A stretch of 64,000 nucleotides of DNA from Mangrovibacterium diazotrophicum (GTDB lineage: Bacteria > Bacteroidota > Bacteroidia > Bacteroidales > Prolixibacteraceae). The stretch covers positions 3,087,320-3,151,319 of the forward strand of contig NZ_RAPN01000001.1 in NCBI RefSeq assembly GCF_003610535.1, read 5' to 3'. A program made the position numbers and the translations under genes. This document shows positions 1 to 64,000 of the stretch, in pieces. Numbering within the stretch: the first letter of the stretch is position 1; each line of letters opens with the position of its first letter. Under the pieces are notes generated by a model, which was not told where the DNA came from, did no database searches, and saw only the letters and a list, made by a program, of their open reading frames with translations.

Positions 1-1
1 A

Positions 2-652
2 GTGCCTATAAAAGATCTCGCCTTTAGCTATTTAAGTCTGGAGAAACTCCAATCAATCTACCCTCGCCTGTCGGGTGCTATCCGACAGTTGAATGCGGCC
101 AAACAAAACCAATTTGACAAATCGCGCGAATACGGAGAGATCTTTAAAAAATCGAAACTATACCTGACCCACTTCATCCAGGTGATGTCCTTTGCCATTA
201 TCCGGGAAGAAATGAAGCCCGACGTTCGGAAATACTACGGACTGGATCCGAACACACAACGTTTGCCGGCATTAAACCTGGAAAAGGACGTTTTGGAATG
301 GGGCGAAAAAATTATCAAAGGCGAACAACAACGCTGTATGCAGGGTGGAAGCCCGATCTACAGCCCGTCAATAGCCTTGGTTAAAGTTCATTTTGAATCG
401 TTTATTGAGGCCTACCGCCATCAGAAAATGCTGCAAAATATTACCAACCGTGCCTCGGACCAAATGAACCAAATCCGCGACGAAGCGGACAAACTGATTC
501 AGGAAGTCTGGAACGAAGTTGAAGAGAAATTTGCCCTTCTTCCGGATGATGTGAAGCGCGACAAAGCAGCCAACTACGGTGTGACTTACGTTTACCGCCC
601 GTCCGAATTGAAAAAGATGGAAGCCGACAAGCTGCAAACGAACCTGTTTTAG
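2..652 (+). CDS. Conserved hypothetical protein, possibly 5'-truncated
   Basis: The frame is open to the left edge and begins with a GTG at base 2, so that codon may be an internal valine rather than the start. At least 216 residues are present, with no signal peptide or membrane segment. The protein is charged and probably helical, with a likely coiled stretch around residues 140-175. I do not recognise a named domain; the style suggests a soluble cytoplasmic protein conserved in Bacteroidetes. The gene ends about 60 bases before a hairpin with a T-run and is convergent with the CPBP protease gene. Function unknown. Confidence 0.75.
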   Translation: MPIKDLAFSYLSLEKLQSIYPRLSGAIRQLNAAKQNQFDKSREYGEIFKKSKLYLTHFIQVMSFAIIREEMKPDVRKYYGLDPNTQRLPALNLEKDVLEWGEKIIKGEQQRCMQGGSPIYSPSIALVKVHFESFIEAYRHQKMLQNITNRASDQMNQIRDEADKLIQEVWNEVEEKFALLPDDVKRDKAANYGVTYVYRPSELKKMEADKLQTNLF

Positions 653-709
653 GGCTGGCTCACAAGAACAAAACGACAACACGTCACGCAACAATCATTG
701 TTGTCAATC

Positions 710-763
710 ATAGTCATTAATGGTCATTTATTATTCTAAGAATAGTGAATGACTATTTTTTTG
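710..763 (+). terminator. Intrinsic terminator between convergent genes
   Basis: The arms ATAGTCATT (710-718) and AATGACTAT (748-756) are perfectly complementary and are followed by a run of seven T. The hairpin ends the forward gene and contains the stop codon of the reverse CPBP gene (753-755). Confidence 0.6.
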
Positions 764-1751
764 TTTCGTCGATATCGGATACAGGGTAATAAAAATCAGA
801 TTCTTCCGCCAGGCCTGCAGGCACTACATCAACCCGCATCTTTTTCATGCGATAAACCAACCAAAGCGTAGCTGCCATGCTGACTAGCGCAATCGGCCAG
901 TAATAGGAAATCCCGGCCGAGAAATCCGGATCCATTACTTTCTCCAATTCGCTTTCACCACTGGTCGCGCTATAAAGCGTCAATACGCCAACCGCGTTGT
1001 TCACAAAGTGTGCTGCAACCGGAATCCAGATTGAGCCACTATACACCAGGAAATAACCAAACATCGCCCCCAACAGCATACGAGGCACAAAACCGAAGAA
1101 CTGCATGTGCAAGGCACTGAACAGGAAAGCCGAAATCCAGATTCCCCAATGGTAATTGCGGGTCATTTTGGTGAAGATTTGCTGAATCACGCCGCGGAAT
1201 AAAAACTCCTCCCCCAGTGCCGGAATCACAGCAATCATAAATAGGTTGAACAGCAAACCTCCGGTGGTTTTTACTTCAATAAATTTCTGAATGGCAACTT
1301 CCGCCTGATCTTCCATGCTTCGCATCCACTCTTCTACCCCCGAAAGCCAATCGGGTAAGCTCATCTGCTGATTCAAATAACCAACCACAGATATGAAAGG
1401 TGTCACAACCAAAAGTGCAAGAATCGCAATCATCAGTAAAGGCCAATTCATCGGACGGCGCATCGACAAATATTCAGCGAAATCGCCGCAGTAAAGAGCT
1501 CCGATAATAAAGGGTGGCAAAACAAACATCCCGATCGACTGCACAACCTGCAAATATTTCAAAACCTCAATATGTTGCGGATTATCCAGGTCGGCCTGCG
1601 TCAGCGTATTCAGCATCAAATCAAGCCCAAACAAAGGAATTGCAGCCAGCGTGGCAACAATCATTGTAACGATAACCGATACCAAAACAACAAACAGGGC
1701 CATGAAAAACTGGGAAACAGAACCCATTCCCCGAAATGCAGTAAAAGCCAT
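753..1751 (-). CDS. CPBP family intramembrane metalloprotease (CAAX/Abi type)
   Basis: A 332-residue polytopic membrane protein. It shows the CPBP/Abi signature: EEFLFRG at about 181-187 (the two Glu and the Arg), a His in SALHMQ at about 215, and the HFVNN motif at about 248-252. These are the metal-binding and catalytic residues of this glutamic/metallo intramembrane protease family. At least six hydrophobic segments are visible, the first at about 14-40. Members process prenylated or membrane peptides and some act in bacteriocin immunity; the substrate here cannot be told. It is transcribed alone and its stop lies inside the shared terminator hairpin. Confidence 0.88.
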   Translation of the reverse strand: MAFTAFRGMGSVSQFFMALFVVLVSVIVTMIVATLAAIPLFGLDLMLNTLTQADLDNPQHIEVLKYLQVVQSIGMFVLPPFIIGALYCGDFAEYLSMRRPMNWPLLMIAILALLVVTPFISVVGYLNQQMSLPDWLSGVEEWMRSMEDQAEVAIQKFIEVKTTGGLLFNLFMIAVIPALGEEFLFRGVIQQIFTKMTRNYHWGIWISAFLFSALHMQFFGFVPRMLLGAMFGYFLVYSGSIWIPVAAHFVNNAVGVLTLYSATSGESELEKVMDPDFSAGISYYWPIALVSMAATLWLVYRMKKMRVDVVPAGLAEESDFYYPVSDIDETKK

Positions 1752-1792
1752 AAGATTGATTTGCGTTTATTCAATTCCCAAATATAGAAAAT

Positions 1793-1881
1793 AGTTGTCA
1801 GTGATCAGTGGTTAGTCCCAGTGATCAGTCGAAGTCTCCGGCAACCAACTCAAAACTCATAACTCGTAACTAAAAACTCAC
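1793..1881. repeat. Heptanucleotide-periodic tract, two opposed blocks
   Basis: 1793-1833 is built of 7-base units starting AGT (one is 6 bases long). 1847-1881 is five consecutive in-phase 7-mers starting AACT: AACTCAA, AACTCAT, AACTCGT, AACTAAA, AACTCAC. The two blocks are roughly reverse-complementary in type, so they face each other. There is no coding potential. Similar tracts occur at 34177, 39232, 48378 and 49815. Confidence 0.6.
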
Positions 1882-1883
1882 TT

Positions 1884-1930
1884 AAAAAAAAAAAAAACGA
1901 TGCCCCGGGGTTCAACCCAAAGCATCGCTT
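1884..1930 (-). terminator. Intrinsic terminator of the small basic-protein gene
   Basis: Read on the minus strand, CGATGCTTTGGG, a short loop, then CCCCGGGGCATCG forms a strong GC-rich hairpin. It is followed by an uninterrupted run of at least twelve T. It lies about 20 bases beyond the stop of the 36-codon gene at 1951-2061. Confidence 0.8.
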
Positions 1931-1950
1931 CCAAATGATACAGCCACAAT

Positions 1951-2061
1951 TCAAGCTTTTGATTTCGTGGCTTTCTTTTCCTTCTTCTCCAGCCGCTTTT
2001 CTTTCAGACTTTTGACTGGCTCTTTTTTTACCGTCTTCTTCGCATCGTGTGCTTTTGTCAT
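1951..2061 (-). CDS. Small lysine-rich basic protein, 36 residues
   Basis: A short reading frame starting MTKAHDAKKTVKKEP and ending KKATKSKA. About half of its residues are Lys or Arg, and there is no hydrophobic segment. It has its own strong intrinsic terminator 20 bases downstream, which argues that it is a real transcribed gene rather than chance. From memory, similar short MxKxHDxKKxVKKxP proteins recur in Bacteroidetes genomes without an assigned function. The charge suggests nucleic-acid or ribosome association, which is inference only. Confidence 0.6.
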   Translation of the reverse strand: MTKAHDAKKTVKKEPVKSLKEKRLEKKEKKATKSKA

Positions 2062-2235
2062 AACGTATTCATTTAAAATTTACCCTAAATCAAATACTAA
2101 AAAACACTTGTTATTTCGTTGAAAATTACACCAAAAATCGATTCGTTGTTCTCTCCATAAAGCCTGGCGTTAAAATATTTTTTTCTATGCGGATTCGGCA
2201 GACCGCGCCGTTGATATTCTGCACTAACGAAATGA

Positions 2236-2811
2236 CTAGATCTGGATCTTTGCGCCCATCAAATCGGCAAAAGCCCGAATAAATTTGGCATGTGCCGGCC
2301 ACGCCTGCGAAGTCACCAAATTACCCTCAACGTAAACATCACTAACGGCAATATCCTGGTATTCACCACCTGCTAAATTAACTTCCGGACCGACGGCCGG
2401 GTAACACGTCAGTTTCCGACCACGAACAACGCCTGCAGCAGTCAGAATCTGAATTCCGTGACAAATGGCCGCCACTGGTTTGTTCAGTTCAAAAAAGTAA
2501 CGAACCATGCCTAACAATTTATCATTCAATCGTAAATATTCAGGGGCACGCCCTCCTGGAATCACCAGACCATCGTACTGCGCGGCAACCACATCATCAA
2601 AATTGTAATTCAAGCTGAAATTGTGTCCCGGTTTCTCCGAGTAGGTCTGATCGCCTTCAAAATCGTGAATGGCGGTTTTAACCGTTTGTCCCTTCTTCTT
2701 CCCCGGGCAAACAGCATGCACTTCATAACCCAGCATTTCCAACATTTGGAACGGTACCATGGTTTCGTAATCTTCGGTAAAATCGCCTGTTAAAAATAAA
2801 ATCTTCTTCAT
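2236..2811 (-). CDS. DJ-1/PfpI family protein (type 1 glutamine amidotransferase-like)
   Basis: A single-domain flavodoxin-like fold of 191 residues. The nucleophile elbow [10 protein letters not shown] places Cys at about 117 followed by His at about 118, the PfpI/YhbO-type pair. GGRAPEYLR at about 87-95 is the usual loop before it. Family members include intracellular proteases, protein/DNA deglycases and amidases; which activity this one has cannot be decided by sequence alone. No signal peptide, so cytoplasmic. It is divergent from dusB. Confidence 0.85.
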
Positions 2812-2926
2812 TGGTTTTCTGTTTAAGGTTGACAGCTTTAACTACGTGACAGCTTCTGTTAAGTGACGAAAAAGCGAGAAAACTTTTCATTATTTCGACA
2901 GGCTATTCACCAATGCCATAAACTGT

Positions 2927-2934
2927 TATCTTTG
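2927..2934 (+). promoter_or_regulatory. Candidate -7 box of the dusB promoter
   Basis: TATCTTTG matches the Bacteroidetes -7 consensus TAnnTTTG exactly and lies 23 bases before the dusB GTG start. No good -33 TTTG is seen at the usual spacing. Confidence 0.45.
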
Positions 2935-2957
2935 CAGCCAAATAAAGTGAGGTAAAC

Positions 2958-3971
2958 GTGAAGATTGGATCGATTGAATTGGAAGGAACGCCGCTGTTTC
3001 TGGCGCCGATGGAGGATGTGACGTATAAGTCGTTCCGGCATATTTGCAAGCAAAATGGTGTGGACGTGCTGTACACCGAGTTTGTTTCGTCGGAAGCGCT
3101 GATACGCGATGTGGAGAAAACCCGCCTGAAAATGGAACTCGAAGATGACGACCGCCCCATCGCCATCCAGATTTACGGTTACGATATTGAATCGATGGCC
3201 AATGCCGCCCGCATTGCCGAAGAACTGCAACCCGATTTCATCGACATCAACTTTGGCTGTCCCATGAAGAAGATCGTGAAGAAAGGTGCTTGCTCGGCCC
3301 TGCTTCAGGATTTGCCCAAGATGCAGCAAATGGCTGCCGAGGTTGTGAAGAGCGTGTCGCTTCCGGTGACCGCCAAGACCCGCCTGGGCTGGGACGAAAA
3401 CAACAAGGTGATACTGGAAGCAGCGGAACGCCTTCAAGACATCGGCATTTCGGCACTGGCGATCCACGGACGCACCCGCAGCCAGCTTTACACCGGCGAT
3501 GCAGACTGGACAATGATTGGTGAGGTGAAGAACAGCCCCAAAATTAAAATCCCGATTATCGGCAACGGCGACATCAACGGGCCTGAGAAAGCGGCCGAAT
3601 TACTGAAGCAAACCGGTGTTGATGGATTGATGATAGGACGTGGTGCGATTGGTCGCCCCTGGATCTTCAACGAGATCAAACACTACCTGAAAACAGGCGA
3701 ATTTCTGCAGCCACCAACAGTTGCAGAAATCATTGCTCAAATCAAAGACCAACTGCGCGTAACAGCAGATTGGAAAGGCAACGAGACCACCGCTATTTTG
3801 ATGATGCGCCGCCATTTTGCGCGCTACTTCCCGGGCATCGACAACTTCCGCGATCACCGGATTAAAATGCTGCAAGCCACTCAAATTGAAGATCTCGACA
3901 AAATAATGCAGGATATTGTTGAACTCTACGGCGACTTGCGGGTTGATTATACAAATGTCAGCCTAAAATGA
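2958..3971 (+). CDS. dusB: tRNA-dihydrouridine synthase (DusB-like)
   Basis: A flavoenzyme that reduces uridine to dihydrouridine in the D-loop of tRNA, using FMN and NAD(P)H. The N-terminal FLAPMEDVT motif, the NFGCP motif with the catalytic Cys at about 101, KTRLGW, AIHGRTRSQLYTG and IGNGDI mark the FMN-binding TIM barrel. A helical C-terminal RNA-binding domain follows. The length of 337 residues is normal for the family. The start is a GTG at 2958, with a GAGGT stretch just upstream. The stop overlaps the next ATG (ATGA), so the DUF1232 gene is probably translationally coupled. Confidence 0.92.
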   Translation: MKIGSIELEGTPLFLAPMEDVTYKSFRHICKQNGVDVLYTEFVSSEALIRDVEKTRLKMELEDDDRPIAIQIYGYDIESMANAARIAEELQPDFIDINFGCPMKKIVKKGACSALLQDLPKMQQMAAEVVKSVSLPVTAKTRLGWDENNKVILEAAERLQDIGISALAIHGRTRSQLYTGDADWTMIGEVKNSPKIKIPIIGNGDINGPEKAAELLKQTGVDGLMIGRGAIGRPWIFNEIKHYLKTGEFLQPPTVAEIIAQIKDQLRVTADWKGNETTAILMMRRHFARYFPGIDNFRDHRIKMLQATQIEDLDKIMQDIVELYGDLRVDYTNVSLK

Positions 3972-4351
3972 CGGACTTAGGGTACAAAAAATATTTCACC
4001 GATATTTCCTTCAAGGACAAAATTCAAAATGTGGCGAAGCAAGCCGGCGCCAAGGTGGTTTATGCAGCCCTTCTCCTATACTTTTTGATGAAAGATCCGT
4101 TGGTACCGATGAAGGCCAAACTGACCATCACCGCCGCACTGGGCTACTTTATTCTCCCAACCGATGCCATCCCCGATCTGGCGCCTCTGGTGGGATTCAG
4201 CGACGATTTAGGCGTGCTGATTTTTGCCCTCAACCAAATCAGCGAATACATCACCCCGGAGACTAAAATCAAAGCTCTTCAACAGCTGCAGCGCTTATTC
4301 AAAAATCTCAAAAAAGAAGAGATACACGAACTGGAACAAAAGGTCTACTAG
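3968..4351 (+). CDS. DUF1232 (YkvA-like) membrane protein
   Basis: 127 residues. The core FILPTDAIPDLAPLVGFSDDLGVL is the DUF1232 signature, a short hydrophobic helix pair with a DxIPD turn. A hydrophobic stretch at about 31-42 precedes it. The molecular function of the family is unknown. It overlaps dusB by 4 bases (ATGA), pointing to one operon. No promoter or terminator was seen between it and the next gene. Confidence 0.85.
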   Translation: MTDLGYKKYFTDISFKDKIQNVAKQAGAKVVYAALLLYFLMKDPLVPMKAKLTITAALGYFILPTDAIPDLAPLVGFSDDLGVLIFALNQISEYITPETKIKALQQLQRLFKNLKKEEIHELEQKVY

Positions 4352-4528
4352 ACGCCGATTTCACATTCACCGGGTTACATCCATCAAACACCCATTTCCA
4401 AAACGCGGGAACACTTTCCGGCTATCAGCCTGTTTGCAAATCATTTACATTTATTAGCTTTAACTAACAAAGCAAAATTTATCGTGGCATCGTTTTTGGA
4501 AGTTACCAAACAGATCAATCCTTCATCC

Positions 4529-4864
4529 ATGAAAAAAATCACATTGATCGCGTTCTTCTCCATGCTGGGGATGCTTTTAAGCATCCAAAACAGCTCGGCG
4601 CAAGTGGTTGTTGAAACAAAACCTACTCCGCCGGAGCAATACATGATCCCACCACCGAAACCGGGTATGGGTTATGTGCTGATTCCCGGCCACTGGGTTT
4701 GGTCGCGCCAAAACAAAATGTACGTTTGGGTGGTACCCGGATGGGTCCCTCAAAAGGAAGACCAGGTTTGGCGACCGGGCTACTGGAAAGAAGTTCCCCG
4801 GGGATGGAAATGGGTTCCCGGACATTGGGAAAGGATAGATAAAAAGAAATGGTTCACCAGGTGA
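4529..4864 (+). CDS. Secreted WxxGxW-repeat (YXWXRPG-type) protein
   Basis: An N-terminal signal peptide MKKITLIAFFSMLGMLL ends near NSSAQ. The mature part consists of tryptophan- and proline-rich repeats of the form P-G-x-W: IPGHWVW, VPGWVP, RPGYWK, VPGHWERI. This is the short WxxGxW/BcpO-related repeat found in many exported bacterial proteins of unknown function. The start was set at 4529 rather than an in-frame GTG at 4484, because the signal peptide begins there. About 112 residues. Expected in the periplasm or at the outer membrane. Confidence 0.75.
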   Translation: MKKITLIAFFSMLGMLLSIQNSSAQVVVETKPTPPEQYMIPPPKPGMGYVLIPGHWVWSRQNKMYVWVVPGWVPQKEDQVWRPGYWKEVPRGWKWVPGHWERIDKKKWFTR

Positions 4865-4988
4865 TTCGCAAGCCTGGCACCCGATAAAATTGATTGATTG
4901 TCTACTGAAATATTGAAAGAGAAACCTATAGGTTAAAATATTTCCAAATTGATCAATGCTTGTTTGTTTCAAATGTTTAATTGATGGA

Positions 4989-5019
4989 GAAGGCCGGACG
5001 TGTTCGGTCTTCTTTTTTT
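4989..5019 (+). terminator. Intrinsic terminator
   Basis: GAAGGCCGGA, loop CGTG, TTCGGTCTTC forms a 10-bp stem with two G-T wobble pairs, followed by a run of seven T. It lies about 125 bases beyond the WxxGxW gene. Confidence 0.75.
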
Positions 5020-5197
5020 GTAAGTCGTTGAGGCGAAGACGCAGAGTCGCAAGCCGATTACTTCTTTTTGAGCTGGACGTCAATCACAGCCAATGCCCAT
5101 CTGCAACTCTCACCCTTACAACGTCCCTCCCAGACTTTCTACTGCGTTCCCAAAATCAGCTATGTTTTTTACCTTTACGCGATCCAAAACAAGCAGT

Positions 5198-5950
5198 ATG
5201 GAACAACATTTCCTCGGTCTCAACCTCATTCAGTGGCTACTCATGGGCCTTTGCGCCATTCTCGTTGGCATGTCGAAAGTGGGAGTGCCCGGTGTGTCGA
5301 TGATCGTTGTACCTGTTCTGGCAATCATCTTCGGAGGGAAACAATCCACCGGCGTGCTACTTCCAATCCTGATGATGGCCGACCTGTTTGGCGTACTTTA
5401 TTACCGCCGCCACGCGCAGTGGTCGTACCTGTGGAAAATCATTCCCTGGGCTTTTGTAGGCATCGGTCTTGCCCTTTGGGTTGGCGAAGTCGTCAATGAT
5501 GAGCAATTTAAAAACATCATCGCTGTTTTGGTTTTCATCTGCATTGGCCTCATGCTTTGGCGCGACCGAAAAAAAGGGCAACAATTTATGCCCGACCAAT
5601 GGTGGTTTGCCGCCGGAATGGGGATATTCGGAGGTTTCGGAACCATGATGGGAAATGTCGCCGGTCCAATTTTCGCCATCTACCTGCTGGCAATGCACCT
5701 ACCTAAAAACAGCTTCATCGGTACATCAGCCTGGTTCTTCTTGATCGTCAACTACAGCAAGTTTCCGCTGCACATTTTTATTTGGAAAACCATCTGCTGG
5801 GAGTCACTCACCCTCGACCTCATCACCCTGCCGGCCATCGGACTTGGCGCCTTTCTCGGGATCAAACTGGTAAAAGTTGTATCGGATAAAACCTACCGTG
5901 CCGCTGTCATCATCATTACAGCACTTTCCGCATTTTTGCTACTGGTGTAA
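5198..5950 (+). CDS. TSUP family transporter (TauE/SafE-type sulfite/organosulfonate exporter)
   Basis: About 250 residues and eight hydrophobic segments in two halves. The first half has the GMSKVGVPGVSMIVVPVLA motif and the second GIFGGFGTMMGNVAGPIFAIYLL, the duplicated glycine-rich signatures of the TauE/SafE family. The family moves sulfite, sulfonates or other anions across the inner membrane; the substrate is unknown here. The frame is open 35 codons further upstream, but that extension is not hydrophobic and the ATG at 5198 sits about 20 bases after a TACCTTTA near-consensus -7 box. Confidence 0.82.
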   Translation: MEQHFLGLNLIQWLLMGLCAILVGMSKVGVPGVSMIVVPVLAIIFGGKQSTGVLLPILMMADLFGVLYYRRHAQWSYLWKIIPWAFVGIGLALWVGEVVNDEQFKNIIAVLVFICIGLMLWRDRKKGQQFMPDQWWFAAGMGIFGGFGTMMGNVAGPIFAIYLLAMHLPKNSFIGTSAWFFLIVNYSKFPLHIFIWKTICWESLTLDLITLPAIGLGAFLGIKLVKVVSDKTYRAAVIIITALSAFLLLV

Positions 5951-6006
5951 CCGATATTTTCGAGCTCGTGCATGCAATTGCCGCCTAAAAGACTTTCATT
6001 TTTTGC

Positions 6007-6014
6007 TACTTTTG
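6007..6014 (+). promoter_or_regulatory. Candidate -7 box directly before dnaG
   Basis: TACTTTTG matches TAnnTTTG exactly, and its last base is only 7 bases before the dnaG ATG. Transcription would begin at about 6018-6021, giving an almost leaderless message. Confidence 0.4.
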
Positions 6015-6021
6015 TGGATCG

Positions 6022-8019
6022 ATGATTGATCAAGCAACCATAGACCGGATTATTGACGCCGCCGAGATTTCGGAGGTTGTCGGCGAGTTTGTCACCCTCA
6101 AAAGACGCGGCGTGAACATGCTCGGAAACTGCCCTTTTCACAATGAAAAAACACCATCCTTTACCGTATCGCCGGCGAAGGGGATTTTCAAGTGTTTTGG
6201 TTGCGGCAAAGGTGGAAACTCGGTCAACTTCATCATGGAGCACGAGTCTCTTTCGTACCCGGAGGCGCTGAAATGGCTCGCCAAGAAATACAACATCGAC
6301 GTTAAGGAGGAAGAGGAAACGCCCGAACAGCTCAAGCAAAAGGACGATCGCGAAAGTATGATGATTGTCTCGGGTTGGGCTCAGAAATATTTCACCCGCT
6401 ACCTGAACGAAGAAACGGAAGGCCGCAGCGTTGGCATGAGCTATCTGCGCGAACGTGGCATCCGCGACGAAATAATCAAAAAGTTCGAGTTGGGCTTTTG
6501 CCCCGACGGAAAAGATGTGTTCACCCAGCAAGCCCAAAAACAGGGCTACAAAATGGAGTACCTGGAACGAACCGGCCTCACCATCAAACGCGACGATTGG
6601 GTGCGCGACCGTTTCGCCGGGCGCGTCATGTTCCCGATTCACAACGTAGCCGGCCGCGTGATTGCTTTTGGTGGCCGAACGCTGAAAGCCGATAAAAATA
6701 CAGCCAAATACCTTAACTCGCCTGAGTCGGAAATTTACCACAAAAGCCGCGTGCTTTACGGTATTTACCAAGCGAAGCGCGATATCACCCGACTGGATAA
6801 ATGTTACCTGGTTGAAGGTTACACCGATGTGCTTTCGATGCACCAGGCAGGCATCGAAAACGTTGTGGCCTCGTCGGGAACAGCGCTCACACACGACCAG
6901 ATTCGTCTGATCAAGCGCTTTACGCCCAATATCACTATCATTTACGATGGTGACGCTGCCGGTATCAAAGCATCCCTGCGCGGTATCGATTTGGTATTGG
7001 AAGAAGGTGTGAACGTAAAAGTGCTTCTGCTGCCCGACGGAGAAGACCCGGATTCATTCTCCCGTTCCATGAGCTCGAGCCAGCTGACCGCTTACATCGA
7101 ACAAAATGAGACCGACTTCATTCGTTTCAAAACAAACCTGTTGATGAAAGGAGTGGCCAACGATCCGATTGAGAAGGCCCGTCTAGTCAACGATATTGTC
7201 CGCACCATTGCCATTGTTCCCGACGCCATTACCCGCTCAATCTATATTCAGGATTGCAGCCGACTGATGGATGTTCAGGAAGAGGTTTTGTATGCGCAGG
7301 TTCGCAAGATTATTCAAAAGCAAACCGAAGATTTGCAAAAGAAGAACTTCCGCGACCGCAACTACCAACAAAAAGAACAACAGGAACCGGGTCCGGACTT
7401 CTTTTTCGACGAACCAGCGTCTGCTTCTGCAAAATCGGTAGCGCCCCCTCCCAAACAGCAGTACACCTGCGAAATTGAAGAGAGGGAAATTATTCGCATC
7501 ATGTTGAAATATTTCAACGAAGAAGTATTCGAGGAAGAAGATGAGAACGGTGAAGTTTTCACCTTCAGCGTTGGACAGTTTGTGTTGGAGGAGCTCGAAA
7601 ACGACGGACTTCGATCGGATAATGAACTGATCAACCGCATTCTCGACCTGTTTGCCGACAACCTGGAAAACCCCGAGTTCAACCCGACTTCGTTTTTCAT
7701 TCGCAGCGCCGATCCGCAAGTCAGTCAACTCGCTACCGACTTGTTGGCTGAGAAGTACATCGAAAGCAAACGCTGGAAAAAGGGTGGCGCTTTTGTGGAA
7801 GAAGAACACGAGATTTTGGACCTTTTGGTTCCGAAAATTGTGCAGGAATACAAACTCAGCAAAGTTCGTCACCTGCTTCGCGACCTCGAAAACCAGATCC
7901 AGCAAGCCGGCAAAGGCGAGAATTGGGAACACCTTATGGAATTACAAAACCAATATATCAACCTGAAAAAAGTTGCCAAACACCTGAGCGAACAACTGGG
8001 CAACCGCACCATTCTTTAA
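6022..8019 (+). CDS. dnaG: DNA primase
   Basis: Makes RNA primers for replication, working with the replicative helicase DnaB. The CHC2 zinc finger has its ligands at about C37, H40, C58 and C61 (NCPFHNEKTPSF ... KCFGCGKGG). A catalytic core with the TOPRIM motifs VEGYTDVLSMHQ and IIYDGDAAGIKA follows. The C-terminal part, from about residue 490, is the poorly conserved helicase-binding domain. 665 residues is typical for Bacteroidetes. An acidic, low-complexity linker separates core and C-terminal domain. The FMN-binding protein gene follows after 16 bases. Confidence 0.97.
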   Translation: MIDQATIDRIIDAAEISEVVGEFVTLKRRGVNMLGNCPFHNEKTPSFTVSPAKGIFKCFGCGKGGNSVNFIMEHESLSYPEALKWLAKKYNIDVKEEEETPEQLKQKDDRESMMIVSGWAQKYFTRYLNEETEGRSVGMSYLRERGIRDEIIKKFELGFCPDGKDVFTQQAQKQGYKMEYLERTGLTIKRDDWVRDRFAGRVMFPIHNVAGRVIAFGGRTLKADKNTAKYLNSPESEIYHKSRVLYGIYQAKRDITRLDKCYLVEGYTDVLSMHQAGIENVVASSGTALTHDQIRLIKRFTPNITIIYDGDAAGIKASLRGIDLVLEEGVNVKVLLLPDGEDPDSFSRSMSSSQLTAYIEQNETDFIRFKTNLLMKGVANDPIEKARLVNDIVRTIAIVPDAITRSIYIQDCSRLMDVQEEVLYAQVRKIIQKQTEDLQKKNFRDRNYQQKEQQEPGPDFFFDEPASASAKSVAPPPKQQYTCEIEEREIIRIMLKYFNEEVFEEEDENGEVFTFSVGQFVLEELENDGLRSDNELINRILDLFADNLENPEFNPTSFFIRSADPQVSQLATDLLAEKYIESKRWKKGGAFVEEEHEILDLLVPKIVQEYKLSKVRHLLRDLENQIQQAGKGENWEHLMELQNQYINLKKVAKHLSEQLGNRTIL

Positions 8020-8035
8020 CCTTAACCCCCAAACG

Positions 8036-8527
8036 ATGAGAACGCTTTTTATTGAAAACCGAGAAGAGATTGATGCTGTCATCCGAGCGTGCAAGACCTG
8101 CTACGTAGCGATGAGCGACGAAGGAATGCCTTATGTATTACCGCTGAACTTCGGCTACGATGGCGAAACGGTGATCCTCCATTCTGCCCAACACGGCCGC
8201 ATGTGGGAAACAGTTAAAAAGAACCCGAAAATCTGCATTAACTGGACATTGGGTGAAGACCTGGCCTGGCAGGATGTCCGCGTGGGATGCAGTTACCGCG
8301 TAAAATCGAAATCTGTTCTGGTTGAAGGTACGATTGAATTTATTGACGACTTCGACGAGAAAGTGGCGTGCCTCGAAAAAACCATGTGCCAATACAGCGA
8401 CCGTGAATTCAAGTTCAGCAAGCCATCGGTAGAGAATGTCGGCATTATGAAAGTCCACATCGACAAGATTGTTGCCAAAGAGTTCGGTGCCAAAGCGGTT
8501 ACTCCCTGGAACCAGAATAAGGAATAA
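8036..8527 (+). CDS. Pyridoxamine 5'-phosphate oxidase-like FMN-binding protein (NimA-related)
   Basis: 163 residues with a split-barrel flavin fold: YVAMSDEGMPYVLPLNFGYDGETVILHSAQHGRMWE is the N-terminal signature of the PNPOx-like family that includes the nitroimidazole-resistance proteins (Nim). No known substrate-specific residues can be recognised, so activity is open; nitroreductase-type or heme/F420-independent redox roles are possible. Sixteen bases after dnaG, so probably read on the same transcript. Confidence 0.8.
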   Translation: MRTLFIENREEIDAVIRACKTCYVAMSDEGMPYVLPLNFGYDGETVILHSAQHGRMWETVKKNPKICINWTLGEDLAWQDVRVGCSYRVKSKSVLVEGTIEFIDDFDEKVACLEKTMCQYSDREFKFSKPSVENVGIMKVHIDKIVAKEFGAKAVTPWNQNKE

Positions 8528-8697
8528 TTCCCCTTCATATCCGAAACTTCCGGCTATCGTGTTGAAATCTGAGGAAGATCATTATTTTTGTCTGTGTACC
8601 TAATCAATTCAGCATATTCAATGATTCCCCGGAAAATTCAAACAAGCTTCCATCCAAATCCATCCCTGGTCACTTCAGTACAGAAAGGAGGACAGCG

Positions 8698-9768
8698 ATG
8701 ATTTTTGTCACCGGAGGAACAGGGCTTGTTGGATCGCATCTGCTTTTCAATTTGCTGCGATCAGGCAAACAGGTTCGGGCGCTCAAACGCTCCAGCAGCA
8801 ACCTGAAGCTTGCGTTGATGACCTTCTCCTACTATTCGGATCAAGCTGAAGAACTCTTTCAGAAAATCGATTGGGTTGAAGGCGATATTCTGGATTACCA
8901 CAGCATGGAGGAACTTTTGGCAGGCGTAACAGATGTTTATCATTGCGCTGCCATGGTGTCGTTTCACCCGAACGATCACGACAGTATGCTCAATAATAAT
9001 GTGAAAGGTACGGCTAATCTCATCGATGCCGCCATTTTCAACAAGGTTAAGCGCTTTTGTCACGTTAGCTCTATTGCAGCACTTGGCCATACGCAGGACG
9101 GTACAGAGATCGACGAAGAGACCTATTGGATTCCATCCAAGCAAAAATCGGCCTACAGCTTGAGTAAGTTTTTCTCTGAAATGGAAGTATGGCGTGGCAT
9201 CGAAGAAGGCATGGATGCCGTCATTGTGAATCCGTCCATCATCCTAGGCCCTGGAAATTGGGACATCGGCAGCCCTAAACTTTTCCAATCCATCTGGAAG
9301 GGCCTGGGCTATTACACCAAAGGAGAAAATGGCTTTGTGGATGTTCGCGATGTGGCCGAGGTGATGACTCAACTTATGCAACCGGAAACATTCAGTCAGC
9401 ATAAAAATCAACGCTTTATTTTGAATGCCGGCAACATGGGGTACCAGGAATTCTTCAACAAAATTGCTGACGCTTTGCAACGCCCGCGCCCGAAAACATT
9501 TGCTTCCGACATGATACTGCAAGTAGCCTGGAGAGCCGCCCGAATGGCAAGCTTCTTCTCTGGCAAGAGACCAGTAATCACAAAAGAGGCTGTTTCCGGA
9601 AGTAACCGAATAAACCATTACAACGGAAGTAAAATTCAGCGTAGCATTGCCTTCGAATACCGAGGCCTCGATCATACAATACAGGACATTGCACGCCTGT
9701 TCCTGAAGGATGTGGAGCTCCTCACTCCCCCAATCAAAAAGAAAAAGCGTTCAACCTCGCAATCCTAA
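8698..9768 (+). CDS. NAD(P)-dependent epimerase/dehydratase (extended SDR)
   Basis: 356 residues. The dinucleotide-binding motif TGGTGLVG is at about 5-12. The catalytic YSLSK (Y153-K157) follows HVSSIAALG, which supplies the Ser. This is the extended short-chain dehydrogenase layout, closest in feel to dihydroflavonol-4-reductase/3-beta-HSD-like sugar or polyketide reductases. The C-terminal domain has no diagnostic motif and the tail is very basic (KKKKRS). A clear ribosome site AGGAGG lies about 8 bases before the ATG. It is convergent with the glucokinase gene. Confidence 0.85.
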   Translation: MIFVTGGTGLVGSHLLFNLLRSGKQVRALKRSSSNLKLALMTFSYYSDQAEELFQKIDWVEGDILDYHSMEELLAGVTDVYHCAAMVSFHPNDHDSMLNNNVKGTANLIDAAIFNKVKRFCHVSSIAALGHTQDGTEIDEETYWIPSKQKSAYSLSKFFSEMEVWRGIEEGMDAVIVNPSIILGPGNWDIGSPKLFQSIWKGLGYYTKGENGFVDVRDVAEVMTQLMQPETFSQHKNQRFILNAGNMGYQEFFNKIADALQRPRPKTFASDMILQVAWRAARMASFFSGKRPVITKEAVSGSNRINHYNGSKIQRSIAFEYRGLDHTIQDIARLFLKDVELLTPPIKKKKRSTSQS

Positions 9769-9801
9769 AAAGAAAAAAGGGAGCTTCAAGCGAAACTCCC
9801 T
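9766..9801 (-). terminator. Terminator for the ROK kinase gene
   Basis: On the minus strand GGGAGTTTCGCTTGAAGCTCCC forms a hairpin and runs into TTTTTTCTTTTT. The stem can also act on the forward transcript, but with a poor T-tract on that side. Confidence 0.6.
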
Positions 9802-9827
9802 CAGATATTTTGATTAATTCTATCGGC

Positions 9828-10808
9828 TTATTTTTCCATTTCCTTCCAAACCAAAGCGCTCGCTCCAACAATGGCAGCGTCACCCGGATTCAGCTGAGAA
9901 GGCAGGATTTTAATTTTGCCCTTAAAGATTGGCAGCAAGTGTGCTTCCATACTTTCTTTTGTAGGCTTAAAAATGTAGTCGCCTGCGGCGGTAGGTCCGC
10001 CAAACAGGAAGACTGCTTCAGGACTCAAGTGGTGAACTGTATCAGCTAATCCCTGACCTAACCATTTACCGGTTTGCTCAAACACTTCCAAGGCAACTTT
10101 ATCACCTTTTACAGCTGCGTCATAAATCATTTTCGAGCTCAACTCTTTAAACGATTTATCAGCCAGCATGCTGTCGGTAGCATTATCGCGAACCATAATT
10201 TCGAATGCAGTACGTCGCATGCCCGGAGCCGAACAATACGCTTCCAGGTGACCTTTGGCACCACAACCGCATGAGCGTCCTCCCGGAATCAGTGTGGTGT
10301 GACCACACTCGCCGGCAAAACCATCAGCACCGTAAACCAAGTCACCATTCACAACAAGACCGCTACCAACACCCGTACCTAAAGTGTACATCACAAAGTT
10401 TTTCATATCCTTTGCGCCACCATAGATCATCTCGCCGATAGCTGCAGCGTTAGCGTCGTTTGTCAGAGCAACGTATTCCATATCCGGAAATTTCTCTTTC
10501 AACAACGAAACGAAGTGAACGATTCCACGGAATGAAAGGTTTGGAGCATACTCAATGGTACCATTATAGTAGTTTCCGTTTGGTGCTCCCACACCAATTC
10601 CCAAAACTACAATCTCGGAGTTTACCAGTTGAACTGATTTTATAAGAGCCTTGATGGCATTTGATAAATCGGTGATATATTGAGCGATATCGCCGTGAGA
10701 AGGAGTGTCAATATTGTCTTTTGCTAAGACATTTCCTAAAGCGTCTACAATTCCGATGGCTGTATTTGTTCCTCCGACATCTACGCCTACGGTTGCTTTT
10801 CTGTTCAT
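9828..10808 (-). CDS. ROK family sugar kinase, probable glucokinase
   Basis: Phosphorylates glucose or a related hexose with ATP at the entry to glycolysis. The N-terminal phosphate-binding motif VGVDVGGTNTAIGIVD is at about 8-23. The ROK signature region is present, with GECGHTTLIPGG followed by the zinc-binding CGCGAKGHLEAYCS cysteines at about 180-195. The 326 residues match the family. No N-terminal DNA-binding domain is present, so it is a kinase rather than a ROK repressor. Substrate (glucose, fructose, ManNAc) is not decided by sequence. It stands alone with its own terminator. Confidence 0.88.
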   Translation of the reverse strand: MNRKATVGVDVGGTNTAIGIVDALGNVLAKDNIDTPSHGDIAQYITDLSNAIKALIKSVQLVNSEIVVLGIGVGAPNGNYYNGTIEYAPNLSFRGIVHFVSLLKEKFPDMEYVALTNDANAAAIGEMIYGGAKDMKNFVMYTLGTGVGSGLVVNGDLVYGADGFAGECGHTTLIPGGRSCGCGAKGHLEAYCSAPGMRRTAFEIMVRDNATDSMLADKSFKELSSKMIYDAAVKGDKVALEVFEQTGKWLGQGLADTVHHLSPEAVFLFGGPTAAGDYIFKPTKESMEAHLLPIFKGKIKILPSQLNPGDAAIVGASALVWKEMEK

Positions 10809-10939
10809 ATAAACAATGATTTAGTGGTTTAAAATTTGCTTGTAAAGATAACAAAATGAGAAAAGCAAAGAAGCACTGGAATGTCTTGTTTACACATTCT
10901 AATCAATTTAAATGAATTCAAAACAAAGTCATCCCGGTG

Positions 10940-11833
10940 TTACTCCGAGCTGTTCTCCTCGTTGACATCATTTCCATGAAAAGGCGAAGAGTGCACCTTT
11001 CGCCCGCCAAAGTCGAAGCGGGCACTCATGTAGCCAATAATTTCATTGGCTGACGACTCCACCGGTTTGTTGGTGACCGGGATAACTGTAAATTTCCCTT
11101 TCAGGAAAACCAGGTTGGCAAACCGAATTTCTTCGTTCACCAGATGCTCGTCCACATAGCTGGTATTATCCGTATTTTTGAAGTTTCGCAAGCGTTTCAT
11201 CCGGTGCGACACTAATTGATTTTTCCCGATTTGCAATCCAAACACCCTCCCCGGATCGATTTGAAAAAGCTCATCTGGAGGCTGGATTCCGGGTACCAAT
11301 GGCACATTCGCAACCTTCCACCCATACAACGCCAAATAAACGCTGAGCGGCGTTTTCCCGGAACGCGACAATCCACACAAAACAATCTCCGCCTCGCTAA
11401 GTCGCTGTGGACTCAATCCGTCATCATGATCCAGCGTAAACTCGATCGCATCAATGCGTTCAAAATACTGTTGTTTCAGCTCACGAAATAAACCCGGAGA
11501 TTGCAAGGATGGTATTTCAAGCTTGTCGTCCAGATACTCAGCCAATGGCCCCATAAAATCGATTTGAGGGACACCATGTTCAGCAGCCAAAGCAATGAGC
11601 CTGCGACGCAAGTTATGTTGCACCATCGTATGCGTAATCAGGCCTCCGTCTTTCTTGGCCTTCAGTATCGTATCCAGAACCTGGCTTTCTTCAATCACGT
11701 GCGGTACCAAAACCACCGGCACATTGTTATTGGGATATTGAATGAGCATTGACTGGACCATATTATTACCGGCCAGTCCCTTTCCGCCCGAAACAACATA
11801 AATAGGTGAGGGTCGATTTGAATTATCTTTCAT
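10940..11833 (-). CDS. Pyruvate,phosphate dikinase / PEP synthase regulatory protein (DUF299)
   Basis: A bifunctional ADP-dependent Ser/Thr kinase and Pi-dependent pyrophosphorylase that inactivates and reactivates PPDK or PEP synthase by phosphorylating a threonine. The P-loop GLSRSGKT is at about 154-161, just after SEAEIVLC, as in the PpsR/PDRP family. RLRNFKNTDNTSYVDEHLVNEEIRFA is the conserved C-terminal stretch. 297 residues is slightly long for the family, owing to an acidic tail. Whether the partner is PpdK or PpsA is not visible in this window. Confidence 0.88.
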   Translation of the reverse strand: MKDNSNRPSPIYVVSGGKGLAGNNMVQSMLIQYPNNNVPVVLVPHVIEESQVLDTILKAKKDGGLITHTMVQHNLRRRLIALAAEHGVPQIDFMGPLAEYLDDKLEIPSLQSPGLFRELKQQYFERIDAIEFTLDHDDGLSPQRLSEAEIVLCGLSRSGKTPLSVYLALYGWKVANVPLVPGIQPPDELFQIDPGRVFGLQIGKNQLVSHRMKRLRNFKNTDNTSYVDEHLVNEEIRFANLVFLKGKFTVIPVTNKPVESSANEIIGYMSARFDFGGRKVHSSPFHGNDVNEENSSE

Positions 11834-11884
11834 AAGTTGGTTTTGCTTTTATGCTAAAATACATACTTCTATCCACTTTCCCTT

Positions 11885-11914
11885 TTTGTTATTGAACATG
11901 AACATCTATCTTTG
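11885..11914 (+). promoter_or_regulatory. Bacteroidetes-type promoter of the aldo/keto reductase
   Basis: TTTG at 11885-11888 and TATCTTTG at 11907-11914 are separated by 18 bases. This fits the Bacteroidetes -33/-7 promoter consensus TTTG-N(about 19)-TAnnTTTG. It is the best complete promoter seen in the window, and lies 27 bases before the ATG. Confidence 0.65.
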
Positions 11915-11941
11915 ATTTGATAACAACAAAACCTTTAAAAC

Positions 11942-12931
11942 ATGAGCTATCTTGCAAATCCCGCCCGCTACGAAACCATGCCTTATAAGCGTTGCGGACG
12001 CTCCGGGATAAAGCTTTCAGCCTTTTCGTTGGGACTTTGGCACAACTTCGGAGGAGTGGATGTCTTTGAAAACGGCCGGGCAATGATCCACCGGGCATTT
12101 GACCTGGGAATTACCCATTTCGACCTGGCCAACAACTACGGTCCACCTCCCGGTTCAGCAGAAGAAAACTTCGGTAAAATACTGAAGCAGGACCTCATGG
12201 CTTACCGCGATGAACTCATCATCTCGACCAAAGCAGGCTACCTGATGTGGCCCGGCCCTTACGGAGACTGGGGAAGCCGCAAGTACATTCTCTCGAGCCT
12301 GGATCAAAGCCTCAAGCGAATGGGTCTAGAGTATGTCGACATTTTTTACCATCACCGACCTGATCCGGAAACTCCGTTGGAAGAAAGCATGATGGCACTG
12401 GATCACGCCGTTCGACAAGGCAAAGCGCTTTACGCAGGTATTTCGAACTACCCCGCAGAGAAAGCCAAAGAAGCTGCGAAAATACTTCGGGAGCTCGGTA
12501 CTCCCTGCCTGATCCATCAACCCAAATACAGCATGTTTGAACGCTGGGTTGAAGGTGGTTTACTGGATGTTTTGGAAGAAGAAGGAATCGGCTGTATTCC
12601 ATTCTCACCACTGGCGCAGGGCTTGCTTACCGATAAGTATCTGAACGGCATTCCCGAAGGTTCCAGAGCGTCAAAATCATGGGGATTTTTGAAACCTCAC
12701 ATGGTGGAACCCGCTCTGATTAAAGTAAAAAAATTGAATGAACTGGCTGTTCAACGGGGACAAACGCTGGCACAAATGGCCCTCGCCTGGTTGCTAAAAG
12801 ATCCACGGGTGACATCGGTGCTCATCGGCGCCAGCTCGGTAAAACAGCTCGAAGACAATGTATCGACGATCAACAAACTGGCATTTTCGGCGGAAGAACT
12901 TGCGTTGATCGAGGAAATTCTAAAAGACTAG
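11942..12931 (+). CDS. Aldo/keto reductase, YghZ / L-glyceraldehyde-3-phosphate reductase type
   Basis: A cytoplasmic NADPH-dependent reductase with a TIM-barrel fold. The catalytic tetrad can be followed: Asp at about 61 and Tyr at about 66 (FDLANNYGPP), Lys at about 97 (STKAGY) and His at about 137 (FYHHRPD). The NNYGPPPGSAEENFG and TKAGYLMWPGPYGDWGSRKY stretches are characteristic of the YghZ/Kv-beta-like subgroup, which reduces methylglyoxal and L-glyceraldehyde 3-phosphate. 329 residues, normal length. It has its own promoter and terminator, so it is monocistronic. Confidence 0.9.
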   Translation: MSYLANPARYETMPYKRCGRSGIKLSAFSLGLWHNFGGVDVFENGRAMIHRAFDLGITHFDLANNYGPPPGSAEENFGKILKQDLMAYRDELIISTKAGYLMWPGPYGDWGSRKYILSSLDQSLKRMGLEYVDIFYHHRPDPETPLEESMMALDHAVRQGKALYAGISNYPAEKAKEAAKILRELGTPCLIHQPKYSMFERWVEGGLLDVLEEEGIGCIPFSPLAQGLLTDKYLNGIPEGSRASKSWGFLKPHMVEPALIKVKKLNELAVQRGQTLAQMALAWLLKDPRVTSVLIGASSVKQLEDNVSTINKLAFSAEELALIEEILKD

Positions 12932-12953
12932 TCTCTTTAAAACAAGCATAAAG

Positions 12954-12981
12954 AAATCCGGCTTTCTAGCCGGATTTTTTA
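12954..12981 (+). terminator. Intrinsic terminator of the aldo/keto reductase gene
   Basis: AAATCCGGC, loop TTTCTA, GCCGGATTT makes a perfect 9-bp stem directly followed by a T-run. Confidence 0.88.
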
Positions 12982-13005
12982 TTTTGGGAGAATATCGTTT
13001 CTCAG

Positions 13006-13560
13006 TTAAATTTCAGTTTTTACACCGTCAACAATACCGTATTCCAACGATTCGTCAGCCGACATCCAGTAGTCGCGGTTAAAATCTTTCATAATGCGTT
13101 CGATTGATTGGCCACAGTTTTCAGCCAAAATCTTCGCACCCAGGTTCTTTGTTTTGATGATTTCCTGCATTTGGATCTCGATGTCAGAAGCCTGACCACC
13201 TGCGCCACCACTTGGCTGGTGAATCATTACGCGAGCGTGAGGCATCACAAAGCGACGTCCCTTTTCGCCGGCAGACAACAGGATAGATCCCATCGAAGCA
13301 GCCAAACCGGTACAGATCGTCGATACCGGACTGCTGATACTTTTCATCGTATCGTAAATGGCAAAACCCGATGTTACGTATCCGCCCGGGCTGTTAATAA
13401 TCAACTGAATTTCTTTTCCGGGCTCTTCCATTTCCAGGAATAACAGGCGTTCAACCACATGTTTTGCGGAATGATCATCCACCTGTCCCCATAAAAATAC
13501 CTTGCGGTCACCAAGCAACTTGGCGTCTATTTGGTCTTGTAATTTTGTTTTACCAGTCAT
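13006..13560 (-). CDS. ClpP-like ATP-dependent protease proteolytic subunit (second, solitary copy type)
   Basis: Serine protease barrel subunit. The catalytic triad is intact: Ser89 in GLAASMGS, His114 in VMIHQPSGG, and Asp163 in NRDYWMSADE. The oligomer and active-site stretch QASDIEIQMQEII is also typical. At 184 residues it is slightly shorter than canonical ClpP, with little N-terminal propeptide. It is not next to tig or clpX, where the main Bacteroidetes clpP usually lies, so it is more likely the second paralogue; that is inference from context. It would form the chamber for ClpX/ClpC. Confidence 0.88.
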   Translation of the reverse strand: MTGKTKLQDQIDAKLLGDRKVFLWGQVDDHSAKHVVERLLFLEMEEPGKEIQLIINSPGGYVTSGFAIYDTMKSISSPVSTICTGLAASMGSILLSAGEKGRRFVMPHARVMIHQPSGGAGGQASDIEIQMQEIIKTKNLGAKILAENCGQSIERIMKDFNRDYWMSADESLEYGIVDGVKTEI

Positions 13561-13668
13561 TTATGTTCGTATTTTAATATTCTAGAACAATATTACATTA
13601 TTTTCTTTCAAAACGGAAAGTCAATCGGAGCTTGCCGCCGGAAAATTAACACACGAATTCAATTGATT

Positions 13669-14040
13669 TTACTTTTGCAACGGCTTCTTCCCCTTCTTCT
13701 CCAGGACTTCGGCTACCCGAAACCGAACGATCTTCCGGATAAGCTCCTCCGGCAATGGCTGATCAAACGGGAATTGAATTGCGCCCTTCGAGCTTTTATA
13801 ACCGGAAAGTTCGGACTGAAAAGCAACGATTGCTGAGGGTGTTGGATAAAACCCAATATGCGTTTTACAGGCGGCATAATGAACGAAGTTTTGACCACTT
13901 CGGAAGGTCGGCATTCCGTAACTAATCCGTTCTTCGGCCATCGGAGCCTCCTCCCGAATCAACCTCCGCATCAAATCAAGTTCTTCCCGAACATCGGGAA
14001 AGAGCCGGTGATATTCATCTATGGTTGCGACTTTATCCAT
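13669..14040 (-). CDS. DUF1801 domain protein (YdhG-like)
   Basis: 123 residues with the DUF1801 pattern: an N-terminal helix (TIDEYHRLFPDVREELDLMRRLIREEAP), E-E-RISYGMPTF, then HIGFYPTPSAI, and SKGAIQFPFDQPLPEELIRKIVRFRV. The fold is SufE/NAD-related small alpha-beta. Some family members are called iron chaperones, with weak support. It lies upstream of, and 15 bases away from, no obvious partner on the same strand; the next reverse gene starts at 14466. Cytoplasmic, function unknown. Confidence 0.82.
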   Translation of the reverse strand: MDKVATIDEYHRLFPDVREELDLMRRLIREEAPMAEERISYGMPTFRSGQNFVHYAACKTHIGFYPTPSAIVAFQSELSGYKSSKGAIQFPFDQPLPEELIRKIVRFRVAEVLEKKGKKPLQK

Positions 14041-14055
14041 CCTCTCTCAATCGTA

Positions 14056-14466
14056 TCAGGCTGCCGCCAAAGAACGGTTTTCCAGGAATTGCGTCAACTC
14101 CTTGCGTTCCAGCGGATCTGCTTCATCCAGGTCAACAACCAACTGCTCGCCGCCATTCAAGTCAATCTGCAGTAATCCCTTTTCAATTCGGATGTTTTGA
14201 ACATGCTTGAAGCGTATCGGGCGGCCCGGAAATCTCCCCATGCGGATAAACATTCCCTTACCATTGTAGCCGATGTAGTGTTTCATGTATAAAATGCGCA
14301 AGTTAAACCAAGCGCCTAACAACAAACCGACTCCTAAAATGCGGCGATTCCAGTTTGCCTCAATCCCGGGAACAATTTCAAAGAAGCCAATTAAGATGAA
14401 TACAGTAGCTCCTGCTAAGAGCAGTACATTACGCCAATTTGTAATGTTTTCGATGCGAATTTTCAT
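14056..14466 (-). CDS. Small two-helix membrane protein, paralogue A
   Basis: 136 residues: two hydrophobic helices (about 13-33 and 43-62), then a beta-rich cytoplasmic tail that resembles a PH/bPH-like fold. A cluster of residues (RRILG, YIGYNGKGMFIRMGRFPGRPIRF, IDLNGGEQLVVD, ERKELTQFLE) is shared with the protein at 15268-15651, so the two are paralogues on either side of a lipoprotein gene. No family name recognised. It ends 16 bases before the start of the DUF1801 gene and may be co-transcribed. Confidence 0.65.
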   Translation of the reverse strand: MKIRIENITNWRNVLLLAGATVFILIGFFEIVPGIEANWNRRILGVGLLLGAWFNLRILYMKHYIGYNGKGMFIRMGRFPGRPIRFKHVQNIRIEKGLLQIDLNGGEQLVVDLDEADPLERKELTQFLENRSLAAA

Positions 14467-14475
14467 AGAGTCAAT

Positions 14476-14934
14476 TTATTGGGGTTGAACAAAAATGGTA
14501 TAAATACCAGTTGACGAATCGTATTCAAAATCTGCGTTATCGACGCTGACTTCATTGAATCGTGTATACGAACAACAGTTTCCACTTAGCCTTTCGGCGT
14601 CCACATAAAAATTAAAAACGACCTGACCACTGACGGATACTGCGAGATTAACCACTTCCGTATCCCATCCTACCGAGTAGATCACCAACAAATCAATCTC
14701 ATCCTCATCGATAAACGTAAATTCACGGGGTAATGCATCCAAAGAGTTCACCACCGCGATATCTGACGAATTGAAAATTCCGCTTGCGAATAAATTTTCG
14801 CCTGTACTCCTGTCCACCAATTCAAAAGTGAACGATTCAGGTGGAGAGAAACAATCCACATCTTTACACGTGTTGTTACTGCAAGCAGATAAAAAAATCA
14901 AAAGGACGATCAATCGAAGGTAGAATTTCATCAT
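14476..14934 (-). CDS. Hypothetical lipoprotein
   Basis: A lipoprotein signal peptide ends in the lipobox LSAC, after which the mature protein starts CSNNTCKDVDCFSPP. Several further Cys residues (two CC/C pairs) follow. The rest is beta-rich and ends in YTIFVQPQ. About 152 residues; no known domain. The start was placed at the ATG at 14934, because the frame's first codon upstream is only a GTG. It lies 9 bases upstream of the membrane protein gene at 14466, so the two probably share a transcript. Exported and membrane-anchored. Confidence 0.7.
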   Translation of the reverse strand: MMKFYLRLIVLLIFLSACSNNTCKDVDCFSPPESFTFELVDRSTGENLFASGIFNSSDIAVVNSLDALPREFTFIDEDEIDLLVIYSVGWDTEVVNLAVSVSGQVVFNFYVDAERLSGNCCSYTRFNEVSVDNADFEYDSSTGIYTIFVQPQ

Positions 14935-14940
14935 AGGCAC

Positions 14941-15267
14941 TTGGTCAAGTATGAATTTTATAAAAAGGAAACTGACAGTCTGCTCAAATATTAAAAAGCA
15001 AACTGTTTCATTTCAGACATAATTTCAAGCGCAAGTTATGGAATTGAAACCAAAAGAACTCAATCTGACAACCAACCATTGACATAATTGAGGGAAATTA
15101 CCCAATTCTACGGGGATGAAATGAGCACAAAAAAAGTCGACTATTTTAGTCAACTTCTACTAACATATAACTTTATACTAGCTACTTATCTAATTGCAAT
15201 TTATCTACCCAAAGAGCTTCAAATACTATAAGGGTAGTAATATCCGAACATAAGATTTAAACCCCGC
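14941..15267. other. Intergenic, AT-rich, nothing recognised
   Basis: About 330 bases without a gene. It is AT-rich and contains no clear hairpin, RNA gene or consensus -7 box that I could defend. Confidence 0.4.
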
Positions 15268-15651
15268 TTAATTATCTACTAAACTTTTGCTAATATCCTT
15301 TTCTTCCATTTTATCTTCGTTAAAATCAATATTCAATTGATCTCCATCCTCCATGTCAATCTTCCAGCCCCCACTATTTATCTCAATATCTTCATAGCGC
15401 ACAACTTTCCCTGGCAGAATCCCGATCATGATAAAAATAGCATACCAGCTATAACCCGCATAGTAATTACGTAATAGACAACGAATATGAAACAATATCG
15501 CAAAAATCGGTACAGCCCCTAATATACGATGGCTCCAGACTGAATCTAAGCCCGGAATGAGTTTAAAAAAACCTGAAATACTCAAAAGAATGGCTACGGA
15601 TAACAAAGCAACATCTTGCCAGCGCACAATATTCCCTTTATTGCTTTTCAT
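15268..15651 (-). CDS. Small two-helix membrane protein, paralogue B
   Basis: About 127 residues, a diverged copy of the protein at 14056-14466: two hydrophobic helices, then RILGAVPIFAILFHIR, YYAGYSWYAIFIMIGILPGKVVRYEDIEI, and KIDMEDGDQLNIDFNED. The frame is open to a GTG at 15684; the ATG at 15651 is preferred, since it directly precedes KSNKGN and the first helix. Base composition is AT-richer than its neighbours. Function unknown. Confidence 0.6.
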   Translation of the reverse strand: MKSNKGNIVRWQDVALLSVAILLSISGFFKLIPGLDSVWSHRILGAVPIFAILFHIRCLLRNYYAGYSWYAIFIMIGILPGKVVRYEDIEINSGGWKIDMEDGDQLNIDFNEDKMEEKDISKSLVDN

Positions 15652-15881
15652 TTTATTGGTCGATTTAATGAAAGAATATACCACCCAAAACAGGGCGGAA
15701 CCCTCGTTAATAATTGCTCTTACTCTAAAAATAAACCAGTAACAAACACGTCCCCTTCCACGATTCCCTTTCCATACATGGGACGTATTTTCGAAGGCAA
15801 GATATAAAATAACTGATTACGAACATATTCTGAGAGCTGATTGCAGCTAAAATTCCGTGAAATTACCCAGTTGAAAACAAC

Positions 15882-15909
15882 AAAAAAGCCGGACTTTTCA
15901 GCCGGCTTT
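15882..15909 (-). terminator. Intrinsic terminator of the coiled-coil protein gene
   Basis: On the minus strand AAAGCCGGCTGAAAAGTCCGGCTTTTTT gives an 8-bp GC-rich stem and a T-run, about 20 bases after the stop at 15931. Confidence 0.85.
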
Positions 15910-15930
15910 GTCGAATATCGTGTAGTCGTT

Positions 15931-16851
15931 TTACTTCTTAAACGAGAATGTCGTTGTTCCGATATTATTCCCATCGGCGAAGATATCAACGGTGTAATCG
16001 CCTGTCATAAAAGGATCAAAGCCCGCGTTGTCCCAATAAATATTCACTGGTAGCTCGTTGCCTTCATAGGTAACCTGGCGCATGGCCGAGTATGGTATGC
16101 GTAGATCTTCGAACTGGAAAAGATCGTTTTTCGACTGAACCAGCAAAATTTGATCAGGTCGTAAAATCCGCACGTAAATATCTTTGTTGCCTCGTTTGGC
16201 TGTAACGTTTTTACTCAAGGTAAAGCTAATCATCAACTGTTCGGCCTTTGAACTGGCTGTCACTTCCTTCCCTTTCCGGTTAATTCCAACAACCTGCAGG
16301 CTGAGTGCTTCCAACATAGCAGCCCGTTGAATTCGTTGAGAAAGCTGTTTCTTCTCCTGCTCCAGCTCTTTGTTTCGGCTTTCAGACTGCATGAAATCTT
16401 GTTTCACCTGCTCATTTTCGGCCATCAACTGCTGGTTTCGTTGATTCAGCGAGTCAACCTGAACAATGTAGTTGCGCATAATCCGACGCAGTGAGCCTAC
16501 TTCTTCCTGGTACCGGTTAATCTGGTCGTAACTGGCTTTTTTAATCTGGTTGACTTCCAGCAGCAAATCTTTCACTTTGGCCTGTGCTACAAAAAGCGCC
16601 TGATTCAGCGTATCGTTGTCTGTTTTCAGCGAGTCGTAATTGGTGACCATTTGACTCAACTCTTCCTGAATCGTGTTCTTTTCAGCATTAAGCGACTCCA
16701 AAATCATTTTGTGTTCATTGCGTTGCACAAAAAGCAACACGATGACGACCACGAGTACAACGCCCAGGAAAATTACAATCAGGTTATTGCGACGTTCTTT
16801 ATCCGTTCTCCCTATTGAGAACTTACTTTTCTTCTGTTCCATTTCTGCCAT
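15931..16851 (-). CDS. Membrane-anchored coiled-coil protein of unknown function
   Basis: 306 residues. A short basic N-terminus is followed by one membrane helix (about 24-43, LIVIFLGVVLVVVIVLLFVQ). Next comes a long heptad-rich coiled coil (about 48-175, rich in Glu, Gln and Asn) and a C-terminal beta-sandwich domain (about 180-306) ending GTTTFSFKK. The topology suggests an inner-membrane anchor with a periplasmic or cytoplasmic rod. No family recognised, although proteins of this build are common in Bacteroidetes. It stands alone with its own terminator. Confidence 0.72.
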   Translation of the reverse strand: MAEMEQKKSKFSIGRTDKERRNNLIVIFLGVVLVVVIVLLFVQRNEHKMILESLNAEKNTIQEELSQMVTNYDSLKTDNDTLNQALFVAQAKVKDLLLEVNQIKKASYDQINRYQEEVGSLRRIMRNYIVQVDSLNQRNQQLMAENEQVKQDFMQSESRNKELEQEKKQLSQRIQRAAMLEALSLQVVGINRKGKEVTASSKAEQLMISFTLSKNVTAKRGNKDIYVRILRPDQILLVQSKNDLFQFEDLRIPYSAMRQVTYEGNELPVNIYWDNAGFDPFMTGDYTVDIFADGNNIGTTTFSFKK

Positions 16852-17159
16852 AATTCGAACTATTTTCCGGTATTCAGACCACTGCTCCGAAACAATTTCA
16901 ACGATTCGTCAAAATTCATTCCACAGCAGCAAAAACGCCCGTAAAAATAGCATTATTTTAGAGGTGGTCAAATAAAATCAGCGACTTAGACCGCCGATAA
17001 ATGAACCTGCAAAGAACCTCTTTTAATCGGATCGTCGAAGTCGAAAAAAGAAGTACCAAATTAGGCTTGGCAGCACAGGTGAAAATGATAAACGAATTGC
17101 ACAAATTCTCGTATTGATAGTGACAATTAAAACCAAAACGGAGAATTTCTACAGATTCC

Positions 17160-17167
17160 TATCTTTG
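17160..17167 (+). promoter_or_regulatory. Candidate -7 box for the gene at 17242
   Basis: TATCTTTG matches TAnnTTTG. It lies within the 390-base divergent intergenic region 16852-17241, which holds nothing else recognisable. Confidence 0.4.
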
Positions 17168-17241
17168 CAGAACAGATCAAAAAGAGCAAACGCAGACCGT
17201 TCACTGAAATCGTTCATTCGATTTAAAACGACATCAAAAAG

Positions 17242-17643
17242 TTGAGTAAAAAGAAATTTGATATTACACTTTACACCTACGGCGAATATTCGACCTGGGA
17301 CCGGGAAAGCAAGGCACTACCCAAAATTTTAAACATCACCGACACGATTGAGGCCGACATTGGTACCGAGTTTGGCTATGTGTTGAAGATTAAAAAGGCC
17401 AAAGGTTACAAGATAGACTTCCGGATTATTCACCCACCGTTTAACGACGAAAATGGAGAGCCGATGGACGATTTTACGGGCGAAGTTTACATTAACAGCA
17501 ATGATTATGAATTCTTTCTGGGCGACTGCATATGGGAACCACTTGACGACAAACTGGGTTCGTGGCGGTTAATCACCGAGCTGGAAGGAAAAGTAATAGC
17601 GGACAAAACCCTGTATCTTGTCCGCAAAGGAGCCGAATTCTAG
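17242..17643 (+). CDS. Conserved hypothetical protein (DUF3859-like)
   Basis: 133 residues, soluble, with a beta-sandwich-like pattern: ITLYTYGEYSTWD near the start, then DIGTEFGYVLKIKKAKGYKIDFRIIHPPF and GSWRLITELEGKVIADKTLYLV. It resembles the DUF3859 family by layout, but I hold that loosely. The start is a TTG at 17242; no ATG fits, and the reading MSKKKFDITLY begins naturally there. Its stop is 2 bases from the stop of the convergent gene at 17646. Confidence 0.6.
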   Translation: MSKKKFDITLYTYGEYSTWDRESKALPKILNITDTIEADIGTEFGYVLKIKKAKGYKIDFRIIHPPFNDENGEPMDDFTGEVYINSNDYEFFLGDCIWEPLDDKLGSWRLITELEGKVIADKTLYLVRKGAEF

Positions 17644-17645
17644 AA

Positions 17646-17933
17646 TCAGGCGTTGACCAATGCGCCGAGCTTGTCGTAGCATTTATCGCATCCCTGCACC
17701 AAATCCAAACCAATTTGATGATAGTGCTTTTTGATCAAGCTGTGATTGTCTTTTCCATCGGGATGATTTGCCCGGTTGCGAAGCTGGTTCCGCAGCACCA
17801 ATACTTCACCCACAATCTCGTAAGCACCTTCGCTGTCAGCGCCCGGTGTCACGTAAATGTATTCAAAGCAATCCATCACCACTTGACCAACCAAGTAGTC
17901 AATGTCCTTCTTCAGGTTTCTCAAATTTGCCAT
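17646..17933 (-). CDS. Conserved hypothetical protein, 95 residues
   Basis: A small soluble helical protein starting MANLRNLKKDIDYLVGQVVMDCFEYIYV. It has two Cys near the end (GCDKCYDKLG) and HPDGKDN in the middle. I recognise it only as a type of short protein common in Bacteroidetes. It lies 2 bases downstream of the DUF3108 gene on the same strand, so it is probably the last gene of that operon (Big_5 lipoprotein, DUF3108, this gene). Confidence 0.65.
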   Translation of the reverse strand: MANLRNLKKDIDYLVGQVVMDCFEYIYVTPGADSEGAYEIVGEVLVLRNQLRNRANHPDGKDNHSLIKKHYHQIGLDLVQGCDKCYDKLGALVNA

Positions 17934-17935
17934 TT

Positions 17936-18739
17936 TCAGTTGATTTCAGATTTCAAGGGGAAAGTTAGCGATTTTGCATCTAAAAAGAGGGCTTTCACCG
18001 AACCAATCTGAATTTTGGTTTCCACCATGATGGGGATGTGGTTGTCATCGGCTGTGAACCACACATACATATCTTCTCCCTCAGGGAAAAACTCGCCTTC
18101 CATCAACCACACCGAAACTTTATGACACTTGAATTTTCGCCCGTTACGGGTTTTCACGGTTTCAATTCCCTTGTACCGAAAATAAAACTCCGAAACCTTG
18201 TCGTCGGCCAACATATCGAACTTAACCAACTCGTCTTTTGTCAGCTTATCGAAGTCGTAATTTCGAAACTGGTAAGCCTGGCTCAAGATATCATGGATTC
18301 CCTTTTTGTAGGCAAATTTGGTATGCACCGGATCGGTATCCTCCGAATCGTGGAAATAAGTAGTCTGCCCCGTAGGGTGATTGAACTTGTAGTATTGCTG
18401 TGACGATGAACTACCGTGGTTCACGGCCCGATAGAAATAGCGCGGCTCAAACTCCGGGTAACTCAAATAGGTGTAAAAGGTATCGCGAACCGTGTACATC
18501 AGGTCGTAAGCTTTGTAGGTGTGCCCGGTCGCTTCAACCAGCCACTCCTTTTCGCCACCGCGATTAAGCGTATCCGCTTTGAAGACGATCTCCCCCGCGT
18601 TTACCCAGATGAAATGCCAGTTGTAATAAGCTCCGTACGAAATTTCTTCGCCTGGTGAAAACACAAATTTCTGCGTCTGGGCGGTTAATGGCATATAGCT
18701 GCCCACGGCCAGTGCTAAAATCAAACTAGCGCGAACCAC
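17936..18739 (-). CDS. DUF3108 domain exported protein
   Basis: A periplasmic or outer-membrane-associated protein of the DUF3108 family: FSPGEEISYGAYYNWHFIWVNAGEIVF ... VEATGHTYKAYDLMYTVRDTFYTYLSYPEFEPRYFYR ... VWFTADDNHIPIMVETKIQIGSVKALF. These beta-barrel/lipocalin-like proteins have no settled role. The open frame extends to an ATG at 18814, overlapping the upstream gene by 89 bases. I prefer the GTG at 18739, which directly precedes the signal peptide VRASLILALAVGSYMPLTAQ and overlaps the upstream stop by only 14 bases. Confidence 0.78.
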   Translation of the reverse strand: MVRASLILALAVGSYMPLTAQTQKFVFSPGEEISYGAYYNWHFIWVNAGEIVFKADTLNRGGEKEWLVEATGHTYKAYDLMYTVRDTFYTYLSYPEFEPRYFYRAVNHGSSSSQQYYKFNHPTGQTTYFHDSEDTDPVHTKFAYKKGIHDILSQAYQFRNYDFDKLTKDELVKFDMLADDKVSEFYFRYKGIETVKTRNGRKFKCHKVSVWLMEGEFFPEGEDMYVWFTADDNHIPIMVETKIQIGSVKALFLDAKSLTFPLKSEIN

Positions 18740-20636
18740 CTGAACCCGAACGTTTATTAGACGGTCCCGATTTTCCTTTCTTGTCCTTGTCATTTTCAGG
18801 CTGATCTTCATCAATCAAATCTTTTTTAAATTGAAGGTCGTCTGGCAAATTCCAGGTTTCGCGAACTTCAAAGTTCGACCTGGTCTTGATAATCTTGGGA
18901 AAATAGACCACCCGTTCAGGCTGAATGCCTTTGTCCAGGTTTCCGGTATCCCAGCGTCCATTCTGGTTTCGGTCAATGAAAAGTCGGATCTTGAATTTAT
19001 CCGGGTTTAGATAGGGAAATTCGATTTCACCGTCGGAAGCGATGGAAATTTGTTGCACAACTTCCTCTTTATCGGTGTTCTTTACCATTTGAACAACACT
19101 TGGCCCTCCGAGGTTCGCCATGGACAAAATTATTTTTGCATAATAGCCTTCGTCCCTGACTTTTAACTTTTGCCCAAATTTGTTCGACGGGTAGCCGCCA
19201 ATACTGGTTGCAGCTGCCGAGTCGATGATCAGCGTATATTCCTCCTGAAACTCCCAGGGATAAATAATCCGGTACCGGCGTAAATTCACACTATCGGGTT
19301 CCACTGTAAATTGAACGTCTTGCTCCACCGTATCAACCTTGTGGGTGAGGTGAATCATGGTATAATCAAATTTTTCGAGTGGTTCCGGTACGTCCAGCGT
19401 TAATCTGCTGTAAATATCAAAGCCATCCTTCCCGTTTCCTTTGAACGAGAAATGCGGAATCTCTTTCACCTCATCCTCTTCAGCTTTCTTCTTTTTCTTC
19501 TCCTTTTCTTTGGGTTTCTCAAAAGCCAACTCGACCGTATCTGTCTTCATCACGAAATTTTTCATGCTATCCAAAACCTCGTAATTCAGCTGAAATTTCA
19601 ACGTATCCATCCGGCTGATCGTTGTATCCTTGATCCACAGATTCAAGCTATCACGCTTAGCAGAAAACTCGAACAGCGCCCAATCGGACGTTGGCTCAGG
19701 CTGCAACAAGCGAACCGAAAAAGAATCAGTTACCGCTTCATCAAAACGGAAGAAACACAGATTGGCGCGCTCCCGTTTAGATTCTTCCAGGTACTGCTCG
19801 TAGGAATCTTCCTGGAACAACAAAAGGTAATGCGCTTTCATATCGTACTGGTGCCCCGCGTGATCGTGCTCTTCGCCTCCTTCCTTTTCATGCTCCTCCG
19901 CCTCTTCTTCCAGGTGGCGGGATAAGGTTGAATCGGGAACCAGTGGCGCATCCGGAACGATCAGCGAATCGGCAAAAGCGATAAGCTCGGCAGTAGAATT
20001 GTAAGTCAAACTGTTGTCAGCATCCTGAACGGCATACAAACGATAGTTGCCCGGTGCCACGTTGGAAATCATATAAAAACCCTCCTCGTCAGTTTTACCA
20101 ATGTAATCCGGAACGCTATCCCGAAAAGCACCGATACTGTCCATGGAATGCAGTAAAACCAGAACGTCAGCTACCGGTTCCATGTTTTCGGCCATGCGTA
20201 CATAACCGCCCACAACCAGGCTGTCAAATCCTGCTCCGTTACTAAACGAGAAACGATAATCCTCTAACGGGTTGCTTTCATTATTGTCTTTAATGGAACT
20301 GCGGAAATCGAGTGAATAGGTTTTGTCGGGTTGCAACTGGTCTCCAAAATCTACAATCAAGGTTTTTGATTTGGTTTTGACAACCGGCTTCTTCTTCAAC
20401 GGAGGCGACACAACCAGCTCCGAGGAAACATCGGTAGACACGATAAACTCGTCAAAGGTTAGGCTGACGGTTTTCCCCTTGTAGTTTCGGGCATCGGGCT
20501 CGGGTACTGTTTTAACCACAACCGGCGGAATGGAATCTTTGTCCCCTCCGGTCGGCATTCCCGGGTTTGCACAGGAAGTGGTAAAAATCAGGTAGGCCAG
20601 GTAGCCCAAAACCATTGTCAAAAAATATTTCCTCAT
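18726..20636 (-). CDS. Lipoprotein with N-terminal Ig-like (Big_5) domain
   Basis: 636 residues with a lipoprotein signal ending TTSC (Cys about 22), followed by ANPGMPTGGDKDSIPPVVVKTVPEPDA. The conserved start continues as SLTFDEFIVSTDVSSELVVSPPLKKKP, the Big_5 domain. Further on is a carnitine-like GNYRLYAVQDADNSLTYN region and the C-terminal RLFIDRNQNGRWDTGNLDKGIQPERV. A highly charged Glu/Lys stretch and a His-rich patch (HEKEGGEEHDHAGHQ) lie in the middle. This is a widely conserved Bacteroidetes surface protein of unknown function. It precedes DUF3108 in the same operon. Confidence 0.78.
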   Translation of the reverse strand: MRKYFLTMVLGYLAYLIFTTSCANPGMPTGGDKDSIPPVVVKTVPEPDARNYKGKTVSLTFDEFIVSTDVSSELVVSPPLKKKPVVKTKSKTLIVDFGDQLQPDKTYSLDFRSSIKDNNESNPLEDYRFSFSNGAGFDSLVVGGYVRMAENMEPVADVLVLLHSMDSIGAFRDSVPDYIGKTDEEGFYMISNVAPGNYRLYAVQDADNSLTYNSTAELIAFADSLIVPDAPLVPDSTLSRHLEEEAEEHEKEGGEEHDHAGHQYDMKAHYLLLFQEDSYEQYLEESKRERANLCFFRFDEAVTDSFSVRLLQPEPTSDWALFEFSAKRDSLNLWIKDTTISRMDTLKFQLNYEVLDSMKNFVMKTDTVELAFEKPKEKEKKKKKAEEDEVKEIPHFSFKGNGKDGFDIYSRLTLDVPEPLEKFDYTMIHLTHKVDTVEQDVQFTVEPDSVNLRRYRIIYPWEFQEEYTLIIDSAAATSIGGYPSNKFGQKLKVRDEGYYAKIILSMANLGGPSVVQMVKNTDKEEVVQQISIASDGEIEFPYLNPDKFKIRLFIDRNQNGRWDTGNLDKGIQPERVVYFPKIIKTRSNFEVRETWNLPDDLQFKKDLIDEDQPENDKDKKGKSGPSNKRSGSGGSR

Positions 20637-20682
20637 CGATATATTGTTTCTGATTCTGCTTAATTTCTAGTTTCGGCGACTG

Positions 20683-22521
20683 CTATTCAACCGTCACCGA
20701 CTTGGCCAGATTTCTCGGCTGATCCACATCACATCCGCGCATCAATGCGATATAATAGGCAAACAACTGCAAAGGCACAACCGTCAGCAAAGCTGCTACC
20801 GCCGGGTGCGATTCAGGCACCTCAAACAAATCGTCGGCCATGGTCCTTAATCCGCTGTCGCCTTCGGTTACCACAGCAATAATATTTCCTTTTCGAGCCT
20901 TCACTTCCTGAATGTTGCTGACCACTTTTTCGTAGTAATCGTCTTTCGCCGACACGACCACTACCGGCAGGTTATCATCCACCAAAGCGATCGGGCCATG
21001 TTTCATTTCACCGGCCGCATAACCTTCGGCGTGCATGTACGAAATCTCTTTTAGCTTCAACGCACCTTCCAGGGCAACAGGGAATAAATAACCCCGTCCG
21101 AGGTAGAGCGCATTCACCGCGTCTTTGTATTTGGCCGCCACCGTTTTGATGTGCGGGTGTTTCAGCAAGATGTTTTCAACCTTTTCGGGAATTTCCAGCA
21201 TCTCGTTGATAAACATCTTCAACGTTGCCGCATCAATTTGGCCACGTTCTTTGGCCAGTTTGAAGGCAAACAAAGTCAGCACTGTCACTTGGGCCGTAAA
21301 AGCTTTTGTCGACGCCACACCAATCTCGGTTCCGGCGTGTGTGTAGACACCGGCGTCGGTTTCGCGGGCAATGCTCGAACCAACCACATTACAAATACCG
21401 AGGATGATCGCCCCCTGCTTTTTCGCCATTTTCAAGGCGGCCAGGGTATCAGCGGTTTCACCACTTTGGCTCACGGCAATAATCACATCTCCGGGATTGA
21501 TGATCGGTTTCCGGTAGCGGAACTCCGAGGCATATTCAACCTCAACCGGCACGCGGGCATATTCTTCAATCAGGTATTCGGCCACCAAGGCAGCATGCCA
21601 GCTGGTTCCGCAACCCAAAATGATGATTCGGTTTGCCTGAACAATCTTCGGGAAAACATCAATCAGCCCCCCGAGTACAATCTCGTCCTGATCTTTGCGA
21701 ATCCGTCCGCGGTAAGTATCGCGAATAGTATTAGGTTGTTCAAAAATTTCTTTCAGCATGTAGTGTTCAAAGTCGCCTTTTTCCAGGTCGCCAATGCTCA
21801 GGTCAACCTTGGTTACTTTGAAATTTGCAGGATCGTTATCGACCGTTTTAAGGGTGAGGCTGTGTTTTTCAATCACCGCCACATCGCCGTCATTCATGTA
21901 AATCACACTATCGGTGTACTCCACAATCGGCGTAGCATCCGAAGCCAGGAAATATTCGCCCTGACCAATGCCAATCACCAGCGGGCTACCCATCCGGGCA
22001 GCAATCATCCGGTCTTTTTCGTGCTGACAAAGCACCACAATCCCGTAAGCTCCTACAACTTTTGACAGGGCCAAGCGAACAGCAATTTCCGCGCTGGTCA
22101 CTTCTTCCATACGGTAGAAATATTCAATCAGGTTTACCAGCACCTCCGTATCGGTTTCACTTTGGAAGGTGTAACCTTTCGCTGTCAAATCTTTTTTCAG
22201 CTCCGCATAATTCTCGATGATGCCGTTGTGCACCAGCACAAAATCGTTATGCATCGAGCATTGCGGGTGGGCATTCCGGTCGCTTGGCTCACCGTGGGTT
22301 GCCCAACGGGTGTGGCCGATGCCCAAATGTCCGTGAATATCTTTATCGGCAGCGTAAGCTTCCAACTCACTTACTTTGCCTTTCTTTTTATAGGTTTTCA
22401 GGTTGTCATTGTAAATGGCAATACCGGCCGAGTCGTAGCCACGGTATTCCAGACGCTGCAAACCTTTGATCAGAATCGGGTACACATTTTTATCTCCGAT
22501 GTATCCAACTATTCCACACAT
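20683..22521 (-). CDS. glmS: Glutamine--fructose-6-phosphate aminotransferase (isomerising)
   Basis: Makes glucosamine 6-phosphate from fructose 6-phosphate and glutamine, the first step to UDP-GlcNAc for peptidoglycan and LPS. The N-terminal glutaminase begins MCGIVGYIG with the catalytic Cys2 and contains RGYDSAGIA and TRWATHGEPSDRNAHP. Two sugar-isomerase (SIS) domains follow, with CGTSWHA and SQSGETADTLAALK. The C-terminus LAKSVTVE is the conserved end. 612 residues matches the bacterial family. No glmS ribozyme was seen upstream. Confidence 0.97.
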   Translation of the reverse strand: MCGIVGYIGDKNVYPILIKGLQRLEYRGYDSAGIAIYNDNLKTYKKKGKVSELEAYAADKDIHGHLGIGHTRWATHGEPSDRNAHPQCSMHNDFVLVHNGIIENYAELKKDLTAKGYTFQSETDTEVLVNLIEYFYRMEEVTSAEIAVRLALSKVVGAYGIVVLCQHEKDRMIAARMGSPLVIGIGQGEYFLASDATPIVEYTDSVIYMNDGDVAVIEKHSLTLKTVDNDPANFKVTKVDLSIGDLEKGDFEHYMLKEIFEQPNTIRDTYRGRIRKDQDEIVLGGLIDVFPKIVQANRIIILGCGTSWHAALVAEYLIEEYARVPVEVEYASEFRYRKPIINPGDVIIAVSQSGETADTLAALKMAKKQGAIILGICNVVGSSIARETDAGVYTHAGTEIGVASTKAFTAQVTVLTLFAFKLAKERGQIDAATLKMFINEMLEIPEKVENILLKHPHIKTVAAKYKDAVNALYLGRGYLFPVALEGALKLKEISYMHAEGYAAGEMKHGPIALVDDNLPVVVVSAKDDYYEKVVSNIQEVKARKGNIIAVVTEGDSGLRTMADDLFEVPESHPAVAALLTVVPLQLFAYYIALMRGCDVDQPRNLAKSVTVE

Positions 22522-22875
22522 GTTCTTTTGTTTGGGGGCAGTTTCAGTCGACTGCCAGTTTTTAATCTAGTTTTAGTTCGGTCGTCCTGTCGACGCGGAA
22601 AGCTCCAACAGGTATTTTCAGCAAACCTCTTTTTTTTCACAAAGTCTTTGTTGACTGCAGGTTTCGAACGGATCACGTTCCTGAATCCGGGTATTAAAGC
22701 CGCCAAAAAGACGTTCCAAATCTACAAACTTCGGCGGATAATCACCTGCATTTTAACAATTCATTCGGACGAAAACTTCCGTCCAAATAACACAAAAGCC
22801 TGTTTTGCGTGGCAAACAAGCTAAAGTGTAATTCGTTCCGGGCAAAAGCCAGCGGAATAAGTCTATTGTTTTTTG
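22522..22875. other. Intergenic region upstream of glmS
   Basis: About 350 bases. On the minus strand TAGATTTG at 22717-22724 fits the -7 consensus and could serve glmS with a leader of about 190 bases. GGACGGAAGTTTTCGTCC (about 22768-22786) is a small inverted repeat. No gene is visible. Confidence 0.35.
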
Positions 22876-23679
22876 TTAAAAAACTTTGTCGTAAAATTCG
22901 TTGTAAGCGTCGATGTAGGTTTCCTCCGGTTGGTAACCAAGGCTCAATTTACCCGATGCTGCGATATATTCCGCCACTTCCGGGTTGATAATTTCACTTC
23001 CCTGGATTACTGCGTCGGCGTATTCAACACCCAGTTTCGACATGCTAACGTAAGTCGGATCTTTCAGCAATTCAACATCAGACGGAGCAATGCCATCGAT
23101 CAGTACATTTTCCGATGCAGTCGAATTTAACGGTTTCTTAAAATTTTCATTATAAACCGAATAAACCACTTTCGAATTCTGGAAAAGCGGATCATCATGG
23201 TACGCTTTTTTAATGTACAATGGCACCAATGAACTCAGCCACCCGTGGCAGTGAATTAAATCGGGCGCCCAGCGCAATTTAATAACCGTTTCGAGAACAC
23301 CGCGTGCAAAAAATACCGCTCGTTCATCGTTATCTTCGAATTCCCGTCCTTTGCCGTCTTTCAAAACAGCTTTACGGTGAAAATAATCTTCATTATCGAT
23401 AAAGTAAACCTGCATGCGTGCAGCTTGAATCGAAGCAACTTTAATAATCAGAGGGTGGTCAGCATCACTGATTACCAGGTTCATACCCGACAAGCGGATA
23501 ACCTCGTGAAGTTGGTTTCTGCGTTCGTTGACATTCCCGTAGCGGGGCATAAAAGTCCGTATTTCGCGACCACGCTCCTGAATGCCTTGCGGCAGGAACC
23601 GGGATTTGACGGACATCTCTGTTTCGGGAAGGTAAGGTGTTATTTCTTGAGAAATGAATAAAATTCTTTTCTTTTCCAT
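22876..23679 (-). CDS. Glycosyltransferase family 5 catalytic-domain protein (glycogen/starch synthase-like)
   Basis: Only the N-terminal GT5 half of a starch/glycogen synthase is present. It begins KKRILFISQEITPYLPETEMSVKSRFLPQGIQERGREIRTFMPRYGNVNERR, and has APDLIHCHGWLSSLVPLYIKK (the HxHGW element) and a C-terminal stretch ending NEFYDKVF. At 267 residues it lacks the second Rossmann (GT1) half with the ADP-glucose site. In Bacteroidetes this short form is typically divergent from panC and panD, exactly as here. The start was set at 23679, directly before KKRILF. Whether it is catalytic is doubtful. Confidence 0.82.
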   Translation of the reverse strand: MEKKRILFISQEITPYLPETEMSVKSRFLPQGIQERGREIRTFMPRYGNVNERRNQLHEVIRLSGMNLVISDADHPLIIKVASIQAARMQVYFIDNEDYFHRKAVLKDGKGREFEDNDERAVFFARGVLETVIKLRWAPDLIHCHGWLSSLVPLYIKKAYHDDPLFQNSKVVYSVYNENFKKPLNSTASENVLIDGIAPSDVELLKDPTYVSMSKLGVEYADAVIQGSEIINPEVAEYIAASGKLSLGYQPEETYIDAYNEFYDKVF

Positions 23680-23835
23680 TAGAAAGTTTGCTGAAAATTG
23701 ATTCGGCAAAAGTAATAAAAATATAGCGAAATTTCAATTCGAAGGCCGGTTTGGCCAGTATTTTAGCCCAAAGCCACCCGCAAATGGAACATCGTACCGA
23801 TTAATTTATTTATTTTGCCACCTAATTTTTTACCC

Positions 23836-24678
23836 ATGTTGGTTATTAAGGAAATAAGGGATTTGAAGGCGCTGATTCACGCCCAAAAAGCTGCGGGCAA
23901 AACAGTTGGATTTGTCCCAACGATGGGAGCGCTTCATGCCGGCCACCGCTCGTTAGTCGAGGAAGCCGGAAAGCAGTCCGACTTCGTGGTAGTGAGCATT
24001 TTCGTAAACCCCACCCAGTTTAACGACAAGACTGATTTAGAAAAATATCCGCGGACATTGGAAGCTGATGTGGCCCTGCTGGAGCCAACCCCTTGCCAGG
24101 CCATTTTTGCACCCGAGGTTTCGACCATGTATCCCGAGCCGGATACCCGTCAATTCAACTTTGGAGAGCTCGAACGTGTGATGGAAGGAAAATTCCGTCC
24201 CGGACACTTTAACGGAGTAGCCCAGGTGGTTAGCAAACTGTTTGAAATGGTGGAGCCCGACAAGGCTTTTTTCGGCCAAAAAGACTTTCAACAGCTTGTG
24301 ATTGTGAAAGCAATGGTAAAACAACTAACTTTGCCGGTCGAAATAATTGCTTGTCCCATTATTCGCGAAGCCAGCGGTTTGGCCATGAGTTCACGCAACG
24401 AACGCCTGACTGCAGCGCAACGCGAGAATGCAGCGGTTATTTATAAAACACTCTGCGAAGCGAGGAACAATGCCCAAAGCATAAGCGTAGAAGAGTTAAA
24501 AAGCCAGGTGGTAGAACAGCTTAACGCCAACCCGTTTTTGGAAACGGAATATTTTGAAATCGTGGACGATGTGGAGCTGAAACCTGTTCAACAATGGACT
24601 GATCCGGTAAACAAAGTAGCTTGCGTGGCTGTTTTTTGTGGTGAAGTTCGCCTGATTGATAACTTGGTTTTAGCATAA
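23836..24678 (+). CDS. panC: Pantoate--beta-alanine ligase
   Basis: Joins pantoate and beta-alanine with ATP, the last step to pantothenate, and acts as a cytoplasmic dimer. The ATP-binding motif [10 protein letters not shown] (HxGH class) is at about 24-33. [32 protein letters not shown] and [15 protein letters not shown], the KMSKS-like loop, are all present. About 280 residues. The ATG at 23836 is chosen over an in-frame TTG at 23815. panD follows on the same strand, so beta-alanine supply and use are encoded together. Confidence 0.95.
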
Positions 24679-24752
24679 CAGAAAAAACCCAAACCGGCCA
24701 ATCCCCGGAACTAGAAAACAAGACCAGGTCAACGACCTTAAAGGAGAATGAG

Positions 24753-25103
24753 ATGTATATTGAAGTTTGTAAATCGAAAATTCACAAAGTAACCGTTACG
24801 GAAGCCAACCTGCAGTATGTAGGAAGCATTACTATTGACGAAGATTTGATGGATGCCGCCAACCTCATTGAAAATGAGAAAGTGCAGATTGTGAACATCA
24901 ACAATGGCGAACGTCTGGAAACTTACGTCATTAAAGGGCAACGTGGCTCAGGAGTCATTTGCCTGAACGGACCGGCTGCCCGCAAAGTAGCTGTTGGCGA
25001 TGTGGTGATTATTATCTCCTACGCCACCATGGACTTTGAAGAAGCTAAAAGCTTCAAGCCGCAATTGGTGTTCCCGGATACGGAAACCAACAAGATTGTG
25101 TAA
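24753..25103 (+). CDS. panD: Aspartate 1-decarboxylase
   Basis: Produces beta-alanine from L-aspartate for pantothenate synthesis. It is a pyruvoyl enzyme made as a pro-protein that self-cleaves between Gly24 and Ser25 in YVGSITID, which is visible at the right place. The active-site Lys ([10 protein letters not shown]) and the C-terminal [14 protein letters not shown] are also present. 116 residues is standard. The ribosome site AAGGAG (24741-24746) is unusually good for this genome. It is the second gene of the panCD pair. Confidence 0.96.
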
Positions 25104-25124
25104 GCACAACCCAAAAGCATAGGA

Positions 25125-25155
25125 AAACCCGAAGTCGCAAGCTTCGGGTTTTTTA
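25125..25155 (+). terminator. Intrinsic terminator of panCD
   Basis: AAACCCGAAG, a short loop, CTTCGGGTTTTTT. It is almost identical, including loop and trailing ATTGG, to the terminator at 31457-31488. Confidence 0.9.
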
Positions 25156-25829
25156 TTGGACAAATGTTTCAAACCTCCCGTTCTACGGGCGTTCCCGAAA
25201 GATCCGGATTTAATTTTTTTTCAAAAATAAACTTGATTTACAAAACAATTATTGAATAAAGCCGTTTGGTAACGCGTAGTTCAGGCGTGGTGGAGTGGAA
25301 TCGCACGCCTGTTTATAAGAGGAAACAGGACAATAAAACGAAAAGGTATGCTTACAACGCGCAATTTTATCAGAGGACTTATTTCGCTCGATTAATTTCC
25401 AGAGAAGAACCATTGAACCAAAATTCAGGTATTGACCAGAGAAATTATCTCAAAAGCTAAAGGATTTTATCCTTCGGCGTATTTGTCATTCCGGAAATCT
25501 CACAAACCGTCGTGCCCTTAGTCAAGGACACTAATTTATGTATCTAAAATTTCAGAGCCTTCTTTTTCGAAGAGCTTGACTGGGATTCTTATGCCCCATC
25601 TATGCTTTAACAGAAACAGATAAATGCGCTTTCAAACACGAGAACTTAATAACGCTTTAAATATTCGATAAACAAAAACTCAGTATCTAATGAAGAAACA
25701 AAGACTACCAAAGTGCAGATCGAAAAGTGGATATCCCTTGGGACTATGCATATCTACAGATCAATTTATACCCCTCCTGATAACGAATAACACCATTTAC
25801 AATTTAACGGATAGGAGGATCGTAATTTT
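25156..25829. other. Long leader/intergenic region before the MBG-repeat gene
   Basis: About 675 bases, AT-rich, with no convincing gene. It holds the inverted repeat CAGGCGTG (25282-25289) and CACGCCTG (25304-25311), which may be a structured element or factor site. The strong ribosome site GGAGG lies about 12 bases before the ATG at 25830. A 64-codon open frame (25266-25460) looks like chance. Confidence 0.4.
25282..25311. repeat. Perfect 8-bp inverted repeat in the leader region
   Basis: CAGGCGTG, 14-base spacer, CACGCCTG. It is not followed by a T-run in either direction, so it is probably not a terminator. Confidence 0.4.
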
Positions 25830-28800
25830 ATGAAACGTCTAACATCAATATGCCTGTCGCTGTTACTAACACTGCTAGCTAATTTAACGCACGCTCAATT
25901 TTCAGGCGACTTTGCCCCTTCAAACTGGGCCTTATACAGTGTCAGTTCCTATTCTGATGCATACGTCAACACCTCTGGAGCTCCAACGACGATCGTTTTC
26001 GGAGGAAATGATTCTGATTATGGAGACTATATGAGTGGTAATCTTTACGATGAATATTGGATTACAATCCCTTCCTCTTATTCCGATGGTTCAATCTCAT
26101 TTGATTGGAGTTTCGTAAATCCCGACATCGAAGCATTCTACTATGTAGTTAATAGTACTGAAACACATGTTGCATCTTACAACGACAGTGGAAGCTTAAC
26201 AATTCCGGTTTCTCCCGGTGACGTCTTCGCATTTCGAATTTATTCCTACGACGATTGCTGCGGACGAGGAGTTTTAACAATATCCAATTTCAACTCCAAT
26301 GCAGTCGTAAACTCTTCTCCTTCTTTTAATGCCGGCAGCTCAACCGATCTATCCCTTGCGCTGAATGCATCAGCAACTGCCATTAACGACAGCCTCGCAG
26401 TAACCGACACCGACTCAGGAGATGCCTTGTCGTGGACAGTAACCACAGCGCCATCTCATGGATCACTCGGCGGCTTCCCGGCTTCAGCAACCAGTACCGG
26501 CAGTGCCGTCACTCCAACAGGATTAACCTATACCCCGACCACAGATTATAGTGGTTCAGACTCATTTGTCATCCAGATCAGTGATGGCACAGAAACGGCG
26601 TCGATCACGGTAAACGTAACCATTAAAGCGACGCAAGCAATTACGTTTAATGCCATTGACAGTAAAACGTATGGTGATGCCGACTTCTCGCTGGGAAATG
26701 CCACAACCGATAAAGGTTTAACGGTAACTTATGCTGCCGCCGACCCAACTGTTGTTTCCATCAGCGGCAATACAGCGACAATACTCAAGGCAGGAACAAC
26801 CCAAATTACCGCAACACAAGCCGGCGATGCGACTTATGCAGCGGCCGATACCGTTAAACAAACGCTCGTAGTTAATAAGAAAGAACTAACGGTTACCAGT
26901 GCCGTTGCAGCAGACAAAACCTACGACGGTTCAACAACAGCAACCATCAGCGGAGCAAGCCTTAGCGGCATAGTCGACACAGATGTTGTAACACTGGGTA
27001 ACAGCACATCGGGTACCTTTGCCCAGGCGACAGTCGGCTCCGGAATTGCTGTCGGAACAAGCATGACAATCTCCGGTGACGACGCCGCCAATTACAGCTT
27101 GACACAACCGAGCTTAACCGCAGCCATTACAACGAAAGAATTAACAGTAACCGGCGCCAAGGCGTCCGACAAAGTTTACGATGGCTCAACAACAGCCACC
27201 ATCAGCGGAGCAAGCTTAAGCGGCGTCGTGGGAACCGATGCCGTAACATTAGCCAACAGCACCACTGGAACCTTTAATCAGGCAGCTGTCGGTTCGAGCA
27301 TCGTGGTAACAACTACCATGACGCTAAGCGGAGACGATGCGGCCAATTATACCTTGACCCAACCCAGCCTAAGCGCTGTCATTACCACCAAGTCAATCAC
27401 CGTTACTGCCGATGCTGATCAAAGCAAAGTATACGGCGAGTCCGATCCGACTTTCACGTATTCGGTATCTCCTGCCCTGGTGAGTGGTGATAATTTCTCG
27501 GGGGGACTAACCCGTGCTGCCGGTGAGGATGTAGATACTTATGCCATCGCACAAGGAACACTGACTGCCGGCTCAAACTACGATCTGACTTTCGTGGCTG
27601 ATAACTTCGCGATTACTCAAAAGGCAATTACTGTAACCGCCGATGCTGATCAGAGCAAAGTGTACGGTGAGATTGATCCTACTTTGACTTACTCAGTTGC
27701 TCCTGCTTTGGTAACTGGCGATAGTTTCTCGGGGGCACTTACCCGTGCTGCTGGTGAAGATGTAGATAGCTATGCCATCGCACAAGGAACACTGACTGCA
27801 GGCTCAAACTACGATTTGACTTTCGTAGCTGATAACTTCAGCATCACCCAAAAGGCAATTACGGTAACTGCGAATGCTGATCAAAGCAAAGTCTACGGCG
27901 AAACTGATCCTACTTTCACGTATTCGGTATCTCCTGCCCTGGTGAGTGGCGATAGCTTCTCAGGGGCACTTACCCGTGCTGCCGGTGAGGATGTAGCTAC
28001 TTATGCCATCGCACAAGGCACATTGACTGCCGGTTCAAATTACGTTTTGACGTTCGTAGCTGATAACTTCGCAATTACTCAAAAGGCAATCACTGTTACT
28101 GCAGATGCTGACCAAAGCAAAGTATACGGCGAATCCGATCCTACTTTGACTTACTCGGTTTCTCCGGCCCTGGTGAGTGGCGATAGCTTCTCGGGGGCAC
28201 TAACCCGTGCTGCCGGTGAAGATGTAGATACTTATGCCATCGCACAAGGGACATTGACTGCTGGTTCAAATTACGATCTGACTTTCGTAGCTGATAACTT
28301 CAGCATCACCCAAAAAGCAATCACCGTTACTGCCGATGCTGATCAAAGCAAAGTGTACGGCGAGACTGATCCTACTTTCACGTATTCGGTTTCGCCCGCT
28401 TTGGTGAGTGGCGATAGCTTCTCAGGGGCACTTACCCGTGCTGCTGGTGAAGATGTAGATAGCTATGCCATCGCACAAGGAACACTGACTGCAGGCTCAA
28501 ACTACGATTTGACTTTCGTAGCTGATAACTTCGCGATTACTCAAAAACCAATCACTGTTACTGCGGATGCTGATCAAAGCAAAGTGTACGGCGAAACTGA
28601 TCCGACTTTCACGTATTCAGTTTCTCCGGCTTTAGTAAGTGGTGATTCATTTACAGGTGCATTAACCCGTGCTGCCGGTGAAGATGTAGATAGCTATGCC
28701 ATCGCACAAGGAACATTGACTGCCGGTTCAAACTACGATTTGACTTTCGTAGCTGATAACTTCAGCATCACCCAAAAAGCAATTACGGTAACTGCGAATG

Positions 28801-30506
28801 CTGATCAAAGTAAAGTGTACGGCGAATCCGATCCTACTTTAACCTACTCGGTTTCTCCGGCCCTGGTAACTGGCGATAGTTTCTCGGGTGCATTAACCCG
28901 TGCTGCCGGTGAAGATGTAGATAGCTATGCCATCGCACAAGGGACATTGACTGCCGGCTCAAACTACGATTTGACTTTCGTTGCTGATAATTTCAGCATC
29001 ACCCAAAAGCCAATCACCGTTACTGCCGATGCTGACCAAAGCAAAGTGTACGGCGAAACTGACCCTACATTCACTTACTCGGTATCTCCAGATTTGGTAA
29101 GTGGCGATAGTTTCTCAGGGTCACTAACCCGTGCTGCCGGTGAAGATGTAAACACCTATGCCATCGCTCAAGGGACATTGACTGCCGGCACAAACTACGA
29201 CCTGACTTTCGTGGCTGATAACTTCAGCATCACCCAAAAAGCAATTACTGTAACCGCCGATGCTAGTCAAAGCAAAGTGTACGGCGAAACTGATCCAACC
29301 TTCACGTATTCAGTTTCTCCGGATTTGGTAAGTGGTGATTCATTTACAGGTGAATTAACACGCGAAGCCGGTGAAGATGCGGGCTCGTACGCCATCGAAA
29401 TTGGAACTCTAACAGCAGGTAGCAACTACGATCTGAGTTTTGTGAGTGCCGACTTTGTTATTGAGAAAGCCGCGCAAACAATAAGCTTTGACGCGATTCC
29501 TGTGAAGCATTTGGAGACAGATGACGACTTCCAATTGAACGCTACTGCAAGTTCAGGCCTCGCTGTCACCTACAGCTATACCTACAGCGCAGATCAAACT
29601 CCGGCGGAAGTTTCAGAAGAAGGATTTGTGTACTTGCTCACTTCCGGTGAAGTTGAAATTACAGCCATGCAAGCAGGCGACAACAACTATCTGCCAGCAG
29701 AAAACGTAAGTCAAACCCTGACCATTGAAAGCTCGGATGCCAGCATCCACCAACTGACAATTGACGGAGAGACCTACGAACAACCTGAACAGGAAATCTA
29801 TTACCAGATCGATTGCGGCGAAGAGGAGATCAGCGTAACAATCAGCTACATCACCGAACCGAATGCCAGCTCGAGCGAAGGCAGTACTTTCGTTATCGAT
29901 ACACCTGTCCCCGGAATCTATCGTCAATCAATTACGATTACCTCTCAGGATGGAACAACACAACAGACCTATCTCATCGTTGTTGAAAAGGCCTTCAACT
30001 TTGACGATATCGTGGTGCAGAAGTACAACAACGTCCTACTGGTGAACAACAACCCGGACAACAACGGAGGCTACACCTTTGTCGCCTACAAATGGTACAA
30101 AAACGGCGTTTTGATTGGCACCGGACAATACTATTCGGCCGGACAAAATGCATCGAACCAACTGGATCCGACAGCAAGCTACTCGGTAGAACTGACGACC
30201 AGCGAAGGAGAAGTGATCCACACTTGTGATTTCAGCATCGAGCTAAACAGTGCTTTTGCGTTAACCGTAACCCCGAACCCAGTTCAAGCCGGAAGTACGG
30301 TTCAGGTTGTGACCAACTACGATGACGATATGTTGAGCGATCGCACCATTCATGTAACCAACCTCTACGGAACCTCCGTTATGCAACAAGTTTCGGCAAG
30401 CAACAACACTTCGTTGACACTTCCGAACAGCCTGGCCCCGGGAACCTATGTGGTAACAACCGTCGCTTCGGGCGTCAGCCTTAATGCAAAAATCATTGTT
30501 CAATAA
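25830..30506 (+). CDS. Large T9SS-secreted adhesin-like protein with YDG and nine MBG repeats
   Basis: 1,558 residues. A signal peptide (1-23, ending THAQ) is followed by a carbohydrate-binding-like beta-sandwich (about 24-155). Next is an Ig/cadherin-like domain (about 165-265, TDTDSGDALSWTV ... YSGSDSFVIQISDG), then a first MBG-like unit. Two YDG repeats (KTYDGSTTATISGASLSG, about 352-520) precede nine tandem 77-residue MBG repeats (about 523-1215) with the VYGExDPTFTYSVSPALVSGDSF core. Two further beta domains follow. The end (LTVTPNPVQAGS ... LAPGTYVVTTV ... AKIIVQ) is a T9SS type A sorting domain. It should be exported by the type IX system and anchored on the cell surface. Adhesion is inferred, not shown. 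Confidence 0.85.
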   Translation: MKRLTSICLSLLLTLLANLTHAQFSGDFAPSNWALYSVSSYSDAYVNTSGAPTTIVFGGNDSDYGDYMSGNLYDEYWITIPSSYSDGSISFDWSFVNPDIEAFYYVVNSTETHVASYNDSGSLTIPVSPGDVFAFRIYSYDDCCGRGVLTISNFNSNAVVNSSPSFNAGSSTDLSLALNASATAINDSLAVTDTDSGDALSWTVTTAPSHGSLGGFPASATSTGSAVTPTGLTYTPTTDYSGSDSFVIQISDGTETASITVNVTIKATQAITFNAIDSKTYGDADFSLGNATTDKGLTVTYAAADPTVVSISGNTATILKAGTTQITATQAGDATYAAADTVKQTLVVNKKELTVTSAVAADKTYDGSTTATISGASLSGIVDTDVVTLGNSTSGTFAQATVGSGIAVGTSMTISGDDAANYSLTQPSLTAAITTKELTVTGAKASDKVYDGSTTATISGASLSGVVGTDAVTLANSTTGTFNQAAVGSSIVVTTTMTLSGDDAANYTLTQPSLSAVITTKSITVTADADQSKVYGESDPTFTYSVSPALVSGDNFSGGLTRAAGEDVDTYAIAQGTLTAGSNYDLTFVADNFAITQKAITVTADADQSKVYGEIDPTLTYSVAPALVTGDSFSGALTRAAGEDVDSYAIAQGTLTAGSNYDLTFVADNFSITQKAITVTANADQSKVYGETDPTFTYSVSPALVSGDSFSGALTRAAGEDVATYAIAQGTLTAGSNYVLTFVADNFAITQKAITVTADADQSKVYGESDPTLTYSVSPALVSGDSFSGALTRAAGEDVDTYAIAQGTLTAGSNYDLTFVADNFSITQKAITVTADADQSKVYGETDPTFTYSVSPALVSGDSFSGALTRAAGEDVDSYAIAQGTLTAGSNYDLTFVADNFAITQKPITVTADADQSKVYGETDPTFTYSVSPALVSGDSFTGALTRAAGEDVDSYAIAQGTLTAGSNYDLTFVADNFSITQKAITVTANADQSKVYGESDPTLTYSVSPALVTGDSFSGALTRAAGEDVDSYAIAQGTLTAGSNYDLTFVADNFSITQKPITVTADADQSKVYGETDPTFTYSVSPDLVSGDSFSGSLTRAAGEDVNTYAIAQGTLTAGTNYDLTFVADNFSITQKAITVTADASQSKVYGETDPTFTYSVSPDLVSGDSFTGELTREAGEDAGSYAIEIGTLTAGSNYDLSFVSADFVIEKAAQTISFDAIPVKHLETDDDFQLNATASSGLAVTYSYTYSADQTPAEVSEEGFVYLLTSGEVEITAMQAGDNNYLPAENVSQTLTIESSDASIHQLTIDGETYEQPEQEIYYQIDCGEEEISVTISYITEPNASSSEGSTFVIDTPVPGIYRQSITITSQDGTTQQTYLIVVEKAFNFDDIVVQKYNNVLLVNNNPDNNGGYTFVAYKWYKNGVLIGTGQYYSAGQNASNQLDPTASYSVELTTSEGEVIHTCDFSIELNSAFALTVTPNPVQAGSTVQVVTNYDDDMLSDRTIHVTNLYGTSVMQQVSASNNTSLTLPNSLAPGTYVVTTVASGVSLNAKIIVQ
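27396..29474 (+). repeat. Nine tandem 231-bp repeats encoding MBG domains
   Basis: Nine direct copies of a 231-base unit (77 codons) begin at 27396, 27627 and so on to the ninth ending at about 29474. The central copies differ at only a few positions, with the variants D/N in TADAD, S/T in GES/GET and A/P before ITVT shuffled between copies. The last two are more diverged. This indicates recent amplification or gene conversion. Confidence 0.92.
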
Positions 30507-30539
30507 TCAGTCTGAAACTATCTCAAAAAAACACACAAC

Positions 30540-31436
30540 ATGAATCATTTGAAATTCAAAAAATACAAACAATTCATCATTGCAGCAGTGCTGTTGTTGT
30601 CCGCAGGGGCAGCAACAGCACAGGAATACCGCTTGCCGCAAGGCGAATTTTCCGTTTACCTGAAAGGGCCTTTTTCCAAGTTGAAAGCTGACTTGGGGGA
30701 AAACGGCGAGAGCACCAACCGTTTCGGAGCGGGCTTTGGCTTGCAATACAGCCGCTACTTCACCCCTCACCTGAGCTTATCGGGCGCACTCGAATACCAA
30801 TCGTACCGCTCAAAGATCATTCTTCAGGAATTTACTGACAGCTATAGCCTGACCGATGCGGAAGGCGACAACATGGTGTTCCGCTCATCTGCCAACAGCT
30901 ACCGTGAACGGCAGTCTGTCGACATGCTCAACATTCCCATTCGCGTTCAGTGGGAAACCATCGGCAAATCGAGAAACCTGTTTGCCGCAACAGGCATTCA
31001 AATCGGGCTTCCGATCTCGGCCAACTACAAGGGAACAGCCTACGGATTAAAAACATCAGGCTATTTCCCGGAATGGGATGCCGAGCTAACCAGCCCCACG
31101 TTCATGGGGTTTGGCAACTGGGGAACACAGCAGAGTGGCAAAGAAAAACTGAAATTGAAACCGAGTTATTCCTGGCTGTTCGAGTTGGGCTTCAAGCAAC
31201 AACTGCAGGAAATGCGCGCTTTCTATGTGAGTGCTTACGTTGAACTTGGCTTGAACAACCTGGCCAAAAGCACCGACGAGCAGCAAGCGCTTATCGGCTA
31301 CAACACCGAAAATCCGACAACGTTCAACTATTCGTCGGTGATCAACAGCTCTCCCAAAGCAGGAAGCAGCAACTACGTGAACAAAGTAACCACTCAAGGC
31401 TTCGGCATTAAAATGCGATATGCTTTCAGTTGGTAG
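30540..31436 (+). CDS. Outer-membrane beta-barrel protein downstream of the MBG adhesin
   Basis: 298 residues with a signal peptide ending ATAQ and an alternating-hydrophobic pattern throughout. It ends in an aromatic residue (GIKMRYAFSW), as beta-barrel outer-membrane proteins do. Typical strands are GFGLQYSRYFTPHLSLSGALEYQSY and LFELGFKQQL. It lies 33 bases after the MBG-repeat gene and the pair ends in one terminator, so they form an operon. It may anchor or present the adhesin; it does not look like PorP/SprF. Confidence 0.75.
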   Translation: MNHLKFKKYKQFIIAAVLLLSAGAATAQEYRLPQGEFSVYLKGPFSKLKADLGENGESTNRFGAGFGLQYSRYFTPHLSLSGALEYQSYRSKIILQEFTDSYSLTDAEGDNMVFRSSANSYRERQSVDMLNIPIRVQWETIGKSRNLFAATGIQIGLPISANYKGTAYGLKTSGYFPEWDAELTSPTFMGFGNWGTQQSGKEKLKLKPSYSWLFELGFKQQLQEMRAFYVSAYVELGLNNLAKSTDEQQALIGYNTENPTTFNYSSVINSSPKAGSSNYVNKVTTQGFGIKMRYAFSW

Positions 31437-31456
31437 ACCAATTCCCAAAATAAACA

Positions 31457-31488
31457 GAAAACCCGGAGTCACAAGCTTCGGGTTTTTT
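31457..31488 (+). terminator. Intrinsic terminator of the MBG adhesin operon
   Basis: AAACCCGGAG, loop, GCTTCGGGTTTTTT. It differs from the panCD terminator at only two bases across about 37. Confidence 0.9.
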
Positions 31489-31559
31489 ATTGGTTTGACT
31501 CCTGGCTCCCAGGCAAATTGCATTCGAACACCCAAAAGAATTAACTACCATTCTAGCCT

Positions 31560-31694
31560 AAACCCTTAAAGGGGCTTAAGCAAGCCAAATCAGGAGTATA
31601 AACTTTCATGCAGTAAAACCCCGGGCACCTCCATAACAAACGGTGCTCCACACTCAGCGAAGGCAAAAGTCCCCTTTAGGAGAATTAGGGGTTT
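31560..31694 (+). mobile_element. Candidate gene-less (MITE-like) derivative of the DUF559 element
   Basis: The left end (31560-31581) carries CCCTTAAAGGGGCTTAAGC and the right end (31650-31694) carries CAGCGAAGGCAAAAGTCCCC and TTAGGGGTT. These are the same ends, in the same orientation, that bracket the two DUF559 genes at 32537-32989 and 40000-40452. Here only about 70 unrelated bases lie between them. Confidence 0.5.
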
Positions 31695-32069
31695 TCCGGC
31701 TTTAGACGGTGACTTGCCTACTGACACCGTCCTTGTTTTACCCTCTAACTCCCTGAAGGGAGAACCAACAAGGACTGCATCTAAACGCAAATCCGGAGAC
31801 TCGCAAAACCTTAATCCAGTCCAACGGACTGCCAGCAATAGCCTGCGGCATCGCCGTAGGTTCTGTGATCATTGCAAATTGAATTGCCCTGAAGGGGCAA
31901 AAGCCATACTGAAATAATAGCTCACGCCCCTTTCAGGACTTTGGCCGATCCTCCATGGTCACAACAACAGGGCGCTGCCCTGCCCTGATGCTCGGGCACC
32001 GTTGGTGCATGGAAGAAAGATTTTGCATGCCTGCTCAAAGGCCAAATTCCCCTTTAGGGGATTTAGGGG
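31665..32069. repeat. Mosaic of short palindromes, array 1
   Basis: In order: a TCCCC/GGGGA unit (31665), CTCCCTGAAGGGAG (about 31749), CAGTCCAACGGACTG (31817-31831), CCTGCGGCATCGCCGTAGG (31842-31860), GCCCTGAAGGGGC (about 31884), GCCCCTTTCAGGAC, CAGGGCGCTGCCCTG, GCACCGTTGGTGC, then again a TCCCC/GGGGA unit (about 32041-32069). Each is its own small hairpin. The same units recur in the same order at 39360-39845. No coding potential. Confidence 0.75.
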
Positions 32070-32536
32070 TGTAAATCCGCCGAACTGCAATTATTCCTTG
32101 CCCCAAAAGCCACATAATATTCTCTTCAACACTCCGATCCAATTTTTTTATCCTCAGGCCGGATAGGCCTATCCTTTTCGATTTGATAAATATGGGGCGT
32201 TGCCCCAAACCCCACCTAACTTTTTGTCTTGACACAAAAAGTAGGCAAAAAAGTCAAGGCTGATTTTTATCGGCAACCTTCATCTTCCTGAAATCTAAGT
32301 TCAACGAGTGATTTCCTCCTTCGTCGGAACTTCTCGTTTACACTAAGCTTCCAGTTTGATTTTCGGTCTGGATAAAAATAGGCCGATTCAAAGCATTATC
32401 ACGATTGTGCAACTTTTGATCAGAGCGCCGACTGCACGCAGTCCCGATGAATCGGGACGAACGAAAACACGGAAGTGCGACGCGTAACAACATCTTGAGT
32501 TTTAGGAAACAATCGTTTATCTTAGTGTTCGACCCC
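32070..32536. other. Repeat-rich non-coding stretch before DUF559 copy 1
   Basis: It contains GGGGCGTTGCCCC (about 32193) and TTTTTGTCTTGACACAAAAA at 32221-32240 (a 7-bp inverted repeat related to one at 42880). From 32418 it holds a block starting GATCAGAGCGCCGACTG with CCCGATGAATCGGG, which is shared with 39880 and 42748. No gene was found. Confidence 0.55.
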
Positions 32537-32558
32537 AAACCCCTAAAGGGGCTTAAGC
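32537..32558 (+). repeat. Left inverted end of DUF559 element copy 1
   Basis: Contains CCCCTAAAGGGG followed by CTTAAGC. It is the shortened reverse complement of the right end at 32962-32989. It lies 10 bases before the ATG. The same sequence recurs at 31560, 33150 and 40000. Confidence 0.7.
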
Positions 32559-32568
32559 TATTTACAAG

Positions 32569-32991
32569 ATGAGTATAAGCAATCAGGTTTCCATGTTCTA
32601 TAATGCTAAGCCTCACATCTTTGAAAAGGCTAAAACACTGCGGGAAAATATGACGTCTGCGGAGCTCAACCTCTGGGAAAAACTAAAAAGGAGACAGGTC
32701 CTTGGACTACGGTTTCGTCCGCAACATCCAATTGACATTTTCATTGCTGATTTCTACTGCCATCCACTAAAACTGGTCATCGAGATTGATGGCGGTATTC
32801 ACCTGGTTCCGGAACATAAGGAATATGACATCGGACGGACAGCAGAACTAAACCAATGGGGCATCCAGGTCATTCGGTTTACCAATGAAGAAGTAGCAAA
32901 CAATCTGGAAAAAGTTGTCAGCCAAATCAACTTAATCTGTCGTCAAAAATTGAGCGAAGGCAAAGTCCCCTTCAGGGGATTTAGGGGTTAA
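32569..32991 (+). CDS. DUF559 endonuclease-domain protein, copy 1
   Basis: 140 residues of the DUF559 family, related to very-short-patch-repair (Vsr) endonucleases and other PD-(D/E)xK nucleases. The motif LRFRPQHPIDIFIADFYCHPLKLVIEIDGG carries the presumed metal ligands Asp61, Glu72 and Asp74. NQWGIQVIRFTNEEV follows, as in the family. The last eight residues (VPFRGFRG) and the stop codon are encoded inside the palindromic repeat 32962-32989. It differs from copy 2 (40032-40454) at five residues: N5D, E26K, S30T, V80A, E114D. No partner methylase lies nearby, and it probably acts on the repeats that frame it (inference). Confidence 0.85.
   Translation: MSISNQVSMFYNAKPHIFEKAKTLRENMTSAELNLWEKLKRRQVLGLRFRPQHPIDIFIADFYCHPLKLVIEIDGGIHLVPEHKEYDIGRTAELNQWGIQVIRFTNEEVANNLEKVVSQINLICRQKLSEGKVPFRGFRG
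32962..32989 (+). repeat. Right palindromic end of DUF559 element copy 1, overlapping the stop codon
   Basis: AAAGTCCCCTTCAGGGGA then TTTAGGGGTT. It contains the TCCCC/GGGGA hairpin and, as a whole, is the inverted counterpart of the left end. The stop TAA starts at its last base. Confidence 0.75.
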
Positions 32992-32999
32992 GCGTGCAC

Positions 33000-33258
33000 C
33001 AACCCAGTCCAACGGACTGCAAGCAACAGCCTGCGGCATCGCCGTAGGTGTTGGAATCATTGCAAATTGAATTGCCCGGAAGGGGCTCAACGAAAAACAC
33101 AGGGTTGCAACCACCATCCCGATCTCTGTGATCCAAATCAATGTTTTTTAGCCCAAACCCCTAAAGGGGCTTAAGCAAGCCTGGTCTGACAACAAGAAAA
33201 CAAACCTTCATCTCCGTCAATATTCGTAACTTACCATTTCAATCATTAATCAGGAGCC
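33000..33258. repeat. Palindrome units after DUF559 copy 1
   Basis: CAGTCCAACGGACTG (33005-33019), CCTGCGGCATCGCCGTAGG (33030-33048), GCCCGGAAGGGGC, then a left-end copy CCCCTAAAGGGGCTTAAGC (about 33153-33171) not attached to a gene. The last 85 bases before the acetyltransferase hold nothing recognised. Confidence 0.65.
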
Positions 33259-34128
33259 ATGCAGGAGATCAATCCCGAAACACTTCAATTCGAAAAGCTG
33301 GATTTTAACGGACTACTCACCCTGGTGGACTGGGCGAGGCAGGAAGGCTGGAACCCGGGGCCGCACGATGCCGAGGTGTTTTACCGCACCGATCCGGATG
33401 GCTTTTACGGCTATTTCCACCAAGGGGAACTGATTGCCGGTGGCTCGGTGGTTTCCTACGAGGGTGAATTTGGCTTTATGGGATTTTTTATTGTGAAACC
33501 CGAATACCGGGGAACCGGCATTGGTCGCCAACTGTGGTTTCAGCGCCGCGACCTGCTACTGAGCCGACTCCGCCCCGGAGCTTCCATCGGCATGGAGGGC
33601 GTGGTGGATATGCAGGCTTTTTATGCGAAAGGTGGTTTCCGGCTGGTCTTTCGCGACGAGCGCTACCGGCGAAACGGCGAAAGCTTTCCACCCTCCCCCG
33701 GCATCACGCTCTTGACTGCCGACGACTTTCCGGCAGCCCTGAAATACGACCGGCAATGTTTCGGTTTCAAGCGGGAAACGTTTCTGAAAAACTGGCTCAC
33801 CATGCCCGAAAGCTTTTCCTTCAAAGCCTCAACCAACGGACGGCTCACCGGAATGGCGCACATGCGGAAAGCTACCGACGGCTACAAAATCGGGCCGCTG
33901 TTTGCCGACAGCCCCGAAATTGCCGAGGCGTTGTACCGGGCCTGTTTAAGTGCCGCCCCCGGCGACGCGGTCTTCCTCGACATCCCGGTCATTAACCAGG
34001 CTGCTTGCCAATTGGTGAAAAGCTATAATGCCGAGTACGTGTTCGAATGCGGGCGGATGTACTACGGCCCCGAACCCAAACTCCCCCTCCCTAAAATCTT
34101 CGGCGTTACAACTTTCGAGTTGGGTTGA
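33259..34128 (+). CDS. GNAT acetyltransferase with two domains (YitH/HolE-like)
   Basis: 289 residues. The N-terminal GNAT domain (about 1-140) has the acetyl-CoA motif VKPEYRGTGIGRQLW at about 79-93. A second, sterol-carrier-like or degenerate GNAT domain (about 150-280) contains DRQCFGFKRETFLKNWL and GYKIGPLFADSPEIAEALYRA. This two-domain arrangement matches the acetyltransferase family with a C-terminal DUF1248/Acetyltransf_18-type domain, members of which acetylate amino sugars or small amines. Substrate unknown. It sits alone between repeat arrays, with a plausible CAGGAG ribosome site. Confidence 0.8.
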   Translation: MQEINPETLQFEKLDFNGLLTLVDWARQEGWNPGPHDAEVFYRTDPDGFYGYFHQGELIAGGSVVSYEGEFGFMGFFIVKPEYRGTGIGRQLWFQRRDLLLSRLRPGASIGMEGVVDMQAFYAKGGFRLVFRDERYRRNGESFPPSPGITLLTADDFPAALKYDRQCFGFKRETFLKNWLTMPESFSFKASTNGRLTGMAHMRKATDGYKIGPLFADSPEIAEALYRACLSAAPGDAVFLDIPVINQAACQLVKSYNAEYVFECGRMYYGPEPKLPLPKIFGVTTFELG

Positions 34129-34176
34129 GTTGGGGTTTGCTTGCCGCCAGCAACGGCACTTTGACCTTTTCTCTCC

Positions 34177-34218
34177 GCCCCATGCCCTCTGCTCCATGCT
34201 CTTTGCCTTTTTCTTTTC
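34177..34218. repeat. Heptanucleotide-periodic tract
   Basis: In-phase 7-mers GCCCCAT, GCCCTCT, GCTCCAT, GCTCTTT, GCCTTTT, TCTTTTC. It is non-coding, 120 bases before the helicase gene, and followed by TACCTTTA, a near-match to the -7 consensus (34219 onward). Confidence 0.55.
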
Positions 34219-34336
34219 CTACCTTTACGCTATGGCCGATGTACACGATCAACAAACGCGTGCATATATTGAAAATAATACTAATTTTATGTTCGTAACT
34301 ATCAAATAACAACACTCCAACTAACGTCGTATTTTA

Positions 34337-37300
34337 ATGAAAGAACTGGGCCTTTACGAGCAACTAATAAACAACCTCGTCCAAACCAAACTAAATAACC
34401 TTGATAGAACCGAATATTACATTGCAGAAAGCGTTATCGACCCAAATGAAGCCGCTGATGTTCTTTCACAATATCTCGTCAACAAATTAAAACTAGCATT
34501 CAACCTATTTACTGGCTCCAAGAAACTCGAACTCCAAATTGAGCTAGCAAATAAGATTATCATGCTACTGAAAGATGAGCTCAAAGAAGAGGATTTCAAA
34601 GAAGACATAATTGACACCAAAGCGAGAATACTCGACGCTATATTTTCTAAAATTGACGCGCCATTCACCGACTTTGACAGACATCTTAAAGAAATAACAC
34701 CTTATACCCGATTATCTCAAAGCGAACTGTTCACAGGGAGCAATGCGGGAATTTCGCTTGAAAGCGAAATCAAAAAGGAAATTCTTTCGTCGGATAAAAT
34801 CGACTTCCTTGTTTCGTTTATCAAGTGGAGCGGCATTCGAATATTCGAGAAAGAACTTACGGAGTTTACAAAAAGAGGCGGTCAACTAAGGGTAATAACA
34901 ACTTCCTACATGGGAGCCACTGACTTAAAAGCGGTCGAATTTCTAAGTGGTCTCCATAACACAGAAATCAAAATTTCCTACAACACAGAAAACGAACGTC
35001 TACACGCTAAAGCCTACTTATTTAAGCGAAACACAAAATTTGATACTGGCTATATTGGTTCCTCCAACCTTTCGAGATCCGCTTTAACCAGCGGATTGGA
35101 ATGGAACATGAAAATAACCACTCAAGAAGTACCGCATATCATTCAAAAGTTCGAAAAGACTTTTGAAACTTATTGGCACAATCAAGAATTCGAATTATTC
35201 GAAAAGGAGCGTGATTTTGATAAGTTAAGATCGGCATTAAAAAGAGAAAGACGCCGAGACACAACTATTCTAAGTGCATATTTTGATATCACCCCTCACC
35301 ACTTTCAAACGGAGATATTAGAAAAGTTAGAGGTTGAACGAACCATTCACAAGCGATTTCGCAATCTGATTGTAGCAGCCACAGGAACCGGTAAAACCGT
35401 AATTTCAGCTTTTGATTATCGAAACTTCAAAAAGAAGAACTCTTCAGCCCGACTGCTGTTTGTAGCTCATCGAAAAGAAATCTTACAACAGGCGATATCC
35501 ACCTACAGAGGTGTTTTAAAAGACAATAATTTCGGAGAATTATGGGTCGATGGTCTCGAACCTGAATCTTACGAGTATGTATTTGCATCTGTCCAAACAT
35601 TGAAAAACCGGATAGGTGAACTAACCTTAACTCAATCGTTTTATGACTTCATTATTATCGATGAAGTACACCACATTGCGGCATCTAGCTATCGACCAAT
35701 TCTAGGAAAGTTTAGTCCCAAAATTCTACTCGGTCTGACAGCGACTCCAGAAAGAATGGATAACGAAGATATTCTCCAAGATTTCTCGAATACAATCGCG
35801 GCGGAAATACGGCTACCAGAAGCACTAAACGGGAAACTACTTTGCCCATTTCAGTATTTCGGAATCACAGACAGCGTCGATCTTTCAAAAGTAAGTTGGC
35901 AAGCAGGGAAATACTCCACCGGCGAACTGACTAAACTCTATACCGAAAATGACCGTCGTGGTAGAGAAATAATCCAAAACCTGAATAAGTATCTGACCGA
36001 CCCAGAGCAAGTCCGCACTCTTGGATTTTGTGTTTCTCAAGAACACGCCGAGTTTATGTCAGAGAAATTTAAAATCGCAGGATTAAAGGCAGACTTCCTA
36101 ACTAGCTCTCGAAGTCACTTAAGGGAAGAACTGAGGTTAAAACTCCTTAATAAAGAAATCAACTACTTGTTCGTTGTCGATATTTTCAATGAAGGAGTTG
36201 ATATACCCGAAATTGACACCGTTCTATTCCTGAGACCAACCGAAAGCCTAACGGTATTCCTTCAACAACTTGGAAGAGGCTTACGTCTTTCTGAAGGAAA
36301 AGAATGTTTGACCGTACTGGATTTCGTTGGTAATTCGCGCCCCGAGTATGACTTCGAGGGAAAGTTTAGGGCGTTAGTTGGAAAAACGAATACATCCATT
36401 CAAAAAGAAATCAATGACGACTTCCCACACCTTCCTTTGGGTTGTTCTATCGTTCTTGAGAAAAAAGCAAAAGATTTTATCCTGAGCAATATCATTGAGG
36501 CGACTTCGATAAGCCAGAAAAAACTCATTCAAAAAATCAAGAATTTCCAGCACCAAACGAATCTGCCTCTTACGCTAGAAAATTTCACTAATTTCAATCA
36601 TATCCCACTCCAATTAGTTTACAAAAAGGCAAGTTGGAAAAGACTCTGTCAAGAAGCTGGTTTAATCCAAAACTTCGCGTCAATAAATGAAGCCGAAATA
36701 ACACGAGCAATCACAAAAAAATGGCTCTCATGCAGTTCAATATCCTATTTCGAATTTATCCTTCAACTGGCAAAAAACCATTTCAATGTCAATTTCCACG
36801 AACTCAATGAAAACGAAAGAACGATGTGCCTTATGTTGCATTACGACATCTGGCACAACCAAGGAAATTTTGATTCACTGGAAAAGAGTATTCAGGCGAT
36901 TGGCGAAAATAAGGTCTTAGTTGATGAGATTATAGAATTGATAGAAATATTAATTGATAGAATCGACTTCATGGAGTTGGACATCCATTTGCCGTTTGAA
37001 CAACCTCTAAAGGTACACGCCCGGTATACGCGCGACCAGATATTGGTTGCTTTCAGGCACAGTACTTTCGAACAAAAATCAAGCAATAGAGAAGGAAACG
37101 CAGAAAACAAAGAACTAAAGACCGACGTTCTTTTTATTGACTTAGATAAATCTGAAAAAGACTTTTCCCCAACAACACTATATAATGACTACGCAATCGA
37201 TGATTACCTATTCCATTGGCAGTCGCAAAATGCTTCTCGCCCAGATAAAGGGAAAGGTTTAAGTTATGTGAAGCATGTAGAATTAGAAAAACGAGTTCTA

Positions 37301-37477
37301 TTGTTTGTCCGAGAACGAAAAAAAGATCAATTCGACAACACAATGGGATATGTGTTTATTGGCGAGGGGAAAATTGTGGAACATTCAGGAGCCAAACCAA
37401 TGAATATAATTTGGAAGCTAGAAGAACCATTGCCTGCTTATCTTTGGAAAAGTTCAGCTAAAATGGCTATTGGTTAG
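34337..37477 (+). CDS. PLD-nuclease / SF2 helicase / DUF3427 fusion, candidate defence protein
   Basis: 1,046 residues. An N-terminal helical region is followed by a phospholipase-D-like (HKD) nuclease domain, with LHAKAYLFK (His at about 223) and GYIGSSNLSRSALTSG. The SF2 helicase then has Walker A ATGTGKT (about 348-354), motif II DEVH (about 442-445), LTATPERMD, and the C-terminal motif FLQQLGRGLRLSEG. A central unknown region and a C-terminal DUF3427 domain (about 870-1040, SPTTLYNDYAIDDYLFHWQSQ ... GYVFIGEG) complete it. It resembles the COG3886+COG1061 stand-alone DNA helicase/nuclease proteins often found in defence islands. It lies in an accessory zone without restriction partners. 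Cytoplasmic; likely acts on DNA. Confidence 0.88.
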   Translation: MKELGLYEQLINNLVQTKLNNLDRTEYYIAESVIDPNEAADVLSQYLVNKLKLAFNLFTGSKKLELQIELANKIIMLLKDELKEEDFKEDIIDTKARILDAIFSKIDAPFTDFDRHLKEITPYTRLSQSELFTGSNAGISLESEIKKEILSSDKIDFLVSFIKWSGIRIFEKELTEFTKRGGQLRVITTSYMGATDLKAVEFLSGLHNTEIKISYNTENERLHAKAYLFKRNTKFDTGYIGSSNLSRSALTSGLEWNMKITTQEVPHIIQKFEKTFETYWHNQEFELFEKERDFDKLRSALKRERRRDTTILSAYFDITPHHFQTEILEKLEVERTIHKRFRNLIVAATGTGKTVISAFDYRNFKKKNSSARLLFVAHRKEILQQAISTYRGVLKDNNFGELWVDGLEPESYEYVFASVQTLKNRIGELTLTQSFYDFIIIDEVHHIAASSYRPILGKFSPKILLGLTATPERMDNEDILQDFSNTIAAEIRLPEALNGKLLCPFQYFGITDSVDLSKVSWQAGKYSTGELTKLYTENDRRGREIIQNLNKYLTDPEQVRTLGFCVSQEHAEFMSEKFKIAGLKADFLTSSRSHLREELRLKLLNKEINYLFVVDIFNEGVDIPEIDTVLFLRPTESLTVFLQQLGRGLRLSEGKECLTVLDFVGNSRPEYDFEGKFRALVGKTNTSIQKEINDDFPHLPLGCSIVLEKKAKDFILSNIIEATSISQKKLIQKIKNFQHQTNLPLTLENFTNFNHIPLQLVYKKASWKRLCQEAGLIQNFASINEAEITRAITKKWLSCSSISYFEFILQLAKNHFNVNFHELNENERTMCLMLHYDIWHNQGNFDSLEKSIQAIGENKVLVDEIIELIEILIDRIDFMELDIHLPFEQPLKVHARYTRDQILVAFRHSTFEQKSSNREGNAENKELKTDVLFIDLDKSEKDFSPTTLYNDYAIDDYLFHWQSQNASRPDKGKGLSYVKHVELEKRVLLFVRERKKDQFDNTMGYVFIGEGKIVEHSGAKPMNIIWKLEEPLPAYLWKSSAKMAIG

Positions 37478-37538
37478 TCCTATGTGACGCATTGTCCGTT
37501 GACAACCATTCGACTATTGGATACCTTCAGCCCTAAAA

Positions 37539-37841
37539 ATGGCAAAAGGTATCCGCTTTCACTATCTCTACCGCGACTCCGGCAACTACAAAAAGTTTGG
37601 ACACAAGGACTTTTCGAATCCGACACAAATACCGCTCACGGAAATTGAAACGGCAATTCGGGAAAGATTGATCAGTACGGAGTTTTTCGATCCGGATCAA
37701 GTTGGAATCCGAAAATTCCTATTCCACCGCTATAACGATGATCATTCCTGGTATGAATTTGAAAAAATTGAGGAAATTGAAATTCACCGTCCAACTGCAA
37801 GCATCGAAAAATTTCTACTTTTATTGGAGTTATTGACGTAA
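37539..37841 (+). CDS. Small hypothetical protein following the helicase
   Basis: 100 residues, starting MAKGIRFHYLYRDSGNYKKFG and containing DPDQVGIRKFLFHRYNDDHSWYEFEKIEEIE. Soluble, rich in aromatic and charged residues; no family recognised. It starts 61 bases after the helicase stop on the same strand, so it may be its partner, but the gap leaves room for a promoter. Followed after 8 bases by the next gene. Confidence 0.6.
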   Translation: MAKGIRFHYLYRDSGNYKKFGHKDFSNPTQIPLTEIETAIRERLISTEFFDPDQVGIRKFLFHRYNDDHSWYEFEKIEEIEIHRPTASIEKFLLLLELLT

Positions 37842-37849
37842 AGCACCCC

Positions 37850-38221
37850 ATGGACCAGCTGATTAACCTCGGCATTTTTGCCACCATCGCAATCTATTCC
37901 TTCATTGTTTACCTCCGCTGGTGGCAAATGTATAAGCAAATGGAGGTACTGCTGCACGAGCATTATGAACAGAGAGGGCTCGAGATTGTCAGCATTTCGA
38001 AGTTAAGTGCAACTGATCGGTTTAAATACGGTGTTCCCTGGAGTCCTTTCATCAGTTTCTACACCTCCAGTTTTCGCTTTTTACGGGCGGGCAAAGAGAC
38101 CGTTTGCCGCTCCGTCGAAACCCGCGACGAATCCGGCACCGAGCAAATCCGCTACGTGGAGATTGGCTTTTCGGGAACGGAAGAAATCAGCGTGAACGAG
38201 TTTGAGGTGTACGAGTTTTAA
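37850..38221 (+). CDS. Small hypothetical protein with one N-terminal membrane helix
   Basis: 123 residues: a hydrophobic helix at about 5-22 (INLGIFATIAIYSFIVYLRW), then a soluble beta-rich part ending EEISVNEFEVYEF. No family recognised. It lies 8 bases after the previous small gene, suggesting one transcript. Base composition shifts towards higher GC after about 38000. Confidence 0.55.
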   Translation: MDQLINLGIFATIAIYSFIVYLRWWQMYKQMEVLLHEHYEQRGLEIVSISKLSATDRFKYGVPWSPFISFYTSSFRFLRAGKETVCRSVETRDESGTEQIRYVEIGFSGTEEISVNEFEVYEF

Positions 38222-38274
38222 GGGATAAAACCGCTAAAACCCCCATCAAGTGAGCCTTTCAAGAAATTCAAAGG

Positions 38275-38478
38275 TTGGGAATAGCCCTTCTTCCACAGCG
38301 CAGCAACGCCATTCCGCATGGTATCATAGAGAATCTCGATGGAATTATATTGCTGCTGTTTGGAATATCTATGATTCCACGTGGCAGCAGGGTCATTCCA
38401 GATGGAACCATTGATATTCTCTATGGAATTGCTTTGCTGCCATTAGGAATATCGATCATTCCACGAGGCAGGAAGCCT
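38275..38478. repeat. Tandem 84-bp duplication with ATTCC/GGAAT-type half sites
   Basis: Two diverged 84-base copies lie at 38311-38394 and 38395-38478, with a partial copy before them. Each contains repeated ATTCCACGTGG/ATTCCAGATGG-like half-palindromes. An open frame across it (38275-38568) would give IPHG.../IPDG... repeats of 28 residues, probably a by-product of the DNA repeat. Confidence 0.6.
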
Positions 38479-38574
38479 CGGCAAAAGCGCAGAACGATTA
38501 TTCCCAAGCGATTTCATCCTCTCGTCGAAGTCGTTTTAGCGAAGCGGCCAGTCGGCGCATCGCTGTAATACAAC

Positions 38575-38607
38575 AAAAAAAATCCGCCTCGTTTCCGAAG
38601 CGGATTT
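38575..38607 (-). terminator. Intrinsic terminator of the gene at 38615
   Basis: On the minus strand AAATCCGCTTCGGAAACG AGGCGGATTTTTTTT forms a stem (AAATCCGC with GCGGATTT) followed by a T-run. Confidence 0.8.
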
Positions 38608-38614
38608 CCCGGGA

Positions 38615-38971
38615 TCAGGCTTCCGTAGGAGCCGAACTGGATTTTGGTGTTCGCGACTTCCGGAGCTTTTTAATTTCAAGCACCAGGTTATCGTTCTTAC
38701 CCAACAAGCCCGTAATCAGGTCAACGGTGGCCGAACCATCGGAGTAAGCCACATCAAGCGTGTCGTTGGCCAGCTGGGTGGCATCTTTGGCTGCAGCCAT
38801 GGCTTCAATCTGCTTGCCTTCGGCAGTGTCGGCCGCTTGCACTTCGGATTTTAACTGGGTAATTTTTGCCGTCGGGTCGAAACCCTTGTCGGTTAGTAAC
38901 TGGGTATTTTGTTCCAATACCACGATTAACTGTGTGACAAAGTCACGTTTTTTGGATTCGTTTAAACTCAT
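38615..38971 (-). CDS. Small hypothetical helical protein
   Basis: 118 residues, helix-rich and Ala/Thr/Lys-rich: MSLNESKKRDFVTQLIVVLEQNTQLLTDKGFDPTAKITQLK, then a heptad-like stretch, a LIxGLLGK turn and a basic tail KKLRKSRTPKSS. No membrane segment or signal peptide. No family recognised. It has its own intrinsic terminator, so it is likely a real monocistronic gene. Its GC content resembles the core chromosome. Confidence 0.65.
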   Translation of the reverse strand: MSLNESKKRDFVTQLIVVLEQNTQLLTDKGFDPTAKITQLKSEVQAADTAEGKQIEAMAAAKDATQLANDTLDVAYSDGSATVDLITGLLGKNDNLVLEIKKLRKSRTPKSSSAPTEA

Positions 38972-39880
38972 AACTTTGGGTTTAAATCAGTTTTATAAAA
39001 TTGATCTTCGGGGTCACCTGCATGCTTGTCGAGGGCACAGGTGGCCTCTTTTCGTACCACTCAGGGCGGCTGCCGCGGCGTGTACACACACCAGGGGTGC
39101 GCGTGATCATCAAGCGTTCAAAAAAATAGAATGATCAAAACGAGTTAAACCATCGGATTTGAAGTTGATTGGGTTCGGCTTTTATTCGTAACTAAATTAT
39201 GAAAACAACCAGCGTAAGTTAAAGTGTTTTAGGACATAGGATCATAGCGTATGGAGGTAGGAGCATGGTGTTTGGAGAGGAAATGGGTGTGGTTTGGACG
39301 GACTCTTCGCTGAGTTGAATCATTCCATTTTGGTCTCCCGTGAGAGGTACAAAGCAGTATAAACAAAATAGCTTGCGCCCCTTCAGGGCTTTGGCCGATC
39401 CTCCATGGTCCCAACAACAGGGCTTTGCCCTGCCCTGATGCTACGGCACCGTTGGTGCATGGGAGAAAGATTTTGCATGCCTGCTCAAAGGCAAAGTCCC
39501 CTTCAGGGGATTTAGGGGTTAAAAACATCAATGGCATAGACCCGTCCTTGCCACCCTCTAACTCCCTGAAGGGAGAACCGGCAAGGGCTACATCGGAACG
39601 TGAATCCGGAGAATCGCAAAGAGAAATCACTCGTAAAACCCTAATCCAGTCCAACGGACGGCAAGCAACAGCCTGCGGCATCGCCGTAGGTTTTGGAATC
39701 GTTGTAGATTGAATTGCCCTGAAGGGGCTAAAGATTCACGATCAAAAATAGCTCACGCCCCTTCAGGGCTCTGGCCGATCCTCCGTAATCCCTGCAACAG
39801 GGCGTTGCCCTGCCCTGATGCCCCGGCACCGTTGGTGCGTCGGTGATTAATGTTTACTGCCCGGAATACATCGCAAGCTG
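38972..39880. repeat. Non-coding stretch with heptad tract and palindrome array 2
   Basis: About 39000-39230 holds nothing recognised. 39232-39280 is a heptad tract (GGACATA, GGATCAT, AGCGTAT, GGAGGTA, GGAGCAT, GGTGTTT, GGAGAGG). 39360-39845 is the second palindrome mosaic: GCCCCTTCAGGGC, CAGGGC...GCCCTG, GCACCGTTGGTGC, TCCCCTTCAGGGGA (about 39498), CTCCCTGAAGGGAG, CAGTCCAACGGAC (39647), CCTGCGGCATCGCCGTAGG (39672-39690), GCCCTGAAGGGGC, then the first three units again. Unit order equals array 1 in a circular sense. Confidence 0.7.
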
Positions 39881-40540
39881 ATCAAAGCGCTCGACTGCGC
39901 GCAGTCCCGAGGATTCGGGACGAACGGAAACTCGGAAGTGCGACGCATAACAACATCTTGAGTTTTAGGAAACAATCGTTTATCTTAGTGTTCGACCCCA
40001 AACCCCTAAAGGGGCTTAAGCTATTTACAAGATGAGTATAAGCGATCAGGTATCCATGTTCTATAATGCTAAGCCTCATATCTTTGAAAAGGCTAAAACA
40101 TTGCGGAAAAATATGACCACTGCGGAGCTCAACCTCTGGGAAAAACTAAAAAGGAGACAGGTCCTTGGACTACGGTTTCGTCCGCAACATCCAATTGACA
40201 TTTTCATTGCTGATTTCTACTGCCATCCACTAAAACTGGTCATCGAGATTGATGGCGGTATTCACCTGGCTCCGGAACATAAGGAATATGACATCGGACG
40301 GACAGCAGAACTAAACCAATGGGGCATCCAGGTCATTCGGTTTACCAATGAAGAGGTAGCAAACAATCTGGACAAAGTTGTCAGCCAAATCAACTTAATC
40401 TGTCGTCAAAAATTGAGCGAAGGCAAAGTCCCCTTCAGGGGATTTAGGGGTTAAGCGCTCGACTGCACCAGTCCAGTCCAACGGACTGCAAGCAACAGCC
40501 TGCGGCATCGCCGTAGGAATTGGAATCATTTCAAATCATT
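39880..40540 (+). mobile_element. DUF559 endonuclease repeat element, copy 2
   Basis: Near-identical to 32418-33070 from the GATCAAAGCG block through the gene to CCTGCGGCATCGCCGTAGG (40499-40517). Left end at 40000-40021, right end at 40425-40452. A diverged right end (AAGTCTCCTTCAGGAAGTTT, about 40569) follows after the element. Confidence 0.55.
40032..40454 (+). CDS. DUF559 endonuclease-domain protein, copy 2
   Basis: 140 residues, identical to the protein at 32569-32991 except for five substitutions (D5, K26, T30, A80, D114). The proposed catalytic residues Asp61, Glu72 and Asp74 are conserved, as is the repeat-encoded tail VPFRGFRG. Both copies being intact and conservative argues for selection or very recent duplication. 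No methylase, recombinase or other mobility gene is adjacent. A DNA nick or cleavage role at palindromic sites is inferred from context only. Confidence 0.85.
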   Translation: MSISDQVSMFYNAKPHIFEKAKTLRKNMTTAELNLWEKLKRRQVLGLRFRPQHPIDIFIADFYCHPLKLVIEIDGGIHLAPEHKEYDIGRTAELNQWGIQVIRFTNEEVANNLDKVVSQINLICRQKLSEGKVPFRGFRG

Positions 40541-40842
40541 GATTGTATCTCCAGACTCAGCAAAGGCTCAAGTCTCCTTCAGGAAGTTTAGGGATAAACC
40601 GGCAGACAGCCCTGTGACCTGGTCCAAATTTCGAGCGCCGATAACCCTTCCGGAAATCGTACGTAGAATAAAACACTTATTTATCTGAAATAAGATTTAA
40701 GCTGCCCGGCTTATTAGCCCCCTTTGATTCCTCTGAACGACCTTTTCCCCAACCTCCGTGAAGTGAAAAGGACATCCTCTCCCCCAACCCACATTGTACG
40801 AGATCTCACTTTCTGTTAAAACTTTACACAAAATCAAATTCC
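40455..40842. other. Non-coding region between DUF559 copy 2 and the TPR lipoprotein
   Basis: The first 85 bases carry the palindromes CAGTCCAACGGACTG (40474-40488) and CCTGCGGCATCGCCGTAGG (40499-40517). A degenerate TCTCC/GGAAG right end follows near 40570. The rest holds no recognised feature apart from possible promoter sequence. Confidence 0.5.
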
Positions 40843-42564
40843 GTGAAACTAAGATTAATGACTTTGCTGTTGCTATCTGCCGTTGTGTGGGTAGCATGCA
40901 ACCAGGCGAAGAAAAACAAACAACAATTGAGTTACACCACCGTGACTTGTGCTGTACCGGCAACCACTGATCAGGATTGGTACAGCTCCGGGAAGAAAGC
41001 ACCTTTGTTCGACAACCTTGGCAATTACTCCTACCCGATTACCACCAGCAACGAATTGGTGCAACGCTATTTCGATCAGGGGCTGGTACTGGCTTACGGC
41101 TTCAATCATGCCGAGGCTGCCCGCTCGTTCTACTACGCCACCCAGCTCGATCCCAATTGCGCGATGGCCTACTGTGGCTATGCCTACGTACTCGGTCCCA
41201 ACTACAATGCGGGCATGGAACCCGATCATTACCAACGCGCCTATAAAGCTATTCAAAAAGCCGTTGCCCTGTCCGACCAGGCAAGCCCAAAGGAAAAGGC
41301 ACTGATCGCAGCCATGGCTAAGCGCTATGCCCCGGAGCCGCCCGAGTCGCGCCAACTATTGGATGAAGCATACTCGGCAGCGTTAAAAGAACTTTGGGGC
41401 AGCTACCCCGACGATCCCTATATTGGCACCCTCTATGCCGAATCGCTGTTGAACCTTCACCCCTGGGACCTTTATGAGACGGACGGAAGCGTCAAGGCAT
41501 GGACGCCGGAAATTATAGAGACACTGAATCAAGTGATTGCGCTAAATCCGAAACATCCCGGAGCCAATCATTTCTACATTCATGCCGTTGAAGCTTCACC
41601 CACCCCGCAGCTCGGCTATGAATCGGCGCGTCTGTACGACGAGGGGCTGGTTCCCGGAGCCGGGCACCTGGTGCATATGCCTTCACACATCTACATTCGC
41701 ACCGGCGACTACCACAAAGGTACATTGGCAAACATCAATGCCGTTGATGTGGACAGCGCTTACACCACAGCTTGCCATGCCCAGGGCGTTTATCCGCTGG
41801 CCTATTACCCGCACAACTATCATTTTTTAGCTGCAACGGCCACCCTCGAAGGCAATGCCGGGTGGGGTGTCCGTGCCGCCGAGAAAATGGCAAAGGATGT
41901 CAGCATTCAATTGATGAAGGAACCCGGCTGGGGAACCCTTCAACATTATTACACCATCCCCGATTACGTCTATGTCAAGTTTGGCTTATGGGATAAAATA
42001 CTGGAGTTGAAAAACGAAGTTCCCGATTTGACTTACCCCTCTGCAATTCGTGCTTATGCGCGGGGAATGGCCTTTGCCGGAAAAGGCGACCTGAAAGCGG
42101 CAAAAGACGAGTTGGCCCAACTTGAACACTACGCGACCGACGAAAGCCTGAAAGAACTGACAGTTTGGGAAATCAATTCGACCTATGACCTGGTCAACAT
42201 TGCCGAAAAAGTATTGAAAGCTGAAATCCTGGCCAGCGAGCAACAGTACGACGAGTCGATTCAGCTGTTAACCGAAGCAGTTGCCATTGAAGACGGACTG
42301 AATTACAACGAGCCGCCCGATTGGTTCTTCTCGGTACGCCATCATCTCGGCGCGGTACAAATTGAAGCCAAACACTACAACGACGCCATTGAAACCTACA
42401 CCCAGGATCTCAAAAACCTGCCTAAAAACGGCTGGGCCCTTCACGGCATGAAACTCGCTTACAACAACCTTGGCGAAACCGACAAGGCCGAAGCAGTCGA
42501 TCAGCAACTGGCCGAAGTTTGGGCTACCGCCGATACCCGGATTAGCAGTTCGCGGATTAAATAG
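40843..42564 (+). CDS. Tetratricopeptide-repeat lipoprotein
   Basis: 573 residues with a lipoprotein signal: KLRLMTLLLLSAVVWVAC, Cys at about 19. The mature protein is a helical TPR superhelix: units such as FNHAEAARSFYYATQLDPNCAMAYCGYAYV, ETLNQVIALNPKHPGANHFYIHAVEASP and KHYNDAIETYTQDLKNLPKNGWALHG are visible along the length. The HFYIHAVEAS and HMPSHIYIRTGDYH motifs mark a known group of TPR proteins of unknown role. The start is a GTG at 40843, because it keeps the charged n-region; an ATG at 40858 is possible. Periplasmic, membrane-anchored. Confidence 0.82.
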   Translation: MKLRLMTLLLLSAVVWVACNQAKKNKQQLSYTTVTCAVPATTDQDWYSSGKKAPLFDNLGNYSYPITTSNELVQRYFDQGLVLAYGFNHAEAARSFYYATQLDPNCAMAYCGYAYVLGPNYNAGMEPDHYQRAYKAIQKAVALSDQASPKEKALIAAMAKRYAPEPPESRQLLDEAYSAALKELWGSYPDDPYIGTLYAESLLNLHPWDLYETDGSVKAWTPEIIETLNQVIALNPKHPGANHFYIHAVEASPTPQLGYESARLYDEGLVPGAGHLVHMPSHIYIRTGDYHKGTLANINAVDVDSAYTTACHAQGVYPLAYYPHNYHFLAATATLEGNAGWGVRAAEKMAKDVSIQLMKEPGWGTLQHYYTIPDYVYVKFGLWDKILELKNEVPDLTYPSAIRAYARGMAFAGKGDLKAAKDELAQLEHYATDESLKELTVWEINSTYDLVNIAEKVLKAEILASEQQYDESIQLLTEAVAIEDGLNYNEPPDWFFSVRHHLGAVQIEAKHYNDAIETYTQDLKNLPKNGWALHGMKLAYNNLGETDKAEAVDQQLAEVWATADTRISSSRIK

Positions 42565-43226
42565 ACAGCCCGGCTCGAGGACAAAAGAGATAGCTTAATC
42601 GTTCCATGCGGCGCATGCAGCCGTTGCGATCAAAACACATGATCGGTGCGCCTAAAATCCGCAATGCACCTTAGCCCCGGGTTAACACCCGGGGCTACAA
42701 TTATTTCACCCCGCTGGGGCGAGAAGCCTCAAATTCCACAAATAGCCGATCAAGGCGCCGACTGCACGCAGCAATAGTGAACGGAAACACGGAATTGCGA
42801 CGCGTGAGCGTCAGGCATGAAGTGTTGAGAGTGAGCGGTGCGCAGCAATTGCCTCGGGTAGTCTTGACCTTTTGGTTCGTTTTGTGTCAAGACAAAATGA
42901 ACAGCCCGTCCGGCTGGAGGACACACCCGGATTAAACAAAACATCTATTTGATTGGTTATTAACCTCAACCAATACCTTAAACCGATGAAAAAACGCTCG
43001 CACACCAGGCCTCCCTGTCGGGAGCGACATCCGGGACTGTGTTCCGATTCTCCCAATCCTCCGTCATCACCCCGCCCTTCTAGCCACCTGTCCGCTAAAT
43101 GGCAATGACAACCACCCCGAACAAATGCCCCTTGCGCTGATTCAATCAGAACGACTTCCGAAAATTTTAAAACACACCTCATGACTGAAGGATAACACCA
43201 ATAACCCCAGTTAAAACCCATTGCAT
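42565..43226. repeat. Palindrome-rich intergenic region
   Basis: Holds CATGCGGCGCATG (about 42606), an 11-bp-arm palindrome TAGCCCCGGGT/ACCCGGGGCTA (42672-42697), CCCCGCTGGGG (42709-42719), and a truncated copy of the GATCAAGGCGCCGACTG block (42748 to about 42810) found beside both DUF559 elements. TTTTGTGTCAAGACAAAA (42880-42897) is also present. About 42900-43226 has nothing recognised. Open frames here are chance. Confidence 0.6.
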
Positions 43227-44576
43227 ATGACGGTTGAAAAAACGCTGACTCGCCAACTCAAACTTCCGGCTTTGTCCGAAAATGCCTTTCTACGTTACTT
43301 GACTTTTTCAGCGCTGTACTTCGCACAGGGAATTCCCATGGGACTCATGTTTTATGCCATCCCGGCGTGGCTGGCTGCGAACGGAAAAACACCAGCCGAA
43401 ATAGGTAGTTTTGTTGCCGCCGTATCGCTTCCGTGGAGTTTCAAAATTTTAGTAGCTCCCTTGATGGACCGCTTTACTTACCTGCCAATGGGACGCCGAC
43501 GGCCCTGGCTCGTGTTTGGACAAGTAGGCATTGTTGCCAGTTTCTTGCTGCTAGCCCCCCTGAGTGATCCACTCGAGCATATCCCGCTGCTCACTGTGGC
43601 CGGTTTTATGGCCAGTCTCGCCAGCATCTTCCAGGATATATCGGTCGACAGTCTCGCCATCGACCTTTTACCGGAAGACCAGCAGGCCCGCGCCAATGGC
43701 TTGATGTGGGGCTCCCAAGCCGTTGGTGTTTCATCGACCGTTGCAATTACCGGCTGGATCATCCAGCATTACAGCTTCCTGGTTGCCATGAACCTGTTTG
43801 GCGCCATTGTGACGGTCATCATGCTGTTCCCGCTGATCTTCCGGGAACGTCCCGGCGAGAAGGTTGCTCCCTGGACCGCCGGACAAACATCGCCCGAAGC
43901 CCAAAAGATTCAACTCTGCAGTTGGAAGGTTATTTTGAAAAGCCTGATCAGAGCATTCACCCTACCGGTAAGCCTGTATATGGGAGTTGCCGTTTTCGTC
44001 TATCGCATGGGAGACGGTTTTATCGGCTCCATTCTACCTGTTTTTACCGTCCAAAAACTGGGATGGACAGATATCGAATACGCACATGTCTTTGCAACAA
44101 CCAAACTGGCGGGAGGTATCCTGGGGATGTTCATCGGCGGAGCCATGATCGACCGCTTCGGCAAAATCAGGATGATGGTGTTATATGCCTTTGCACTCGT
44201 CGCGCTGCTTATGGCCATGTCGCTGCTCTCCCTTTACTGGAGCAACGCAACGTTCATTACCGGTTTCTTCTTCATCTATCATACCCTGAGTACCTTCATC
44301 ACCATCGCTATTTTGGCCGTAGCAATGCAGCTGTCGTGGCGAAGGGTAGCCACCACCCAGTTTACGCTTTACATGACCATTGCCAACCTGGGACTCTCGG
44401 CCGGAGCCTGGATTATGGGCCAGTTGAAAACCTATTTTTCCTGGCAGCATATGTTCATGGCCTACCTGGTGTTTATCGGACTGGTACTGGCCATTATGCC
44501 TTTCCTGAATTTCAAAAAGCACCAGCAACAACTGAACGAACTGGAAGAGAAACAACGGCAAATTCAGGACAGTTAA
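43227..44576 (+). CDS. MFS transporter, AmpG/PAT-like
   Basis: 449 residues, about 12 membrane helices. The start LRYLTFSALYFAQGIPMGLMFYAIPAWLAANGKTPAEIGSFVAAVSLPWSFKILVAPLMDRF is the AmpG/acetyl-CoA-transporter (PAT) subgroup signature, with the A-like loop MGRRRPWL. AmpG imports muropeptides for cell-wall recycling; this subgroup also carries other solutes, so the substrate is open. The ATG at 43227 is used; an upstream TTG at 43221 is unlikely. No AmpD/NagZ neighbour. Followed after 29 bases by a DUF6090 gene. Confidence 0.82.
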   Translation: MTVEKTLTRQLKLPALSENAFLRYLTFSALYFAQGIPMGLMFYAIPAWLAANGKTPAEIGSFVAAVSLPWSFKILVAPLMDRFTYLPMGRRRPWLVFGQVGIVASFLLLAPLSDPLEHIPLLTVAGFMASLASIFQDISVDSLAIDLLPEDQQARANGLMWGSQAVGVSSTVAITGWIIQHYSFLVAMNLFGAIVTVIMLFPLIFRERPGEKVAPWTAGQTSPEAQKIQLCSWKVILKSLIRAFTLPVSLYMGVAVFVYRMGDGFIGSILPVFTVQKLGWTDIEYAHVFATTKLAGGILGMFIGGAMIDRFGKIRMMVLYAFALVALLMAMSLLSLYWSNATFITGFFFIYHTLSTFITIAILAVAMQLSWRRVATTQFTLYMTIANLGLSAGAWIMGQLKTYFSWQHMFMAYLVFIGLVLAIMPFLNFKKHQQQLNELEEKQRQIQDS

Positions 44577-44605
44577 ATCGAATTTGAATTAAATCCAACC
44601 AATAT

Positions 44606-45646
44606 ATGCTCCATTTCTTCCCAAAAATCCGCTACCAATTGGCATCCGAAAATAGGGTGGCCAAATACTTGCGTTATGCCATTGGTGAAATACTGCTGGT
44701 CGTAATCGGGATTTTGATTGCCGTCCAGATTAATAACTGGAATGAAAACCGAAAGAAAAACCAATCAGTGGAACAACTCATCACCGTATTAACCAAAGAT
44801 CTCGAATTTAATATTGTCCATTCATCCGAGCTTATTGAGTGGTCCTACGAAAGGGACTCGATTTTCCAACTGATTACAACTAAAAAGGTCACGCGCGAAA
44901 TGCTCATTAAAAACCCGAATTTGATTATTAAAGGAGGATCAGCGACAAGGCGTTACCCGGATGAGAACCTGAACGACATATTGGCTGGAGAAAACTACAT
45001 TCCGGAGCGCTATAGCGGTTTGGTTCCGGACCTAAAAGAGTTGAAAGTCCTTCTGGAGTCTCAGAAAAAGTGGGAAACCGCAGTCCTTGAATTCAATGAA
45101 AACTGGGCAAAATATCAAAACGACAATCTGCCCTGGCTACATCAAACCGATCCGGCATCGAAAGAAGCAAAACTGGATTATTACCTCAACGATCCCTACT
45201 ATATCAACCGCTTGTATTGGTACGCCACGCTCCAGTTTGACGAAAACACCTACGATGCCACGAAAATAAGCTCATTATCTGTTGCCTTGTTATGGTTGAT
45301 TAATGCGGTGAAAGTCAACCCGGACAAGATTGACTTTATGACATTTATGAAACAGCATGGTTTTGTTCCTTTTGAGGAAAAAGACAGCAACGCAAGTTTC
45401 GATTCGCTTGAATATCGCACGCAGTTTCGCATGAGCTTCCCGATATACAATAACCTTGGCAGCGCGGTAACCTTAAAAAGAACCAGTGCCGATGATGGCG
45501 AAACAACAACCTACACCCTTCCCGACAGTCCTGAATTTTACTTTTTCCCAAACCTCAACCATGGCGATATTTGGGAATACAGCGATAAAAACGGGAACGT
45601 TCGGAAATACAGAAGCACCCGAAACGGCTATTTAATCATTCAATAA
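44606..45646 (+). CDS. DUF6090 family protein, copy 1
   Basis: 346 residues. The N-terminus MLHFFPKIRYQLASENRVAKYLRYAIGEILLVVIGILIAVQINNWNENRKKNQ is the family hallmark: a basic segment, then one membrane helix (about 27-45). The rest is a helical soluble domain that is poorly conserved. It shares the first 50 residues closely with the next gene, but the soluble parts differ in length and sequence. The C-terminal beta-like tail (SPEFYFFPNLNHGDIWEYSDKNG) is specific to this copy. Function unknown. Confidence 0.8.
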   Translation: MLHFFPKIRYQLASENRVAKYLRYAIGEILLVVIGILIAVQINNWNENRKKNQSVEQLITVLTKDLEFNIVHSSELIEWSYERDSIFQLITTKKVTREMLIKNPNLIIKGGSATRRYPDENLNDILAGENYIPERYSGLVPDLKELKVLLESQKKWETAVLEFNENWAKYQNDNLPWLHQTDPASKEAKLDYYLNDPYYINRLYWYATLQFDENTYDATKISSLSVALLWLINAVKVNPDKIDFMTFMKQHGFVPFEEKDSNASFDSLEYRTQFRMSFPIYNNLGSAVTLKRTSADDGETTTYTLPDSPEFYFFPNLNHGDIWEYSDKNGNVRKYRSTRNGYLIIQ

Positions 45647-45656
45647 AAATTATACG

Positions 45657-46412
45657 ATGCTCCGCTTTTTCTCAACAATCCGCTACAAACTCGCTGCCGA
45701 AAACCGGGTGGGCAAATACCTGCGCTATGCCGTTGGCGAAATACTGCTGGTCGTAATCGGCATCTTGATTGCCCTGCAAGTGAACAACTGGAACAATTCG
45801 AATAACGACCACAAGCGGATGAAAATAGCACTCAAAGCTATTAGCAACGACCTGGTGAAAGACAGTTTGTTTTTAACCCGCTATTTCGCAGTCAACTCAA
45901 CAGAACAGCTGGCATTGAATAATCAATTTCGGGACAGGGTATTGAGCGAACAAGCAAACCTGGATACCCTGGTAAAAATTGCAGCACACGAATTCAGTTA
46001 TACCTGGATGCCGATTCCCAAGTTCAATACGGATACCTACGAAAGTTTAAAATCTACCGGACTCATTGAAAAGGTTCCGGACTCTCTAAAAGTCGCACTG
46101 TCCAAACTTTACAACGAAGAGAACTTTTCGAATAAGATTTTTGAAGATCTAAACAATCAATACCGGGAACGTCTGGCTGAATTTCAGAAAACATACCCGA
46201 TCGTTTTTGGACATAAAACTCACCAGGCTTATATCACCGACCTATCCTGGGAAAATGTTGATCCCCTCCATTTCAATCCCCGATTTTTTGGCATTATAAG
46301 CACCCGGCATATCCTATACAAAACCTATACGCAGCAAATTCAAATCCTACTGACACACATCAGGAACACACTTCGTTTGTTAGACGAGTTTAACCACGAT
46401 AAAAGCACCTGA
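45657..46412 (+). CDS. DUF6090 family protein, copy 2
   Basis: 251 residues, starting MLRFFSTIRYKLAAENRVGKYLRYAVGEILLVVIGILIALQVNNWNNSNND, with one membrane helix at about 27-45. The remaining helical part is shorter than in copy 1. Ten bases separate the genes, so they are one operon and a tandem duplication that has diverged beyond the membrane anchor. Role unknown; the Bacteroidetes family often occurs in multiple tandem copies. Confidence 0.82.
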   Translation: MLRFFSTIRYKLAAENRVGKYLRYAVGEILLVVIGILIALQVNNWNNSNNDHKRMKIALKAISNDLVKDSLFLTRYFAVNSTEQLALNNQFRDRVLSEQANLDTLVKIAAHEFSYTWMPIPKFNTDTYESLKSTGLIEKVPDSLKVALSKLYNEENFSNKIFEDLNNQYRERLAEFQKTYPIVFGHKTHQAYITDLSWENVDPLHFNPRFFGIISTRHILYKTYTQQIQILLTHIRNTLRLLDEFNHDKST

Positions 46413-46499
46413 GGTTAAGGACGAACACAGGGATTTCAATCGCATTAAGGTGAACAACCGGAACGAAACCAAAGTATAACACGCAAAACCCGCGATAAC

Positions 46500-48326
46500 A
46501 TGAAACAACCTATCCTTCTACTGACACTGCTCCTTAGTACTATTGTGGGCTACAGCCAGGAAATCAAGTTTCTGGAATATTCCTATTCCGAATTCTTCAG
46601 GCTCATTCAGGAAGAGCAGGACTCCGTTTTCGTGTTTGAAAATGCCATCGTCACCTTCAACCCTGCAACCGACGAGGAATTTAAAGGCTTCTTTAAACAA
46701 CGCGATTCGATCTTTCAATCTGAATCTTTTCCTGAAAAAGTCGTCGATAAAGAAATTCAGCTTCAAAATGTCATTTTCAAAAGCCGGATTATTGAAAGTC
46801 AGAAATACAAGGGCGAAAAAGTTACTGTTACTGAAGGCGCTTTTATTCACTTTCATTTTTTAAAAGCGGTCAGCCTGGTTGATGTTTACGCCTTTAATTG
46901 TTTTAATTCGAAATTCGAAAACAGTTTTTACTACGAGAACAAAGAAATCTGTTCGACTGACCAGTCGCTGATTGCCGGAATTTCGAACTCAAACTATTTC
47001 GCCTCCAACGAATTTAAAAATGCATTCTTCCGGTTTAATTGTGAGTCGGAAAATATTATCGTTTTCAATAACAAATTCGATATTGACAATAATAACCGGC
47101 GCTTCAGTCTGAATTTTATCGTCAACAACAACAGACTTACATCTTTTGGTAAAAACAGGATCAACGGTTCGCGATTGGTATACTTGAGCCAGAACAACTG
47201 CCAATGGGTCGATTTTCGGGATAATAACTTCAATACAACGACTCAAATCTCCATCAGCAATATGCATGGGCTAAACCGTTTAATTGTCAAATCCAACACG
47301 TTTGAAAAACCCGTCATATTTGACATCGACAAATTTTACCCGGTAAAATACAGCGTTGAATGGAAACAGTTTGATAATGAGTTGATCGCTGATATGGGAC
47401 TTGGCCCTTATTTGGCGAAAATTGCTTACGAAAAAAACATCCAATTCAACCCTTTTGACGATCAGTATCTCAAACAATATATTGACTCAATCCGGATTGC
47501 CGATGAAGATGCCTATACCGGGGAGATGGGCTTTCGGGGATTTTTCTACAATCATTACAAATCGATTTTTGATAACGAAAACGCCAACGCGGTCTATGTT
47601 AATTTGAAAAACCTGGAAACGAAAAGGCTGGCATATCTTTATAAAAACAATCCTACGTTCGACACTTTCTTCACCTGGAAGATTAACCAGTTTCTGAAGG
47701 TGTTTTCTGCCTACGGAACCAAACCATCTCGCGCCATCATTTTTTCGTTATACGTCATCCTCATTTTTGCCCTCTTCTACCTGTTCTTTCCCAACAGTTG
47801 GGACAGCCACGGAAAGCATCGTATCATTCACCGCTATAGCTTTTTCCTGAAGTATCTGCGACGCAACCAGGGCATCCATGAAGTGTATCTCGAGGAAAAG
47901 CAGCCTGAGTTACTGGGCTACGAACATTTCAGGCAGATGATTGAGGAATCGGAATATGAAGTTCCCCGCTTTTTCAGGGCTACAGCCTTGCCGCTCTACA
48001 AATGGTCGTTGTCAGGCACAAAGTTGACTGCGGCTGTACTTAGCAGAGTCGACGTCATGAAAGGAACCTGGCAGGAAGTGCCACCTGCTCACCGCTGGTG
48101 GAAAGGCCTACTGCTAATAGGCGCCTTTTTAATGGCGCTGGCTTGGGACGTTATTATCAAAATTTTGAACGCACTGATGCTCTCGATCAACACCTTTACC
48201 ACCCTTGGTTTTGGCGAAATCCCCATTAAAGGTCTTCCTCGCTACCTGGCCATTGTGCAGGGTTTCATCGGCTGGTTTATGCTGACCATTTTCTCCGTTT
48301 CTCTGATTTCTCAACTTTTAAATTAA
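46500..48326 (+). CDS. Exported beta-rich domain fused to an ion-channel-like membrane domain
   Basis: 608 residues. A signal peptide (about 1-20, ending GYSQE) leads an exported domain of about 380 residues with repeated short N/F-rich beta strands (FKNAFFRFNCESENIIVFNNKFD ... FRDNNFNTTTQISISNMHGLNRLIVKSNTF), suggestive of a pentapeptide- or beta-helix-like fold. Membrane helices follow at about 410-432 and 540-560, a pore loop with TLGFGEIP at about 567-574, and a last helix to the C-terminus. TLGFGE resembles the K+-channel selectivity filter TxGYGD/TxGFGD, but ends in Glu. It is probably a two- or three-helix ion channel with a periplasmic sensor. Regulation unknown. Confidence 0.65.
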   Translation: MKQPILLLTLLLSTIVGYSQEIKFLEYSYSEFFRLIQEEQDSVFVFENAIVTFNPATDEEFKGFFKQRDSIFQSESFPEKVVDKEIQLQNVIFKSRIIESQKYKGEKVTVTEGAFIHFHFLKAVSLVDVYAFNCFNSKFENSFYYENKEICSTDQSLIAGISNSNYFASNEFKNAFFRFNCESENIIVFNNKFDIDNNNRRFSLNFIVNNNRLTSFGKNRINGSRLVYLSQNNCQWVDFRDNNFNTTTQISISNMHGLNRLIVKSNTFEKPVIFDIDKFYPVKYSVEWKQFDNELIADMGLGPYLAKIAYEKNIQFNPFDDQYLKQYIDSIRIADEDAYTGEMGFRGFFYNHYKSIFDNENANAVYVNLKNLETKRLAYLYKNNPTFDTFFTWKINQFLKVFSAYGTKPSRAIIFSLYVILIFALFYLFFPNSWDSHGKHRIIHRYSFFLKYLRRNQGIHEVYLEEKQPELLGYEHFRQMIEESEYEVPRFFRATALPLYKWSLSGTKLTAAVLSRVDVMKGTWQEVPPAHRWWKGLLLIGAFLMALAWDVIIKILNALMLSINTFTTLGFGEIPIKGLPRYLAIVQGFIGWFMLTIFSVSLISQLLN

Positions 48327-48377
48327 TGGCAGACCTTATTCCATTTGAAAGATGACACGGCACCGTCGGTGCTTAAT

Positions 48378-48412
48378 AACTTTTGCCGTTTAACTTCTGC
48401 CTTTTGCCTTCC
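48378..48412. repeat. Heptanucleotide-periodic tract
   Basis: In-phase 7-mers AACTTTT, GCCGTTT, AACTTCT, GCCTTTT, GCCTTCC, directly after a GCACCGTCGGTGC palindrome (about 48360-48372). Non-coding, before radA. Confidence 0.5.
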
Positions 48413-48454
48413 TTTAATTACTTTTATTCTCCGAATACAAACAGCATCCAAGGA

Positions 48455-49816
48455 ATGGCTAAAATAAAAACGGTTTATACCTGTCAGAACTGCGGCAACA
48501 CCTCGCCCAAATGGGTGGGCCGCTGCACCAATTGCAGCGAATGGAACACCTACGTTGAAGAGGTGGAAGTGAAGCAAACGCAATCGCCTCTTCCCTCACG
48601 CTCGGCAAGTGGCGCCCAACCGCAACGGCTTTCGGAAGTTGGTGCCGGACAGGTAGAACGCATCGACACGCGCAACAGCGAGCTGAACCGCACCCTTGGT
48701 GGCGGACTGGTTCCGGGATCGCTGGTTTTAGTTGGCGGTGAACCGGGCATCGGTAAATCGACGCTAGTGTTACAGGTGGCACTCGACCTCACCGGCCGCA
48801 AAATTCTGTATGTTTCGGGTGAAGAAAGCATTCAACAGATTAAGATCCGTGCCAACCGTCTGAAGCGCGAAAACGAGAACTGCTATTTCCTGAGTGAAAC
48901 ATCGCTGGAAAACATCCTGACACATTGCGAACACATGGAGCCGGAATTGCTCGTGGTCGACTCCATCCAAACCGTGGCCACTTCTTATATTGAATCGTCG
49001 CCCGGCTCAGTGTCACAAATCCGCGAGTGCACCAACGGCATTCTCAAGTTTGCCAAGGAGCGCCGCATCCCGGTTATTCTCATCGGGCACATTACCAAGG
49101 AAGGCAGCCTTGCCGGCCCCAAGGTACTGGAGCACATGGTCGACACGGTGCTGCAGTTCGAAGGCGAAAACCAATACATGTACCGGATCCTGCGCTCCAT
49201 TAAGAACCGCTTTGGCTCTACCTCGGAGTTGGGTATCTTCGAGATGAATAACACCGGCATGCGCGAAGTGAGCAACCCATCGGAGCTGCTCATCAACCGC
49301 GACGACGAAGGCTTAAGCGGAACAGCCATTGCCTGCGCTATCGAGGGAAACCGCCCGCTGCTGATCGAGATCCAGTCGCTGGTGAGCACAGCAGCCTACG
49401 GAACTCCGCAACGCTCCTCTACAGGCTTCGACCTGCGCCGCCTCAACATGTTGCTGGCTGTTTTGGAAAAACGCGCCGGCTTTAAGCTGGCAGCCAAAGA
49501 CGTCTTCCTCAACATTGCCGGGGGCATCAAGGTCGACGATCCTGCTATCGACCTGGCCGTGATCTCGGCTGTACTTTCGTCCAACTTCGATCTATCCATC
49601 AGTAAGTCGCAGTGCTTTGCCGGAGAAGTTGGCCTTTCAGGCGAAATCCGCGCCGTAAACCGCCTGGAGCAACGCATCGCTGAAGCCGAAAAGCTAGGCA
49701 TGAAAAAAATCTTTGTTCCGGCCAACGGCAAAGCCCTCAACTTCAGCAAATACAAAATTGAGATTGATCCCGTTTCAAGGGTCGATGAGTTTTTCAGGAA
49801 AGTGTTTCGGAAATAG
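48455..49816 (+). CDS. radA: DNA repair protein RadA
   Basis: A RecA-like ATPase/helicase that promotes branch migration in homologous recombination. The N-terminal C4 zinc finger is CQNCGNTSPKWVGRCTNC (about 11-28). Walker A is GGEPGIGKST, followed by the RadA-specific KNRFGSTSELGIFEM motif. The C-terminal Lon-protease-like domain ends in DEFFRKVFRK. 453 residues. The start at 48455 is the conserved MAKIKTVYTC; the frame extends 24 codons upstream, but that part is not conserved. Its stop overlaps the start of a heptad tract. Confidence 0.96.
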   Translation: MAKIKTVYTCQNCGNTSPKWVGRCTNCSEWNTYVEEVEVKQTQSPLPSRSASGAQPQRLSEVGAGQVERIDTRNSELNRTLGGGLVPGSLVLVGGEPGIGKSTLVLQVALDLTGRKILYVSGEESIQQIKIRANRLKRENENCYFLSETSLENILTHCEHMEPELLVVDSIQTVATSYIESSPGSVSQIRECTNGILKFAKERRIPVILIGHITKEGSLAGPKVLEHMVDTVLQFEGENQYMYRILRSIKNRFGSTSELGIFEMNNTGMREVSNPSELLINRDDEGLSGTAIACAIEGNRPLLIEIQSLVSTAAYGTPQRSSTGFDLRRLNMLLAVLEKRAGFKLAAKDVFLNIAGGIKVDDPAIDLAVISAVLSSNFDLSISKSQCFAGEVGLSGEIRAVNRLEQRIAEAEKLGMKKIFVPANGKALNFSKYKIEIDPVSRVDEFFRKVFRK

Positions 49817-49863
49817 TTGTTAGTCGAGAGTAGTGAGACACGAGTAATGAGTAATAAGAAGTC
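49815..49863. repeat. Heptanucleotide-periodic tract at the radA stop
   Basis: Seven in-phase 7-mers starting AG: AGTTGTT, AGTCGAG, AGTAGTG, AGACACG, AGTAATG, AGTAATA, AGAAGTC. They begin within the stop codon of radA. 49864-50120, the rest of the region, holds only a presumed promoter for the efflux operon that I could not place. Confidence 0.55.
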
Positions 49864-50120
49864 ACTGGAAAACTTTGTGCAAACGGGCGAGAAAGTTGTT
49901 CAATTAAAATGAAATCATTCGATGCGGTGGGTCGGATACAATGTCCCCATTAAACGAAACCCAAACGTTGCCCGGGACGGAAGCTTTAATAAAAATCCTT
50001 TTCGCTAATTAATACACTGAAATTGAACATTCTATTACTCTAATTTAACAGCAAACAACCTGCTAGTTTGGATGAATTGTCTTAAATTAATAGATCAAAA
50101 CATACCAAACTCCTTGTAAC

Positions 50121-51263
50121 ATGAAAAAAACCCTGGCGCTGTTAATCCTAACAGGTTTATTTTCGGCTTGCTCCTCCCCTAAACCACAGCAAGCAACACC
50201 AAGCTACCCGGTAGTCGAAGTCAAAACGGAAAACATCCCCATCGTCAAAGAATTTGTGGGGCAGACCTACGGCTTGTTCGATATTGCGATTCGAGCCCGC
50301 GTTGATGGCTACCTCGAAAATCTTCACTTTAAAGAAGGTGGACGCGTAAAAAAAGGACAACTGTTGTACACCATCGACCCGGCGCCATTTGATGCGAAAG
50401 TGGCCGAAGCAATGAGTAAGGTCGCTGAAGCCAAAACCCGCGTTGTTCAGGCCAAAAGCGACTACCAACGCTACAAGCCCCTGTCGGAGACCAATGCGGT
50501 GAGCCAAAGCGACTACGACGCCGCCGTGGCAAATCTTGGAGCCGCCGAAGCAGCATTGGAAGCCTCCAATGCATCGCTCGACTATGCAAAAATCCAGCAA
50601 AGCTACACACGTATTTTTGCCCCGATCTCGGGTATTATCGGACGTTCTGAAGCCCGCGAATCCGACTATGTCGGCATGGCTCCCAACCCGGTTGTGCTGA
50701 ATACCATTTCCCGGATCGACACTATCCTGGTACGTTTCTCTTTGTCGGAGCTGGAATACCTGGAGTTTATCAAATACGCCAAGTCTAAAAATGCCGTTGC
50801 CAACCCTCAAAAACGGGATGCCGATATTGAGTTGATCTTTGCTGATGGTTCTGTTCATCCCTATCCCGGCAAACTCGATTTTGTAGACCGTAACATCGAC
50901 CCGACCACCGGTACGTTGATGCTTCAGGCTTCTTTTCCAAATCCGGAAAGTACGGTGCGCCCCGGGCAGTTTGCCAAGCTACGAGGAACAGTCGATATTG
51001 AAAACGACGCCATCCTTATTCCTCAAAAATGTGTGCAGGAAATCCAGGGACAATACAATGTGTTTGTTGTCAACAATGAAAACAAAATCGAATTTCGGGA
51101 AGTAACAGTTGCCCAAACAATAGAAGATATGTGGGTGATTTCATCCGGATTGAAAGCCGGCGAAAAAATCATTTTGGAAGGGCTCAACAGTGTCCGAACC
51201 GGGATGACTATTCAACCTGACCTCACTCAGTTCAAATCAGTCAGAACTACGAAAGCACAATAA
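50121..51263 (+). CDS. RND efflux periplasmic adaptor (MFP) lipoprotein
   Basis: 380 residues. A lipoprotein signal ends SAC (Cys about 14-15). The barrel-sandwich hybrid halves flank a coiled coil: VDGYLENLHFKEGGRVKKGQLLYTIDPAPFDAKVAEA, then KSDYQRYKPLSETNAVSQSDYDAAVANLGAAEAALEASNASLDYAKIQQSYTRIFAPISGIIG. DDAFVDRNIDPTTGTL-like and RPGQFAKLRG elements mark the beta-barrel domain. It bridges the RND pump and the outer-membrane channel. First gene of the three-gene operon; 2 bases precede the pump gene. Confidence 0.92.
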   Translation: MKKTLALLILTGLFSACSSPKPQQATPSYPVVEVKTENIPIVKEFVGQTYGLFDIAIRARVDGYLENLHFKEGGRVKKGQLLYTIDPAPFDAKVAEAMSKVAEAKTRVVQAKSDYQRYKPLSETNAVSQSDYDAAVANLGAAEAALEASNASLDYAKIQQSYTRIFAPISGIIGRSEARESDYVGMAPNPVVLNTISRIDTILVRFSLSELEYLEFIKYAKSKNAVANPQKRDADIELIFADGSVHPYPGKLDFVDRNIDPTTGTLMLQASFPNPESTVRPGQFAKLRGTVDIENDAILIPQKCVQEIQGQYNVFVVNNENKIEFREVTVAQTIEDMWVISSGLKAGEKIILEGLNSVRTGMTIQPDLTQFKSVRTTKAQ

Positions 51264-51265
51264 CT

Positions 51266-54200
51266 ATGGGAAATATATTTGTCAGAAGACCAATCGTTGC
51301 CATTGTTATTGCGATTGTCATGGTGATCGTTGGGAGTTTGTCCATGTTGCAGCTCCCTATGGAGCAATACCCGGACATTACGCCGCCAATGGTTGAAGTA
51401 CGGGCCAACTATACCGGGGCCAACGCCCTGAATGTGGAGCAATCGGTAGCCACGCCGCTGGAACAACAGATCAACGGGGTGGATAACATGATTTACATGA
51501 AATCAACCAATGCGAACGACGGCTCCATGGCTATTCAGATTTCATTTGAAGTGGGCACCGACCCCGACATGAACACCGTGTTTGCCCAAAACCGCGTATC
51601 GGCTGCTACCGCCAAACTACCGGAAGAGGTGAAGCGACTTGGCGTAACCACCAACAAAAGTATGAGCAGCATCGTGCTTGCGCTGGCTGTTTACTCTGAC
51701 GGTCGGTACGACCAGGAATTCCTCGGAAACTATTCGCTCATCAACATCCAGGATATCCTGGCACGGATTAAAGGAGTTGGACGGGTAAATGTACTTGGTG
51801 CTTCGGATTATTCGATGCGAATCTGGGTGAAACCCGACCGGCTCGCCCAACTCGGAATCACGGTTCCCGAGATCATGGGGGCTGTAAAAGAACAAAACGT
51901 GATTGTGCCGGGTGGTAAGTTTGGTGCCGAACCGGCGCCACCGGGAACCGAATTCACCTACACCGTTACCCTGCCCGAACGCCTGGTTTCGGAAAAAGAA
52001 TTTGGCGACATCGTGATCCGCAACAACAAAGACGGAAGCCAGGTAAAAGTGAAAGATGTGGCCTCCATTGAACTCGGCGTGGAACGCTACACCACCAATG
52101 CCAAGTTTAAGGGACAGGACTGTGCTCTCATCACCATTTACCAGGCACCCGGAACCAACGCTGTTGAGCTGGGACAAAACATCATCTCAGCTATGGATGG
52201 ACTATCCAATTCTTTCCCCGAAGGTGTCACCTACGATATCGCACTCGATGCAACTGCCCCCATCACGGCCGGGCTGAAAGAGGTAGCCATCACCCTGGTT
52301 ATCGCTTTGTTGTTGGTAATCCTGGTGGTTTACCTGTTTATTCAGGACTGGCGGGCAACGCTCATTCCTACCATTGCCATCCCGGTTTCGCTCATTGCTG
52401 CCTTTGCGCTGTTCCCTTTGCTGGGATTTTCCATCAACACCCTTTCACTATTGGGATTAGTGCTCGCCATCGGGATCGTGGTGGACGACGCCATTGTCGT
52501 GGTTGAAGCCGTTCAGGTCAACATTGCCAACGGAATGGACAGCAAGGAGGCTACCATCAAAGCGATGAAAGAAGTTACAGCGCCCGTGATCGCCACCACG
52601 CTTGTTTTGGTGGCCGTGTTCATCCCGGTTGCTGCCATGGGAGGGATTACCGGTCGGTTGTACCAGCAATTTGCCATCACCATTGCCGTTTCGGTTTGCT
52701 TCTCTTCCATCAATGCCTTAAGCCTGAGCCCGGCGCTCGCATCCCTGCTCTTGCGCAAACCTGCAGAACCGAAAGGACTACTTGGGAAATTCTTCAAGGG
52801 CTTCAACAAAGCGTTCGACAGGTCATCGGTGTCGTATATGAATGCGACCAACATCTTTGCCCGCAAAATCAAGCGCAGCGTCATCTACATCGGCATCGTG
52901 GTCGTTCTTATGATGGTACTGGGCAAAATGGTTCCGGGTGGCTTTATTCCGGAGGAAGATCAGGGCTACCTGTTTATCAATGTGCAGTTGCCCGATGCCT
53001 CATCGCTGCAACGCACCGACAAAGTACTGGACAGAGCCACAGCAATTCTGTCCCAGGTTGAATACGTAGCAAGTGCAACTTCAGCATCCGGTTTCAACAT
53101 GCTCTCGGGAAGCAACTCAACCAACGCCGGCGTCATTTTCCTCACCCTGAAGGACTGGGCTGAACGTGACAAAACGGCTAACGAAATCGCTCAATATCTG
53201 AACTACCTGTTCTATTCCCAAATCAAGGAAGCCCAGGTTTACGCTTTCGGTCCACCGGCAATTCCGGGTTTGGGAAACGGCTCCGGTTTCTCACTCATGT
53301 TGCAGGACAAATCGGGAAGTAGCCCGCAGTACCTGGCCGAACAAGCTGCCAAATTTATCCAGGCAGCCAATCAACGTCCCGAAATCGCCCGGATTTTCAC
53401 CACCTTCCGGGCGAATGTGCCACAACGCAAACTCAACATCAACCGCGACAAAGCTTTGAAGTCAGGCGTATCGCTCAACGATTTATACACCAGCATCAGT
53501 GTCTTTCTCGGCGGTGCCTATGTGAACGACTTCAACCGTTTTGGCCGGCTGTATAAAGCCTACATCCAGGCTGAACCCGAATACCGGCAAAACGGAGATC
53601 AACTCAATCTCTTCTTCGTGAAAAACCGCGATGGCGAAAGCTTGCCGCTATCCTCGCTGGTTGAGGTCGACAAAAGTTATGGCCCCGATTTCACGAACCG
53701 GTTTAACCTGTACCGATCGGCCGAATTGTCGGGAACACCGGCCGCTGGTTACACATCGACACAGGCTCTGGACGCACTCGAGCAAGTTGCTGCCGAAGTT
53801 CTGCCGGCAACCATGAGTTACGAGTGGTCTGGTATGTCGTACCAGGAAAAGAAAGCATCCGGTTCCGGATCCATCGTTTTCGTTTTCGCCCTGATCTTTG
53901 TGTTTCTGATCTTGGCCGCTCAATATGAAAGTTGGTCACTCCCCTTCAGCATTCTCCTTGGAACACCGTTTGCCGTCTTCGGAGCTATGCTGTTTGTGTG
54001 GATCGCGCGGTTCTTCAGCTTAAGTTTTGAGAACAATGTTTTTATGCAGATCTCGCTCGTCATGCTGATCGCCATGGCTGCTAAAAACGCCATCCTGATC
54101 GTCGAGTTTGCAAAATTAAAATTTGAAGAAGGACTGAGTCTTTACGATGCTGCTATCGAGTCGGCCCGCCTGCGTTTCCGCCCAATCCTGATGACGGCCT

Positions 54201-54409
54201 TCTCTTTCATCCTCGGGGTGTTCCCCCTGGTGATGGCATCAGGCGCCGGGGCCGAAGCCCGCAAGGTAATGGGGATGGCCCTGTTGGGAGGAATGGTGCT
54301 CGCGACAGTACTGGGCGTTTTACTTTACCCGATGCTCTTCATCCTAATCGGCAGACTTGCCGGCTACGAAAAGAAACGTGAACTGGCAGCAAAAAAACAA
54401 CAATCATGA
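51266..54409 (+). CDS. RND multidrug efflux transporter, HAE1 family permease
   Basis: 1,047 residues, 12 membrane helices and two large periplasmic loops, typical of AcrB/MexB-like proton-driven pumps. It starts MGNIFVRRPIVAIVIAIVMVIVG and has QYPDITPP. The proton-relay Asp pair lies in helix 4 (GIVVDDAIVV, about 403-412). FIPEEDQGYLF and MAAKNAILIVEFAKLKFEEG (helix 10) are also present. It exports drugs, bile-salt-like compounds or other amphiphiles; specificity unknown. It overlaps the next gene by 4 bases (ATGA). Confidence 0.95.
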   Translation: MGNIFVRRPIVAIVIAIVMVIVGSLSMLQLPMEQYPDITPPMVEVRANYTGANALNVEQSVATPLEQQINGVDNMIYMKSTNANDGSMAIQISFEVGTDPDMNTVFAQNRVSAATAKLPEEVKRLGVTTNKSMSSIVLALAVYSDGRYDQEFLGNYSLINIQDILARIKGVGRVNVLGASDYSMRIWVKPDRLAQLGITVPEIMGAVKEQNVIVPGGKFGAEPAPPGTEFTYTVTLPERLVSEKEFGDIVIRNNKDGSQVKVKDVASIELGVERYTTNAKFKGQDCALITIYQAPGTNAVELGQNIISAMDGLSNSFPEGVTYDIALDATAPITAGLKEVAITLVIALLLVILVVYLFIQDWRATLIPTIAIPVSLIAAFALFPLLGFSINTLSLLGLVLAIGIVVDDAIVVVEAVQVNIANGMDSKEATIKAMKEVTAPVIATTLVLVAVFIPVAAMGGITGRLYQQFAITIAVSVCFSSINALSLSPALASLLLRKPAEPKGLLGKFFKGFNKAFDRSSVSYMNATNIFARKIKRSVIYIGIVVVLMMVLGKMVPGGFIPEEDQGYLFINVQLPDASSLQRTDKVLDRATAILSQVEYVASATSASGFNMLSGSNSTNAGVIFLTLKDWAERDKTANEIAQYLNYLFYSQIKEAQVYAFGPPAIPGLGNGSGFSLMLQDKSGSSPQYLAEQAAKFIQAANQRPEIARIFTTFRANVPQRKLNINRDKALKSGVSLNDLYTSISVFLGGAYVNDFNRFGRLYKAYIQAEPEYRQNGDQLNLFFVKNRDGESLPLSSLVEVDKSYGPDFTNRFNLYRSAELSGTPAAGYTSTQALDALEQVAAEVLPATMSYEWSGMSYQEKKASGSGSIVFVFALIFVFLILAAQYESWSLPFSILLGTPFAVFGAMLFVWIARFFSLSFENNVFMQISLVMLIAMAAKNAILIVEFAKLKFEEGLSLYDAAIESARLRFRPILMTAFSFILGVFPLVMASGAGAEARKVMGMALLGGMVLATVLGVLLYPMLFILIGRLAGYEKKRELAAKKQQS

Positions 54410-55788
54410 AGCACTATATACGACAAATACCACTGGGAATAGTAGCCACTACCCTCATTTTACTCAGCAGCTGTCTGGGCACAAAGGATTACGTTCGCCC
54501 GGAAGTTGATACCCCGGATATGTTTCGTTTTTCGGAAGCAGATACCAGCTACAACACCGCTTTGGAATGGTGGGATCTTTTTGATGATCCGGTTTTGGAC
54601 ACGCTGATCAAAACAGCACTCGAGCGCAATAGCGATTTACAGGCAACGGCTTATAATGTAGAAGCAGTTCGTCAGCAGATGGCGATCCAGAAAGCAGACA
54701 TGTTCCCCCAACTGAATGTGTCGGGCCAGGCCATGCGTGGGAATTTTATCGGGAGTGTTTTACCCGAAACGACCAACAGCTACCTGGTTGCCGGACAGGC
54801 AAGTTGGGACCTGATTTTCTGGGGCAAATACCGGAAGCTAAACGAGGCGGCAAAAGCGCAATACCTCGCTTCTGAATACGGATTGATTTCGCTTCGGCTT
54901 TCACTGATTACAACGGTAGCAACCACCTATTTTCAACTATTGGAGTACCGGGAAAAGCAGCAAATTGCAGAATCAACATTTGACATCCGCGACGATTCCT
55001 ACCAACTGATCAAACAGCGGTTCGACGCCGGGATCATTCCGGAGATTGATCTGCATCATGCACAAATCCAAAAGTCGATTGCCGCCAGCGCCATACCGGT
55101 TTATAAACGCCTGGCCGCTTACTCCGAAAACGCTCTCTGCGTGTTGATTGGTGAGGCTCCCGATACGATCATGACAACACAAAAGCTGGACGCCGTTCAT
55201 GTTGTGCCGGATATCCCTCCAGGTCTGCCATCTGATCTACTTGCCCGACGCCCCGACCTTTTGATTGCAGAGCAGGACCTGGTGGCGCAGTACGCCAATG
55301 TTGGTGTAGCCCAAGCCAATTGTCTTCCTTCGATCAGCCTAACCGGGACATTTGGAGTTGCCAGCAACGAACTGAGCTCGCTTTCGCTGAGTGATCCCAT
55401 CTGGAACTTCGGCGGCAGCCTTCTGGCACCCATCTTTAACTGGAGTAAAAACCGCAACCGCGTGAAAGCCGAACAAAGTCGCCTGCAATCAGCAGAAGAA
55501 AACTACCGGAGCGTCGCGCTCTATGCTTTTAAAGAAGTGGAAGATGTACTGATTGAAATTTCTACTTTAAAGGAGGAACAAATTGCGTTGAAAGAACATG
55601 TTGAGGCTGCAACCGGCGCCATGGAATTGTCGTCGGAACGCTACGATAAAGGAATCGCCAGTTACATTGAGTACCTGGAAAGCCAGCGGCAGGCGTTTGA
55701 CGCGCAAATGAACCTGGTGGGAAATCAGCAAAATATTTTATCCGCTTACGCCAAGCTGTTCCAGGCAGTTGGCGGAGGTTGGCAATAA
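54406..55788 (+). CDS. Outer-membrane efflux lipoprotein (TolC/NodT family)
   Basis: 460 residues. A lipoprotein signal ends SSC (Cys about 23), followed by LGTKDYVRPEVDTP, the usual start of NodT/OprM-like proteins. Two TolC repeats with coiled helices are present: WWDLFDDPVLDTLIKTALERNSDLQATAYNVE and the second SAEENYRSVALYAFKEVEDVLIEI. GLPSDLLARRPDLLIAEQDL and LPSISLTGTFG are conserved. It completes the tripartite RND pump. The ATGA overlap with the permease implies coupled translation. Confidence 0.93.
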   Translation: MKHYIRQIPLGIVATTLILLSSCLGTKDYVRPEVDTPDMFRFSEADTSYNTALEWWDLFDDPVLDTLIKTALERNSDLQATAYNVEAVRQQMAIQKADMFPQLNVSGQAMRGNFIGSVLPETTNSYLVAGQASWDLIFWGKYRKLNEAAKAQYLASEYGLISLRLSLITTVATTYFQLLEYREKQQIAESTFDIRDDSYQLIKQRFDAGIIPEIDLHHAQIQKSIAASAIPVYKRLAAYSENALCVLIGEAPDTIMTTQKLDAVHVVPDIPPGLPSDLLARRPDLLIAEQDLVAQYANVGVAQANCLPSISLTGTFGVASNELSSLSLSDPIWNFGGSLLAPIFNWSKNRNRVKAEQSRLQSAEENYRSVALYAFKEVEDVLIEISTLKEEQIALKEHVEAATGAMELSSERYDKGIASYIEYLESQRQAFDAQMNLVGNQQNILSAYAKLFQAVGGGWQ

Positions 55789-55810
55789 ATTCAGAATTCA
55801 AACCAAAGAA

Positions 55811-55847
55811 GCGAATGCAAACGACGTTTTGTGTTCGCTTTTTTTTT
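55811..55847 (+). terminator. Intrinsic terminator of the RND efflux operon
   Basis: GCGAA ... TTCGC stem with additional pairing inside, followed by nine T. Confidence 0.75.
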
Positions 55848-55885
55848 CAGAAATGCGTTTTGAGAAAGGCCCGGCAAATGACGGG

Positions 55886-55918
55886 AAAAAAAAGCTGTGG
55901 CCCCTGACCGCAGCTTTT
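55886..55918 (-). terminator. Intrinsic terminator of the orphan riboswitch transcript
   Basis: On the minus strand AAAAGCTGCGG, loop, CCACAGCTTTT gives an 8+2 bp stem followed by a run of T. It lies about 100 bases beyond the cobalamin aptamer, with no reading frame between. Confidence 0.8.
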
Positions 55919-55926
55919 AACAGTTA

Positions 55927-55964
55927 CATTGCTCCCAACGATTGGCAGAAAGCGGGAGCCAATG
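55927..55964 (-). ncRNA. Strong hairpin between cobalamin aptamer and terminator
   Basis: CATTGCTCCC (55927-55936) pairs with GGGAGCCAATG (55954-55964), one bulged base, around a 17-base loop. Together with the adjacent terminator, it makes the RNA tail look structured, like a small RNA rather than a message. Confidence 0.55.
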
Positions 55965-56009
55965 AAGCCAGGGATGCGCCTCGATCGGCAGCGTCTTTAC
56001 CCCGAAAAC

Positions 56010-56204
56010 TTCGAATCACCGGCAGGTCTTCTGGCTCACCCAACTTCGGATGCCTTCCCGCTCCTCCCGATGGCAGACGGGATTGGGAACAGTGGCGTCA
56101 ATTTCCGAAATCGTTCACGGGCTTACAGCTGCGGGGACAGCTCCGGTTTTACACCGGATTCCCTTTTCATCCGAACTGCTCGCACAGTTGCGGAACCGAT
56201 AACA
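56010..56204 (-). promoter_or_regulatory. Cobalamin (B12) riboswitch, orphan
   Basis: On the minus strand the conserved cobalamin-aptamer core is complete: GGGAATCCGGTGTAAAACC (56145-56163), CCGGAGCTGTCCCCGCAGCTG, then ACGCCACTG, GAAGGC and the B12 box AGCCAGAAGACCTGCC (56021-56036). It should bind adenosyl- or methylcobalamin. Normally such switches precede btuB-like or cobalamin genes. Here the downstream minus-strand DNA leads, within about 100 bases, to a hairpin and a terminator, then to the convergent efflux operon. No gene is available for it to control in cis. Confidence 0.9.
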
Positions 56205-56208
56205 GGCG

Positions 56209-56216
56209 CAAAAATA
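56209..56216 (-). promoter_or_regulatory. Candidate -7 box of the orphan riboswitch RNA
   Basis: On the minus strand TATTTTTG matches TAnnTTTG exactly, a few bases before the presumed 5' end of the aptamer. Confidence 0.5.
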
Positions 56217-56399
56217 AGCTTTCTCGACCACCCACAGGTTAAATTCAACTTAATTTTCGGAGAAATTCACAATTTGATTTTCATGGATTAAGACACGATA
56301 AAGCACGAAATTCACGAAGCTTTTCTGTCGCCAATGAACACTTGGAACTTGAGCGCCGAAACTTTAACTTTGGCGACATAATTGCATAAACGCTTTCAG

Positions 56400-56792
56400 A
56401 TGAAAAACATCCTTTCGATTAGCTTGGTTTTGATTTTGCTTGTTGGAGTTTCGTGCCAGAACAAGGGCTACCCAAAGCCTGACGGGCTACCAAGTCAGAA
56501 TGAGATGGTGGATATTCTTTACGAAATTCATCTGGCAGAAGCGATCGCCAACCGCAATCGTTACACCGTTCGCGACAGTACCAAAATCGAATCGGATGAC
56601 ATGTATCAAGCCGTGCTCGAGAAACACGGCCTCAATGATTCGATCATGGCGATGTCTGTCATTTATTATTCGGGCAAGCCAAAAGTTTACGAAAAAATCT
56701 ACTCAAAAGTCGTTGAACGCCTGAATGTAAAAATCGAGGACATGAAAAAAAAGAGCGAGTTGAAAGTTGAAAGCCCTGAAGCAAAAGAATGA
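56400..56792 (+). CDS. DUF4296 domain lipoprotein
   Basis: About 130 residues. A lipoprotein signal ends VSC (Cys about 19). The DUF4296 core NEMVDILYEIHLAEAIANRNR and the helix-rich second half (VLEKHGLNDSIMAMSVIYYSGKPKVYEKIYSKVVERLNV) are clear. It is a Bacteroidetes family of unknown role, thought to be membrane-anchored in the periplasm. The start is placed at 56400 (MKNILSISLV), 6 codons into the open frame. The stop overlaps the next ATG (ATGA). Confidence 0.85.
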   Translation: MKNILSISLVLILLVGVSCQNKGYPKPDGLPSQNEMVDILYEIHLAEAIANRNRYTVRDSTKIESDDMYQAVLEKHGLNDSIMAMSVIYYSGKPKVYEKIYSKVVERLNVKIEDMKKKSELKVESPEAKE

Positions 56793-57277
56793 AATTCGCC
56801 GCTCATTACATCATTACCGGGACGGGAGAAATCCTTCCGAAAGGAATCGTTGAAGTCGATCAGGACGGCCGCATCATCAACCTTATTTCAAACGAAAAAG
56901 GACTGCGCGAACAAGCAGGCATGGAGTTTCACAGTGGTGTAATTTGTCCGGCCTTCCCCGATATATTCCAACACCTTCAGCTTGACGAACTGTTTGAGAA
57001 AGTTCCGGAACTTCGACCCTACCAAGCGTTTTTACCTGCTGACATTAGCCATCCCAAAGCTGTTTTCAATTGGATTAAGAATATTCAATTGAACGATCCA
57101 AAGACAGAACTCTCGGAACTCATCACCTTGTTCTGCAAAAAGCTTTCAGAGGTTTTGAACCAGCCCGAAACAGGAACGATCGAAATCGGCAAACGCCCCG
57201 GATTAGTTTTACTCAACGTTATGAATTACCAAAATTTGCGTTTGACCGAGGACTCGCGAATCCGAAAACTGAGATAA
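56789..57277 (+). CDS. Short protein of amidohydrolase composite-domain type, lacking the catalytic barrel
   Basis: 162 residues. Its start (FAAHYIITGTGEILPKGIVEVDQDGRIINLI) and end (PETGTIEIGKRPGLVLLNVMNYQNLRL) match the two strands that form the small composite domain at the ends of amidohydrolases. GVICPAFPDIFQHLQLDELF corresponds to the usual metal-binding entry (normally HxH), but no HxH or other metal site exists. The barrel is therefore missing or was lost. It overlaps DUF4296 by 4 bases. Probably a non-catalytic relic or scaffold. Confidence 0.6.
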   Translation: MKFAAHYIITGTGEILPKGIVEVDQDGRIINLISNEKGLREQAGMEFHSGVICPAFPDIFQHLQLDELFEKVPELRPYQAFLPADISHPKAVFNWIKNIQLNDPKTELSELITLFCKKLSEVLNQPETGTIEIGKRPGLVLLNVMNYQNLRLTEDSRIRKLR

Positions 57278-57307
57278 TCTTTACTTTTGAACTGAAAACA
57301 AGCAAAC

Positions 57308-58087
57308 ATGTCCACATTCCTGTTTGATCAAATCATATTTGGCCCGGTAAAAAGCCGCCGACTCGGCGTATCCCTGGGGATCAACCTGTTGCCAACCGAC
57401 AGCAAGGTTTGTTCCTTCGATTGTATCTACTGCGAGTGTGGCTGGACTCCCCGTAAACGGGAACACAAAGCAGAGTTGCCGCAAAGGGGGGAAGTTGCCA
57501 AACGATTGGAAGCGCAGCTGGCCAAGATGAAGCAAAACAAGGAACTTCCGGACGTGATTACCTTCGCCGGAAACGGTGAACCAACCATGCATCCCGATTT
57601 TGCTGAGATTATTGACGACACCATTGCCCTGCGCAATCAATATGCCCCGGAGTGCCGTGTTGCGGTGCTGTCCAATTCCACGATGATCCAGAAGGAAAGC
57701 GTTTTCAATGCCCTGCTGAAAATTGACGACAACATCCTGAAGCTCGACTCGGCAATCGCCCGGACCGTTGAGCTGCTCGATTGCCCGATGGGCCGTTTCG
57801 ACCTGGAGTCCATTATTGATCGCCTGGCTCAATTCGGAGAATCGGCTTCAATTCAAACCTTGTTTGTGCGAGGCACCCACAAAGGCGAAAAAATCGACAA
57901 CACCACGCCCGAGGAACTGGACGCCTGGATGGCAGCTTTGAAAAAGATTAAGCCGGGACAGGTGATGATTTACACCATCGCGCGTGACACCCCTGCCCAG
58001 GGACTGGAAAAAATCAGCACCGAAGAGATGAATAAGATAGCCGACCGCGTAAGAGAAGCCGGCTTCGAAGTGCAGGTTTCAGCCTAG
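57308..58087 (+). CDS. Radical SAM protein
   Basis: 259 residues with the radical SAM [4Fe-4S] motif CSFDCIYCECG (CxxxCxxC, about 35-42). GEPTMHPDF and SNSTMIQ are typical of the TIM barrel. It belongs to the short, single-domain group with a start FDQIIFGPVKSRRLGVSLGINLLPTDSKVC that is common in bacteria and archaea. The C-terminal region ends VREAGFEVQVSA with no extra cluster. Substrate unknown. It lies 30 bases after the previous gene and may be in the same operon (DUF4296, short amidohydrolase-like, this). Confidence 0.85.
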   Translation: MSTFLFDQIIFGPVKSRRLGVSLGINLLPTDSKVCSFDCIYCECGWTPRKREHKAELPQRGEVAKRLEAQLAKMKQNKELPDVITFAGNGEPTMHPDFAEIIDDTIALRNQYAPECRVAVLSNSTMIQKESVFNALLKIDDNILKLDSAIARTVELLDCPMGRFDLESIIDRLAQFGESASIQTLFVRGTHKGEKIDNTTPEELDAWMAALKKIKPGQVMIYTIARDTPAQGLEKISTEEMNKIADRVREAGFEVQVSA

Positions 58088-58533
58088 TTGAGGCTGGTGC
58101 GTGTCCACTCAGTTGATTTGCCCAACCACTTAATACCAACAACATAACCTTTCAGGTAAAGCTTGTCGGTCGATCCGTCGAACCAGGCATAGCAATCGTA
58201 GGTTTTACCGGATTTCGGATCGTAGATGTGACCTTCTTCCCATTGCTTCTCGTCCAGATTGAAAGTCAGACCATCCAGAATCTGAAGTCCCAGAATTGAG
58301 CGGTTCTGCAATGACTCTTCCGGATTTTTCGTATCCTTCGGCGGTTGACCGTTCTCGTACTTTTCCGGAATCATGTAAACAATCTTTCCAACGTACTTTC
58401 CGTTTTGCTCAACCACTTCAATTTTCGACGTTTTTTCTTCGTTCCACCAAATACCGGTGATACTCTTCGAATTCTGGGCCGACGCCACGTTCAGGTATAA
58501 ACCCAATGCCAGCAAAAAGAGGAATTTCTTCAT
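58084..58533 (-). CDS. DUF2147 domain exported protein
   Basis: 149 residues with a signal peptide (about 1-19, ending ASAQ). The DUF2147 fold GIWWNEEKTSKIEVVEQNGKYVGKIVYM ... EEGHIYDPKSGKTYDCYAWFDGSTDKLYLKGYVVG is complete, a lipocalin-like small beta-barrel whose role is unknown. Overlaps the end of the radical SAM gene by 4 bases on the opposite strand. Expected in the periplasm. Confidence 0.88.
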   Translation of the reverse strand: MKKFLFLLALGLYLNVASAQNSKSITGIWWNEEKTSKIEVVEQNGKYVGKIVYMIPEKYENGQPPKDTKNPEESLQNRSILGLQILDGLTFNLDEKQWEEGHIYDPKSGKTYDCYAWFDGSTDKLYLKGYVVGIKWLGKSTEWTRTSLN

Positions 58534-58705
58534 AAGTCAATTTCAATATTAATCGGGTTAAAAGTAATTATTTTCAGGAATCCGGAGCCCACTTCTGCGG
58601 TAAATGAAAGTCAGACAAATCGTTATTGCATCACAAATATTGGGAGACACTGTAATGATTTGAACAAGTTGATACTTATTAACTCAGAAATAATTCCTTT
58701 CAACT

Positions 58706-60598
58706 ATGAGAAAAATTAGAACTATCCTCGGAACGACTTTACTTGCACTCGTTCTTGCACTACTCGCGATCAGCTCTTTTGCCCAGCAAACCAACCGGGC
58801 TGAGATCGATGACAAATACAAATGGAACCTGACTGATATTTATCCTTCGGACGAGGCCTGGCGCGATGCAGTGAATGCCCTTTCCTCGGAGCTGGATCAA
58901 ATTGAAACCTTCAAGGGAACGCTCACCAAATCGGCTGAAAACCTGCTGAAGGCGATGAAATTCAACAGCAATGTTTCAAAAGAAGCAACGCGTCTGTACA
59001 TCTACGCCAGCATGAACTCGGATCTGGATAGCCGCGACAGTAAATACAACGGCATGAAACAGGAATTGCAACACCTGTTTGCCAATTTCGGCGCGAAGGC
59101 TGCTTTCATTGAGCCGGAGATTTTAGCAACCGATTGGGCAACCATCGACGGTTTCATCAAGGAAAAACCGGAACTGGAACAATACCGCATGGGTCTTGAA
59201 AACATGTTCCGCACCAAGGCGCACTCGCTGAGTGAAGGCGAAGAGCGAATTATGGCATTATCGAGCACCGTTACCGGTACTGCTGCCGACATTTACGGCA
59301 CTTTCCGAAATGCAGAAATGCCGGCGCCCAAAGCTGTGCTGACCAACGGCGACACCATTGAGGTGACAAGCGCCGCGTACAGCCGCTACCGGGCTTCGTC
59401 GAACCGCGAAGATCGCCAGCGCGTGTTTGAAGCTTACTGGCACAACTTCGCCAAGTTTAAAGCCAGCATCGGTGAAATGCTGAACGGAAACGTGAAATCG
59501 GATATGTTCCAGGCACAGGCCCGCCGTTACGAATCCTCATTGAAGTCTGCACTTTACCCCAACAATATCCCGGTTGATGTGTACCATTCACTGGTTGAAA
59601 ATGTCAACAAGAACTTACCGGCATTTCATCGTTACCTTGAGATTAAAAAACGTATGCTGGGTGTGGACACGCTCAAATACCTGGATCTTTACGCCCCGGT
59701 GGTGAAAGATGTTGATTTGAATTACACTTACGACGAAGGAAGCAAGCTGGTATTGGAAGCCTTAAAACCACTGGGTAAAGAATACACCTCAACCGTTAAA
59801 AAAGCGATTGACGAGCGCTGGATCGACGTTTACCCAACCGAGGGTAAAGTAACCGGTGCCTATTCCAACGGAGCTTTCTACGACGGCCATCCTTACATCC
59901 TGCTCAACTACAACGACCTTTACGACGATGTGAGCACCCTGGCACACGAGCTGGGGCACACCATGCAAAGCTATTTCAGCAACAAAAACCAACCTTACCC
60001 AACTTCCGACTATGCCATTTTTGTCGCTGAAGTTGCCTCAACCTTCAACGAGCAACTGCTATTCAACTACATGGTGAAAACGGTAAAAGACGAAGACGTA
60101 AAACTTTCATTGCTGATGAACTGGCTCGACGGATTTAAAGGAACACTGTTCCGCCAAACCCAGTTCGCCGAATTTGAACTGAAAATCCACGAAGAAGCAG
60201 AGAAAGGGAACCCGCTTACCGGCGACAGCTTCTCTGAAATTTACGACGACATCGTAAAACGCTATTACGGACACGATCAAAACATCTGCTTTGTTGACGA
60301 CTATATTGATATGGAATGGGCCTACATTCCCCATTTCTACTACAACTTCTATGTGTATCAATACAGTACCTCGTTCACGGCATCGATCTCGCTGGCTGAA
60401 AAAGTGATGAGCGGCGATAAAAAAGCGCTGGAAAACTACATGACATTCCTGTCGGCCGGCAGCTCCGACTACCCGATTGAGCTTTTGAAAGCAGCCGGAG
60501 TTGACATGACCACCGCTGAGCCTTTCGAAAAAGCGATTGCGGCGATGAACAAAGTCATGGATGAAATTGAAGTCATCCTTGACAAAAAAGGATTGTAA
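58706..60598 (+). CDS. pepF: Oligoendopeptidase F (M3 family zinc peptidase), exported
   Basis: 630 residues. The zinc-binding HELGH (about 414-418) and VAEVASTFNEQL (the third ligand Glu) are the M3 signature. Motifs FYDGHPYILLNYNDLYDDVSTLAHELGHTMQSYFS and ENVNKNLPAFHRYLEIKKRMLGVDTL match PepF. A signal peptide (about 1-25, ending SFAQ) implies export to the periplasm, unlike the cytoplasmic form in Firmicutes, but usual in Bacteroidetes. It cleaves peptides of roughly 7-17 residues. Monocistronic, with its own terminator. Confidence 0.92.
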   Translation: MRKIRTILGTTLLALVLALLAISSFAQQTNRAEIDDKYKWNLTDIYPSDEAWRDAVNALSSELDQIETFKGTLTKSAENLLKAMKFNSNVSKEATRLYIYASMNSDLDSRDSKYNGMKQELQHLFANFGAKAAFIEPEILATDWATIDGFIKEKPELEQYRMGLENMFRTKAHSLSEGEERIMALSSTVTGTAADIYGTFRNAEMPAPKAVLTNGDTIEVTSAAYSRYRASSNREDRQRVFEAYWHNFAKFKASIGEMLNGNVKSDMFQAQARRYESSLKSALYPNNIPVDVYHSLVENVNKNLPAFHRYLEIKKRMLGVDTLKYLDLYAPVVKDVDLNYTYDEGSKLVLEALKPLGKEYTSTVKKAIDERWIDVYPTEGKVTGAYSNGAFYDGHPYILLNYNDLYDDVSTLAHELGHTMQSYFSNKNQPYPTSDYAIFVAEVASTFNEQLLFNYMVKTVKDEDVKLSLLMNWLDGFKGTLFRQTQFAEFELKIHEEAEKGNPLTGDSFSEIYDDIVKRYYGHDQNICFVDDYIDMEWAYIPHFYYNFYVYQYSTSFTASISLAEKVMSGDKKALENYMTFLSAGSSDYPIELLKAAGVDMTTAEPFEKAIAAMNKVMDEIEVILDKKGL

Positions 60599-60621
60599 AC
60601 TCGAACTACGAAACATAAACA

Positions 60622-60650
60622 AAAGACTGCCCAAACGGCGGTCTTTTGTT
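60622..60650 (+). terminator. Intrinsic terminator of pepF
   Basis: AAAGACTGCC, loop, GGCGGTCTTTT, with a T-rich tail. A clear stem 26 bases after the stop. Confidence 0.75.
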
Positions 60651-60759
60651 GTTTTCACTGATAGTCAAGTCCCTGTTCACAAAAACAGAGTTGCAGGTAT
60701 TCTTTATTTTTATCATTTTAGATGTCTTAACACCTCAACCACTCACGAAACAGGACTAC

Positions 60760-61548
60760 ATGACCAGAACCCTACGATTGAAATGCGTGCTGACAATTTC
60801 GCTGTTCAGCATGATTAGCCCCGCCTTTCTCCGGGCAAACTCGGCTCAAAAAGACAGCACACAAACCATTGAAACACCCGCAGAACTCAAATTTAAACCG
60901 CAAGCCCTGATTGTACCTTCGGTGTTAATTGGTTTTGGAGTGGTTGGGCTTGAAAGCGATTGGATAAAAAGCATCAACGGGGAAATCAAAGAGGAAATTA
61001 ATGAGAATGTCGACGAAGGTGCTACAATAGACAATTTTACGCAATACATGCCCATGGTCAGTGTTTATGCGCTAAACGCGATGGGAATAAAAGGCAAGCA
61101 CAACCTGAAGGATCGGACCGTAATCATTGCCACCGCTTACCTCATTATGGGAGTTACGGTGACAACGATTAAAAATACCACCAAAGTCATGCGCCCGGAT
61201 GGCAGTTCCCGAAATTCGTTTCCTTCGGGACACACGGCAACAGCGTTTATGGGAGCTGAGTTTCTGTACCAGGAATACAAAGACCAATCGATTTGGTACG
61301 GCGTTGCCGGATACTCGTTGGCAGCAGCTACCGGATTTTACCGCATGTACAACGACCGGCACTGGCTCACCGATGTTGCTGCCGGCGCGGGCATCGGAAT
61401 TTTAAGTACCAAAATTGCCTATTGGGTGCACCCGGTTTTTAAAAGCAAGAACAAGAAACCTCAAGGCCCGGACAAATTATCGCTGGAGAGTTTGGTCCCG
61501 TATAGCAACGGCAAACAAACCGGCGTCTGCATGCTCCTTCGATTCTAA
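60760..61548 (+). CDS. PAP2-family phosphatase
   Basis: About 262 residues. The PAP2 motifs are clear: KVMRPDGSSRNSFPSGHTATAF (motif 1 KxxxxxxRP and motif 2 PSGH) and YNDRHWLTDVAAG (motif 3 with RHxxxD). A signal peptide or first helix (about 1-25) precedes, then several membrane or reentrant segments. Such enzymes act on undecaprenyl-PP, lipid A or phosphatidic acid; which one is unknown. The start was moved to 60760, at MTRTLR, since the 38 upstream codons run through the pepF terminator. Confidence 0.85.
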   Translation: MTRTLRLKCVLTISLFSMISPAFLRANSAQKDSTQTIETPAELKFKPQALIVPSVLIGFGVVGLESDWIKSINGEIKEEINENVDEGATIDNFTQYMPMVSVYALNAMGIKGKHNLKDRTVIIATAYLIMGVTVTTIKNTTKVMRPDGSSRNSFPSGHTATAFMGAEFLYQEYKDQSIWYGVAGYSLAAATGFYRMYNDRHWLTDVAAGAGIGILSTKIAYWVHPVFKSKNKKPQGPDKLSLESLVPYSNGKQTGVCMLLRF

Positions 61549-61694
61549 ATAAAAAGAGGAGAGGGCGGAAGATACCCTTTTTAAAATAGACGAACTTTTA
61601 TTCGATGCCTTCCTTGGAATCAACAATAAAGGCAGTAAATTGTAACAATAAACAGGATTGGCTGACTTAGTATTGGCAACCACAAACAAATAAC

Positions 61695-62186
61695 ATGCGA
61701 AAACTGATCTTCTGCATCGGGTTCATCCTGATTTTAACCAGTCTCAAAACCACTGCTCAAATCAAGTTTGAACCGATCGGACTTATGGAGAAAGGCATTC
61801 TGTTTAAGAAAGATGTTTACGTAAGATGTGATGTTGAAATGAATGACGAGCAGCTCGTCAAGCTTTTACTGAAAGATCCAAACATGGCTTCTTACGCCAA
61901 GCCGCTTACCTTAAACTACTCGGCGGGGAAAATTCTGAGTGCCTCGGCTGGCATTCTGATTACCCTTCCCATCCTCGACAGTTTTGGCAGCGATTCCGAC
62001 CCGAACTGGTCCCTTGCTTACATTGGGGCCGGTTGTCTCGCCGCATCAATCCCCTTCAAAATAGCATTCCGCAAAAAAGCCCGTAAGGCAATAGCCTACT
62101 ACAACAGTGGATACCGCGAAGCAAAGGATGTTAGTATGCTTTTTCAGACCGGCCCAAATGGCGTTGGTCTAGTGATGAAGTTCTGA
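61695..62186 (+). CDS. Exported hypothetical protein
   Basis: 163 residues with a signal peptide (about 1-22, ending TTAQ). Two hydrophobic stretches (ILSASAGILITLPILDSFG and WSLAYIGAGCLAASIPFKIAF) lie in the middle. The C-terminus is beta-like (LFQTGPNGVGLVMKF). No family recognised. It precedes the DUF4421 protein by 19 bases, so they form a pair, perhaps both envelope-associated. Confidence 0.7.
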   Translation: MRKLIFCIGFILILTSLKTTAQIKFEPIGLMEKGILFKKDVYVRCDVEMNDEQLVKLLLKDPNMASYAKPLTLNYSAGKILSASAGILITLPILDSFGSDSDPNWSLAYIGAGCLAASIPFKIAFRKKARKAIAYYNSGYREAKDVSMLFQTGPNGVGLVMKF

Positions 62187-62205
62187 CGATAGACATTTCC
62201 AACGA

Positions 62206-63258
62206 ATGGCAAGGATTAGAAAAGTAACCTGCCCTGTTTTAATTCTAATCAGCGTACTTGTTGCAACCAACCAGTATGCCTGTGGACAAGAAGTTGAATC
62301 CAGTTCATATTCGAACTACTTCCGCCCAATGAATCAAAACATGGTCATCAAGGTCGACCTCAATAACCAAATTGACGGATTCAAAGTGAGTGCCAATGAC
62401 GATCTGAGTTACAAAATAAAACCCAACGCCCGGTGGGCAACCCGGATCTCGCTGAACTATCACTTTTTGTCGCTCAGTTACAGTTACATTTCCCCGCTTT
62501 TCAACAGCAACAAGGACGATGATCTGAAAGGTAAAACGAAGTACTTCAACCTGAGTCCACGGTTTCAATTCAACAAAATTATCCAGGAAATCGGCTACTC
62601 GCGTACCAAAGGCTACTATCTGGACAATCCCAAACCGTTCGACCCCAGCTGGACAGAAGGCGATCCGTACCCGCAGTTTCCGGAGCTGGTTACCCACCAT
62701 TATTACGGACGAACATCGTACAAATGGAATCCGAATTTTTCGACCAAAGCTTTCCTTGATCAAACGGAAAAGCAACTGCGAACAACCGGCAGTTTTATCG
62801 GCACTTTTTCGTACGAGCTGTATCAAAACGACGACCGTACCAAGCTGACGGAAACAAACAGCTCGCAAAAAGCCAGCAACATTGAGCTGATGGCAGGCGG
62901 AGGATATTACCAAACCTTCGTTCTGCACCGGGACTTTTCCCTGACCTGTGGAGCCGGAGCCGCCGGTGGGGTGATTCATCAGAAATTATACACCCGCTAC
63001 ATCGACGTCAAATACAAGACAATCCAGAACCTTCCAATTCTCCGAGGAGAGGTACTTGGAGCCCTTGGCTACAACTCGCCGAAATTCTTTGCCGGAACGC
63101 GGGTCCAGTTCACCGGAGAAACCTACAACCAATCTAAAAATTCGGGAGGTGTCATCAATCAAAATCATTTCTACGTCAGTTTCTACCTTGGTTTCCGGTT
63201 GAAAGCACCGAAACCGGTAAGAAAGCTGAATGACGAGATCGAACACATCCTCAACTAA
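62206..63258 (+). CDS. DUF4421 outer-membrane beta-barrel protein
   Basis: 350 residues with a signal peptide (about 1-28). The rest alternates like a beta-barrel: ARWATRISLNYHFLSLSYSYISPLF, YFNLSPRFQFNKIIQEIGYSRTKGYYLDN, FKSKAFLDQTEKQLRTTGSFIGTFSYELY-type strands and GVINQNHFYVSFYLGFRLKAP near the end. The pattern matches DUF4421, whose role is unknown. The C-terminal extension (VRKLNDEIEHILN) is charged and would sit outside the barrel. Its stop is 10 bases from the stop of the convergent esterase gene. Confidence 0.8.
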   Translation: MARIRKVTCPVLILISVLVATNQYACGQEVESSSYSNYFRPMNQNMVIKVDLNNQIDGFKVSANDDLSYKIKPNARWATRISLNYHFLSLSYSYISPLFNSNKDDDLKGKTKYFNLSPRFQFNKIIQEIGYSRTKGYYLDNPKPFDPSWTEGDPYPQFPELVTHHYYGRTSYKWNPNFSTKAFLDQTEKQLRTTGSFIGTFSYELYQNDDRTKLTETNSSQKASNIELMAGGGYYQTFVLHRDFSLTCGAGAAGGVIHQKLYTRYIDVKYKTIQNLPILRGEVLGALGYNSPKFFAGTRVQFTGETYNQSKNSGGVINQNHFYVSFYLGFRLKAPKPVRKLNDEIEHILN

Positions 63259-63268
63259 AGTTCAGGGG

Positions 63269-64000
63269 TTATTCCAATCCTGACTGTTCCCGTAAAAAGT
63301 CAAGCGACCTGTCGTTGGTTTCGCCAAACCGCCAGTGTCCGGAAATCGGAGTAATGACAATCTCCTTTGGCGCGGAGATCACATTCAATGCTGAAAAAAC
63401 GGAAGTTGGCGGACAGGTATGGTCGTTATAACCTGTCGAATAGAATCCCGGGACTTTTACACGGCGAGCAAAATTAACCACATCGAAATAAGCGGCTGTT
63501 TTGATCCGGTCGGGAGTGGCCATCGTTGCCTGTTTATCCGCCCGGAAAACATGAGGCCAGCCGCCCGCTCGGCCATGCAGATAACCGGTCATGTCGCAAA
63601 GTGCGGGGTAAAACGCGGCCAGGGCAGTCACTTTTTCATTCAGGGCTGAAGTAACAATCGTCAACGCTCCGCCTTGGCTTCCACCAGTAACAACCACATT
63701 TTTGCCATCAAATTCGGGCAGGCTGCACAAGTAATCAACACAGCGAACGCAGCCCAGGTAAACATTTTTATAGTAGTACTCGTCGCGGTTGTCCAGGTTG
63801 GCGAACATGTAATCGCCAAAAGCGCTGCTCACCTGTTTATAGCTATCGGCATCCAATAAAGGCGAGATGCCGTGAATCTCGATCGTTAAACTGATGAATC
63901 CCTGCTCGGCGAACCCCGTGTACGGTTTTACCGGCTTCACACCGGCGCCGGGAGGAGCAAACAAAACCGGGTACTTGCCTTCGCCTTTTGGTTTGCACAG
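63269..64000 (-). CDS. Acetylxylan-esterase-like (CE7) alpha/beta hydrolase, 5' end outside the window
   Basis: The C-terminal 243 or so codons of a larger gene: the frame stays open through base 64000. The nucleophile elbow VVVTGGSQGGALT is present, and the family stretch NRDEYYYKNVYLGCVRCVDYL precedes it. A catalytic Asp (GYNDHTCPPTS) and His (PISGHWRFGE) follow, as in CE7 cephalosporin-C/acetylxylan deacetylases. It removes acetyl groups from short xylo-oligosaccharides or related molecules. Localization cannot be told, because the N-terminus is missing. Partial. Confidence 0.85.
   Translation of the reverse strand: MCKPKGEGKYPVLFAPPGAGVKPVKPYTGFAEQGFISLTIEIHGISPLLDADSYKQVSSAFGDYMFANLDNRDEYYYKNVYLGCVRCVDYLCSLPEFDGKNVVVTGGSQGGALTIVTSALNEKVTALAAFYPALCDMTGYLHGRAGGWPHVFRADKQATMATPDRIKTAAYFDVVNFARRVKVPGFYSTGYNDHTCPPTSVFSALNVISAPKEIVITPISGHWRFGETNDRSLDFLREQSGLE

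Follow-up and report, generated by a model that had tools for sequence, protein, structure and literature searches.

Several described systems share features with the units reported here. The EDxHD homing endonuclease I-Bth0305I is housed in a group I intron and has extra DNA-binding domains, and proteins of the DUF559 family are Vsr-like. RAYTs are HUH tyrosine transposases whose REP palindromes carry a GTAG tag (PMC3733652, section drawn on here), and Rickettsia palindromic elements (RPE) are palindromic repeats lying in frame in protein genes, with no associated nuclease mentioned in the same section of that source. ShiLan-type homing insertions in phage methylases are non-splicing, nuclease-tied and readable in frame with the host gene; their HNH nuclease is itself out of frame, and the available portion of the source mentions no terminal repeats (PMC11855218). 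An intrastrand triplex motif, earlier called BoxC or PIT, is present in 23 copies in E. coli K-12 and in more than 260 bacterial genomes (Holder et al., 2015; PMC4666352, available text). In the same text its origin is described as unclear, transposases and integrases as never being nearby and its loci as prone to rearrangement in E. coli; a stem of at least 6 nt belongs to the ITxF search rule, no word begins with 'nuclease' and no gene is tied to the motif.

The DUF559 units resemble REPtrons in having a lone nuclease gene with a palindrome at each end and many free solo and paired repeat copies, some of them inside genes; the enzyme, however, is a DUF559 protein and not an HUH tyrosine transposase, and the repeats carry no GTAG tag. 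With I-Bth0305I they share catalytic-domain homology (from profile matching) and presence or absence at conserved sites, whereas no intron or intein is apparent around DUF559, only terminal palindromes. Like RPE, the palindromes can lie in frame in protein genes, although the RPE sequences differ from those around DUF559. Readability in frame and the tie to a nuclease are common to ShiLan-type insertions and DUF559, but the latter lies itself in frame and is palindrome-bounded and, unlike an insertion sequence, the unit has no transposase or recombinase of its own. Because the defining features of REPtrons and insertion sequences fail and no intron or intein is apparent, we regard the unit as a new kind of element built of known parts, which on a cautious view could be a variant of the REP-plus-nuclease kind. 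It is probably a small selfish mobile element, comprising a homing-type nuclease (DUF559) with its own terminal repeats and spreading by cutting and repair.

The window (the whole stretch of 64,000 nucleotides of Mangrovibacterium diazotrophicum DNA analysed here) contains two units of 650 bp that can be aligned throughout (Table 1), each with an intact DUF559 gene whose product matches PF04480 with E-values of 3e-32 and 1e-32 respectively (111.1 and 112.6 bits in a profile search, against a curated cut-off of 20.6 bits; YcjD of E. coli scores 167 bits). The two 140-amino-acid proteins differ at five residues, and the ten nucleotide changes between the genes comprise five silent and five amino-acid changes, giving no sign of constraint between the two window copies. 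The last nine codons of the open reading frame lie inside the right palindrome. With up to three mismatches allowed, the left-end and right-end patterns were each found at five places in the window, the units included, against 0.03 and 0.00 expected, and the two window units exceed chance. The arms of these ends are short (4 bp), and the same-region bracketing test gave a borderline result for the inverted pair (p=0.046 for one unit, p=0.053 for the other); the direct-repeat test found no significant flanking repeat at either window unit. DUF559 is the sole ORF of at least 80 amino acids wholly between the ends, with no recombinase or transposase there. The preliminary description had already reported two nearly identical units with intact genes, five differences per 140 residues, ends that are inverted counterparts, single ends lying free elsewhere and the lack of a recombinase, and in all of this it was borne out; the span that it gave to each unit does mark the two duplicated units, but exceeds the palindrome-to-palindrome element and takes in two other repeats. 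A further, gene-less pair of ends in the window is possibly a nuclease-less derivative of the unit.

Table 1. Features of the two DUF559 units and of related palindromes in the window.
Feature	Position	Strand	Description and basis
Palindromes resembling the left end (1 mismatch) and the right end (3 mismatches), about 90 bp apart, no nuclease gene between	31560..31693	+	Patterns, by eye
Free right-end copy (1 mismatch)	32049..32069	+	Pattern
Duplicated unit 1, with flanking repeats A (left) and B (right)	32417..33067	+	Alignment, genome matches
Left end, unit 1	32533..32558	+	CCCC-AAA-CCCC-TAAA-GGGG-CTTAAGC (tail, hairpin); sequence and pattern counts
DUF559 nuclease gene, unit 1 (140 aa)	32569..32991	+	ORF, profile match, conserved residues in alignment
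Right end, unit 1	32962..32993	+	AAAGT-CCCC-TTCA-GGGG-ATTTA-GGGG-TTAAGC; inverted relative to left end, overlaps 3' end of gene
Free left-end copy	33158..33175	+	Pattern
Free right-end copy	39498..39518	+	Pattern
Duplicated unit 2, whole	39879..40536	+	Alignment
Left end, unit 2	39996..40021	+	Sequence, pattern count
DUF559 nuclease gene, unit 2 (140 aa)	40032..40454	+	ORF, profile match
Right end, unit 2	40425..40456	+	Sequence, pattern count

The duplicated stretch extends about 115 bp further to the left and about 75 bp further to the right than the palindrome-to-palindrome element, reaching into the two flanking repeats, and the window pair could therefore also stem from recombination between repeats; since the stretch is longer than the element, local duplication alone is no proof of transposition. 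The flanking sequences belong to two intergenic repeat families, AGCGC..GACTGCACGCAGTCCCGATGAATCGGGACGAACG and CCAGTCCAACGGACTGCAAGCAACAGCCTGCGGCATCGCCG (32418-32487 and 33001-33070), of which unit-free copies occur at five loci. A profile search found three DUF559 genes in the genome, the third of which (L024) lies, by eye, between CCCCTAAAGGG- and CCCTTTAGGG-type palindromes; its bracketing test gave p=0.065 with only 30 control positions. A stricter end pattern occurred at 11 places in the genome and the reversed pattern at none. Seven free copies in the same genome (L010-L014, L016 and L020) were recognized by eye as end pairs without a gene, three of the free end pairs match the units' right end at 29/29 bases, and doublets of this genome such as L011 show, by eye, arms of 7 bp. 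Some end pairs also seem, by eye, to be placed within larger structures, either inside a MITE-like inverted repeat that starts near AGGCTGTCC or GAGGATGTCC (L010, L014 and L016) or within a different repeat that has the form CGCTCGCAATGACGG / CGTCATTGCGAG (L011 and L012).

Among PDB entries, the DUF559 profile search matched 3hrl, an endonuclease-like protein, and 3r3p ('Mobile intron protein'; E 5.8e-7 over 72 profile positions), which we take to be I-Bth0305I. Judged by this match, the DUF559 catalytic domain is homologous to that EDxHD homing endonuclease, and one DUF559 gene is assigned to the EDxHD homing family in the available part of PMC9403480. No HUH/Y1 transposase match was obtained for the window protein, for which the profile search returned only DUF559 and a sub-threshold nuclease model.

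PF04480 is present in 82/120 genomes of the family and 222/395 of the phylum. From these two lists, every fourth row among the best 81 and the best 77 rows was taken, with row 61 (own genome) skipped, and the resulting 40 loci lean to good family members, as the lists were ranked by E-value. The 300 bp on each side of the domain were compared with positions of the same geometry in the same stretch, and an inverted palindrome pair at p<0.05 was found at 25/40 loci (two expected), with a score of at least 14 at 21/40 loci compared with 0.48% of same-region control positions. Scanning named genomes with a query derived from three bracketed loci gave 562 confirmed places, of which the best 80 were kept; seven had stretches too short for the bracketing test. 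The loci span Proteobacteria, Chloroflexi, Planctomycetes, Nitrospirae, Verrucomicrobia and other groups, according to record titles. Here, an inverted pair at p<0.05 was present at 62 of the 73 testable loci, and 51/73 reached a score of at least 16 compared with 0.49% of 9056 control positions; the typical bracket reads CCCCTCTCCC-loop-GGGAGAGGGG-TTGGGGTGAGGG, in inverted orientation. The pair was missing at this threshold in 15/40 relative loci and 11/73 named loci. Private matching of the left and right ends within each unit was seen only in part, with a unit's own right end being the best match of its left end in only 12/42 loci. Most orthologues sampled carry the palindromes, so that the first refuting condition of the preliminary description (orthologues elsewhere without them) turned out in its favour, and the association of nuclease and repeat is general across many phyla and supported well beyond the window.

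The triplex form, with three blocks C-G-G and a tail mirroring the purine arm, is seen around DUF559 genes in general. The tail matched the purine arm better as a mirror than as a direct copy by 104 to 38 among 307 hairpins of the named loci, and by 55 to 24 among 133 hairpins of the first sample (relatives), with ties making up the rest. Outside Bacteroidota, the elements around DUF559 genes have the same sequence and three-block layout as the BoxC/PIT/TMECO triplex motif, and the E. coli sequences in Table 1 of PMC4666352 (available text) are of the form found around these genes. At the window ends the three-block layout was recognized by eye only, and their 4-bp arms are below the 6-nt stem cut-off of the triplex motif in that text. 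By sequence comparison, the repeat outside Bacteroidota is the already known BoxC/PIT/triplex element, for which no mover has been described, and on this point the preliminary description of a candidate new element needs correction.

In many relatives, the DUF559 domain lies within an uninterrupted long frame. In Pfam searches it had domains belonging to the host protein on both sides in IleRS-type, ValRS-type, LeuRS, MetH, HsdR and HsdM proteins and, in other phyla, in an HrpA-like helicase, ValRS, MetRS and an N6/N4 methylase (IleRS and HrpA were named by sequence recognition). Host reading frames continue unbroken across the insertion, with only short peptides, translated from the palindromes, flanking the domain on both sides, and Pfam detected no intein domain in six host proteins. 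An alignment of 15 free-standing and in-frame DUF559 sequences has twenty invariant columns in common; a D and an E-x-D are among the conserved residues of the protein. For the ValRS-site nuclease, a low median dN/dS of 0.08 was observed (31/36 pairs with computable dS, which was high), and at the IleRS site the median was 0.09 in 5/28 pairs, consistent with a working nuclease. At nine loci, the same ValRS genes have a further site with palindrome-type peptides and no nuclease domain.

Presence and absence alleles were observed at two of these sites in one genus of 23 genomes. At the ValRS site, the 20 genomes read comprised eight full, ten empty and two solo alleles, the latter with the right-end palindrome only; a second ValRS match of one genome (G516) was left out of this count since its anchors did not fit. 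The IleRS site was full in three and empty in 17 of the 20 genomes read. By eye, the insertion replaces about five codons of the empty allele in ValRS and about nine in IleRS. The empty sites that the preliminary description had proposed to look for thus exist at these two sites, but none was found for the window units, whose neighbouring GNAT gene is absent from the other three genus genomes searched. In a quick tree of 88 nuclease domains (84 different), built from few columns and with 36/81 inner branches open, the copies in metabolic hosts form one group (SH-aLRT 93), which includes two rows labelled free-standing, and one ValRS-site group branches inside the IleRS-site sequences (support 87-90), suggesting that the domain has moved from one host gene to another. 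In this tree the window proteins are most closely related to L111, L113 and L114, from three further genera of the family, and DUF559 is the only gene that these loci have in common with the window (blastp, ORFs >90 amino acids), while permease-like arrays are common to L113 and L114. Both window-type ends are present in L111 and L113; L114 has the window-type right end and a left palindrome in opposite orientation. Around the L113 unit, 57 bp from the 3' end of the permease-like gene before it are directly duplicated (56/57 identical). Flanking direct repeats at p<0.05 were found for 24/44 units, the window units not being among these, and because many such repeats hold palindromes or reflect tandem copies, we claim L113 alone as a clear target duplication.

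Repeat copy number was observed to track the nuclease. In a family sample of 147 genomes, centred on Dyella sp. C11 (G550, 86 copies) and counted for one repeat form, at least five copies were present in 57/91 genomes with a strong DUF559 match (E<=1e-20) versus 3/56 without (Fisher p 5e-13, shared descent ignored), with medians of nine and zero copies respectively; reversed-pattern controls gave zero in every row listed. Exceptions were the 21/91 strong-match genomes without any copy of the form searched and, among those without a strong match, G667 (39 copies, weak match), G600 (six copies, intermediate match) and G661 (seven copies, no match).

The DUF559 gene of E. coli is ycjD, and in K-12 TMECO no. 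9 is located on the 3' side of this gene, at a distance of 168 bp, with no repeat on the 5' side of ycjD. At the sensitivity of blastn, ycjD was matched in 3365/5426 E. coli genomes and gave no match in 2061. When the ranking was sampled at even intervals (60 records), those with ycjD (37, several of which are laboratory derivatives of one another) had a median of 17 repeat places (11-25) versus six (1-13) in the 23 without (p 2e-10, shared descent ignored). Three E. coli strains considered for a clean ycjD empty site were rejected, as an efflux operon lies upstream of fabI and the locus is rearranged, not simply empty; their match to the K-12 ycjD region is confined to its fabI end and starts about 40 bp beyond the K-12 repeat close to ycjD.

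The link between nuclease and repeat, which the preliminary description had drawn from position, is well supported by the bracketing (40 + 73 loci), the full, empty and solo alleles, the L113 duplication and the copy-number tracking. In the mobile element that we favour, each repeat is a short hairpin plus a tail mirroring its purine arm, a motif known elsewhere to fold as an intrastrand triplex. The DUF559 nuclease would recognize and cut DNA at or beside the folded repeat, and repair of the break would copy the repeat alone (solo), two ends (doublet) or the ends plus the gene into a new place. Ends readable as codons, for PSP..GEG-type peptides, also allow the unit to sit in frame in loops of essential proteins. 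We infer both the cutting and the repair-based copying, and the latter seems at least as likely as RAYT-style hairpin processing, given that the homology of the nuclease is to an EDxHD homing endonuclease and not to a RAYT. The preliminary description had drawn the RAYT analogy, which captures the palindromes framing a nuclease gene and the many free copies but not the ancestry of the enzyme. In a RAYT-like process the nuclease would act on single-stranded terminal hairpins during replication or transcription, excising and re-inserting the ends with no double-strand-break homing, and the ends are indeed hairpins with a guide-like tail, with free copies, solo or paired, that are arranged much like REPs and BIMEs. 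We nevertheless consider this unlikely, given that DUF559 has no HUH/Y1 transposase match, that the solved structures nearest to it are those of an endonuclease-like protein and a homing endonuclease, and that the L113 duplication and the direct repeats at other units fit break repair or recombination better.

Very unlikely, in our judgement, is a host-serving role, in which a Vsr-like repair or anti-phage nuclease would target the triplex-forming repeat and the repeats would be host tools or by-products. The Vsr-like nature of DUF559, the low dN/dS at the ValRS site and the many E. coli genomes with ycjD agree with such a role, whereas patchy presence (including the E. coli genomes with no ycjD match by blastn), several copies per genome, in-frame insertion in varied hosts and target duplication are typical of selfish elements. 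Repeats might otherwise cluster in unstable intergenic regions where DUF559 genes merely accumulate with no mechanistic link, a view to which the rearrangement-prone E. coli loci (PMC4666352, available text) and the further unrelated repeats in which the window units are embedded lend something. It is likewise very unlikely when set against bracketing about a hundredfold above same-region controls, palindrome-encoded peptides that frame the domain inside essential ORFs and a repeat copy number that tracks the nuclease. Beyond the selfish element itself, we lean slightly towards a wider proposition, that DUF559 and triplex-forming palindromes make up an undescribed, phylum-spanning class of mobile element whose nuclease would read the folded triplex or hairpin, with YcjD moving the BoxC/PIT repeats of E. 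coli.

A literature search, with subscription papers mostly outside it and preprints not covered, found no DUF559-palindrome system; no paper covered had DUF559 together with 'tRNA synthetase', and those that had it with 'palindromic' were, to judge by their titles, on other subjects. BoxC/PIT repeats have been known since the 1990s with no explained origin, and the DUF559 link would supply the missing mover, provide a large, functionally uncharacterized family with a role and explain the odd nuclease domains inside tRNA synthetases and MetH. If true, a nuclease that reads a folded repeat and is tolerated in frame in essential genes would give selfish DNA a new means of persisting.

Two other genes of the window were noted. 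Between the two units lies a helicase-like gene for a product of 1046 amino acids (34337-37477), with matches to the type I restriction R subunit and RadD below their cut-offs. Positions 25830-30506 encode a 1558-amino-acid protein in which many nearly identical domains are arrayed in tandem; its C-terminal stretch falls slightly short of the cut-off for a T9SS sorting tail (22.3 against 23 bits).
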